Origin: Vulcanimicrobiota bacterium
GTDB taxonomy: Bacteria > Vulcanimicrobiota > JAJTBE01
Reading direction: 5' to 3'
Length of the DNA stretch: 41,458 bases
NCBI GenBank assembly: GCA_021107945.1
Contig: JAIORV010000178.1
Coordinates: 1 to 41,458, forward strand
The notes beneath the pieces are model-generated. The model saw nothing but the letters and a program-made list of their open reading frames with translations. It had not been told where the DNA came from and ran no database searches. The position numbers and the translations under genes are program-made. The first letter of the stretch is position 1; each line of letters opens with the position of its first letter. Of this stretch, positions 1 to 41,458 are shown in pieces.

Positions 1-14
1 GAAGGTTGCTTATT

Positions 15-410
15 TCATGCCAAGATTCCTACTTTGACAAAAAACATGTGCACCCTATTTGATTGCAAGAAAACAAACAGAACGAAATTGATCACAAAAA
101 ATATGATTAGAAGAATGAGCAAGAAGGTCAAAAACTTCCTCAATCGATTATATGAGGCTCCTGCCTCTTTTGGTTCAGCCGGCTTTTCTCCACCAACAAA
201 TTTCTTCCCAATTAGTCTCTTATTAAGTGATCCAACCATGCCCATCGATACAAATGTGAGAGCAAGGGATGGAATGAAAACACTAATGTGGAACCAAGAA
301 AAAATGTACATAAATAAACCGGCAACGAACATAAGGATCATAAAAGAAAATATATACTTTTCACTAATAATTTGTTTGTAAAATGAACTATCTTCCAAAT
401 TGTTTGTCAT
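15..410 (-). CDS. small three-helix membrane protein, unknown
   Basis: This is a 131-residue hydrophobic protein that I do not recognise. It has a short polar N-terminus, two hydrophobic segments (about residues 20-40 and 43-60), a charged loop with Lys, Glu and Pro (about 62-90) and a third strong segment (about 92-116). It is therefore probably an inner-membrane protein. The ATG is preceded by an AAGGGAAG-type ribosome binding site at good distance. It starts 18 nt after the HEAT-repeat lipoprotein gene on the same strand and is the last visible gene of that operon. No enzymatic motif is visible. The context suggests an accessory envelope role, which is inference only. Confidence 0.6.
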   Translation of the reverse strand: MTNNLEDSSFYKQIISEKYIFSFMILMFVAGLFMYIFSWFHISVFIPSLALTFVSMGMVGSLNKRLIGKKFVGGEKPAEPKEAGASYNRLRKFLTFLLILLIIFFVINFVLFVFLQSNRVHMFFVKVGILA

Positions 411-428
411 AAAACTTCCCTTGCATAT

Positions 429-1130
429 TCATTTCAATTTTTCTATAATTTCTTTTGCAGTTTCTCTGACATTATTGTCGCTGTCTTCTGTGAGCTTCTT
501 TATTGGTATTACAGCCTTCTTATCTCCTATCTTCCCCAAGGCAACAATTGCCATTTCCCTGACATCAGGTTTTTCGTCTTTTAGCATTTCTATAAGAGCA
601 TCAACAGCTTTTTTGCTTCCTATTTCTCCCAGCGAATAACAGGCCGCCGACCTTATTCTTTTATTTTTATCGTGAAGACAGGTAACCAAGGGTTTTACTG
701 CTCTGTTATCTCTCAGATTGCCAAGCGAGGATATACAATTTCCTTTGAGCATTATGTCCTTTGAATCAAGGCAATTAATAAGTGGGTCAACAGCTTTTTT
801 ATCTTCCAAATTACCCAATGCAGTTGCAGAAGCCAGTGCAATATTATCATCTTTAAGACCCTCGATAAGTGGGTCAATTGCTCTCATATCCCTTATCTTC
901 ATCAAAGCCCATACTGAATTTCTTCTCACCTGAGGATCTTCGTTCTTGTCTTTCAGATACTCAAGGAGAATCGGTACACTTTCCCTGTCCTTTTTCTTGC
1001 CGGCATCCATAGTAAAATAGAATTTTTCTTCCATACTAGCTGTTTTTGATTTGATACTGTGATCCTCATATCTCTTTCCACAACCATTGAAAAGAAATAG
1101 TATAATAAATAATACAAGATATTTTCTCAA
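429..1130 (-). CDS. HEAT-repeat (PBS-lyase type) lipoprotein
   Basis: A 233-residue protein with a short N-terminal hydrophobic stretch ending in a lipobox-like FNGC (Cys17), followed by about five HEAT/PBS-lyase repeats from residue 50 to the end. Repeat units carry the typical alternation AVDPLI...ALGxLxDxxA. HEAT solenoids are protein-binding scaffolds, so this is probably a membrane-anchored, periplasm-facing interaction protein. The start is TTG. It is favoured because it keeps the lipoprotein signal, whereas the next in-frame ATG would delete it. Asn at -2 of the lipobox is unusual. The gene begins 6 nt after the stop of the upstream TPR/GGDEF gene, so translation is probably coupled. 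The exact partner is not predictable. Confidence 0.8.
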   Translation of the reverse strand: MRKYLVLFIILFLFNGCGKRYEDHSIKSKTASMEEKFYFTMDAGKKKDRESVPILLEYLKDKNEDPQVRRNSVWALMKIRDMRAIDPLIEGLKDDNIALASATALGNLEDKKAVDPLINCLDSKDIMLKGNCISSLGNLRDNRAVKPLVTCLHDKNKRIRSAACYSLGEIGSKKAVDALIEMLKDEKPDVREMAIVALGKIGDKKAVIPIKKLTEDSDNNVRETAKEIIEKLK

Positions 1131-1136
1131 TATTCT

Positions 1137-4100
1137 CTATACCTTTCTTTTTAGAAGCGTCTCATTCCAGATTACGCTTTTGTTTCCCCCGGATTTGATG
1201 GCATAGACCATTGCATCGTATGAATTTTTCATAACTTCCTTTGGTGATTTGCCCTTGTTGGGGAAGGATGCGATTCCCAGCGATAGGGTAACGTTACCGG
1301 GCACATCCCTGAAAGTAAGATTGCCGATTGTAAATCTTATCTGCTCTCCAAGGTTAAATGCAATCTGATGCGTTGTATCCGGCAGGATAGTCACGAATAT
1401 TTCCTCGCTGTATCTTGCAGGAACGTCGCTTCCTTCCTTGAGGAAGTTGCCAATCATGGAAGTAATTTCCTTGAGTACATTATTTAATTTCTCCTGCCCG
1501 TATTTCCCCTTTAGCTCCTTGTGTTTATCAAGCTTGAAGAATAAAAGGGTGAGCGGCCTCTTTGTCTGGCTTGCAGAAATCATGAGGCGTTTTATACTCT
1601 GTTCAAAATATGATTTATAGAAAAATCCTGTAATGGGGTCTTTGGCGATCTTACTTTGAGTTTTTTTCCTCAAGATTGCCGCCTGTGTTGCCTGTGTAGT
1701 TTTACTTTTCACTTTCGATGATTTCTTCGAGGGCTTGAATGATTTCATGCCGAGTCTGGGAAGCTGTGAGGTCCCGATCTGTGTGGGCGGACGTCTTTTT
1801 GAAGGTGTCGCTGAAGCAATCGGAGGCTCGGTACCGGCTACCGGAATTCTATCTATTACTCTGGGCTCCTTTTTCTTCTTTGCAAAGGGTCTCCTTGGAG
1901 CAATTGAAGGAGCGATTGGTTTTACCCTTCCTTTGGAATCGGCTTGTTTCTGTTTCATCTTTTCTATCTTTTTCAAGTGGGAGGGGATTTCCTGAGTTTC
2001 CTGTTGCTTCCTGCTGATGGAACGGACAGGTTTTTCTTCGGTTGATTTCCCCGCTTTTTTTCCTGGATAGGGCCTCAAAGTGGCTCCCCCGGTCCTTCTT
2101 CTCACACCGGGCATCTGAGCCGATGATTTTGAACGACGAATGAGACCTCTCATCGGCTTCAAACCCTGACTGGATTTGGGAAGTGGAGGAAGTTTTGAAG
2201 TTGAACTACCTACTTCTCTCATCTTGGGTGGACGTCTTAAAACCGAGGTTTCAATTTTTTCTCTTTTATCGGTTTTTACAGTTGTAGATTTTCCTTTCAT
2301 CCAAGGAGGAGGAGATACTCTTGAGGGAGTACCCGTCTCACGGGTTTTAACCGTCCCCGGCTTTATGGGAACAAAATCTCTGCTTTCCTTCCTGGACGAA
2401 CCCGCTGAATGTCTGCTTTTAGTGGCTTTCCTGGGTTTCCATAGTCTCTCTTTTTTAGTATCTGATCTTTGAATTTCTTCATTGGGAACGTTGGTAAGGA
2501 TTTCAGGCTTATCCTCAATCCTGGATATTGTTTGCCTGGATGGTGGCTCCGGTTGAGTCTTTTGAGCCGAACGGAATTTGAAAGGCGATTTTGAAGCTTT
2601 TGCCCTGCCGGACTCTTCGGTTGATTTACCCGCGGAGGGTGGAGCTATTGGAATTGAAGACCTGGATTTCTCTTTTGCTGAAACTATATGAATCCCCCTG
2701 AGACTTCCACTGGAGGTTTCTTGGGCTGAGATATTCTCAATACTTTCTCTCTCTACCGTTTGAACAATAGATGGTCTCAATCCTGCGGTTTTCATTTCAA
2801 AGACAAGTTTATTTCTTCCCGTCGATATTGCCTGATCAAGTGCATTCCTGGCTTCCTGATCAAGAGCCTTTGCCGTTGAAGCCTGTTTGGGAAAGATTGC
2901 CATTCCCATACTGGCGGTCACGTTTGGAATAGGCGTTGTAAATTGAGTTTTGGATATTATATCAAGAAGATAATGTGCCTTATCAAGGGTAGAATCATTA
3001 TCAATGTCGCAAAGTATTATTGCAAAGCGATAGTCGGAAATTCTGAATACTAATTCTTTTGAGGGATTCAGATATTTTTGCAACGATTGAATGAGTGTTT
3101 TCAAAACATAATTTTTTCTTTCCTCGCCAAACCGTTTTTGAATCGCGATAATTCTATCAATCTCAAACATAATAAGAGCAAGAGTATTATGACTGTCCCT
3201 GCATCTTGCAACTTCTTCAGGTAGTTTTTCCTTGAAGTAGAGTTGATTATAGGCCGGCGTGACGGAATCGGTTGTCGTACTCTCCTTCTGATAAATTTTT
3301 TCTGAGGCCGCTCCCACTTCCAGGGATGTTTTTCGAATGGTTTCAGTGTTTTTCTCGTAATATCGCCTCAGCTTCATCATATCTTTTATTTTTGGAGAGG
3401 CCATAAAGGCAACGCCACGGAAAACATTTTGATATACAAAAGGTATGCCGACTCTGGTTTCGGCGACATCAAGCCTGTCTCTTGATTTCGGGAATGCTCG
3501 CATGAAAGGCGGCTCTTTCTTCTCTATATTATAGATAAAAGGCTTTCCCTGGTTGACGGTGAGCCAATTTGAAAGCTCATCCCAGTCAACATCAAGATCA
3601 TCATATTTTTCCCTCTCAAGGTTGTCAGCAAGGGCAAGATAAAGGGGCTGCCCCTCCCTTCTTACAAAATAGACCAAGGCCTTGGGCAATTTTGTAAGGA
3701 CCTTGAGATGTTGAACGGCATAAGTGGCCAGCGTGTCATAATCCTTTGCATCGGAGGCGGAAGACGGAAGTTTTGAAATGGGTGTTTTACCTTCCTGTTG
3801 CTTCTGGATGAATCTCCAGAACAGGAATAGAATAATTGCAACAAATACAAAGACCAGGATAGCGGAAATGCCGTATTTCGACACACTTAACTGTCGATCT
3901 ACATATTTATACTCTTCTTTTATAGAGCGCTTCATTATTATCGATGCCTTATTGCTATCGAGAATAATCTTGAAGTGGAGTCTGGCGTTTTCCCAGTCTT
4001 TTTTCTTTAAATAAACTTTTCCAAGAACCTTGTGAGCCTTTAACATATCGGTCTCGTTTGCCTGTTTCATATTGATCAAAACATTAAGATTTTCCTTTGC

Positions 4101-4565
4101 TTTATCCAGATCATCCATGGCAAAATAGGTCATTCCGAGAAAGAAATATACTTTCGGCTCTTGTTCAGCTAATTTTCTTGCTTTCTTTAACGTTTCGATC
4201 GCTTTATTATATTCTTTATCTTCATAGAAAAGGGCTCCAAGACGTAAATAATGTGATGGGTCTTTGGGATTTGCCTTTATGGCCCTTTGATATTCCATGA
4301 TAGCATCTTTACTGCGATGAAGAGAATAGTATAACTCGGCCAGATTTGCATGTGCCTTGTCAAAACTGGGGTCTGCTTTAATTGACAACTCGAAATTTTT
4401 CAAGGCTTTTTGATAATCATTTTCTTTGAAAGCGGATTTCCCAAATTTATTAAATTTAATTGCCTGTTTCCTGGAGGACTGAGCCGGTGAAATCAGTACG
4501 AGAAAGACCAGGAATCCAATCATTGCTATAATCAGCAAAATCGGAACTTTATTTGGCCGTTTCAT
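1137..4565 (-). CDS. TPR membrane protein with two degenerate GGDEF domains
   Basis: A 1142-residue multidomain protein. Residues 8-26 form a signal anchor. Tetratricopeptide repeats run from about 35 to 215. A second membrane helix lies at about 231-251. A GAF-like region spans roughly 275-420. A first GGDEF-like domain (about 437-590) has its signature replaced by ISDYRF (509-514). A long basic Ser/Pro/Lys-rich, probably disordered linker covers about 595-970. A second GGDEF-like domain starts at DPITGFFY (976) and has RYSEEIF (about 1051-1057) in place of GGDEF. Known diguanylate cyclases need the GG(D/E)EF motif, so both domains are probably catalytically dead and could be receptors or dimerisation modules. 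The TPRs should sit in the periplasm between the two helices. It is first in a three-gene operon. The ribosome binding site AAAGGAGA precedes the ATG. Confidence 0.85.
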   Translation of the reverse strand: MKRPNKVPILLIIAMIGFLVFLVLISPAQSSRKQAIKFNKFGKSAFKENDYQKALKNFELSIKADPSFDKAHANLAELYYSLHRSKDAIMEYQRAIKANPKDPSHYLRLGALFYEDKEYNKAIETLKKARKLAEQEPKVYFFLGMTYFAMDDLDKAKENLNVLINMKQANETDMLKAHKVLGKVYLKKKDWENARLHFKIILDSNKASIIMKRSIKEEYKYVDRQLSVSKYGISAILVFVFVAIILFLFWRFIQKQQEGKTPISKLPSSASDAKDYDTLATYAVQHLKVLTKLPKALVYFVRREGQPLYLALADNLEREKYDDLDVDWDELSNWLTVNQGKPFIYNIEKKEPPFMRAFPKSRDRLDVAETRVGIPFVYQNVFRGVAFMASPKIKDMMKLRRYYEKNTETIRKTSLEVGAASEKIYQKESTTTDSVTPAYNQLYFKEKLPEEVARCRDSHNTLALIMFEIDRIIAIQKRFGEERKNYVLKTLIQSLQKYLNPSKELVFRISDYRFAIILCDIDNDSTLDKAHYLLDIISKTQFTTPIPNVTASMGMAIFPKQASTAKALDQEARNALDQAISTGRNKLVFEMKTAGLRPSIVQTVERESIENISAQETSSGSLRGIHIVSAKEKSRSSIPIAPPSAGKSTEESGRAKASKSPFKFRSAQKTQPEPPSRQTISRIEDKPEILTNVPNEEIQRSDTKKERLWKPRKATKSRHSAGSSRKESRDFVPIKPGTVKTRETGTPSRVSPPPWMKGKSTTVKTDKREKIETSVLRRPPKMREVGSSTSKLPPLPKSSQGLKPMRGLIRRSKSSAQMPGVRRRTGGATLRPYPGKKAGKSTEEKPVRSISRKQQETQEIPSHLKKIEKMKQKQADSKGRVKPIAPSIAPRRPFAKKKKEPRVIDRIPVAGTEPPIASATPSKRRPPTQIGTSQLPRLGMKSFKPSKKSSKVKSKTTQATQAAILRKKTQSKIAKDPITGFFYKSYFEQSIKRLMISASQTKRPLTLLFFKLDKHKELKGKYGQEKLNNVLKEITSMIGNFLKEGSDVPARYSEEIFVTILPDTTHQIAFNLGEQIRFTIGNLTFRDVPGNVTLSLGIASFPNKGKSPKEVMKNSYDAMVYAIKSGGNKSVIWNETLLKRKV

Positions 4566-4595
4566 TCAACAAATCTCCTTTTTTTGACTACACTT

Positions 4596-4624
4596 TTATA
4601 ATAACAGATTTCGAAATAAAACAA
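4596..4624 (-). promoter_or_regulatory. possible sigma70-type promoter for the TPR/GGDEF operon
   Basis: On the minus strand, TTGTTT and TTATAA are separated by 17 nt, about 30 nt upstream of the ATG at 4565. The match is weak but well placed, and an AAAGGAGA ribosome binding site follows. Confidence 0.3.
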
Positions 4625-4835
4625 AACAAAGACTAATGAAATAACCAAGATTATAACATCAGAAAAAGTCCTTTCGCCATTGTCTGGAGTGACGAATTAA
4701 TATATACAGTAAATTTCCGGGTCCAACTATCAAAATCGTTAGTCCATAAATTCAATTATGTCATGCGATATTCCTGCCGGAATTAAAACGGTACGGGAAG
4801 GAATTTATAGAGATTTTGATTAATGTCTATTCGTT

Positions 4836-5693
4836 ATGAAACCAATGGAAGAGATACCTTACCAGGTAGAAATTATTACCAGCCAGGTTCCCAACAGGTT
4901 ATGTCGCTTTTATCAGGAGCAAATTTATGAGTATTATCAAGATGGGCGTGCAAGGTATGAGTGGGACAGAATAAGGCAGGACTACATTCTCTATGGTGAC
5001 ACTTCCATAGGGCAAATATGTGCTTCCTGCCCTCTTAATATTTTGCTGGGGGTGGAAGGATGCAAGGGGGACCTGTTTGAATTCGAGGTATTCCTGAAAG
5101 CTGCAACAACAATATGGCCGGGATCCCTACTCATGCAAAAGAATGCATTAAATGCCTCTTTTTCGTTTGAAGAAACCCAGGAGCTTCTCAAGGAAATTGA
5201 ATCGATGCAGGAGCAAGGTAAGAATATCAACTGGCCTGTCGCCCAGGTATTCAGTAAAGTTGGTGTTCCGCTGACATCGGTTAACTCATTTAAATATAAC
5301 AACCTTGTTTTTTATGAATGGTCGGGAGATGAAAACAGGATATTTTTTACTACAAACAGGGGATATCATATCGGGTTGAGCAGTGAGGGTATTATTTTAA
5401 AGAAAAACTATGGTGAAACATTACCGGACCAATTTCTTAAAGTCACAAGAAAGGGATTTCGTGTTGTCGGGCAGGCAGTGTCGGGGAAAATCATACCGGT
5501 TCCTCTGAATCGCACCAAATTACCCGAATGGTTTCCTGACGCGCCCGATGAGGATACGGAACTTAGATTTACCGAACTTCCTGTTTCAGGTGTCTTCAGG
5601 GATATATTCAACATGATTATCGTTTATGGTCAAACGGCGTTGGATCATTTCACGGGGATTAATATTTTTTCTGAATTTTATAGAAGAGCATAA
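4836..5693 (+). CDS. uncharacterised protein with a CxxC...C motif
   Basis: A 285-residue soluble protein that I do not recognise. The N-terminal half carries a compact cysteine motif at about residues 62-76 (ICASCPLNILLGVEGC), which could bind a metal or an iron-sulfur cluster. The region around it is rich in Tyr, Glu and Arg (about 24-52). The C-terminal half looks like an alpha/beta fold with repeated aromatic strands. There is no signal peptide or membrane helix. No good ribosome binding site precedes the ATG; ATG at 4845 is an alternative start. The gene stands alone, 270 bp from the divergent TPR/GGDEF operon and 339 bp before the HD-GYP gene. No function can be assigned. Confidence 0.6.
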   Translation: MKPMEEIPYQVEIITSQVPNRLCRFYQEQIYEYYQDGRARYEWDRIRQDYILYGDTSIGQICASCPLNILLGVEGCKGDLFEFEVFLKAATTIWPGSLLMQKNALNASFSFEETQELLKEIESMQEQGKNINWPVAQVFSKVGVPLTSVNSFKYNNLVFYEWSGDENRIFFTTNRGYHIGLSSEGIILKKNYGETLPDQFLKVTRKGFRVVGQAVSGKIIPVPLNRTKLPEWFPDAPDEDTELRFTELPVSGVFRDIFNMIIVYGQTALDHFTGINIFSEFYRRA

Positions 5694-5733
5694 TATTTCA
5701 GGCGAAGTAACTATCTTAACAATGTTACATTAT

Positions 5734-5761
5734 ACTCAAATGCCGGTACTCAAATGCCGGT
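5734..5761 (+). repeat. 14-bp perfect tandem repeat (two units)
   Basis: The unit ACTCAAATGCCGGT occurs twice head to tail (5734-5747 and 5748-5761). It is noncoding and close to two hairpins. No function is evident. Confidence 0.85.
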
Positions 5762-5764
5762 AGC

Positions 5765-5813
5765 GGAAAGCTTTAGCTTTCCCTTGTATAGGAGGTCTAA
5801 AGAACTCCTATAC
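5765..5813. repeat. two adjacent short perfect hairpins
   Basis: The first hairpin has 8-bp arms GGAAAGCT/AGCTTTCC around TT (5765-5782). The second has 9-bp arms GTATAGGAG/CTCCTATAC around 10 nt (5786-5813). There is no T-run after either, so they are poor intrinsic terminators. They resemble the small hairpin elements elsewhere in this window. Confidence 0.7.
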
Positions 5814-6032
5814 CGCGCTCTGCAAACTAATTTTACATTGTCGAGCTATTCAGCTTCCTGGAATGCTTGCCGTTTTATTTGGAATATATCATCAATTTCA
5901 ATAGCTTGCCCTGCCTGCCCTGAATTCATTTCAGGGAACTTGTTTCAGAACTAAGAAACTCAGAACCCTATGGTCTTTGCGGCAATAGATAGCATGTGAA
6001 AGTTAACTTATTACGGAGATGTAATTATTCAG

Positions 6033-8213
6033 GTGACGGATTTCGGAAAAAGAAAAAAAGTTGCGGTGGGTTTCTTTATTTTTGCTGTTTCAGTTTCTAT
6101 TGTAATTGCATTCTTTGTCGCATTTTACCTGAGGAGTCTCGAACGTGTGTTCGTGACATTGGAAGTGGGATTGTTCATGGGACTCTCACTTGCGCTTGTC
6201 ACACTGTTAATCCTTTTGATTCTCGACAGGATACCGGGCTTTTTAGATTCATTCCCCGCTGTCTATACGGTTATTCTTCCCTTGTCTGCGCTTTTAAGCG
6301 CTATTGCGGCGGAGTTATTAATTTTCAGGATGGGGGCAGCTCATTTTTACTGGATCATAGGGATAATGGTCGTGGCGTTAATTGTCGGGATATTGCTGGA
6401 CTCGAACAACAAATTAAAGAAAAGCATTTCAGATTCACTGGATAGCCTGGAAAAGTTATATCGACAGGTTATTATCTCTCTTAACAGAACGCAGGAGATA
6501 ATTGAGCCTTATAATGTGGGGCATAATGAGAGGGTTGCTTATTATTCACTTGAGATCGCCCGTCGATTGGGATACGATGAGGAGAAATGCAGGACAACCG
6601 CCAGGGCGGGACTTCTTCACGATATAGGTAAAATCGGGATTAGTGAAAAAATCTTGTTGAAACAGACTTCCCTGGAAAGTCATGAATGGGATATCATTAA
6701 ACATCACCCCGCCATTGCGAGTCGAATATTAAAGCCTCTGAAAGGATTTGCAAATGAGATAGAGATAATTAGGCTTCACCACGAGCATTTCGACGGATCG
6801 GGCTATGAGCATCTCGCCGGAAAAGACATTCCTCTTGATGCAAAGATTATTGCGGTTGCCGATGCTTTTGATGCAATGACCACGGAGAGACCTTATAGAA
6901 AAGCTGTTACTATAGATAAAGCGTTGGAGGAGATAAAAAAGGGCAAGGGCAAGCAGTTTGATGAAAAATTGGTTGATATTTTTATTGAATACATCGGTGA
7001 GGGTGGGAATTTTCAGCAGCCTGATTACAAAAAGATTCGTGAAGAACTAATTCCCCATGATGAGGAAGATGAAATTAAAATGGAAGAATCGATAGGCCGG
7101 GTCGAAGAAACTGCAAGACGGCTATCGCTTCTGTCGTGGTTTTACAAACTGATGGGGATGAGTGAGAATTATATATACAGGCATCTGTTTCTTACCACGG
7201 CGTCGGGATTGATTTTTGGTCTTTTACTGGGACTCTCGGTTTTTTCAGTGTCAGGAGATCCGTCTCAACTTTTATCATTTTTTCTTCAGGGAATAACGGC
7301 CGGACTATGTATCTTCATCGTGGCCGTTCCCTGGGAGTCTCTTCTTATGGCCAGGTATCCCGGTGGTATATGGGAAAAGCCCCGGGGTAAATTCATTATT
7401 TTCTTCACATCAGGATTAATGGGGGGCTTTCTTTCACTTAATCTTGTGGTATATAACTTTATGAAAATTCCTCATAAACTTGATGCATGGAACATCACCT
7501 ATATACTTGCCGTCGCTCTGATATCGGGAATTTTGGGGTTCGGCGCCGACTTCTTTCAGAAACTCTCTGCACTCTTGCTGATAAATATTCGGAATCTCCA
7601 GAATCTGTTTTTTGAGTTGATATATTCCCTTGCGTTTGCTCTCGAGGCAAAAGATGCATATACAAGGGGGCATGCCGAGAGGGTAAGCAAGTACTCGGAG
7701 TTGATTGGAAGAAAGATGAACCTGGATGAGAAACAACTTGAAGATCTGAAATTGGCCGCTCTTTTCCACGACATCGGAAAAATTGGAGTTCAACTGAGCA
7801 TTCTCCACAAGGACAGTCGCCTTGACGAGGAGGAGTTTGACTTAATAAAAAATCATCCTGTGATCGGGGCGGAGATAATCAAACCTATAAAGATGTTTTC
7901 ACATCTGTCACCACATATCGCCCACCATCATGAGAACTGGGACGGGTCCGGTTATCCCGACGGCTTTAAGGGCGCGGAGATTCCTCTTTATGCAAGGGTA
8001 ATCACAGTGGCCGACGCTTTCGATGCCCTGATAACCGAGAGACCATACAAAAAGGGAATGCCAATGGAAAAGGCCGTTTCGATATTGCAGGAAGAGTCGG
8101 GAAAGAAATTTGATCCGGATATCGTAAGAGTTTTTGTCGGGGAGATTGACATCGCTGTAATAGCAGAAATTGGAAAAGATGAAGTAGCATTTCCAGAGGT
8201 TAACATAACATGA
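6033..8213 (+). CDS. membrane protein with two HD-GYP phosphodiesterase domains
   Basis: A 726-residue protein. Membrane helices occupy roughly residues 10-32, 43-64, 75-97 and 105-122. HD-GYP domain 1 spans about 152-322 (LLHDIGK 194-200, HHEHFDGSGYE 249-259). Four to five more helices lie at about 384-510. HD-GYP domain 2 spans about 530-708 (LFHDIGK 577-583, HHHENWDGSGYPDG 631-644). HD-GYP enzymes hydrolyse c-di-GMP or related cyclic dinucleotides. Domain 2 keeps all signature residues. Domain 1 keeps the metal-binding His/Asp but reads GYE instead of GYP. The start is GTG with GGAGAT upstream; no better ATG keeps the first helix. It lies near a gene with two degenerate GGDEF domains but is on the other strand. 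Confidence 0.92.
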   Translation: MTDFGKRKKVAVGFFIFAVSVSIVIAFFVAFYLRSLERVFVTLEVGLFMGLSLALVTLLILLILDRIPGFLDSFPAVYTVILPLSALLSAIAAELLIFRMGAAHFYWIIGIMVVALIVGILLDSNNKLKKSISDSLDSLEKLYRQVIISLNRTQEIIEPYNVGHNERVAYYSLEIARRLGYDEEKCRTTARAGLLHDIGKIGISEKILLKQTSLESHEWDIIKHHPAIASRILKPLKGFANEIEIIRLHHEHFDGSGYEHLAGKDIPLDAKIIAVADAFDAMTTERPYRKAVTIDKALEEIKKGKGKQFDEKLVDIFIEYIGEGGNFQQPDYKKIREELIPHDEEDEIKMEESIGRVEETARRLSLLSWFYKLMGMSENYIYRHLFLTTASGLIFGLLLGLSVFSVSGDPSQLLSFFLQGITAGLCIFIVAVPWESLLMARYPGGIWEKPRGKFIIFFTSGLMGGFLSLNLVVYNFMKIPHKLDAWNITYILAVALISGILGFGADFFQKLSALLLINIRNLQNLFFELIYSLAFALEAKDAYTRGHAERVSKYSELIGRKMNLDEKQLEDLKLAALFHDIGKIGVQLSILHKDSRLDEEEFDLIKNHPVIGAEIIKPIKMFSHLSPHIAHHHENWDGSGYPDGFKGAEIPLYARVITVADAFDALITERPYKKGMPMEKAVSILQEESGKKFDPDIVRVFVGEIDIAVIAEIGKDEVAFPEVNIT

Positions 8214-8220
8214 TTTTTAC

Positions 8221-8278
8221 AATTATTCACTCCACAATTTGGGTGGCGGCTGGTCTCCTGACTAGCCGAAAAGGCATA
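8221..8278 (+). repeat. diverged copy of the 67-bp hairpin element (copy 1)
   Basis: Begins 8 bp after the HD-GYP stop. It shares the start AATTATTCA, the block ATTTGGGT.GCGG and the end GGCATA with the other two copies. Its 8-bp stem is GGCTGGTC/GACTAGCC with loop TCCT. Relative to the copy in addA (GGCGGGTC/GACCCGCC), one stem pair has changed G-C to T-A on both arms and another has become G-T. This supports selection on or inheritance of the structure. Confidence 0.75.
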
Positions 8279-8307
8279 AGATTTAGATGTAACAATTCCT
8301 ATCACTA

Positions 8308-8390
8308 TGTAGGAGAGGCTTCCAGCCTCGATTGTAAACTGTAGCCTCGATTTAAGTGGCAGGATGCGCTCTTGCGAAGGGGAAACTGAA
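8308..8390 (+). repeat. TGTAGGAGAGGCTTC dispersed repeat, copy 1
   Basis: Shares TGTAGGAGAGGCTTC, then CCTCGA, AAGTGGCA.GATGC and the end GGAACTGAA-like block with the copy at 11735. A hairpin GAGGCT/AGCCTC lies inside. This copy has an extra internal duplication of GTAGCCTCGATT-like sequence. The two copies flank addB. Confidence 0.75.
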
Positions 8391-8414
8391 CATTAAAACA
8401 AAAACTTAGAAAGA

Positions 8415-11400
8415 ATGAACATTAATAATATGGAACAACTTCAACTGCCTTTTATAGAAGAATTTGGGAGAAAGGTAATTAAATATGGGATTGTCTATCC
8501 AGATCTTGAAAGGGCGCTTCTTGAGGATGTTAAAGAAAATTTGGATGAAGATGCTTTCAAGCCTGTAATAATTGTGGTTCCGTCAAGTCTCCTCGGAGCA
8601 TACCTGAGCTTGAAAATCCGCGGGGGAGGAGTCTATTTTTATAATTTCAGGCAAATTGCGGAAAGAGTATCGGGCGGTTACTTTCTTGAGAAGGAGATGT
8701 CTCCCGTACCTTTTCAGGGTGAAGAAACACTTGCAAGACAGGCGATAGAAAGAATTATAAGACCGGAGAATCCTTTTTACAGGTACTCGAAAAACCAGGG
8801 ATTTCTGACAGTTTTCATGTCACTTTTAAAAGATTTCAGACAGGGAAATTTTGACAGTTTCCCTGATATTCCGGGGTTGGTCAACAGGATTCAGGTTGAA
8901 TGCGCCAGGACAGGTGAAAAGATTGACCCCGTGCGTCTTGATATTGTTTTCAACCTGCTTCAGGAGTTTAGAAAGGGCTTCAGGCGAAAATATTTCGATA
9001 TAGAAGACTCAATTATACAGGCATCAAAGTCCGCCTCCTCATTCAGGAAAACTATGAATACAAATCGCCTTATTCTATATGGTTTTTATGATTATGATGA
9101 GGCGCAGAAAAAACTTATCGGTGAGTTGGCAAAATACATAAATATAACGGTCTTTTTGCCATATCGCAAACAAAATAAGATATCCATTCAAAATCTGGAT
9201 TGGTTTATAAATCGCAGCTTTTCATTGAAACATATAAGAATAAAAGCTAGGGATGAAAATTCAAGTGACCTCGACAGGTTGAAATCTCGTTTCTTTTATG
9301 ATGAAAAGATTAACGGTGAATGTAAGAAGGACAACTCTGTAGGCATTATTTCCTGCCCCGATCATTATGCCGAGGCAAGAGAAATCTCAAGGAAAATACT
9401 GCAGCTTGCCAGGGAAGACAATATCCCGTTCGAACAAATGGCAATATTTCTTCAAAAACCCGGGAAATACGGAAAAATCTTCAGAGAGGTTTTTGACTCG
9501 ATACAGATACCCTGCTATTATCACGAGGGCTATCCTCCGGATGTTACACCGGAGGGAAAATCTCTGAAGCTTCTTCTTAATCTCATCAAAAGCGGTCTCC
9601 CTCGATTTGAGGTAATGGAGCTTGTTACAATGGGATTGATAAATTTTGAGGAACTATTTCCCGATACTAGTCCGCCCGTTCCTGCCGTCTGGGATAGGAT
9701 AAGCAGGAAAGCCGGCATAAAGGAAGACCCGGAGAATTGGGCAAGGAAATTGAAACGATATAGGTCCGGACTCGAGAGGAAATTGTCCGGGGCGGAAGAT
9801 CAATCGGAGCGGGAAAAGATACAGCTGGAGATGAGCGAGGCACAGAGATTGGTTGAGTTTATCAATATGCTGAACCACGACCTCGGCGAATTCCCCGGGC
9901 GCAACTCCTGGACAGGCTTCACAGAGAAGCTTATATCTCTTTTCAGAAAATATATCCGTGAAGAGAAACAAACACAGAATATCGTCGGGATCATCGAAAG
10001 ACTCAATGAGCTTGATGATTTGCAGGAGATTGTTGATATTGAGGATTTCAGGTCAAGTGTCAGAAACCTCCTTGAGTCAAACCTTCTGCACCCGGGCAGG
10101 TTTATGAAGGGCTGTGTGCATATATTCAATTTTCGCGCAGCCCCGGGAATGACTTTTGATGCAATATTCATTCCCGGATTGGTGGCGGGGGAGATTCCAT
10201 CCCCACCGGAAGAAAACCCACTTCTGCTTGATCGTGAAAAAGAGATTTTTAATGAAATTTTCGATTGGGAAGGCAGACTCCCGCTGAAAAGCAGGCTTGT
10301 TGATGAAGAACCCATTCTGCTTAATATGCTTGTAGGCTGTTGTAAGAAAAAGCTAATCTTCACATTCCCCCGGACGGCGCAGGGCAAAAATGCTTCTAAT
10401 GTGCCGTCTCCGTATATTCTGGAAATCGGAAAAGCTTTGTTGAATAAGGATGTTTTTTACAGGGACATTGATAATATCCCCGGTTTCGTTTCTATCCCCA
10501 GAAGATTCCACAGGATATTCGAGCAGGGGCTATTTCTTGATACCGGTGAATATTTCCAGGGTGAAATATCAAGGGCAAAGGAAAAGAACGATTTTACTGT
10601 TATACAGGCACTTGAAAAATCATCCGACAGGTTTTCCTCGGCAATGGAATTTTACAAAAACAGGAATTACTCCAATGATTTCACACGGTATGACGGGAGA
10701 ATATTGACCCCCGATATTCTTCAGAATCTCGATAAATGGTTGAAAGAGAATGTCGCCACCGCATCACCCACTTATATTGAAACTTACTACAAGTGTCCGT
10801 ATAAATTTTTCCTGTCCAGAATAATTGGTTTAAGAAGTCTGTCTGCTCCAGAGGAGATAAAAGTGATTTCCGGGCTTGACAGAGGCAATATCTATCATGA
10901 TATTTTTTACCGATTCTATAAAAAGCTGAGGGACAGCGGACTTGTACCCCTTGATGAGGATCGGCGGGATAAATATATTTCCATAATAAGGGATATTACA
11001 CAAAAAACTATAGAGGAGGCTCTGGATTCAGGACTCACCGGCTCCTGCCTGTCCTGGTTCGAGGAGATGGTTAACATTAGGGACAGCATGACAAAGTTCG
11101 TGGACGAGGAAATTGCCGGTAACGAGGGCATTCCCACATATTTTGAATTCGGCTTCGGCAGGCGAAAAAAATCCGGTTCTGATTCTGTTGGAATCGAAAA
11201 TCCTGTCGCAATTGAACTTGAAAATGGTGTGAAATTCAACTATTATGGCAGAATTGACCGTGTTGACATTGACGAGGAAAAGGGAATATGCACGGTAATC
11301 GATTATAAATCAGGGAAGGCGAAACATTACAAGCCTGACACATTGAGGGGAGGCGAGCAGCTTCAACTCCCCATGTATCTCATCTCCTTAAAAGAGATTT

Positions 11401-11711
11401 TGCCGGCGGTCAGCGATCATATAAACAGCAAGGCGTTATACTACTTTGCCACGAATGGGGGCGATTTCAAAAAAGTTGAATTCACAGGTGTAACTCTTGC
11501 TGAAAAGGAAAATGAGATAAAGATATTAATATCTGAAATGCTCAGGGGAGTCTATGACGGAATCTTTATTCCCAATCCAGGGAAAAACTGTGAAAATTGC
11601 AGAATATGCGATTTCAACACAATATGCCCCGTGGATATAGGTAAAGTTTTTTTGAAGAAATGCAACGATCCTGATATAAAATGGTTTCTTGAATTGAAGG
11701 AAATGGAATAG
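8415..11711 (+). CDS. addB: AddB-like helicase-nuclease subunit
   Basis: A 1098-residue protein of the AddB/RexB type, partner of the AddA encoded downstream. Known AddAB complexes resect double-strand breaks for RecA. The C-terminal PD-(D/E)xK nuclease shows D948 (GRIDRVD), VIDYKSGK (D963, K965) and GGEQLQLPMYL. The iron-sulfur staple is present: C794 (YKCPYKF) with C1062, C1065 and C1071 (plus C1059) in CENCRICDFNTICP, matching the family's C...CxxCxxxxxC spacing. The N-terminal region reads VVPSSLLGAYL where a Walker A would sit, so ATP binding by this subunit is doubtful. It starts at ATG 8415 with only a weak ribosome binding site (AGAAAG). Repeats flank it on both sides, and addA follows after an unusually long 620-bp gap. 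Confidence 0.9.
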   Translation: MNINNMEQLQLPFIEEFGRKVIKYGIVYPDLERALLEDVKENLDEDAFKPVIIVVPSSLLGAYLSLKIRGGGVYFYNFRQIAERVSGGYFLEKEMSPVPFQGEETLARQAIERIIRPENPFYRYSKNQGFLTVFMSLLKDFRQGNFDSFPDIPGLVNRIQVECARTGEKIDPVRLDIVFNLLQEFRKGFRRKYFDIEDSIIQASKSASSFRKTMNTNRLILYGFYDYDEAQKKLIGELAKYINITVFLPYRKQNKISIQNLDWFINRSFSLKHIRIKARDENSSDLDRLKSRFFYDEKINGECKKDNSVGIISCPDHYAEAREISRKILQLAREDNIPFEQMAIFLQKPGKYGKIFREVFDSIQIPCYYHEGYPPDVTPEGKSLKLLLNLIKSGLPRFEVMELVTMGLINFEELFPDTSPPVPAVWDRISRKAGIKEDPENWARKLKRYRSGLERKLSGAEDQSEREKIQLEMSEAQRLVEFINMLNHDLGEFPGRNSWTGFTEKLISLFRKYIREEKQTQNIVGIIERLNELDDLQEIVDIEDFRSSVRNLLESNLLHPGRFMKGCVHIFNFRAAPGMTFDAIFIPGLVAGEIPSPPEENPLLLDREKEIFNEIFDWEGRLPLKSRLVDEEPILLNMLVGCCKKKLIFTFPRTAQGKNASNVPSPYILEIGKALLNKDVFYRDIDNIPGFVSIPRRFHRIFEQGLFLDTGEYFQGEISRAKEKNDFTVIQALEKSSDRFSSAMEFYKNRNYSNDFTRYDGRILTPDILQNLDKWLKENVATASPTYIETYYKCPYKFFLSRIIGLRSLSAPEEIKVISGLDRGNIYHDIFYRFYKKLRDSGLVPLDEDRRDKYISIIRDITQKTIEEALDSGLTGSCLSWFEEMVNIRDSMTKFVDEEIAGNEGIPTYFEFGFGRRKKSGSDSVGIENPVAIELENGVKFNYYGRIDRVDIDEEKGICTVIDYKSGKAKHYKPDTLRGGEQLQLPMYLISLKEILPAVSDHINSKALYYFATNGGDFKKVEFTGVTLAEKENEIKILISEMLRGVYDGIFIPNPGKNCENCRICDFNTICPVDIGKVFLKKCNDPDIKWFLELKEME

Positions 11712-11734
11712 GCCATTTTTGTAACTATTAAGAT

Positions 11735-11799
11735 TGTAGGAGAGGCTTCTAACCTCGAATTTCGTGGCAAGATGCCAACCCTGCAAAGGAGGAACTGAA
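11735..11799 (+). repeat. TGTAGGAGAGGCTTC dispersed repeat, copy 2
   Basis: Second copy of the element at 8308. It matches over TGTAGGAGAGGCTTC, CCTCGA, GTGGCAAGATGC and the end AGGAGGAACTGAA, without the internal duplication of copy 1. It lies 23 bp after the addB stop. Confidence 0.75.
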
Positions 11800-11847
11800 T
11801 ATTTGCCTATTCTTTTGAAAATGGCAAATATGAATTTTCAACTACCA

Positions 11848-12106
11848 ACATTTTGCGATGTGAATTTGTTGAGAAATAATAGAAGAAATTTCAGGTGCCT
11901 TAAGGTGATAACAGGTATTTTAAGGCGTTTAAGACAACACCACAATTTATTGTGGTGAAATGAGCGTAAATCCCACCACTACAGCGTCCTAACCACTTCA
12001 GTGGTTTCTCTCATCAAGAAACCGTTGAAACGGTTAAATTGGAAGTGAGAGGTGAGAGGTAGGTTTTATAGGCTTTTATCCACCAGATTAAAATCTGGTG
12101 TTGTCT
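11848..12106 (+). repeat. four-hairpin composite repeat, copy A
   Basis: About 260 bp, closely matching 41148-41419. It carries four perfect short hairpins with 2-nt loops: CACCACAAT/ATTGTGGTG (11938-11957), AACCACT/AGTGGTT (11991-12006), AACCGTT/AACGGTT (12020-12035) and CACCAGATT/AATCTGGTG (12081-12100). In the other copy the last stem reads CACCCGATT/AATCGGGTG, a compensatory A-T to C-G change. There is no open reading frame. It may be a REP/BIME-like or structured-RNA repeat. Confidence 0.85.
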
Positions 12107-12127
12107 TAAAAACTCGAAAAGCTTATG

Positions 12128-12194
12128 AATATGCCGTTTCCCGACGGGTCGGGAGACCCGCCGCTACCCAAATAAGGGGCTGGTCTGAATAATT
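12128..12194 (-). repeat. 67-bp hairpin element (copy 2, intergenic)
   Basis: The reverse complement of this stretch matches 14952-15018 inside addA at 63 of 67 positions without gaps. The stem is near-perfect (GGCGGGTC/GACCCGTC in the same orientation). It is noncoding here. Confidence 0.9.
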
Positions 12195-12331
12195 GCGGTA
12201 AAAAAATCAATTGCATTTTTAGCAAATTGAGTGACCTGATTAAAAGATGTCAGGTGTGCGAAATCTAAGAAATAAATCTTTCTTAATAGAACAGAAAGGT
12301 TTTATTTTAAAAATAATTAACAGGACTTATT

Positions 12332-15300
12332 GTGGCGGATTTAACTGATAAAAAACAAAGAGATCTTGCAAGTGGCGATATATCCGTAACTTATATTATT
12401 GAGGCGGGCGCGGGAACGGGCAAGACAACTATTCTCGTAAAACGATTCCTGAAGCTTATAATGACAGGATCGGCAAAAATCGATGAGATTGTTTCCATCA
12501 CTTTTACAGAAAAAGCCGCCGCCGAGATGCTCACGAGAGTACGGGATAACCTTGAGGAAATCTGCCATGGCAAAAGTGGATTGGCGATTAAAGCACACTG
12601 CAGAGATGCTCTTGACAACTTCAGCCTTAATCGGATTTCCACAATTCATGGCTTCGCCGGGAACTTGTTGAGGGAGAAGCCTTTCGAGGCGGAAGTCGAT
12701 CCATTTTTCGAAATTAATGACCCCAGAGGTCATGACATATTTAACCGGGTGTGGGAGGAGTGGATTGAAAAGGAGTTAGGTCTGACTGATAGCCCCATCA
12801 GGTATGTTGTGGAGATGGGTGTAAAACATGCGACAATTACAGCGTATGTTAAATTTGTATATCAAAACAGGGATTTTTTCACGGATTACATTCCTCTTGA
12901 GATCGAATATAATATTGATGAATTTATAGGATTGTTGAAAAGAACAGGGCGAATATTAAAAGATATAATGGATAATCATTGTAGCAATTATGATGATAAA
13001 GGCAAAAAAGAGATAGAAAAATTCCTTGCCCTGATAAAGGCTATTGATCGCGGCACACCTCGTGAAATAGAAAGATTACTTCTTAATATAGGCGGTTTCA
13101 AGGCAAAGGGCAGTAAAAGCAATTACATACCCGGGGATAAATGTACCGAGCAAAAAAAAGTATTTAAAGATCTTAATGTTGAGTTAAATATTATCAAGAA
13201 TATTATATCACAAAAGATTATCGGCGGTTGTTTGAACAGGATAAAGGAATTCATCAAGCTGGTTGAATCTGAAAAATTTCGACACGGAGTATTGGATTTC
13301 CGGGATTTATTGGTAAAAGCTCGATTCCTTCTCAGAGACAACATCAACACAAGGCGTTATTATCAGAGAAAATTCAGGTATATCCTTGTCGATGAATTCC
13401 AGGACACCGATCCCCTTCAGGCGGAGATTGTGTTTTTCCTGTCCGGGGGGATTGGGCAAAAAATCGAAGGTCAGGTCAGGGAAGCTGAGCCTGTTTCGAA
13501 TTGGGAAGAATGTGGAATAAAACCTGGGAAGCTTTTTATCGTGGGGGATCCAAAACAATCGATCTATCGTTTCAGAAGAGCGGATATTGAAATTTATGAG
13601 AAAGTAAAAGAAATCCTGAAACGGGGTGGGGGAGAGTCGCTGAATATCAGTGTCAACTTCAGGTCACTTCGTCCCGTCGTTGAATTTGTGAATAAGCATT
13701 TCAGCAAGGTTATAAAGAAGCCTTCTGAAGGAAATTATCAACCCGAATATGTTTCGTTGTCGCCGTTCCGTGAGGAAAACGAGAACATTCCATCCCTCGT
13801 GTTGTTGAACCCTGATGACAAACTTCAGGAAACAATGATATATTCTTATGACGTCAGACTTGCGGAGGCCGGGATGGTCGCGGAATATATTGACTATCTC
13901 GTGAATGAAAGCGGAATAAAAATAGGGGGAAGAAGTGGTAATAACCGCCCCATAAGATATAAGGATATAGCTATGCTTTTTCCGCGAACATCGGACATTG
14001 ATATTTACGAGTCGGCTTTGTCGGCGAGAGGAATCCCGTATGTTCTGGAAGCGGGGAATCTATTTTTCAAAAGACAGGAGATATCGGACCTGATAATAAT
14101 TTTGAAGGCAATCGACAATCCCCTTGATGAGGTTGCGGTTTTGTCAGTCTTGAAATCTCCCCTGGCAGGTGTATCCGATGAGGAGATATTGCAAGCTTCC
14201 ATTAACGGAGTGAGTTTCAACTACCTTGAGGTCACGTCCGATTCATCTCCTGATATCCGTAAGATATTCAATGAGTTGCGATTTTTTCATAAACATCGCG
14301 GCGAGGTAAGCATATCAATACTTATAGAGATGATTCTGGATTGGAGCAGATATAGGGAATTCCATATAGTTACATCTGCCGACAGGCGGCCCGAGGCAAA
14401 CATCGAGAAATTCATGGGAATTGCCAGGGAGTATGAAGAAGCTCACAGGGGGACGCTCAGGGGTTTTATAGGCGAAATGAGTGAAAAATTAAAGGAGAAG
14501 GAAGCGGAGCCTGATGCGCCGTTGGCGGAATCCGATGACGATGCCGTGCTTTTAATCACCGCTCATAAGTCAAAGGGGTTGGAATTTCCCGTTGTCATTC
14601 CGGTGAATCTCATGACGCAAAAGCCTTCACCGAAAACCGGTCAATATTTCATAGATCGTGAAACACATACATTCGAAGCCAGGATGAACCCCCTGGAAAC
14701 GCCGGGATTCGAGGATTTGAGAATAATCGAAGACATGCGCCTTACCGCCGAGGAAATCAGACTTTTATATGTAGCTTGCACCCGGGCTATTGATATGCTT
14801 GTTATTCCGCGGGCGCTTCTGAAAAAGAAGGAAGAATTACAATGCCAAAATATGCAGTCCCATATGAGCGGCCTATTTCTTTTTGAAAACCCGGAATTAC
14901 AGGATATGTTTCATGTTGTGGAATATGGCGCCGATATAATTGTTGTTGAGCAATTATTCAGACCAGCCCCCCATTTGGGTAGCGGCGGGTCTCCCGACCC
15001 GCCGGGAAACAGCATATTTACCTCCGACCTGGAAAGATGGAAGGATGAACGGCAGAAGCTTATAGAGCAAGCTTCCCGGACGGAATATATTTCCAGTTAT
15101 TCCACTGAAAAGACGCGGAAGGAAGATGTTGAAGAGACCGATGAGACCGCTGAGTTTGAAGATACAACCGGCATGAGAATCGGCAGGGCATACCATCGTG
15201 TTATGGAGAGAATTGATTTTGAATCTCCCGTTGACCTGAAAAATCTTTCGATTGCGGAATCAACACGGGAGAATGTATCGGGGCTTGCCCATGTCGTGGA

Positions 15301-15631
15301 GAAACTGGCAGGGAATACCCTGAAATCTGATTTAATTAAAACCGCTATAAAATCAGGTAACTACAGAAAGGAATTTCCTTTCACGGTCGAGCTTGACGGA
15401 ACCGTAACAAGAGGATTCATAGACCTGGTTATAAAAACAAACGACGGTTTTATCGTTATTGACTATAAATCGGATGATGTTACACCGAATAAGATACCGG
15501 ATCATGTGAAGAATGAATATTCCATGCAGATAGACATATACGGGGAAGCAATGAAAAAAATTACCGGCGGTTCAGTGGATTCAATATATTACTATTTTGC
15601 CACCCCCGGAATTGCGTATAAAGTTAAATAA
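12332..15631 (+). CDS. addA: AddA-like UvrD-family helicase-nuclease
   Basis: A 1099-residue protein. Helicase motifs: Walker A EAGAGTGKTT (24-33), motif II VDEFQDTDPLQAE (from about 353), VGDPKQSIYRFRRAD, and ITAHKSKGLEFPVVIP. The C-terminal RecB-type nuclease carries VIDYKSDD (D1044, K1046). It is the ATP-driven partner of the AddB-like protein upstream in double-strand break processing. The GTG start has AGGA six bases upstream. Residues about 874-896 (containing RPAPHLGSGGSPDPPGNS) are encoded by a repeat that is noncoding elsewhere. This Gly/Pro-rich piece sits between helicase and nuclease domains and looks like a tolerated insertion. Gene order addB-addA is normal for the family, but the wide gap is not. 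Confidence 0.93.
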   Translation: MADLTDKKQRDLASGDISVTYIIEAGAGTGKTTILVKRFLKLIMTGSAKIDEIVSITFTEKAAAEMLTRVRDNLEEICHGKSGLAIKAHCRDALDNFSLNRISTIHGFAGNLLREKPFEAEVDPFFEINDPRGHDIFNRVWEEWIEKELGLTDSPIRYVVEMGVKHATITAYVKFVYQNRDFFTDYIPLEIEYNIDEFIGLLKRTGRILKDIMDNHCSNYDDKGKKEIEKFLALIKAIDRGTPREIERLLLNIGGFKAKGSKSNYIPGDKCTEQKKVFKDLNVELNIIKNIISQKIIGGCLNRIKEFIKLVESEKFRHGVLDFRDLLVKARFLLRDNINTRRYYQRKFRYILVDEFQDTDPLQAEIVFFLSGGIGQKIEGQVREAEPVSNWEECGIKPGKLFIVGDPKQSIYRFRRADIEIYEKVKEILKRGGGESLNISVNFRSLRPVVEFVNKHFSKVIKKPSEGNYQPEYVSLSPFREENENIPSLVLLNPDDKLQETMIYSYDVRLAEAGMVAEYIDYLVNESGIKIGGRSGNNRPIRYKDIAMLFPRTSDIDIYESALSARGIPYVLEAGNLFFKRQEISDLIIILKAIDNPLDEVAVLSVLKSPLAGVSDEEILQASINGVSFNYLEVTSDSSPDIRKIFNELRFFHKHRGEVSISILIEMILDWSRYREFHIVTSADRRPEANIEKFMGIAREYEEAHRGTLRGFIGEMSEKLKEKEAEPDAPLAESDDDAVLLITAHKSKGLEFPVVIPVNLMTQKPSPKTGQYFIDRETHTFEARMNPLETPGFEDLRIIEDMRLTAEEIRLLYVACTRAIDMLVIPRALLKKKEELQCQNMQSHMSGLFLFENPELQDMFHVVEYGADIIVVEQLFRPAPHLGSGGSPDPPGNSIFTSDLERWKDERQKLIEQASRTEYISSYSTEKTRKEDVEETDETAEFEDTTGMRIGRAYHRVMERIDFESPVDLKNLSIAESTRENVSGLAHVVEKLAGNTLKSDLIKTAIKSGNYRKEFPFTVELDGTVTRGFIDLVIKTNDGFIVIDYKSDDVTPNKIPDHVKNEYSMQIDIYGEAMKKITGGSVDSIYYYFATPGIAYKVK
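14952..15018 (+). repeat. 67-bp hairpin element inside addA (copy 3)
   Basis: In-frame copy of the intergenic hairpin element, 63/67 identical to the reverse complement of 12128-12194. It has a perfect 8-bp stem GGCGGGTC/GACCCGCC with loop TCCC. It encodes about 22 residues in AddA, in a non-conserved linker. This is comparable in behaviour to palindromic elements known inside Rickettsia genes; homology to those is not claimed. Confidence 0.9.
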
Positions 15632-15649
15632 TGAGATTAAGCTACCATT

Positions 15650-15680
15650 CAACGCAGAGTTCGCGGAGGCCGCAGAGGAT
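15650..15680 (+). repeat. CGCAGAG dispersed motif
   Basis: The stretch reads AACGCAGAGTTCGCGGAGG followed by CCGCAGAGGAT. It resembles the motifs at 29248-29274 (+) and 30421-30450 (-), with a fragment at 24541-24554. Sequences of this type are widespread intergenic repeats in uncultivated bacteria. No function is known to me. Confidence 0.55.
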
Positions 15681-15772
15681 GGACGGGGTTTTCTTTTATT
15701 ATATGCAGGAATAAATATAATTAAATAGTAATTGTAACACTTATATTCCGTACTTATATAAAGGGGATGCAT

Positions 15773-17572
15773 GTGATAACAAGTAAAATAGTTTTATATA
15801 TAGCCATTCTTTGTGCTTTATATTTACTCAATTTCAACATGGCGTTTTCCGCCGATTTTAATTATCCCGACAATTTCAGACAATCCAGAGAGATGGTACT
15901 GGATGAGGATCATCATACAACCAGGGAAAATGCAGATCGGGAAGTCTATAAATATTTTTTTCGTCCCGGAGAAAAATTCAAGATAAGGCAAAATCCAGAG
16001 AAAATAGATAAAAAGGGATGGAAACGGCATTTTAAAGATAGGATGAATCTATGGCAAATTGCATTGGATCGCCTCAAACCGGAGAATATATTTGATTTCT
16101 ATCCTCTTACGGATCAATTAAACACACCCCAGAAGATTATAACAGCAGTGTCTATGGGCCATTTTATGGACAATGACCGGAAGTTATATACCGATATAGA
16201 AGGCGGGATGGCCGTCTCAAAATTCTGGGATCAAAACGGCTCCTGGCTTTCTTCCATTGCCGACGGTTTTGCAGAGGTTGCCGTGGCGGGTGCGCTTTCT
16301 CTCACGGGAAACAAAAAAAATCAGCAGGTTGCCCAGATGTTGATGGAAGCGGCTCTTAGCTTGAGGGTTGTATATATAAAGCGGGTTTTAGGTGTAACCC
16401 GTCCAAGTGAGCTTGTTGCGAATATCGGAGCCTCACTTACTGATGATGCTTTCCCGTCAGGTCATACATCGGTTGCATTCTCAATGGCTACTATTCTCGG
16501 AGAGGCCTATGACATAAAGTGGATTACATATCCCCTTGCCCTGCTATCCGGACTTTCACGAATTCAGCAGAACACTCACTGGCTCTCCGATGTCTTCGCA
16601 GGAGGACTTCTGGGGCATCTGGAGGCCAGGCAGATTTTATACAGGCATGGATATATACCCTCGGATGAAATTGCCGAGTCTCACGTGTGGGATAATACAA
16701 AGATTGACCTTGACGGTTCATTCAGACTTTATTACGATACTTATGCTAATCTTGAAGGCAGTGACAGAATACTGGACCGCGTTGGAAGACTGGTCTGGAG
16801 ATGGAGTATTACACAGAAAATTTCTCCCGATATTCTTGTTCAGGTGAATTATCACTGGAGAGGACAGGTACCTTCAATTGTCAGTTATAACAGCGACGAG
16901 GACGTTCTGCTCAATCCCCGGATACTTGCCAAAGTGAGTAACAGAATTGTCATTATTGCTGGCTATACATACAGCAAAATTCAGTTCAACGACTTAGCAA
17001 GAACTCCCCATCATCCGGAAAGAGGGGAGCTTCCGCCGGGGCTCGATTATATCGACGTATTCGGCAAAAAGACATGTTCTGCGGAGTTGATGTATAAGCT
17101 CTCCCCCGACTATTATATTAAGCCCGGGTATTCGTATTCCACATATACATATGGTACTTTCCTCGATCTTTATTCCCGCGGAGGAAGGGCGAGTGTTGAA
17201 ATCGCCACATCCCCGGAGAGAAAAAAGCCCACGAATATTTTACTTTCTTACAGCAACGGCATCGAGGACGCAGCAAACCCCGCATACTCATTCAATAGAC
17301 AGATTCTCAGAGCGAAATTGACTCAGAACCTGGGAAAAAATTTCAAACTCAAAGCTTCATACATAAACGAGAAAAGAAAATATAATAATTGGCACAGCGG
17401 ATTTAACAAACCTGATGCAACCTGGGAAGTCGGCGGATTCGAGATCCAAAGAAAATTCTCCGATTCCTGGAACGGCGAACTAGGCTATTATCGAAGAACC
17501 CTTGCCTCCGACATAACAGGTTGGCCATATAAGAAAGACATATATTTCCTGCAGATGAATAACAGGTTTTAA
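15773..17572 (+). CDS. secreted PAP2 phosphatase with C-terminal beta-rich domain
   Basis: About 600 residues (numbering from the ATG at 15767). A signal peptide spans about 5-28 (cleavage near AFS-AD). The PAP2/acid phosphatase signature is complete: KxxxxxxRP K205-P213, PSGH 230-233, SRxxxxxHxxxD S264-D275. Such enzymes dephosphorylate lipid phosphates or similar substrates outside the inner membrane. The remaining 300 residues consist of alternating aromatic/polar strands and end in a Phe (MNNRF), the style of an outer-membrane beta-barrel. AAGGGG at 15761-15766 abuts ATG 15767 but is 6 nt from the in-frame GTG 15773, so GTG is preferred. TTGTAA-17 nt-TATATA lies just upstream. The substrate is unknown. 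Confidence 0.85.
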   Translation: MITSKIVLYIAILCALYLLNFNMAFSADFNYPDNFRQSREMVLDEDHHTTRENADREVYKYFFRPGEKFKIRQNPEKIDKKGWKRHFKDRMNLWQIALDRLKPENIFDFYPLTDQLNTPQKIITAVSMGHFMDNDRKLYTDIEGGMAVSKFWDQNGSWLSSIADGFAEVAVAGALSLTGNKKNQQVAQMLMEAALSLRVVYIKRVLGVTRPSELVANIGASLTDDAFPSGHTSVAFSMATILGEAYDIKWITYPLALLSGLSRIQQNTHWLSDVFAGGLLGHLEARQILYRHGYIPSDEIAESHVWDNTKIDLDGSFRLYYDTYANLEGSDRILDRVGRLVWRWSITQKISPDILVQVNYHWRGQVPSIVSYNSDEDVLLNPRILAKVSNRIVIIAGYTYSKIQFNDLARTPHHPERGELPPGLDYIDVFGKKTCSAELMYKLSPDYYIKPGYSYSTYTYGTFLDLYSRGGRASVEIATSPERKKPTNILLSYSNGIEDAANPAYSFNRQILRAKLTQNLGKNFKLKASYINEKRKYNNWHSGFNKPDATWEVGGFEIQRKFSDSWNGELGYYRRTLASDITGWPYKKDIYFLQMNNRF

Positions 17573-17661
17573 ATGAGACAATTCCCTTCTATATAAAAAT
17601 AAAAGAGCTGAAGATGGGACTGAATGAATATCTGTTAAAGCGATTGAGGGAGGTAATGTAA

Positions 17662-18090
17662 ATGTTGCAGTATCCTGCTATTGTTCATGAAGAATCCGAT
17701 GGTTACTGGGTTGAATTTCCTGACTTAAAAGGTTGTGTAACTGAAGGCGATACAATGAAAGAACTTATAGAAAATGGGGAGGATGCTCTTTCACTTTACC
17801 TTGGCGTTCTTTTTGATGATGGCATGGAAATTCCTGAGCCTTCTTCTTTTAAAGCTGACAATATAATTTACGTGAGCGTATTACCGGATACGGCAATACC
17901 TATTGTATTGAGAAAAATGCGTATAGAGAAGCAACTTTCTCAAAGTGATATTGCAAAAAAAATCGGTAAGAGTTATCAGGCATATCAAAAGTTTGAAAAC
18001 GTTAAAAAATTCAATGCACGAATTAAGACCCTGGAATATCTTGCCCGCTCTCTAGGAAAAAAGCTTATTGTTGATTTTGTTGATTATTAA
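17662..18090 (+). CDS. HicB-like antitoxin without adjacent HicA
   Basis: A 142-residue protein. Residues 1-60 match the HicB fold (YPAIVHEESDGYWVEFPDL, then GCVTEGDT and ENGEDAL). Residues about 85-142 form a helix-turn-helix (QSDIAKKIGKSYQAYQKFEN). HicB normally neutralises the HicA mRNA interferase and represses its own operon. No HicA-like gene is found upstream or downstream. Upstream there is only a 15-codon reading frame (17614-17661) that does not resemble HicA. A strong GGGAGG precedes the ATG by 8 nt. It may be an orphan regulator or the remnant of a broken module. It sits at the head of a toxin-antitoxin patch. Confidence 0.85.
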   Translation: MLQYPAIVHEESDGYWVEFPDLKGCVTEGDTMKELIENGEDALSLYLGVLFDDGMEIPEPSSFKADNIIYVSVLPDTAIPIVLRKMRIEKQLSQSDIAKKIGKSYQAYQKFENVKKFNARIKTLEYLARSLGKKLIVDFVDY

Positions 18091-18135
18091 AAGGGAAAGA
18101 CAATATTGACGAAATTGTTTTTTTATTATTTCCCA

Positions 18136-18164
18136 TTGACGATTTGTACCATGGGTTGTACAAT
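18136..18164 (+). promoter_or_regulatory. promoter with TGTACA operator for phd/relE
   Basis: TTGACG-17 nt-TACAAT, a near-consensus promoter 25 nt upstream of the Phd/YefM start. An inverted repeat TTGTAC (18144-18149)...GTACAA (18158-18163) fills the spacer and overlaps the -10. It contains TGTACA, the core reported for YefM operators. This implies classical autorepression, with repressor bound between -35 and -10. Confidence 0.75.
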
Positions 18165-18188
18165 AAACATGACAGGAGGGGAAGAAGC

Positions 18189-18461
18189 ATGAAAATGATA
18201 CCCATGTCCAGGGCAAGAATGGATATTACAAAACTTCCCGAACTATTGAGCAAAGATCCCGGTGAGGGTGCTGTTGTTATCACCCGACGGGGGGAACCTG
18301 TTTTGGCAGTGATGACTTATGAGCTTTACGATGCTTTAATTGAGACCCTTGAAGTCCTGGGAGACCCGGAACTGATGAAAGCTCTGCGTCAGGGAATTAA
18401 TGATATGAAGGAAGGCAGGACAACTCCCTGGGAGGAAGTCAAAGCGGAGTTGGAATTGTGA
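18189..18461 (+). CDS. Phd/YefM-family antitoxin
   Basis: A 90-residue protein. The N-terminus has the Phd/YefM pattern (MSRARMDITKLPELLSK, then VVITRRGEPVLAVMTYELYDAL), which dimerises and binds DNA. The C-terminal tail (about 60-90, acidic, ending VKAELEL) is the toxin-binding segment. The ATG at 18189 is chosen because AGGAGG (18174-18179) lies 9 nt upstream; a longer reading frame runs into the promoter. It overlaps the following RelE toxin gene by 4 nt (GTGA), the usual arrangement for such pairs. It is likely autorepressed through the TGTACA operator upstream. Confidence 0.93.
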   Translation: MKMIPMSRARMDITKLPELLSKDPGEGAVVITRRGEPVLAVMTYELYDALIETLEVLGDPELMKALRQGINDMKEGRTTPWEEVKAELEL

Positions 18462-18778
18462 AGTATCAGATTGAATTTACTGACATAGCCTGGGAATTTT
18501 TAAGAGAAATATCCGACAGGCGTATCAAACAGACAATCGCCAGGCGCATAGACAGTCTGAGGGATGATCCGGAGAAACAGGGGAAACCGTTGGCAGGAAA
18601 GTTGGCGGGTTTCAGGAGTGTTCACACCGCCGGTCGATATCGGATTATATATGGCATTGAGAGAGAAAGAATAATTGTTTATGTCCTTGCCGTCGGGATG
18701 CGCAAGGAGGGTGACAAAAAAGATATTTATAATTTGGCGAAAAAACTTCTGAAACTTGGTTTAATTACGCCTCCTTGA
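18458..18778 (+). CDS. RelE/ParE-family toxin
   Basis: A 106-residue protein with the RelE/ParE fold: EFTDIAWEFLREI at the start, then IARRIDSLRDDPEKQGKPLAG, the core RSVHTAGRYRIIYGI and a final strand IIVYVLAVGMRKE. RelE members cleave mRNA on the ribosome; ParE members poison gyrase. The sequence cannot decide between them, although the Arg-rich RYRIIY core fits RelE. The start is GTG overlapping the antitoxin stop. The C-terminus has an extra helical tail (KDIYNLAKKLLKLGLITPP). It is translationally coupled to, and neutralised by, the Phd/YefM partner. Confidence 0.93.
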   Translation: MKYQIEFTDIAWEFLREISDRRIKQTIARRIDSLRDDPEKQGKPLAGKLAGFRSVHTAGRYRIIYGIERERIIVYVLAVGMRKEGDKKDIYNLAKKLLKLGLITPP

Positions 18779-18886
18779 TTATTGGCATATATACAATAAT
18801 TTAAATCATCAAATTGTCGTTTGCCGTTTCAATATGTGTTTTATGCGTTTTGATGTTCTTTATATTTGTCTATATGATAATAATTG

Positions 18887-18915
18887 TTGTTATTTGTTTT
18901 TTAATGTGTTAATAT
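18887..18915 (+). promoter_or_regulatory. probable promoter of the HTH-antitoxin/RelE pair
   Basis: TTGTTA-17 nt-TAATAT, 24 nt upstream of the ATG at 18940, followed by AAGGGG (18925-18930) at 9 nt from the start. The surrounding 160 bp is very AT-rich. Confidence 0.5.
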
Positions 18916-18939
18916 GAAGGTAGTAAGGGGTGAATAATT

Positions 18940-19302
18940 ATGGATTTGTTGACAGTCCCGGAAGTAGCCAAAATGTTGAAGGTTACAAAAAGAACGATTA
19001 CAATTTGGCTGAAAAAGGGAAAGCTTCCAGGTTATAAACTTGGATCAGGACGCGGTGCAGATTGGCGGGTTAACAGAAGAGACCTGGATTTCTTTTTAAG
19101 GAAGCACTCAAATAAAGCACAACAACAAATAGAAGAGGAAATATGGAATTCATTCCTACATGCATTAAAAAGCGCTCCTGTTGACAATGAACCGTTAACT
19201 GCAGATGACAAAGAATCTCTCAGAGAGGCTGAAGAGGATATAAAAGCAGGCAGGACTGTTTCACTTGAAGAGGTTATGAAGGAATATGGCATCGAAGAAT
19301 GA
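18940..19302 (+). CDS. excisionase-type HTH protein with antitoxin tail
   Basis: A 120-residue protein. Residues 1-55 are a MerR/excisionase-like winged helix (LLTVPEVAKMLKVTKRTIT, WLKKGKLPGYKLG, DWRVNRRDLDFFLRKH). Residues 80-120 are an acidic tail (LTADDKESLREAEEDIKAGR, then LEEVMKEYGIEE), a sequence type common at the end of antitoxins paired with RelE/ParE toxins. It is therefore likely a two-part antitoxin: DNA binding by an excisionase fold and toxin binding by the tail. Its gene overlaps the next toxin gene by 4 nt (ATGA). An excisionase annotation alone would be misleading, because no integrase is nearby. Confidence 0.88.
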   Translation: MDLLTVPEVAKMLKVTKRTITIWLKKGKLPGYKLGSGRGADWRVNRRDLDFFLRKHSNKAQQQIEEEIWNSFLHALKSAPVDNEPLTADDKESLREAEEDIKAGRTVSLEEVMKEYGIEE

Positions 19303-19550
19303 GAGAAATCAAATTTTCAAAAAAGGCAAAAAAACATATTGATAATCTTGATGCTTCAACAAGGGAAAGGATTTTGAAAGTACTGGCAAGATTCAGGAAT
19401 GATCCCGGGAGTGTTGATCTGAAAAAATTGGGTGGGCTAAAAAATAAATGGCGGATAGCGGTAGGCAGATACAGAGTAATATTCAGTATTCGCAAGCAAG
19501 AAAAGGATGTTTATATTTTGGATGTATTACCAAGGAAGAATGCATACTGA
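19299..19550 (+). CDS. RelE-family toxin
   Basis: An 83-residue compact RelE/ParE protein: REIKFSKKAKKHIDNLD, a helix with RERILKVLARFRNDPGS, the core KWRIAVGRYRVIFSIR and the terminal strand VYILDVLPRKNAY. The final Arg/Lys-Tyr positions resemble catalytic residues of RelE-type ribosome-dependent RNases. It overlaps the HTH antitoxin stop by 4 nt and so is coupled to it. The two RelE proteins in this patch are different in length and sequence, so they are not a recent duplication. Confidence 0.92.
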   Translation: MREIKFSKKAKKHIDNLDASTRERILKVLARFRNDPGSVDLKKLGGLKNKWRIAVGRYRVIFSIRKQEKDVYILDVLPRKNAY

Positions 19551-19597
19551 TTTCCATGGAGAAAAGAAATTTTCAAAAGGTGGGACAGCTTAATTCT

Positions 19598-19670
19598 TCC
19601 CGACCTCTATCTCGCAATTATTCATTTTAAACTCTGCAGTGAATAATTACACACGATATTCAGGTCGGGA
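19598..19670 (+). promoter_or_regulatory. nested inverted repeats overlapping a ribosome binding site
   Basis: Outer 9-bp perfect arms TCCCGACCT (19598-19606) and AGGTCGGGA (19662-19670) enclose inner 9-bp perfect arms AATTATTCA (19616-19624) and TGAATAATT (19640-19648). The outer right arm covers part of the GGGAGGAG ribosome binding site (19667-19674) of the hydrolase gene, so folding in RNA would hide it. It could instead act as a weak terminator for the toxin operon; no T-run follows. Confidence 0.6.
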
Positions 19671-19675
19671 GGAGT

Positions 19676-21292
19676 TTGAAAAACTGCAAAGAATCAAAGA
19701 TTGCAATGAAAGACATTAAGCCTTTTCTGATTTTTTCAGTGATTCTTCTCCTGGTTGGAATTGTCGGGTCCCTGGTTTTCCATGTTCCAATGAGGACATT
19801 CCCCATACAATTTCAACTTCCCGATGGAAATTACGGTTACGGGAAGGTCTATCTCCCGGTAAAACCTCCCTCTTCCGGTAAATATTCCGTTGTCTATCTC
19901 TGCCCCGGGATTTTCACACCCAATGATTTTATGGATTACATTGCATCGGAGTTGTGCCAAAGAGGATATGCCGCTTGCTCCGTTTTAATCCCTGAATGGA
20001 AGCCCAGGAAGAACTTGACCGTATTAAGAAATGCAATAAGGCATGTCAATAAGAATTTCAGTGAGATTGACAGTAAAAAAATAGCTGCATTTGGGCATTC
20101 CCTTGGCGGAACGACTGCGGTTGATCTGGCATATAACAACGAATCGGTTGTTGCGGTATCATCAGTGGGTCTTTATATAGGAGGAGAGTTGATGGCGCAA
20201 CCGGGCAACCTTTTACTTGGGACCGGGCTTCATGATAACCTGAACGGCCCGGATAAAATGAGAAAATCAATAGAATCGGTTACAAATGGGGCAGTTAAAA
20301 AGGAAGGGGTATTCCGTGGCACATTCTCCACCAGAACGGCCAGATACCTGTTTATCTCACCATATTCCAATCACGCCGCCGAGACTGTCGATCCCCTTGT
20401 TACACAAGAATTATTAGACTGGCTCAGCATGTCTTTTCATAATAAACCGGAGAAAAACTTATCGATAAAATTTCCTTTCTATATAGTCTTCAACCTGATT
20501 CTTCTTGCAGGTGTTTTTATGTGTTCCATCCCTCTTTATACATTTCTTCTTTATGAATACGAATCAATAATAAACTACATTGCCTTAATTATCATGGCGG
20601 CTTGCACAATTTTACTTGCTTTTGCACCGGTAAATCCTGTTTTTATGGTAAGGTTATTCGGATTTACGTTTCTTGCGGCCGTTATTTCAAATTATTATAT
20701 GAAAAAGGCGAGGGGTGATTTCGAGAAGGCAGTAATAGAATTTATTGAATTTTTCGGAAAAATGTTTCTATTCGTATTTATTCTTTTTATTGCATTTTCA
20801 ATCTCTCAATTTTTATTCTCGCTGAGTATCCTGACGAAAAATACACAATATTTGTTATCATTCCCGGGATATATTCTCGTGTCATTTATCCTGGCACCAT
20901 GCAAAACGGCAATCGGCTCAATTCGGTTTATAAAGAACATGTTCCCCTGGGTATTTGCCGTAGTATTTGTTCCGATTGTTCTCCTGTTTCTTATTGAAAT
21001 CAGGAAGCCTGGAATTCTTGTCGGCTTTGTCTCGAATATATATGCGAAATTGTGTGATTTTCTTCGGTTTGACAAGAGAAAAAAAATAGGATCAAAAAAG
21101 AAGATTATTTTTACAATTCTTATCCTGCTAATGATTGCATCCTGGTTTTACATCTATTTTTCCGGATTATTAACGTCCCTGATAATTAGGCAGTTTTCAG
21201 TTTTTATATTTAGATATTTTATTGTGCCGGTAATATTATATGTTATTTTTTCAAAGATTATTTCGTACAAGAAAATAACAGCGAAGTCCTGA
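19676..21292 (+). CDS. membrane-bound alpha/beta hydrolase with multi-helix C-terminus
   Basis: A 538-residue protein (from TTG 19676). One membrane helix (about 16-36) is followed by an alpha/beta hydrolase domain (about 40-255) with VVYLCPGIF, the nucleophile elbow AAFGHSLGG (Ser142) and a likely catalytic His233 (YSNHAAET). From about 265 to the end there are six to eight membrane helices. The fold resembles chlorophyllase/dienelactone-hydrolase-like esterases, which act on esters; the substrate here is unknown. The start is uncertain: TTG 19676 has GGAGG only 3 nt away, while ATG 19706 has no visible ribosome binding site. The gene converges on the SpoIIM-like gene with no spacer at all. 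Confidence 0.85.
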   Translation: MKNCKESKIAMKDIKPFLIFSVILLLVGIVGSLVFHVPMRTFPIQFQLPDGNYGYGKVYLPVKPPSSGKYSVVYLCPGIFTPNDFMDYIASELCQRGYAACSVLIPEWKPRKNLTVLRNAIRHVNKNFSEIDSKKIAAFGHSLGGTTAVDLAYNNESVVAVSSVGLYIGGELMAQPGNLLLGTGLHDNLNGPDKMRKSIESVTNGAVKKEGVFRGTFSTRTARYLFISPYSNHAAETVDPLVTQELLDWLSMSFHNKPEKNLSIKFPFYIVFNLILLAGVFMCSIPLYTFLLYEYESIINYIALIIMAACTILLAFAPVNPVFMVRLFGFTFLAAVISNYYMKKARGDFEKAVIEFIEFFGKMFLFVFILFIAFSISQFLFSLSILTKNTQYLLSFPGYILVSFILAPCKTAIGSIRFIKNMFPWVFAVVFVPIVLLFLIEIRKPGILVGFVSNIYAKLCDFLRFDKRKKIGSKKKIIFTILILLMIASWFYIYFSGLLTSLIIRQFSVFIFRYFIVPVILYVIFSKIISYKKITAKS

Positions 21293-22288
21293 TTATACCT
21301 TATATTTTTTCTTCTTTTTCTTTTTTTCAGGATTATATGAAAAATAAAGATACATCAACAATATTGAGATAATTGCAAACAATATTTTATAACCGATAGG
21401 GATTTTAAGTCTGGAGAAAGAGGATTCAATGATTCCGGCAATGAGAAACATCGGGATTGTGCCGATGACGAGTTTGACTGCTTCTTTTCCCATTTTATTG
21501 AGAGCGTCCGCCCTGTACATATCCCCCGGTGAAATGAGCGCCCATCCAATCATAAACCCGGCTCCGCCACAGATGAAGATGGCAAGCAATTCTACAAATG
21601 CATGTGAAAGTACAAATGAGAAAAACTTGTGATGATTATTGACGCTTATTACCATGGAGGTGAGTGCGCCGAAAATAAGTCCGTTATAAATCATAAATCC
21701 CAGGGGACCGATACCGAATATAACGCCCATCGCAAATGAATACATTCCTACCTTGAAATTATGAGTCCAGTACCAGCTTGCCATAAATGGAAACATTTTC
21801 GCCGTAACGCCCTGGTTTTCATCGCTTTCAATTTCCTCATTGGCTTGTTTTTCCCATCCCATCAAGATCTGTTTGGGAACAACTTGTTGAACGAATTTGG
21901 GATCCATTTCACTCCAGAAATATCCAACGGCTCCTCCCAATAAAAAGAATATTATTGCAAGGAGAATAAACCTGAAATTTCTTCGAAAAACTTCAGGGAA
22001 TTCTGTGGTGAAAAATTTAAGAGCTATCCCTTTGTGCTCAGAGTCTGAAAGGTAAATGTATCCATATGCTTTTCTTGCCAACTGGTTAAGGTATCGAACA
22101 AGATCCTGGTTATAATTCCTGGAGCGTGCATACGATAAATCGGAGCATGTTTTTCTGTATAGACTGCCAAGAAGCCTCACCTCATCGGTCTTGAAAGACC
22201 TTATGCCATGAGACTTGATCTGGGATAACAAAGCATCAAGTCTGTCCCAGTTATTTCTTTTTTCCTCTATAAATACGTCCTGATTCAT
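21293..22288 (-). CDS. SpoIIM/DUF95-family membrane protein
   Basis: A 331-residue protein. The N-terminal 80 residues have the family's helical region (NNWDRLDALL, LYRKTCSDLSYARSRNYNQDL). Membrane helices follow from about 105, including the conserved core with KVGMYSFAMGVIFGIGPLG and YNGLIFGAL. The C-terminus is Lys-rich. Members outside spore formers are often next to RDD-domain, MoxR and DUF58 genes, and here an RDD gene is divergent. That pairing suggests a shared envelope role. The last base of this gene abuts the last base of the convergent hydrolase gene. Confidence 0.88.
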   Translation of the reverse strand: MNQDVFIEEKRNNWDRLDALLSQIKSHGIRSFKTDEVRLLGSLYRKTCSDLSYARSRNYNQDLVRYLNQLARKAYGYIYLSDSEHKGIALKFFTTEFPEVFRRNFRFILLAIIFFLLGGAVGYFWSEMDPKFVQQVVPKQILMGWEKQANEEIESDENQGVTAKMFPFMASWYWTHNFKVGMYSFAMGVIFGIGPLGFMIYNGLIFGALTSMVISVNNHHKFFSFVLSHAFVELLAIFICGGAGFMIGWALISPGDMYRADALNKMGKEAVKLVIGTIPMFLIAGIIESSFSRLKIPIGYKILFAIISILLMYLYFSYNPEKKKKKKKYKV

Positions 22289-22346
22289 AATTGTACCTGA
22301 TTGTATCTGGAGTTTTAACTTGAACAGGACTTACGCTTTTTTTTAG

Positions 22347-22569
22347 TGTCATCCTGAGCGGAAAACAATAATTTTACTTTATTTGATCAACCCCGGCAAG
22401 TGAGAGCATGCCATACTTCCGATGTCTTTCACAGCGAAGGATCTCTTTAGTCCAATCCCGGGTTGTGTGGAGATTCTTCGCTATGTTAGCCTTCGGACAC
22501 CAAAAACATCTCTTCTTTGAGAAAGTCGTCGGACTAAAGCAATCCCCTTGTGTATCGCTCAGAATGACA
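22347..22569. mobile_element. MITE-like element with TGTCATYCTGAGCG ends
   Basis: A 223-bp element with 14-bp terminal inverted repeats TGTCATCCTGAGCG (22347-22360) and CGCTCAGAATGACA (22556-22569), 13/14 matching. Inside is a second inverted pair, AGCGAAGGATCTC and GAGATTCTTCGCT. It has no coding capacity. It resembles nonautonomous repeats that are common in uncultivated bacteria. The ends are related to those of the 96-bp element at 28403. Confidence 0.65.
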
Positions 22570-22600
22570 GGAATTACTCCTCATTTTGCGTAACTCCTGC

Positions 22601-22629
22601 TTGAATTAAAAAAGGATTTCCCGGATAAT
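22601..22629 (+). promoter_or_regulatory. probable promoter of RDD-DAHP synthase genes
   Basis: TTGAAT-17 nt-GATAAT, about 50 nt upstream of the RDD start codon at 22680. Confidence 0.4.
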
Positions 22630-22679
22630 AATATAACAGAAAGAATGAATTTATACAACTATCGGAGAATCATTTTTCA

Positions 22680-23435
22680 ATGGAAAAGATAAGAATTCTT
22701 ACACCGGAACATATTGAGCTGGAGTACGAGCTAGCAGGAATAGGATCCAGGTTCGTCGCTATTGTAATAGATCTTTTAATTCAATTCGGTATATGTTCCG
22801 TATTATTCCTTGCAATGGTGATATCTTCCCCCGATTTTTTTGATGAGGGTATCCACAGTATTTTCAGCTCAATCTTTGCTTCAATTATGTTTATTCTAAT
22901 AATGGTAATTTTCCTGGGGGGCTATTTTATTCTTTTTGAGATTGTCTGGAGTGGTCAGACACCGGGAAAGAGGATTGCACAGATTCAGGTTATCAAGGAC
23001 AACGGTGAGCCTGTGGGGTTTATCGGCGTGCTATTGAGAAACATCCTCAGGATTGTTGATTTCCTCCCCGCTTATTACATCCTTGGTGTTGTTCTGATAA
23101 TTGTAAACAAGCAAAACAAGCGTATTGGCGATATAGTCGCAAAAACAATTGTGGTAAAGTTAAAATCGAACCTGGAGCCGGTCGTTCTTCCCAACCTCAA
23201 GGTCAGGTCAGATATCGATGTTGATATAACGCGCATTAATGAGGAAGAATATGGACTCATCAGGGACTTCATAATAAGAAGATGGGATCTGAAACCCGAG
23301 GCAAGGTTTGTTCTTGCAGAAAAAATTTCACTTCCTCTTATGAAGAAGCTGAATGTTGATCCCGCAGATATTGATATCGAGGAATTCCTGGAAGTTGTCG
23401 CCGTGAAATACAGGGAGCGGAAAAAGTTGATTTAA
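22680..23435 (+). CDS. RDD-family membrane protein
   Basis: A 251-residue protein. It starts with the family's typical lead (ILTPEHIELEYELAGIGSRF, then VAIVIDLLIQ). There are membrane helices at about 26-47, 60-85 and 115-140, and the motif GQTPGKRIAQIQV. The last 80 residues are soluble and acidic. RDD proteins are small membrane proteins; some act as transporters, but the role of this type is unknown. It is divergent from the SpoIIM/DUF95 gene and 6 nt upstream of the DAHP synthase gene, so it shares a transcript with an aromatic biosynthesis enzyme, which is unusual. Confidence 0.9.
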   Translation: MEKIRILTPEHIELEYELAGIGSRFVAIVIDLLIQFGICSVLFLAMVISSPDFFDEGIHSIFSSIFASIMFILIMVIFLGGYFILFEIVWSGQTPGKRIAQIQVIKDNGEPVGFIGVLLRNILRIVDFLPAYYILGVVLIIVNKQNKRIGDIVAKTIVVKLKSNLEPVVLPNLKVRSDIDVDITRINEEEYGLIRDFIIRRWDLKPEARFVLAEKISLPLMKKLNVDPADIDIEEFLEVVAVKYRERKKLI

Positions 23436-23441
23436 CTGGAA

Positions 23442-24539
23442 GTGAATGATTTGAAGAAAAGGTCTTTAACAGATCTCAGGAAAGAAATTGATGGGATAAA
23501 TCTCAGTATTCTTGACCTCCTTTCAAAAAGAGGGGAATTCGTACAGGAAATTGGCTTCCTGAAGGCTGAAAAGGGAATGGAGACATTCAATCCCACCAGG
23601 GAAGCTGAAATGCTCGAGGGGATTCTTAAAAAAAACCGGGGGCCTTATAGTAATGATAGTATTAAAAAGCTCTTCAAGCATATTTTCGAAGCTTCAATGA
23701 CACTCATAGAAGAAGAAGTGCATAAGGAATTTCTCTTCAGCAGGAAGAGCAAGGCAGACAATTCCGTTATAGAATTAAGTGGCAGTGTGAAGATAGGCGC
23801 AGGTAAACCTGTTATAATGGCGGGGCCCTGCTCTGTGGAGTCTTTAGGGCAAATGGAAAAAATCGGCTCATACCTGTCTTCTTGTGGCGTGAAAATAATG
23901 AGGGGTGGAGCATTCAAGCCCAGGACTTCGCCATACACATTCCAGGGATTGAGAAAGAAAGGGCTGGAAATCCTGCGGGAAATTGCCGACAAGTATGATC
24001 TGAGGATTATTACGGAAGTGATGGACCCCAGGCATCTGGATATGGTTGCCGAATACGCCGATATTCTCCAGATTGGCGCAAGAAATATGTATAATTATGA
24101 ATTGTTGAAGGAATTGGGCAGAGTAAAGACCCCGGTGATGTTAAAAAGGGGCTTCATGTCAACACTTCAGGAGTTTCTCTATTCCGCTGAATATATATTG
24201 TCACGGGGCAATGGCAATGTTATTTTATGTGAGCGCGGGATCAGGACATTCGAGAGGTGGACGCGGAATACACTGGACATTTCCGCAATTCCCATATTAA
24301 AGAATGAGTCTCATCTCCCTGTAATAGTGGATATAAGCCATGCTCTGGGCAGAACCGATGTTGCGATACCTATTGCAAAGGCGGCACTTGCGGCCGGCGC
24401 TGACGGGATAATGGTGGAGACCCACTACAACCCTGCTATTGCATTGTCAGACGGCGATCAGCAATTGAGCTTGCCGGAGTTCAGGGGATTGCTGAAAGAG
24501 ATCGGGATGTTGAATGAGGATGGAATTGATTTAATGTAA
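23442..24539 (+). CDS. aroF: chorismate mutase-DAHP synthase fusion
   Basis: A 365-residue bifunctional enzyme. Residues about 8-95 are an AroQ-type chorismate mutase (LRKEIDGINLSILDLLSKRG). Residues about 105-360 are a type I-beta 3-deoxy-7-phosphoheptulonate synthase with AGPCSVES (127-134; C130 is a metal ligand), GGAFKPRTSPYTFQGL (155-170), LKRG, CERGIRTFER (263-272) and DISHALGRTD (297-306). It makes the first shikimate-pathway intermediate, and in known fusions the mutase domain gives feedback control. The start could be GTG 23442 or in-frame TTG 23451; the latter has GGAA 9 nt upstream. It is coupled to the RDD gene. No other aromatic genes are near. Confidence 0.95.
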   Translation: MNDLKKRSLTDLRKEIDGINLSILDLLSKRGEFVQEIGFLKAEKGMETFNPTREAEMLEGILKKNRGPYSNDSIKKLFKHIFEASMTLIEEEVHKEFLFSRKSKADNSVIELSGSVKIGAGKPVIMAGPCSVESLGQMEKIGSYLSSCGVKIMRGGAFKPRTSPYTFQGLRKKGLEILREIADKYDLRIITEVMDPRHLDMVAEYADILQIGARNMYNYELLKELGRVKTPVMLKRGFMSTLQEFLYSAEYILSRGNGNVILCERGIRTFERWTRNTLDISAIPILKNESHLPVIVDISHALGRTDVAIPIAKAALAAGADGIMVETHYNPAIALSDGDQQLSLPEFRGLLKEIGMLNEDGIDLM

Positions 24540-24540
24540 C

Positions 24541-24597
24541 TATTCACCACAGAGGAAATGGTATCATTATCAGATTTCGAAACAAGTTCGGAATGAT
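24541..24597. repeat. two dispersed-motif fragments after aroF
   Basis: TATTCACCACAGAGG (24541-24555) matches the CGCAGAG family. The stretch at 24574-24597 (TTTCGAAACAAGTTCGGAATGA) is the reverse complement of the CATTCCGAACTTGTTTCG motif also seen near 28403. Confidence 0.5.
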
Positions 24598-24649
24598 GTT
24601 TGTGTAAATCCTGTTAAGTGTTGCTTGCGGTCGCGACAGTGGGTTGCAA

Positions 24650-25324
24650 TTATAAATTTTCCTCGCCAGACGATACCTCTTCTTTCTCTTTCTCTTTGTC
24701 TTTTAGTTTGTTTATAATTGACTCTTCTATCCTTTTTTTTGATTCCTCATCCTGAATAAAAGTCTTTTTCTGGTAATATATAAGGATAATCATCTGGATA
24801 CTGACAACTTCCTCACTGGGATCAATAAATGCCGAGATATAGGCAATACCCGCATGACTTTCTCCCAGAGAGTCTTTTAAATCAACCTCGAAATGCCCGC
24901 ATCTTTGTTTGTGAAGATTTTGAAGGTATTCCTCTAATTGCCCAAAAGGAACTGTATCCAGAATATCATTCAGGGGATTTCCGATAACATCTTTCCTTCT
25001 ATATTTCATAGACTCCTGGACTCGTTTGTTATATTCCGTAATAATCCCTTTGGGATCTAACGAGAAATGGAGCAGAGGGCAGTTTTCATAGAATTCGTCA
25101 TAACTTTTTCGAAGAAGCTTGAGCTCGAATTCTTTCTCCCTTATATTCTCCTGCATTTTCTGGTAGTTTCTGTAAATATAGCCGATTGTAAAGATTGTTA
25201 ATATTGATGTTATTGCAAAAAGGGTGGTATAAAAGAGGGGATCCTCCAGAAAGCTTCCCTCGATTTTAGGCTGGAGAAAACAAAACAGGAATATTGATTC
25301 AGTAAAGTATAATATCATCATCAA
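24650..25324 (-). CDS. membrane-anchored PAS-domain protein
   Basis: A 224-residue protein. Two hydrophobic segments (about 1-20 and 30-52) are followed by a coiled-coil stretch (QKMQENIREKEFELKLLRKS), a PAS domain at about 75-190 (PLLHFSLDPKGIITEYNKRV, RRKDVIGNPLNDIL) and a highly charged Glu/Lys tail. There is no kinase, GGDEF or other output domain, so it must work by protein contact. It is transcribed divergently from the radical SAM gene pair, with 152 bp between. The start lies in a run of ATG codons, and the exact one is uncertain. Confidence 0.8.
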   Translation of the reverse strand: MMMILYFTESIFLFCFLQPKIEGSFLEDPLFYTTLFAITSILTIFTIGYIYRNYQKMQENIREKEFELKLLRKSYDEFYENCPLLHFSLDPKGIITEYNKRVQESMKYRRKDVIGNPLNDILDTVPFGQLEEYLQNLHKQRCGHFEVDLKDSLGESHAGIAYISAFIDPSEEVVSIQMIILIYYQKKTFIQDEESKKRIEESIINKLKDKEKEKEEVSSGEENL

Positions 25325-25407
25325 ATCCGGTACATCAAATTTTTGTTACCTTAACTTCATTAAAAATGGAAATTATCCTGTAATAAGTACTACGAAACCA
25401 TATGGGA

Positions 25408-25436
25408 TTGAAATGGTATAAAATCAATGTTATAAT
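25408..25436 (+). promoter_or_regulatory. strong promoter of the radical SAM pair
   Basis: TTGAAA-17 nt-TATAAT, an almost perfect sigma70 promoter 41 nt upstream of the ATG at 25477. The two maturase genes follow with a 28-nt gap and probably form one transcript. Confidence 0.75.
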
Positions 25437-25476
25437 CCATCTGGAGCAAAAACGATATAATTCATTGGATAATTAA

Positions 25477-26847
25477 ATGCTGAATATTTTGAATCAACCT
25501 GAAAAAAATTTGCGGGGGCTTGTTTTGTCCAGCGCCCCCGGACTTTATACAAGAAAGAGGAATGACAAGATTCTCGTAATAATCCCGAATCGTGGAAGTT
25601 GGGTGATTTTCGATTCTCTATTTCGTTCCTTTTTCGAAAAGATTAAAAAGCCTATTCTTTATCAGGATTTTATTTCAAATGATCAGGGAATCCCCCCGGC
25701 TATGTATGTTGCTTTTATGGAATCAGCTTTCAAGACCGGCATTCTTCTTCTATCGGGAAAGCAAAAAGCCCCGGATATAACAAGTGCCGGGGCAGATGGG
25801 GATAAGCCTCGGTTATTGCACATTCATCCACAAGGGAATACAGCCGAAGAGTTTGAAACATTTGGGAAATTTATCAGGAACCGTATGAAAATTGAAAAGT
25901 TCAACAATTACCTTATTTACGTCAAGGGAAACAAATCTCCTGTTAATGATGGATTTGTTGAATTTGCAGAGAATTTAATATATTTTGCAAAAGAATTGAA
26001 CAAGAATATAATTTTTTCTATTGATGTATATGAGCCACCCGCTGAAATTCCTGCGGTCTTCTCTGACCTTCCGATTACATTGAATTACCGTTTTATAGGT
26101 CCCGAGGAATTATATATTAAAAGAAAGTCTAAAATCGATTTTAACAATATTCTATTTTCATTGAGAAAGACAAAGAATAGCGGTATTCAAACAGGTGTCG
26201 TTATTGATTTCCATCATCCCGACGAGGTAATGCCTGCAATGGAATTTTTCCTGGATGAGGGATTGTCCAATATTGCCCTCAAAATATCTCCGGATGTTAT
26301 CCTCAGGGATGAGCCTATTACGAAAAGTATCAGGAAAATGGAGGATTTTGCGAACAAGTATATGGAAATGTTTCAAAAGTTGATATCAAGAATCGGAACC
26401 GACCACACCAGAATTTTTCTTGATGATATCAACAGATTCATCAATCATATGACCGGAAAATATTACGAACACCCCTGTGGTACAATGCCCTGCGGTATGG
26501 GCGAGAGGATCCAGGTTTTGCACGCGGACGGTACCTTACTTGCCTGTGAGTCTGTAACGGGCAAGTCGAAAAACAGCCTGATTATGAATGAAGATGATAT
26601 AAATTGTCCCGGAGAGTCAAATATGCTAAAATACTGGAGAGGCCGGAGTATGGAAAAACTCCTTCGTTGCGGCAGGTGCCCCTGGAGGAAGTTCTGTAGC
26701 GCCGGCTGTCCGGTTCTCACTTATGAGAAATATGGCGATCTGTTTCATGAAGATCCCAGGTGCAGGTTCTTGCAGATGATGTTCGAGAACCTGATATGGT
26801 TTTTACACGACAATCCCCTGGTTGTGAATAAAATTGGAGGCTTTTAA
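25477..26847 (+). CDS. SPASM-domain protein, pseudo-radical SAM partner
   Basis: A 456-residue protein. The N-terminus (about 10-65) resembles a PqqD-like peptide-binding domain. The centre (about 110-320) aligns in layout with the radical SAM barrel of the next gene, but at the cluster site it reads PRLLHIHPQGNTAEEF, without any CxxxCxxC and without GGEP. The C-terminal SPASM region is intact: C334, C339, C357, C398, C401, C407, C411, C429. It shares the end motif ENLIW.LHDNP with its neighbour. It therefore probably cannot cleave S-adenosylmethionine but can still hold auxiliary iron-sulfur clusters and bind peptide. SPASM-only partners of radical SAM enzymes are known, for example in GeoRSP systems. 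The promoter is at 25408. Confidence 0.82.
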   Translation: MLNILNQPEKNLRGLVLSSAPGLYTRKRNDKILVIIPNRGSWVIFDSLFRSFFEKIKKPILYQDFISNDQGIPPAMYVAFMESAFKTGILLLSGKQKAPDITSAGADGDKPRLLHIHPQGNTAEEFETFGKFIRNRMKIEKFNNYLIYVKGNKSPVNDGFVEFAENLIYFAKELNKNIIFSIDVYEPPAEIPAVFSDLPITLNYRFIGPEELYIKRKSKIDFNNILFSLRKTKNSGIQTGVVIDFHHPDEVMPAMEFFLDEGLSNIALKISPDVILRDEPITKSIRKMEDFANKYMEMFQKLISRIGTDHTRIFLDDINRFINHMTGKYYEHPCGTMPCGMGERIQVLHADGTLLACESVTGKSKNSLIMNEDDINCPGESNMLKYWRGRSMEKLLRCGRCPWRKFCSAGCPVLTYEKYGDLFHEDPRCRFLQMMFENLIWFLHDNPLVVNKIGGF

Positions 26848-26875
26848 CTTAAAAGAAGGCTGAACGGTGGTATAA

Positions 26876-28396
26876 GTGGACAAAACAAATTCATTACCCC
26901 TTGGAATGAGGCTCCTGAGAGGGAATTCTCTCGTAAAGAAAACGGACGGCCTTGCCCGCATCAGGCGGGGAAAGGAAATCCTTTTTATTGAGAAGGAGAC
27001 TGCAAGCTGGATTATCCTTGAAGGCGCGCAACTTGCCCTGTTCAATTCATTAAAACAACCCATGACCGTAAACGAGATTCTCACAGGCTTAATCTCCTCT
27101 CTTTCAACCAGGGAAAAAGAAGAGCTTCTTGTCAAGCTTTTTAAGCGGAATATGATTACGGTTAACTGTCAGTCTTTTTACAACCCCGCGAAAATGTGGG
27201 AACTCCCTCAGAAATACCCGCAGTTCCTGTGTTTCCATATAACCAGCGCATGTAATTTTGCCTGTAAATATTGTTATGCCAGGGCAAATCCGTATAAGCA
27301 AAAATTATCGCAGGAAGTAGCACACAGGGTGGTAGAGAGGATCCTGGAAGAGATTCCCAACAAGAGCCTTCTGATAGATTTTCACGGAGGCGAACCTTTC
27401 ATGGCGTATGACGAAATGGTGGATACGATCAACTATGCCAAGGAGTATAACTCGAAAAAAGGAATCGGGAAAATCCTGAATTTTGTTGTGCAATCAAACG
27501 GCTCTCTTGTGACCGTGGAGAAGGCACATTACCTCAAGTCTATTGATTGTAATGTGGGATTCAGCCTTGACGGACCGAAAGACGTTCATGATCAGCAGAG
27601 GGTGTATCCCGACGATTCCGGCACATTTGATTTGATATGGAAAAATATGATGGAGCTAAAAGCATCGGGGATTGATATAGGATTCCTGGCGGTTATCCAC
27701 AATCCGGATAATTATCTCAGGACATTCAAGTTTTTCCTTGACCAGGGACTTCGCTCATTCAGGATAAACTACTCCGCTTATATCGGGCGCGCCACCGAGG
27801 AGCTTGAATTTCCCCACGGCAGGGGAGAGGCCTTTGCCAGGCGTTACCTTGAGATGGCTGACGCGGCGATAGAATTCGTCGAATCAACCGGTGAACGCCT
27901 GTCGATGAAGGATCTGGACAGTCAAATAAACAATATTGTAAGCAAGAAAAGACCTTTTATGTGCTACCGCTCGCCTTGCGGTTGTGGTAATTCGATTCTC
28001 GGGTTCGGGCATGACGGTGGGATTTATGCCTGTGAAGAGGCGACGGGCGTTGAAGAGTTTCGCATAGGAAATATTTTTGATGACTCGAAGACACTAACGG
28101 AAATTATTGATACAAGCGAGGTTCTGAAAAAAATCAACGCAAGGACTGTCGAGAATATCCCAAAATGCAGGGATTGCACATTTAAGCGGTTTTGTGGAGG
28201 CAGATGTACTACAAAGTCATTCGCAAGATATGGAAACCTTCAAAGGGAAGATCCAATGTGCAGGTTTTATCAGACAGTCTATCCCGAGTTAATCTGGAGA
28301 GTTCATGATAATCCCGGAATAGTCGACAAACTCAGACCCAAGAAACAACCCCGCCCCGCATGGAAGAAAGACGACAAGGAATGCGATTCTTGCTGA
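26876..28396 (+). CDS. radical SAM/SPASM peptide maturase
   Basis: A 506-residue enzyme. Residues about 8-100 form a PqqD-like RiPP recognition domain. The radical SAM motif is C126NFAC130KYC133, followed by GGEP (171-174) and LDGP (231-234). SPASM cysteines include C363, C368, C386, C431, C434, C440, C444 and C462. It ends in ECDSC (502-506). Such enzymes modify ribosomal peptides (thioether, C-C or similar links) or act as anaerobic maturases. The SPASM part is closely similar in layout to the upstream gene, indicating an ancient duplication. The GTG start has GGTGG 5 nt upstream. No convincing precursor peptide gene is adjacent. Confidence 0.93.
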   Translation: MDKTNSLPLGMRLLRGNSLVKKTDGLARIRRGKEILFIEKETASWIILEGAQLALFNSLKQPMTVNEILTGLISSLSTREKEELLVKLFKRNMITVNCQSFYNPAKMWELPQKYPQFLCFHITSACNFACKYCYARANPYKQKLSQEVAHRVVERILEEIPNKSLLIDFHGGEPFMAYDEMVDTINYAKEYNSKKGIGKILNFVVQSNGSLVTVEKAHYLKSIDCNVGFSLDGPKDVHDQQRVYPDDSGTFDLIWKNMMELKASGIDIGFLAVIHNPDNYLRTFKFFLDQGLRSFRINYSAYIGRATEELEFPHGRGEAFARRYLEMADAAIEFVESTGERLSMKDLDSQINNIVSKKRPFMCYRSPCGCGNSILGFGHDGGIYACEEATGVEEFRIGNIFDDSKTLTEIIDTSEVLKKINARTVENIPKCRDCTFKRFCGGRCTTKSFARYGNLQREDPMCRFYQTVYPELIWRVHDNPGIVDKLRPKKQPRPAWKKDDKECDSC

Positions 28397-28402
28397 CTAA
28401 TA

Positions 28403-28498
28403 AGTCATCCCGAACTTGTTTCGGGATCCGAAATATGGCTTGAACATTAGATCCTGAAACCCTGAAACAAGTTCAGGGCAGGCGAGTTCAGAATGACT
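28403..28498. mobile_element. 96-bp MITE-like element
   Basis: The ends AGTCATCCCGAACT (28403-28416) and AGTTCAGAATGACT (28485-28498) are inverted repeats matching at 12/14. Each end also forms its own hairpin (CCCGAA/TTCGGG and CCCTGAA/TTCAGGG). The termini resemble those of the 223-bp element at 22347. It has no coding capacity. Confidence 0.65.
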
Positions 28499-28548
28499 AA
28501 GTTCACTTCTTAGACGCCCCCAGCCGGGGAGGCAGGTCATGAGATTAG

Positions 28549-28612
28549 CCCCTGGCTTCAGCCAGGGGTAATAATGAATAAAACACCCGGGATAATAACT
28601 GCTTCAGCAGTT
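28549..28612. repeat. two short hairpins of the TTC-loop type
   Basis: Hairpin CCCCTGGCT/AGCCAGGGG around TC (28549-28568) and AACTGCT/AGCAGTT around TC (28597-28612). The form matches hairpin 2 of the composite repeats at 11848 and 41148 (two-base TC loop, flanking TTCAG). They may belong to the same REP-like family. Confidence 0.65.
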
Positions 28613-28671
28613 TACCAATCCCACATTTTATGGTTTCATATTGCAATAGGATTCCAATAGAGAGGTAAATT

Positions 28672-29238
28672 ATGACTGAGAAAAAATATTCCCTCATGGA
28701 CAGGTGGCGATGCCTTTTTCGCAAAGAATTTTACATGATATTGCCAAATTACATCTTCTTCCTGATACCCATTGCATCCATCATGGCATATCTTTCACAT
28801 AGATATATCGACAACTGGATTGGATGGAAATTTCCTATCCCAAGACCCTATAATTTCATCTTTTTTGGTGTAAGCCTTATTGTGGGGTTCGCCGGGATTT
28901 TATGGGTTTACAGTTATCTTATCCTTGAGGGTGAAGGCGGCCCCTGCCCACCTTTTACATCGAAAACAAAAAGACTTGTAAAAACAGGAGCATATAGCCT
29001 TTGCAGGCATCCTTCAATCTTATTCAAACTCTTTGGTGTGATAGGACTTGGGTGCGCTTTTGAATCAATCTCGTTCCTACTCATAGTGATACCCACTCTC
29101 CTTGTATTCTCACTCCTTGCAAACAAGAAGATGCAAGAAGATCCCCTTATAGAGAAATTCGGCGATGAGTACCTGGAATATAAAAAGAAAACTCCCATGC
29201 TGATACCGGATTTCTGGAAAGCCTTTGGATGGAGATGA
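28672..29238 (+). CDS. ICMT/PEMT-like membrane methyltransferase
   Basis: A 188-residue protein with helices at about 20-42, 58-85 and a C-terminal pair at about 117-147. The family signature is present: VKTGAYSLCRHPSILFKL (the RHP motif) and EKFGDEYLEYKKKTPMLIP near the end. Isoprenylcysteine carboxyl- and phospholipid N-methyltransferase relatives transfer methyl groups to membrane-embedded substrates using S-adenosylmethionine. The acceptor is unknown. It starts 275 bp after the radical SAM gene with an AGAGAGG ribosome binding site; a functional link to the maturase is possible but unsupported because repeats intervene. Confidence 0.82.
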   Translation: MTEKKYSLMDRWRCLFRKEFYMILPNYIFFLIPIASIMAYLSHRYIDNWIGWKFPIPRPYNFIFFGVSLIVGFAGILWVYSYLILEGEGGPCPPFTSKTKRLVKTGAYSLCRHPSILFKLFGVIGLGCAFESISFLLIVIPTLLVFSLLANKKMQEDPLIEKFGDEYLEYKKKTPMLIPDFWKAFGWR

Positions 29239-29247
29239 TTGTCGGTT

Positions 29248-29274
29248 ACTATTCACCGCAGAGGACGCAGAGAG
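29248..29274 (+). repeat. CGCAGAG dispersed motif
   Basis: TACTATTCACCGCAGAGGAC followed by GCAGAGA, between the methyltransferase and msrB. It matches the motifs at 15650 and 30421. It explains why the msrB reading frame is open further upstream than its real start. Confidence 0.55.
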
Positions 29275-29295
29275 AAGAAAAAAGGAGAATTAAGA

Positions 29296-29724
29296 ATGGC
29301 TGGAGAGGATATGAAAAAAACCGACGCCGAATGGCAAGAAAATCTGACACCTGAGCAATATGGAATAACTCGTCAAAAAGGCACGGAGCAAGCTTTTTCC
29401 GGGAAATACTACAATTTCAAGGGTAGGGGAATATATAAATGTATTTGTTGTGGAAATGAGCTTTTTTCTTCATCCGTGAAATTTGACTCGGGGTCGGGAT
29501 GGCCGAGTTTCTATGAGGCAAAATCAAAGAACAACATCCTGGAAAAGGAAGACACAAGCGGCGGTATGACAAGAACGGAGGCAGTCTGTGCCCGGTGTGA
29601 CGCTCACCTGGGACATGTCTTCAGGGACGGTCCCAAACCAACGGGGCTTCGATATTGCATTAACTCGGCGGGATTGAAATTTGAGGGTGAGAAAACTGAA
29701 AAATCATCGACTGATAAAGAATAG
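29296..29724 (+). CDS. msrB: peptide-methionine (R)-S-oxide reductase MsrB
   Basis: A 142-residue enzyme that reduces methionine-R-sulfoxide in proteins. Zinc cysteines C49/C52 and C98/C101 are present, together with GSGWPSF (66-72), the conserved HLGHVFRDG (104-112) and catalytic C121 in RYCINS. The ATG at 29296 is chosen because AAAGGAG lies 8 nt upstream; the frame stays open back to 29239, but only through a repeat. The length is normal for a stand-alone MsrB, with no MsrA fusion. There is no signal peptide, so it acts in the cytoplasm. Confidence 0.96.
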
Positions 29725-29729
29725 CAAAA

Positions 29730-30221
29730 TCACTTCTCTTTTATCGGCAAATAGACATCTATCTCCGAATTTTTCTGATCTTTCAGGTTGAATCTCTCAT
29801 CATAAAGCTCAAAATCAAAATTGTCTGCAATATCATACCCTGATTTCGTCAGCCATTCCCCAAATATGTAGTCATAAGTATGGGATAAATTGGAAAGCTC
29901 TCCCTTGTGGGTAAACATCGCATACTTATGAGCCGGAATTGTCCTTGTCACCATACCGTCGGGGACATCATCAAAATTGCTCACTTCAAAACAGACAACT
30001 TCGTTAAACTCTGTATCCTTTGACATGTTTTCAATTGTAACATCAACATCTCCCGATTCACATATTCCATATGCTACGTCAGGATTTACCTTGTTTTTAA
30101 TCTCATGAAATCTTGGCATGAAATCATCCCATAGCTGTGGGATTGTGTTGTTATTAAGTGTAAACTTCCGCTCCATTCCAATTACCTTAAAAGATTCTTT
30201 TGTTACGATTTTCGGTTTCAT
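29730..30221 (-). CDS. GyrI-like/AraC effector-binding domain protein
   Basis: A 163-residue stand-alone effector-binding domain. The pattern is typical: KESFKVIGMERKFTLNNNTI at the start, then LWDDFMPRFHEI, AYGICESG, VTRTIPAHKYAMFTHKG, and YDYIFGEWLTKSGY with the end FELYDERF...EIDVYLPIK. Members bind small hydrophobic molecules or protect gyrase; many are fused to AraC or MerR regulators, but this one has no DNA-binding part. GGAGGTG precedes the ATG. It converges on msrB with only 5 nt between the stops. Confidence 0.85.
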   Translation of the reverse strand: MKPKIVTKESFKVIGMERKFTLNNNTIPQLWDDFMPRFHEIKNKVNPDVAYGICESGDVDVTIENMSKDTEFNEVVCFEVSNFDDVPDGMVTRTIPAHKYAMFTHKGELSNLSHTYDYIFGEWLTKSGYDIADNFDFELYDERFNLKDQKNSEIDVYLPIKEK

Positions 30222-30420
30222 AAACGCACCTCCGGTTAAGTATTGATGACATTTTTTTCACCACAAAAACCACAAATGCCAAAAAGAATTTTCTTTGCGT
30301 TTTTTGCTTCTTTGTGGTCATTCTAATTCCTCTTTACAATGTTTAAGGGGATAAGACAATTTTCTACCCAAATATCACAGAGCTAATAATGAGCAAAGTG
30401 TTGACTTCAATTAAAACTCC

Positions 30421-30450
30421 GGGTCCTCTGCGAACTCTGTGGTGAATAAT
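30421..30450 (-). repeat. CGCAGAG dispersed motif
   Basis: On the minus strand it reads ATTATTCACCACAGAGTTCG followed by CAGAGGACCC. This is the fullest copy of the motif in this window. Confidence 0.55.
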
Positions 30451-30475
30451 CAATGAAATGTTAACATAATTTTCC

Positions 30476-30505
30476 TTGTCATTTGTCTCAGAGTTGTTGT
30501 ATAAT
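30476..30505 (+). promoter_or_regulatory. promoter of the unknown gene at 30541
   Basis: TTGTCA-18 nt-TATAAT. The expected start of transcription (about 30512) lies just downstream of a possible TTG start at 30511, which supports the ATG at 30541 instead. Confidence 0.65.
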
Positions 30506-30540
30506 TTATCTTGGAAACATGTAGGATTGGAGCGAATCAG

Positions 30541-31365
30541 ATGAAAATTCACCGTGACCGATTGGGAACTCAGAATAAGAGGCCGGATATCAATAGTTCA
30601 TCTTCGGGTAAGAAATACAATTCCGTCAGTATCGATACAAGAGACAGGCTGTCTATCTCAAAAGATAATAAAGATAAGACCGGAATAATTGAAACCAGAT
30701 TTGCTCATTTGAGGAGTAAGTTGAAAACGGCCATTAAAGACAGTGCAGATGCAAATGAAAAACAGGATATAGAAGTCGGACAGGTCACAGGTAATTTGCA
30801 GGAATCCGAAAAAGATGTTTCCATAACAATACCATTCGATAAGCACATCGAACAGGCGTGCGATTATATTCTGGAAAAAACCGAATCTCAATATCCCGGT
30901 TTCAAATCCAATGATATGGGAAAATCAAGAAAAGCTCATCAGATTCGTTCTCACATGAAAGATTTCGTGGAATTTGTCAAGGAAAAACAAAAGGGAGACC
31001 TTGCCTCGCTTCCTGAAAAAGAGAGAAAGGATATGATAAGTGAAGCTACAGGTTTTATAGCCGATAAAATCGGAGATGAATATGGCATGGCTCCACATAT
31101 GAGAAGAAATGCCATATTTATGAGCCCTATCAGAAGCAACGTGGGTGATTACCTTGATTTCCTTAACAAAAAAAATATGGTCATATCGTCAGATGAAAAA
31201 GGAGAATTGACTGTAACAAAATATTTATCAAGAGAATCCGCGATGAATGCCCTGACCGGAATGGATAAAAACAGTCAAGTTGATGATAAATCACAAAAAA
31301 GTATAACTAAGATGGGAAGTTGGGTTGTAATAGGCGGAGTAAAGCTTCCGGTTAATGAGAAATAA
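30541..31365 (+). CDS. uncharacterised charged cytoplasmic protein
   Basis: A 274-residue soluble protein that I do not recognise. Residues 1-55 are polar and Ser/Lys/Asp-rich, probably disordered. The middle (about 90-215) looks helical and charged (IEQACDYILEKTE, RSHMKDFVEFVKEKQKG). The C-terminus has a short strand-rich end (MGSWVVIGGVKLPV). There are no Cys, no signal peptide and no membrane helix. The ATG is supported by GGAG 8 nt upstream and by the promoter at 30476. It stands alone, converging on the racemase gene with 2 nt between stops. No function is assigned. Confidence 0.7.
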   Translation: MKIHRDRLGTQNKRPDINSSSSGKKYNSVSIDTRDRLSISKDNKDKTGIIETRFAHLRSKLKTAIKDSADANEKQDIEVGQVTGNLQESEKDVSITIPFDKHIEQACDYILEKTESQYPGFKSNDMGKSRKAHQIRSHMKDFVEFVKEKQKGDLASLPEKERKDMISEATGFIADKIGDEYGMAPHMRRNAIFMSPIRSNVGDYLDFLNKKNMVISSDEKGELTVTKYLSRESAMNALTGMDKNSQVDDKSQKSITKMGSWVVIGGVKLPVNEK

Positions 31366-31367
31366 AA

Positions 31368-32060
31368 TTATTCGACAGCCTTTTTCAGGGCGGCTCTTGC
31401 CAGGATTCTTGTGGAGTCAAGAGTGGGTAGGGGTGAAGTCGTGTCGTCTATCAAAAGGGGAATCTCGGTACATCCCAGTACAACCGCATCACATTCGTTC
31501 TCCTTGAAATTCTCTATTATTTTCACGAAGTATCTCCAGGATTCATTTTTCAAGATTCCTTTTACCAGTTCATCAAAGATTATTTGATTAATTTTTTCTC
31601 TGTCTTCTTTTTCGGGCACCATAAATTCAATTCCCCTAGGTACAAGTTTCTCCGGATATACAGGCCCTTCCATCAGGTATTTGGTTCCCAGAATACCCAA
31701 TTTCTTGAAACCTCTTGATTCCGCTTCCTTCGCCACTTCTTCTGCAATATGAAGCCAGGGAAGAGGGGAGTTCTCTATAACCATAATAAACGCCTGGTGA
31801 ATCGTATTATCAGGGCAGATAACGAAATCCGCTCCCGCCCTCAAAAGCTTATCTGTTGAGGATAGCATCAATTTAGCGACGCCTTTCCAGTTTGCTCCGC
31901 CATAAAAACATTTTTCGTATTTGCCCAGAGAGTGAGTATGCATGGTAACTTCCGGGTGATCCAATCTTCCCATGTATTTTTCTCCCTCCCGGCATATGGT
32001 GCGATAGCAAAGTGCCGCTCCTTCACTGGAACAAGCGACTATTCCGATATGTTTGGCCAT
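31368..32060 (-). CDS. Asp/Glu racemase-family protein with atypical first site
   Basis: A 230-residue PLP-independent Asp/Glu racemase fold. The C-terminal catalytic motif is intact (VLGCTEIPLL, C197). The N-terminal motif reads ICPDNTIH (81-88): the residue directly before the conserved NT is Asp84 rather than the usual Cys. In some family members (YgeA type) this site is Thr and activity is one-directional or altered, so substrate and reaction here are uncertain. It is coupled to the upstream permease gene, 32 nt away, with GGAGG before the ATG. Together they may import and convert a metabolite. Confidence 0.83.
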   Translation of the reverse strand: MAKHIGIVACSSEGAALCYRTICREGEKYMGRLDHPEVTMHTHSLGKYEKCFYGGANWKGVAKLMLSSTDKLLRAGADFVICPDNTIHQAFIMVIENSPLPWLHIAEEVAKEAESRGFKKLGILGTKYLMEGPVYPEKLVPRGIEFMVPEKEDREKINQIIFDELVKGILKNESWRYFVKIIENFKENECDAVVLGCTEIPLLIDDTTSPLPTLDSTRILARAALKKAVE

Positions 32061-32092
32061 TTTATTTACCTCCAGTATAATTCTTATTATGG

Positions 32093-33373
32093 CTATTCTT
32101 CACTCGGAAGAATAAGATTCAGGATTATGGCCACAATTGCGCCGGTGGTGATTCCTGAGTTCAAGAGAATTTGAAGCATTTGTGGCAGATTTTTCAGGAT
32201 ATCAGGTCTGAAAACAACTGCAAGTCCGCACACAACTGAGATGGTGTAAATAAGGATATTGCGATATGAAGGCTCAGCCTCCCTCATTCCGGACATACCC
32301 GCCGATGCGACCATACCGAACATTATAAGCCCCGCTCCTCCCAGTACCGGGAGCGGCATTGTTGCAATAACCGCCCCGAGTTTGGGACATATTCCCAGTA
32401 TCATCAGGATTATCCCCGCTATTGTAACGACATACCTGCTTGCAACACCCGTGAGACCGATTATTCCAATATTCTGTGAAAAAGTTGTGTTCGCTCCACC
32501 GCACATGATACCACCTATGGCGCTTCCCACACCGTCACAAAGAACGCCGCCTTTCAACTCCTTCTCGGTGACGGATCTATCACATACCCGCGCTGTAGCG
32601 GTCAGGTCCCCGATTGTCTCTATGGTTGTTACCAGGTATGCAATTATAAACGGCAGAAGCGGCGCCCAGTGGAATGAAAAGCCGAACCTGAAAGGCATCG
32701 GAAAGCTGAACCAATCCGCTTTTAATATGGGAGCGAAGTTGAGTTTTCCCAATAGGATGCATGTAATGTATCCCACAAGCATCCCCAGAAAAACTCCCGT
32801 TGTTCTGAGAAATTTATTTTTCAGGGATATGAAAACGATAATAACGATAATAACAAAAAGTGCCACTCCCAGATTGGAAAGACTCCCGTAGTCCTTCGCT
32901 CCCACTCCGCCCGCCATCCAGTCAACAGCAACCGGCACGAGGGAGAGACCGATGAGGGTTATCACCGCAGAAGTAACAATACGGGGGAATAACTTTTTGA
33001 CGGCCGGGATGAAGAAGCTTGCGACAATTTCCACAACAGTGCCGAATATTGTTGCCATAAACATTGCACCCATGCCAAACTGTTTAACCACAGAAACGGC
33101 AGGTCCCACGAATGTGAATGATGTTCCCATAACACATGGAAGTCTGGAGCCAATTCCCAATGGAGAAGTCGTCTGAATTATCGTAACCAGACCCGCGCAA
33201 AAAATGGCGGCGCTTATATAAAATGTCATATTTTCATGATTTAACGCCGCTGCCCCTCCCACAATAAGCGGGACAGCCACAATTCCGTTGAACGCCGCCA
33301 ATATGTGCTGAATAGCAAGTAATATGGACTGGGGTAGGGGAGGTTTCTCTTCCAGTTTATACTGAATTCGCAT
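32093..33373 (-). CDS. NCS2-family nucleobase (xanthine/uracil) permease
   Basis: A 426-residue transporter with about 12-14 membrane helices. Family motifs are clear: QTTSPLGIGSRLPCVMGTSF, CDGVGSAIGGIMCGGANTTF and SQNIGIIGLTGVASRYV. NCS2 carriers take up purines, uric acid or uracil with protons or sodium. The SQN(I/V)G...TGVASR signature is the xanthine/urate branch style, but the exact substrate cannot be read from sequence. The ATG at 33373 is chosen because AGGAG lies 7 nt upstream; a TTG 42 nt earlier has none. It is first in a two-gene operon with the racemase-like gene. Confidence 0.9.
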   Translation of the reverse strand: MRIQYKLEEKPPLPQSILLAIQHILAAFNGIVAVPLIVGGAAALNHENMTFYISAAIFCAGLVTIIQTTSPLGIGSRLPCVMGTSFTFVGPAVSVVKQFGMGAMFMATIFGTVVEIVASFFIPAVKKLFPRIVTSAVITLIGLSLVPVAVDWMAGGVGAKDYGSLSNLGVALFVIIVIIVFISLKNKFLRTTGVFLGMLVGYITCILLGKLNFAPILKADWFSFPMPFRFGFSFHWAPLLPFIIAYLVTTIETIGDLTATARVCDRSVTEKELKGGVLCDGVGSAIGGIMCGGANTTFSQNIGIIGLTGVASRYVVTIAGIILMILGICPKLGAVIATMPLPVLGGAGLIMFGMVASAGMSGMREAEPSYRNILIYTISVVCGLAVVFRPDILKNLPQMLQILLNSGITTGAIVAIILNLILPSEE

Positions 33374-33464
33374 CAAATGCTCCTGGTCTGGATAATCGGC
33401 CGGACAATCAGACAATTAGAAAATAAATGGAAAATTATATATTTCCGCGGGTATTTCCGATTAG

Positions 33465-33493
33465 ATTATTACTGTTCAATATATCTTGTTCAA
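33465..33493 (-). promoter_or_regulatory. possible promoter of the permease-racemase operon
   Basis: On the minus strand, TTGAAC is followed after 16-17 nt by TAATAA/AATAAT, giving a leader of about 85 nt before the ATG at 33373. I see no purine riboswitch core in that leader. Confidence 0.4.
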
Positions 33494-33504
33494 TCCTTTG
33501 CAGG

Positions 33505-34848
33505 CTATTTTTTTGGTTTCAGCCCGGGTAGAATTTTAAAAGTGAGTATTTCTGATGAAACGATGCCTTCCCCTTTGCGGATTTGTGCCTGGAATTTATA
33601 GACACCGGGCATGATTCCACCGGGGATTTTCGCCTTAATATATTTTGTCTGAATATCCTTGTCATAAGACTTTAATTTGAGTGAGAGAGATTTGGATAGC
33701 TTCTCTACTTTATTTCCTTTGGGATCAAATATATTCCACACGAACAAGGCTTTCTCGTCGCCTCCTACAAAAGGTTTATAGCGCATAACGAAGAGGATGG
33801 GATCTCCCGGTCTGTATGATTCCCGTATTTTCTTTCCTTTTCCCAGTATAAACACATTTGTTATCTTAACGGGGATTCCGCCTATTGCGTAGTCTTCCTT
33901 GTGTGTGTAGTCACCTTTGCCGGGATATAAAGTAACTATTACTTCATATGTTCCCGGAGGTGCTTTTTCAGGAATCCTGCCTTTTGCCAATTGCTTATAT
34001 TCGCCTGACTTGCCTCCAATAAGAGAGGCTCTGCCGATTTTTTCACGTTTATTAGGCGCAACTATTCTCCATTCTATCGGGATCTCACCGTCAATATTTT
34101 CGCTGGAATATTCAAACCCGATGTAGAGAGGATCGCCGGGTTGAAAGTTTTTCTTGATACTGCTATACGATTCTCTATCGCCGATTTTAAAATCGATTAT
34201 TATATTTTTCCTGATGAAATCCTTAACCTTTTCTCCAATTGTCCCGGCAAGTTTTTCATTTTTTTCATAAGCTTTTTTCAACTGGTTCTCTGTTTTCTTA
34301 ACCGCATTGGAATAAAAAACCGCCGATGTCTTAGGCTCCACAACCTTGTCTTCATAAATAAAATCCTCGAAATTCTTGGAATTAAGAAGATTGATATGGT
34401 TTTCAATATATTTTTTCACTTGCTCTTTGTTGGCTTCCGAGAGTTTATAAGGGGAATTTTCCATGAGGCTGTCAGGATTCAGCGGCTTGAATTTGTCGCC
34501 AAAAACTTCATTAATAGTTGTTTCTTTCGTTGACTTCTCGGCATATTCCGCCGATTTCTTCCATTTATCTTTGATATTGGGATAAATAAGAAGATAAGCT
34601 ATAATCTCATTATTCAAATTTCCGATTTTTTCAATATCATCTGCAATAATATCATATCCCTTGAGTTCCTGAATCGATTTTCCGTTTAATTTATCGGGAA
34701 GCGTTATTGATTCCCCGATTAGTATTTTTGACTTTGCTACAAAATCAGGCTCCGGTGTAATATTTGATGCCTGTGAGATGGAAAAAAACATCAGTGCCAA
34801 TATAATCGCCGAGATTAATGATTTCGCAAAGAACTTAATTTTATTCAA
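33505..34848 (-). CDS. secreted protein with beta-rich C-terminal half, unknown
   Basis: A 447-residue protein that I do not recognise. An N-terminal signal peptide spans about 5-28 (ending SISQASN). The first half (about 30-220) is helical and charged. The second half (about 225-440) has two similar beta-sandwich-like modules: compare FQPGDPLYIGFEYSSENIDG with YRPGDPILFVMRYKPFVGGD, each followed by APPGTYEVIVTLYPGKGDY or IMPGVYKFQAQIRKGEG. These look like paired Ig-like domains acting in the periplasm. The TTG start is preceded by GAGGTGA overlapping the upstream stop, so it is coupled to the TPR gene. It is last of a four-gene operon. Confidence 0.75.
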   Translation of the reverse strand: MNKIKFFAKSLISAIILALMFFSISQASNITPEPDFVAKSKILIGESITLPDKLNGKSIQELKGYDIIADDIEKIGNLNNEIIAYLLIYPNIKDKWKKSAEYAEKSTKETTINEVFGDKFKPLNPDSLMENSPYKLSEANKEQVKKYIENHINLLNSKNFEDFIYEDKVVEPKTSAVFYSNAVKKTENQLKKAYEKNEKLAGTIGEKVKDFIRKNIIIDFKIGDRESYSSIKKNFQPGDPLYIGFEYSSENIDGEIPIEWRIVAPNKREKIGRASLIGGKSGEYKQLAKGRIPEKAPPGTYEVIVTLYPGKGDYTHKEDYAIGGIPVKITNVFILGKGKKIRESYRPGDPILFVMRYKPFVGGDEKALFVWNIFDPKGNKVEKLSKSLSLKLKSYDKDIQTKYIKAKIPGGIMPGVYKFQAQIRKGEGIVSSEILTFKILPGLKPKK

Positions 34849-34857
34849 TTTATCACC

Positions 34858-36186
34858 TCAACCACTTTTCTTATGTGCTTTTTCAACCATAGATCTTATC
34901 TGAAAGAATTTCAGATAATCTTTTTCCCTTCCCAGCTTCATATAGACGCGGGATAGATTCCTCAAAAGGTAAACAAGGAATTTTCTGTTAACTTTGGAGC
35001 TTTCATGGAATTTCCATCCTTCTTGCTTTGAAAGGGCAATTCCATCGATTCCAACAGTTCTATAATCAATTCTTTCAATTTTTTTTGAAGGATCTTCTTT
35101 TGGGAACATTAACTCGAATTTTTCCAGGAAAGTCCCCATATCTCTTCTAATTCTTTTGTATTTCTCAACAATTCTGAATATCTTATGTTTAATAACCGTC
35201 TTTTTCGATTCAATTCCCGCTTCATTATAATAATGATATGCAATATTGTAATAATCGAGTGCCTTTTCTTTATTTCCTGCATAATTCAAGACATCTGCAA
35301 TCATGAGGAAATAATTTGCTTTTCCCTGTTGAAAATCAATAGTTCTTTTAAGTTCGAGGGACTCATGAAAAAGGCTTGCCGCCGATGTAAATTTTCTCTC
35401 CATTACTTCATAAGACCCTATTCTGTTAAGTATGTCGCTCATTTTTACCCGATCATTCAACTGCCTGTATGAATGAAGAGCTTTCTCGTAGTATGTTCTT
35501 GCTTCTTTGTCTTTTGATAAGATCTCGAAGATATTCGCCATTTCAAGAAATGAATGTGCAATTGGAGATTGCGTTTTACCGGTATCCCTATGATAATTGA
35601 TTACTCTCCTGCAATAGCTCTCCGCTTCCCGGTATTTATTCATGTCATACAAGACATGTGCGCAGTTAAAAAGAGATGCGGTATAGTTGAAATCGTCATT
35701 TTTTCTTTTGTATATTTTTGCGGCTCTGTCGAATTTGGTAATGGCTTCTTTTTTTCTGCCTGTTTGCTCTTCGATAATCCCGATTTCCATTAGAATCTCG
35801 GCAAGGAAAGTCTCTTCTTCAGGTATTTGAAGCTCACCAATAATGTTAAGATATTGATCTATCGCTTTTCGCGGATCTCCCATAGCTTCGTAATATTTTA
35901 CCCTCTTCTTTTTTGCTATTATCTTGAGTGTATGTACTTTTCTCGCATCATCATCCCCCTTTGAATTATTCCCCTCATTCAGATGTAGTGATAATTCATC
36001 GGATATATCAAGAAGTTTCTTTACACTATCATATTCTTTCTCCGCAAGAAAAACATCAATATGGTAAATTATTTCCCGAAGAGTATTAAAGCGTTCCGTA
36101 AAACTTAACTCATTTATATAATCCCCTAATAAACTTACATTTTTTTCTTTGGATAATTTTTCGATTATTCTTTTAATTTCCATCAT
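34858..36186 (-). CDS. cytoplasmic TPR-repeat protein
   Basis: A 442-residue all-helical protein with about seven to eight tetratricopeptide repeats across residues 70-350 (for example EILMEIGIIEEQTGRKKEAI, SFLEMANIFEILSKDKEART, ILNRIGSYEVMERKFTSAAS). There is no signal peptide or membrane helix, so it is a cytoplasmic scaffold. GGGAG lies 6 nt before the ATG. It overlaps the upstream membrane-protein gene by 14 nt and is 9 nt from the downstream secreted-protein gene, so all are probably co-expressed. Its partner is unknown, although the co-transcribed membrane protein is a natural candidate. Confidence 0.85.
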   Translation of the reverse strand: MMEIKRIIEKLSKEKNVSLLGDYINELSFTERFNTLREIIYHIDVFLAEKEYDSVKKLLDISDELSLHLNEGNNSKGDDDARKVHTLKIIAKKKRVKYYEAMGDPRKAIDQYLNIIGELQIPEEETFLAEILMEIGIIEEQTGRKKEAITKFDRAAKIYKRKNDDFNYTASLFNCAHVLYDMNKYREAESYCRRVINYHRDTGKTQSPIAHSFLEMANIFEILSKDKEARTYYEKALHSYRQLNDRVKMSDILNRIGSYEVMERKFTSAASLFHESLELKRTIDFQQGKANYFLMIADVLNYAGNKEKALDYYNIAYHYYNEAGIESKKTVIKHKIFRIVEKYKRIRRDMGTFLEKFELMFPKEDPSKKIERIDYRTVGIDGIALSKQEGWKFHESSKVNRKFLVYLLRNLSRVYMKLGREKDYLKFFQIRSMVEKAHKKSG

Positions 36187-36760
36187 TGTTCACTCCCGAC
36201 ACTTTATTGTCTGGAGAAACTTCCGAATTTTGATCTTTTCTGTTTGTTTCCATCCCATTTGGTGCATCCTTATCGATCTCAATTTCAAGTTCTGCATTTC
36301 CATCTTCGTTGTCTAAATCTTTGTCTAAATCTTTATCTAAATCTTCCTTGTCAGGCTTTGAATGCCTTGTAATAATTCTTTTCACCAGATAAACAACCAG
36401 AATCCCAAAGAATCCGCTGAGAAAACTGGATCCTGCTATACAATGATAAAAGAAGGGAAATGAAGATGAGGAGAATTCAGTTGTCACATTCAGATGCCGC
36501 GTCAAAAGGATCCAGAATATTACTGTGAGAAAAGCCGGTGGTATAAAACCCCACAGGACGTTTGTTTTTCCATATCCCAATACAAAACATGGAAGATAGA
36601 AGAAAACCTGGAGAAGTATAAAGAGCCAGATTCCGAATTTATGTGCAAATCCAGCTTCGGACATTTTACCGGATTCAAAGTCAAAAAGAAAAGCAAACTC
36701 AAAAAAGGCAACGGAAACTGTTACCAGTACAACAAGAAATAGTATTTTCTTCCAAGTCAT
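36173..36760 (-). CDS. four-helix membrane protein with acidic tail
   Basis: A 195-residue protein that I do not recognise. Membrane helices lie at about 5-27, 41-62, 67-88 and 106-127. A cytoplasmic acidic tail (about 128-195) contains a DLDK repeat (KEDLDKDLDKDLDNEDGN) coded by a 12-bp tandem repeat. The gene overlaps its upstream neighbour by 4 nt (ATGA) and its downstream neighbour by 14 nt. The tail could contact the TPR protein encoded next, which is inference only. Confidence 0.7.
   Translation of the reverse strand: MTWKKILFLVVLVTVSVAFFEFAFLFDFESGKMSEAGFAHKFGIWLFILLQVFFYLPCFVLGYGKTNVLWGFIPPAFLTVIFWILLTRHLNVTTEFSSSSFPFFYHCIAGSSFLSGFFGILVVYLVKRIITRHSKPDKEDLDKDLDKDLDNEDGNAELEIEIDKDAPNGMETNRKDQNSEVSPDNKVSGVNNDGN
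36311..36346 (-). repeat. 12-bp tandem repeat in coding sequence (three units)
   Basis: Three copies of a GTCTAAATCTTT-like unit, in frame, encoding the repeated DLDK in the acidic tail of the membrane protein. Unit changes would alter tail length without frameshift. Confidence 0.75.
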
Positions 36761-37188
36761 GACTGTTCCGCTTTCTCCTCTTTTTTGGATCGGGGAAAAT
36801 CAGGGGGTTGATAATTAATATTCAATGGGACTTCTGACTTCAATTCGCCATCCAGGAAAGATCTTACCCAATACAATCCCGGATGGGAGAAAAAGATTCC
36901 TTCCACTCCGGCAATATCCGTATGTGAAACAGTCCGGTTATCAAGAAAGAATTTATGATCCGGACTTTTAAAGAGAGATTGTCCAGTGGAATGATGTATT
37001 TCAAAGTGATGAGTACATTCTCCCTGTCCCAGACCATATTGAATCACCAGAAACATTGGTGGGCACGGAAAAGGAAGAGTGCGGGTTGTGAAGCCGCTGA
37101 AAGTCCCGATAAATGAAAGCTTGTTGGGATTCATTATATCCCTCAGCACCTTTTCACAAATTAAAAATGCAAGTGGTCTCACATCCAT
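36757..37188 (-). CDS. DUF6941-like protein
   Basis: About 143 residues from the ATG at 37188, where GGAGA lies 7 nt upstream; the frame is open to a TTG at 37242 without such a site. The pattern PLAFLICEKVL...LSFIGTFSGF...PCPPMFLVIQYGLGQGECTH and the end PGLYWVRSFLDGELKSEVPL resemble DUF6941-type proteins, small beta-rich proteins of unknown role. The match is by memory of the pattern only. It is first in the four-gene minus-strand operon and has no signal peptide. Confidence 0.6.
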   Translation of the reverse strand: MDVRPLAFLICEKVLRDIMNPNKLSFIGTFSGFTTRTLPFPCPPMFLVIQYGLGQGECTHHFEIHHSTGQSLFKSPDHKFFLDNRTVSHTDIAGVEGIFFSHPGLYWVRSFLDGELKSEVPLNINYQPPDFPRSKKEEKAEQS

Positions 37189-37426
37189 CAACCTGTCTCC
37201 TTTATCTATATTATCCATCGACTGAAATATTTCAATCCCCAAATAGCTTATCCTTCTATTTTTCCTTGATATTATTGAATTAAGAGTATTTTATTATTCC
37301 TTCAACAAGGGAAACCGATATTATGCGAAGAAACTTAATTAATAATGTTGGGCGGACTTCATTGCAATTGCTTTTTTGGGTTCGTCCGGATCATTGTACA
37401 AGATCAAACACAAGGGAGTCTATAGC

Positions 37427-37675
37427 ATGGAATTTATCAAGAAGGAATCAGGAGAGACGGCTTTAAGAGTTCTCGAGAGAGCTATTAAGAGATTCGGCCA
37501 TCCAATATCGACCGATAAGCCGAGAACTTATGCCAAGAATCCTCCCAAAGCTACTGAAAAATATTGGGTGGGTGTCTGTCCAAAATGTCACATGACAATG
37601 CATGTTGCATACTTCACTCAGATCGGAATCCGCTATATGTGTAAAGGTTGCGGAAATAAAGAGGGAAGTTTTTAG
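37427..37675 (+). CDS. small zinc-ribbon protein
   Basis: An 82-residue protein with CPKC (51-54) and CKGC (72-75), a four-cysteine zinc ribbon at the C-terminus. The N-terminal 40 residues are basic and helical (TALRVLERAIKRFGHPIS). The ATG at 37427 has GGGAG 8 nt upstream; the open frame extends earlier without a site. It lies 25 nt upstream of the Ser/Thr kinase gene on the same strand, so it may be in the same transcript. It could be a nucleic-acid or protein adaptor. No family is recognised. Confidence 0.72.
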   Translation: MEFIKKESGETALRVLERAIKRFGHPISTDKPRTYAKNPPKATEKYWVGVCPKCHMTMHVAYFTQIGIRYMCKGCGNKEGSF

Positions 37676-37700
37676 TTATTGAAGCAGGAGGATAATTCAG

Positions 37701-39095
37701 TTGTCCCTACTTCTCGAAAATGGAACAACTCTTGCGGGTAGATATGTGATTCAGGATTTACTTGGACAGGGTGGAATGGGAGCCGTTTATCTTTCCTCCG
37801 ACAAGCATATACCGGAGAAAAAGTGGGCTGTCAAGGAACTCTGGGATTATGGCGATCCCGCCACCCGGCAATTGATTCAAAATCAATTCAAGAGGGAAGC
37901 TTCTATACTTGCCACTCTCGATCATCCAAACCTTCCAAGGATTACCGATTATTTTGTCGATAATAACAAGGAATACCTGGTTATGGATTACGTGAAAGGC
38001 AAGACTCTGGAGGATGAACTGGGAGAAAATCCCGGGAATCTTGATATTGAGCATGGCCTGGTGATTTTATCGCAATTAATTGATGTGCTTGAATACTTGC
38101 ATGACAGGGAACCTCCTGTGATTTTCAGGGATTTAAAGCCCGCAAACATAATGATTACCCCCGATGGAAATGTCAAACTGATTGATTTTGGAATCGCCAG
38201 GATTTTTTCCGCAGGAAAGCAAAAAGATACCGTTATAATGGGCACCCCGGGATATGCCGCTCCTGAGCAATACGGAACAAAACAGAGTGATTTAAGATCA
38301 GATATTTACGGATTGGGGGCGACTCTTTACTTTGCTGTAACCGGGCAAGACCCCGCCGACGATCCCTTTCATTTTGATTCCCCGTCAAAATTCAATTCAG
38401 ACATTACGGAGCGGCTCAACAATGCAATCCTGAAATGTGTACAGATGGATCCCGAGGAAAGGTTTTCAAATGTCAGGGAGATAAGAGAATATCTTTTTAA
38501 CAGGGAAGCCACCCGAACTGCGGATCTTAAGCCCGACCTCGAAGGAGCGCAAATCGAGCTGGTACCGGAAGATGTAGCCGTCCAGATTCATACCGATCCT
38601 GAGGAGTTGGATTTTGGAGTTGTAAAGAGAGGGAAAAAGAGAAAAAGATCTATCACCGTGAAGGGTAATATCTCTAAAGCGACGGTCTCGGCCGACAGCC
38701 AATGGATCCGGGTATATCCCGGGCTTATAGACGGCATTGATCCCGAAGTCGGCGTAACCATATACACCAATTCACTTAACCATGGAGGCAAATATAACGG
38801 CCAAATAAATATCAAGGGGCAGGGATTCGAGAGGTTTGTGCCGTTATCCGTTGAAATAGAAACGAAGCATTTAAACTTTCTGACATACCTGCTTGCTTTT
38901 GTTTTTACCGTTCTCAGTTTCGTGCCGCTATTGGGTTATCTCGGCTTCATTTTTGCCCTCATAGTTTATTTCAGCGTCCCAAAAGGAGAAAGGCTATCCC
39001 TGAAGATATTTCTGTATGTCAGTTCGTTTATAACCTTTATTTACACTATTGTCGGCGCACTTTATTTTGGAATAAAATATCTTGGTTGGTTCTAG
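37701..39095 (+). CDS. membrane-anchored Ser/Thr protein kinase
   Basis: A 464-residue Hanks-type kinase. The catalytic domain spans about 15-268: GQGGMG loop (22-27), Lys45 (WAVKEL), FRDLKPANIM (142-151; HRD-His is Phe, Asp144 kept), DFG (162-164) and APE (187-189). All residues for phosphate transfer are present. A beta-sandwich-like domain follows at about 295-387 (EELDFGVVKRGKKRKRSITV). Two to three membrane helices end the protein (about 391-426 and 436-458). The start is TTG with AGGAGG 9 nt upstream. It is next to a pseudokinase-phosphatase fusion that could reverse its action. Confidence 0.92.
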   Translation: MSLLLENGTTLAGRYVIQDLLGQGGMGAVYLSSDKHIPEKKWAVKELWDYGDPATRQLIQNQFKREASILATLDHPNLPRITDYFVDNNKEYLVMDYVKGKTLEDELGENPGNLDIEHGLVILSQLIDVLEYLHDREPPVIFRDLKPANIMITPDGNVKLIDFGIARIFSAGKQKDTVIMGTPGYAAPEQYGTKQSDLRSDIYGLGATLYFAVTGQDPADDPFHFDSPSKFNSDITERLNNAILKCVQMDPEERFSNVREIREYLFNREATRTADLKPDLEGAQIELVPEDVAVQIHTDPEELDFGVVKRGKKRKRSITVKGNISKATVSADSQWIRVYPGLIDGIDPEVGVTIYTNSLNHGGKYNGQINIKGQGFERFVPLSVEIETKHLNFLTYLLAFVFTVLSFVPLLGYLGFIFALIVYFSVPKGERLSLKIFLYVSSFITFIYTIVGALYFGIKYLGWF

Positions 39096-39126
39096 ATAGG
39101 TAATAATATTATGGTGTTGGAAGGGA

Positions 39127-39170
39127 ATTTGTACTATCGTGTATAAATATTTGTACTATCGTACATAAAT
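39127..39170 (+). repeat. 22-bp tandem repeat upstream of the PP2C fusion
   Basis: Two head-to-tail units (39127-39148 and 39149-39170) identical at 20 of 22 positions. The core is TTGTACTATCGT. In the second unit TGTAC-TATC-GTACA forms an inverted repeat. The position, 90 to 135 nt before the start codon, suits an operator for a dimeric regulator. Confidence 0.65.
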
Positions 39171-39261
39171 AGCGATATACTTTATACGCTGATTTTATGG
39201 CATGATACCGGCTTTTTTGTAAAAAATTATTATGATATTCACTTGCCTCTGAGGTGGTTAT

Positions 39262-41118
39262 ATGGTAAAGCTTATATGTCCCGAATGTGGTTATGAAAAT
39301 GATTCCGAGGCGCGATATTGCGATGAATGCGGCGCATTGTTAGAATCCCTGGGGCAACAAGAGGAAAAATCGGAAGATATCACTGCCCCGATAAGTGGAG
39401 ATCTTATAGAAGAGCGTTATGAAATTGTAGAAGTTCTGTCTCATGATCACAATTGCTCAAGATTCCTTGCTATGGATCTTGAAAATGATAATAGTATGGT
39501 ATGGATAAAGAGTAAATTGGCAAATGATGATGATGAGCTTTTTGACAGTCAGATAGAACTACTGAAAGTTCTTAAGGATAATGAGCATAACAATGTTGTA
39601 AAAATTCTTGATGTCTTCAGAGCGGAAAAAAAGATGTTTGCAGTCTATGAGATTCTCAAAGGACAGAACCTGGAAACACTGATTGAGAAAAAGGGACAGG
39701 ATATTACTGAGGAGCATATTCTACCCATCTCAATTCAGGCGGCGGAAAGCCTGAAACACTTGCATGCTCTGAATATTCTTCATATGGATATAGAGCCGTC
39801 ACATTTATTTTTGACGGATAAGGGCGTTCTGAAACTTACGGGTTTTGGAAGAATTTGCTCACTTGATAAACCCTTTACGGATAATACCGTAACGGAAGGA
39901 TTCTCTCCACCAGAATCTTTTGGACTCATGGGAGGAAAAATCGGAACAAAATCCGACATTTTCAGTCTTGGAGCAACGCTATATTACCTGGCAACCAACT
40001 CAAAACCGAAACAGTTCTCCAGGGAACACTCATTCACCAATTTTATCCCTATTGATGACTTGGAGAGAAAAATAAGTAAAACTCTGGAAAAAATTATTCT
40101 CAAAGCTACAAAAAAGGAACCTGAAAAAAGATTTAAAGATATAGATGAGTTACTGGAAAGCCTGAATAGCATGGAAGAGGCGAAAAAAGAAGAAGTGAAA
40201 AGGCAGGAGCGAGCGAGTCTTGATTTCGATATCTATGCAAAGTCCCATGTCGGCAAAGTGCGGGATATCAACCAGGATTCCTGTTTTATGGCTTCACTTT
40301 CAACATATGAAAAATCGATGGTTTGCAAATACAATCTCCTTGTAGTCTCCGACGGAATGGGAGGTATGGCCGAGGGTGAGAAGGCAAGTTCTCTTGCAAT
40401 AAGAGTGATTGCGAGGGAAGTCCTGTCCACTTATGTACCGGTTATAACAGGAAATGACACAATCAGGCTTTATTCCGATGATGATCTTCAGGATAAAGCT
40501 TCCTATATTATGAAAAGAGCCATTGACATGGCAAATACTATTGTCTTTGAATATGCACAGGAAGATATTTCACGCAAGGGTATGGGGGCAACCCTGACAG
40601 GGGCGTTCATAGAGAAAGACAATATGTGTGTCGCCCATGCAGGCGATACCCGATGTTACATCTATAATGATAAAGAAGGACTGGGACAGATTACGGAGGA
40701 TCATTCCCTCGTCGGAAGGCTTGTCAGAATGGGGCAACTGACACGGGAAGAAGCTATGGTATCCCCCCAGAGAAGTGCAATATACCGGGCGCTTGGCACA
40801 TCACCGGAACTGGAGATAGACTTCTATCAAAGAACATTGAAAAGAGGAGACCTGGTTCTGATATGCTCCGATGGAGTTTGGGAGTATTTTCCTGACAAAG
40901 AACTTATTGAAATAATTAAAACCTGCCAGAGCCCGAAAGTGATTGGCGATACTTTAATTGAAAAATGTCTTGATCGCGGAGCGGATGATAATGCTACCCT
41001 GATCATCTTCAAAGTACTTGGAGAAGAAAATAAGGAATTGGAAAAAGTGGATGAGGATGAACAACAGGAACCTGTCAAGGAACCGGAAGATAATGACAAC
41101 GAAGAAATTGATGAATAG
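39262..41118 (+). CDS. zinc ribbon-pseudokinase-PP2C phosphatase fusion
   Basis: A 618-residue protein. A zinc ribbon (C6, C9, C20, C23) is followed by a kinase-like domain at about 52-300 that lacks the Gly loop (LSHDHNCS). It reads HMDIEPSH (174-181, with catalytic-loop Asn replaced by His) and GFG (194-196) instead of DFG, so it should be inactive. A PP2C phosphatase domain covers about 322-586 with RDINQD (334-339), SDGMGG (363-368), GD (461-462), SDGVW (536-540) and DDN (575-577), all metal ligands present. The tail is acidic. PP2C enzymes remove phosphate from Ser/Thr. The pseudokinase may guide or control the phosphatase. GAGGTGG precedes the ATG. Confidence 0.93.
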   Translation: MVKLICPECGYENDSEARYCDECGALLESLGQQEEKSEDITAPISGDLIEERYEIVEVLSHDHNCSRFLAMDLENDNSMVWIKSKLANDDDELFDSQIELLKVLKDNEHNNVVKILDVFRAEKKMFAVYEILKGQNLETLIEKKGQDITEEHILPISIQAAESLKHLHALNILHMDIEPSHLFLTDKGVLKLTGFGRICSLDKPFTDNTVTEGFSPPESFGLMGGKIGTKSDIFSLGATLYYLATNSKPKQFSREHSFTNFIPIDDLERKISKTLEKIILKATKKEPEKRFKDIDELLESLNSMEEAKKEEVKRQERASLDFDIYAKSHVGKVRDINQDSCFMASLSTYEKSMVCKYNLLVVSDGMGGMAEGEKASSLAIRVIAREVLSTYVPVITGNDTIRLYSDDDLQDKASYIMKRAIDMANTIVFEYAQEDISRKGMGATLTGAFIEKDNMCVAHAGDTRCYIYNDKEGLGQITEDHSLVGRLVRMGQLTREEAMVSPQRSAIYRALGTSPELEIDFYQRTLKRGDLVLICSDGVWEYFPDKELIEIIKTCQSPKVIGDTLIEKCLDRGADDNATLIIFKVLGEENKELEKVDEDEQQEPVKEPEDNDNEEIDE

Positions 41119-41458
41119 TATTTCAAATTACATTTTTTAAGTACTCACATTTCGCATATATGAATTCGTTAAGAAATAATAGAGTTATTTTCAAGTGATT
41201 TAAGGTAATAACAGGTGGTTTAGGGTAATAACAGGTGGCTTAAGGCGTTTAAGACAGCACCACAATTTATTGTGGTGAATTGAGCGCAAACCCCACCACT
41301 ACAGCGTCCTAACCACTTCAGTGGTTTATCTCATCGAGAAACCGTTGAAACGGTTAAATTGGAGGTGGGAGGTAGGTTTTATAGGCTTCTAACCACCCGA
41401 TTAAAATCGGGTGTTGTCTGTTCGCCCGGCATGTTTGCTGAGCCGGTGGATTGAAAGA
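41119..41458. other. noncoding end of window, mostly composite repeat
   Basis: No gene is supported in the last 340 bp. About 270 bp is the second copy of the four-hairpin element, followed by 39 bp containing CCCGGC...GCCGG-type sequence. Confidence 0.65.
41148..41419 (+). repeat. four-hairpin composite repeat, copy B
   Basis: Matches 11848-12106 over its whole length, in the same orientation, with all four hairpins kept. It is longer because a 20-bp unit (TTAAGGTAATAACAGGTGGT) is present twice in tandem, against once in copy A. The fourth stem differs by a compensatory pair (CACCCGATT/AATCGGGTG). Confidence 0.85.

Follow-up and report, generated by a model that had tools for sequence, protein, structure and literature searches.

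Results

The addAB locus and the repeat copy within addA

The window, by which we mean the whole 41,458-nucleotide stretch of DNA that was analysed, carries an addB-like gene, an addA-like gene and three copies of a repeat (Table 1). addA is a single intact ORF of 1099 aa, and its product has UvrD helicase domains (residues 17-825) and a PD-(D/E)XK nuclease domain (residues 948-1089), with the repeat-encoded segment between them. In PADLOC, the AddA and AddB proteins matched nothing more specific than generic helicases and Cas4-like nucleases. An earlier note on this DNA had described a 67-bp sequence in addA that matches the intergenic stretch 12128-12194 in inverted orientation, supplies about 22 in-frame residues between the two domains, and has a third, diverged copy starting at 8221. 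All of these observations held. The inverted match amounts to 89% identity over 80 nt (12128-12207), or 94% over 69 nt by BLAST, and the third copy was detected both by the covariance model and by nhmmer (8221-8304, model positions 3-93, 41.7 bits, E 3e-11). Because the element starts at position 14950, the residues predicted to have been added to AddA are 874-895, QLFRPAPHLGSGGSPDPPGNSI, which are translated from the element and the completing base 15016.

Table 1. Genes and repeat copies in the window, and repeat copies read in frame within genes
Feature	Position in window	Strand	Length	Reading	Basis
Third MITE copy, diverged, upstream of addB	8219..8321	+			Covariance model, E 2.4e-5
addB-like gene (PD-(D/E)XK nuclease, ADDB_N)	8415..11711	+			Pfam, NCBIfam
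Intergenic MITE copy between addB and addA, left 67 bp	12130..12196	-			nhmmer, 65.9 bits
addA-like helicase-nuclease gene with insert	12332..15631	+			Pfam, NCBIfam
MITE copy in addA, left 66 bp (model positions 1-66)	14950..15015	+	66 nt	Sense, in frame	nhmmer, 63.3 bits
GTAG tag preceding the hairpin, addA copy	14979..14982	+			Sequence; GT(A/G)G conserved among copies
Hairpin CGGCGGGTC-TCCC-GACCCGCCG, addA copy	14983..15004	+			Sequence; family stem covariation
MITE copy in MOFRL/DUF4147 glycerate kinase gene (L019)			99 nt	Sense, in frame
MITE copy in YfhO membrane protein gene (L020)			103 nt	Sense, in frame
MITE copy in methyltransferase-like protein gene (L007)			Complete copy	Sense, in frame

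The same note had proposed that an alignment of AddA with related proteins could reveal whether these residues are a lineage-specific insertion. In every one of the 15 phylum relatives that were compared, residues ~835-940 correspond to a linker of hypervariable sequence, so that the alignment is uninformative on an insertion there; residues 874-895 do lie in variable sequence, and the empty state is not visible. What decides the matter is the identity between copies. Over 68 nt, the addA copy and one on contig C87 agree at 97% of positions (BLAST), and this identity, together with that to the intergenic copy, proves at the level of sequence that the addA segment is mobile DNA. The copy has no right end and stops at model position 66, which is exactly 22 codons and suggests that the right half was lost without disturbing the frame. 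The 22 predicted residues are probably a neutral extension of the linker.

The two good window copies are both left-hand fragments of the element described below. Each breaks at 66-67 (12130-12196 and 14950-15015) and their right flanks differ; a break near model position 66 is rare in other copies, although the copy at L009 likewise breaks at 66. Several other small repeats were seen in the window, in which Rfam had no match. A palindrome, GTAGGAGAGGCTTCCAGCCTCGAT, lies at 8304-8332, just after the third copy, and the same or a similar palindrome is found, reversed, in the right half of several copies elsewhere. A second repeat, ~250 bp long and with the inverted sequences TTTAAGACAACACCA ... 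TGGTGTTGTCTTAAA in its interior, occupies 11858-12110 and 41212-41419; the genome holds ~40 copies of it, several at contig ends and at least one (on contig C10) split by a copy of the element. Short inverted repeat pairs resembling CGCAGAGTTCGCGGAGG and TCATCCCGAACTTGTTTCGGGAT are located at 15647-15677, 30417-30447, 24570-24596 and 28405-28431.

The repeat is part of a 115-bp MITE with 8-bp target duplications

A first BLAST search of the bacterium's own genome, a draft of 5.56 Mb in 215 contigs in which assembly errors could hide, listed 40 copies. When these were aligned, conservation ran past the 67 bp that had been taken as the unit, and that part of the earlier description has to be replaced: the real unit is a MITE of 115 bp that carries a GTAG-tagged hairpin and 15-bp terminal inverted repeats, GTAATTATTCAGACC ... 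GGTCTGAATAnnTAC. The assembly contains at least 146 copies, a lower bound because the covariance model scored 150 of the 2812 first-look candidates. The end sequence GTANNTATTCAGACC, with at most one mismatch, gave 243 matches, as compared with 7 for a reversed-pattern control. Given these two results, a chance origin of the repeat is excluded.

Fifty-two copies are complete at both ends, and their modal length of 115 bp is exact in 25. The 8-bp sequences flanking these copies show an identity of 0.68, as compared with 0.35 when the flanks were shuffled (z 14.8). Perfect 8-bp duplications were seen in 15 of the 52, and no perfect duplication of 5-7 or 9-12 bp was found among them. These results show that the target-site duplication has a fixed length of 8 bp. 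An empty site was identified on contig C10, where a MITE copy splits one copy of the 250-bp repeat while other copies of that repeat are uninterrupted at this point. The flanks GAGTTTTA and GTGTTTTA agree with each other and with the empty-repeat sequence GTATTTTA at 6-7 of 8 positions. The MITE copy at this site bears a nested insert of its own (L132:2075-2349; contig C10:72974-73248), with ends GTGTTCGG and CCGAACAC and containing GTCATTGCGAG...CTCGCAATGAC; this insert is another small mobile family.

The stem of the hairpin is 9 bp long and is preceded by GT(A/G)G. Both partners of pair 34-55 have changed in 7 of 18 sequences, and so have both partners of pair 38-51, likewise in 7; pairing was lost in slid controls. 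This family-wide covariation agrees with the compensatory change already noticed in the third window copy, where the fifth pair is T-A instead of G-C and the next pair is a G-T wobble. The right half of the MITE often contains a second, weaker GTAG hairpin in the opposite orientation. Being short, multicopy and without a transposase inside, and having inverted ends and a duplication of fixed length, the family corresponds to the definition of a MITE.

Copies within genes

Copies in genes and in gaps were counted genome-wide, as the earlier note had suggested. Flanking sequence was available for 145 copies. Intergenic DNA holds 133 of them; of the remainder, 6 are within ORFs and 6 extend across the end of a gene. 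With a coding share of 76% in the DNA examined, the binomial probability of 12 or fewer genic copies is ~1e-67, where genes were called with a simple codon-usage script and not with a published gene finder. The MITE is, therefore, strongly depleted in genes, either by insertion preference or by selection. One copy, flanked by a perfect duplication of 8 bp, TATTTATG (L107:2041-2153), terminates a 177-aa ORF, the stop codon of which is the TAG of the MITE's GTAG tag.

Four copies, including that in addA, are in frame with a coding signal on both sides in a common strand and frame (Table 1). Their predicted peptides contain LGSGGSPDPPGN or close variants, and all four are read in the one frame of the MITE that is commonly open, which yields GSGGSPDPPGNG-like linkers. 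The copy in the methyltransferase-like gene, although complete, has no target duplication (2 of 8 positions match). A copy in a SpoIID protein gene is probably a fifth in-frame case, read antisense after a signal-peptide-like stretch. The sixth in-ORF copy, situated before a PGA_cap domain, was set aside as probably lying in an over-called N-terminus, the in-ORF copies at L131 and L104 as probable N-terminal over-extensions, and the ORFs with copies at L094, L026, L011 and L106 (125 aa) because they have no family support.

The glycerate kinase copy supplies clean evidence for insertion from protein alignment: 37 and 42 residues stand where the solved structures of the homologs 1x3l and 2b8n have 8 and 13, respectively, so that this protein is 29 residues longer here than either structure, and the phylum relatives show the same gap with no insert. 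This gene also bears on one possible hypothesis, namely, that the genes with in-frame copies are pseudogenes in decay, each such copy being an accidental step towards inactivation. The insert comes immediately after the conserved GTDGPTDAAGG motif, and the genome has a second DUF4147-type gene (C39:19558-20532), both of which would be in keeping with decay. However, each of the four ORFs continues past the element into sequence whose codon use resembles that of coding DNA, and AddA, YfhO and the glycerate kinase still have recognisable C-terminal domains. We think that decay is unlikely.

The mobilising enzyme

An 8-bp target duplication points to a DDE transposase. Another scenario is that the repeat is a GTAG-type REP that depends, like REPINs, on a RAYT, a Y1 transposase of the HUH type, for its movement. 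The GT(A/G)G tag directly before the palindrome, the frequent oppositely oriented second GTAG hairpin and the presence of 12 Y1_Tnp genes in the genome would all fit such a scenario. It is strongly disfavoured, however, by the 15-bp inverted ends and the 8-bp target duplications of the unit; Y1 transposases are not known to make such features. Moreover, the hairpin type of the MITE is essentially confined to the MITE, whereas the 12 RAYT loci carry either no hairpin or another one, and none has the MITE hairpin or paired ends. At two of them (L040 and L042) the RAYT genes are accompanied by a different GTAG hairpin, GTAGCGCGGGTTTTTAAACCCGC, which likely constitutes a REP family of its own. A RAYT origin of the MITE is, in our opinion, very improbable.

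No transposase was found between matching MITE ends in the 596 kb examined. A longer copy of 275 bp on C10, considered as a longer element with paired ends, is the MITE plus its nested insertion, and another of 390 bp on C18 contains extra repeat-like sequence without a transposase. The ends of the MITE frequently start with GTAA or GTAT; IS66 would fit GTAA ends and an 8-bp duplication. In the assembly, however, neither IS66 (PF03050) nor IS256 (PF00872) transposases gave a match. Repeats are frequently missing from draft assemblies, and an autonomous partner of a MITE is usual but not required.

Reading frame of the MITE

The unit and its duplication together add 115 + 8 = 123 nt, or 41 codons, so that a full insertion keeps the frame. 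Among 39 near-full copies, 16 have no stop anywhere in frame +2, whereas no other frame is free of stops in more than 4. The peptide of frame +2 is rich in Gly, Pro and Ser, a composition that would suit loops. In a uniform-mutation simulation, the intergenic copies showed an apparent excess of preserved +2 frames (19 as compared with 12.4 of 23). When the sequences were shuffled within alignment columns, 17.8 of 23 were expected against the same 19, and there was no excess among these copies; the claim of selection on the frame was dropped for this reason.

Two hypotheses invoke selection. The first holds that the peptide was recruited, with the insert altering AddA activity (for example, helicase-nuclease coupling) and being kept by selection. 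In its favour, the in-frame REPs described so far are concentrated in repair genes, recB among them, and mutator effects have been speculated upon (PMC3733652); recruitment is nevertheless very improbable, given that the insert lies in a linker variable among all relatives, that the identical frame is used in the unrelated glycerate kinase, YfhO and methyltransferase proteins, and that the open frame of intergenic copies is preserved no more than column composition predicts. The second, which we regard as just as doubtful, is that the MITE is shaped for genes, its 123 nt and single open linker-like frame GSGGSPDPPGNG having evolved or been kept because insertions thereby survive. If this were true, then the MITE would be a natural source of inter-domain linkers, AddA among others. 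Survival of the few tolerable insertions is enough to explain the observations.

Discussion

We consider it highly probable that addA carries a copy, truncated on the right, of the MITE, a non-autonomous DNA transposon specific to this lineage. Of 149 genomes of the phylum that were searched, the MITE family was found only in its own; the other 148 had no copy by this search. A collection of ~85,000 species was also scanned with an exact pattern for the left part of the MITE, and nothing matched; such a scan needs exact matches, and near relatives may be omitted from the collection.

One could envision the following course of events. A DDE-type transposase acting in trans would have moved the MITE, and the enzyme may since have been lost, or may be unassembled. 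Most copies would persist only in intergenic DNA. A copy entering a gene in a suitable frame would add exactly 41 codons, and its insertion could be tolerated in a loop or an inter-domain linker. In addA, the MITE would have landed in the variable linker between the helicase and nuclease domains, and the right half of the copy would then have been deleted with the frame kept, leaving 22 residues.

As read from the genes, this is an independent and well-resolved case outside Rickettsia of mobile DNA turning into protein sequence. It stands out for its clear 8-bp duplications, for the empty site and for the arithmetic of its frame. Because the ends, the duplication and the frame are all defined, there is a simple account of why insertions in genes can survive: the added length is an exact multiple of three, one frame is mostly free of stops, and the flexible Gly/Pro-rich peptide would fall in loops. 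The family also indicates that a GTAG-tagged hairpin, which is usually regarded as the mark of REPs mobilised by RAYTs, can also lie inside a MITE whose insertion duplicates the target.

The earlier note had likened the repeat, present both between genes and within proteins, to elements of Rickettsia. The dual location was confirmed, but the precedent is not limited to Rickettsia, since REPs (PMC3733652) and Coxiella MITEs (PMC5896051) behave similarly. According to the summary of Ogata 2000 and 2002 in PMC10969869, the Rickettsia palindromic elements (RPE) are mobile DNA that occurs in intergenic positions as well as in frame within proteins. As far as that summary goes, the two systems share a small palindromic mobile DNA, placement in intergenic regions and in unrelated proteins, and one compatible peptide frame; by the same source, nearly half of the RPE copies are in genes, whereas only ~4-6 of 145 are here. 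The MITE is further set apart, by description, by its demonstrated 15-bp inverted ends and 8-bp duplications and by its different bacterial lineage.

GTAG and CGTC REPs occur in frame in uvrA, uvrB, recB, polA and other genes (PMC3733652). Like these REPs, the MITE has GTAG-tagged hairpins that are mainly intergenic, with some in frame in DNA-repair genes, and the REPs often give a neighbouring ORF a TAG stop (PMC3733652), as does the MITE copy at L107. REPs are 20-40 bp long and are attributed to RAYTs (PMC3733652), whereas the hairpin described here is internal to a MITE with 8-bp duplications. Enterobacterial RU elements (PMC2759123) are likewise MITE-like repeats, of ~100-170 bp, with open frames and with copies in genes; the present family has a different host. 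Coxiella QMITE2 (150-190 bp) has 7-11 nt direct repeats, REP-like truncated copies and some in-frame insertions (PMC5896051). The present family resembles it in being a MITE with direct repeats, truncated copies and some in-frame insertions, and differs in its unrelated sequence, its shorter unit and the demonstration of insertion against relatives for one conserved gene, that of the glycerate kinase. Mobile palindromes within genes are, thus, already known, and it is the MITE family itself that is new among the collections searched.
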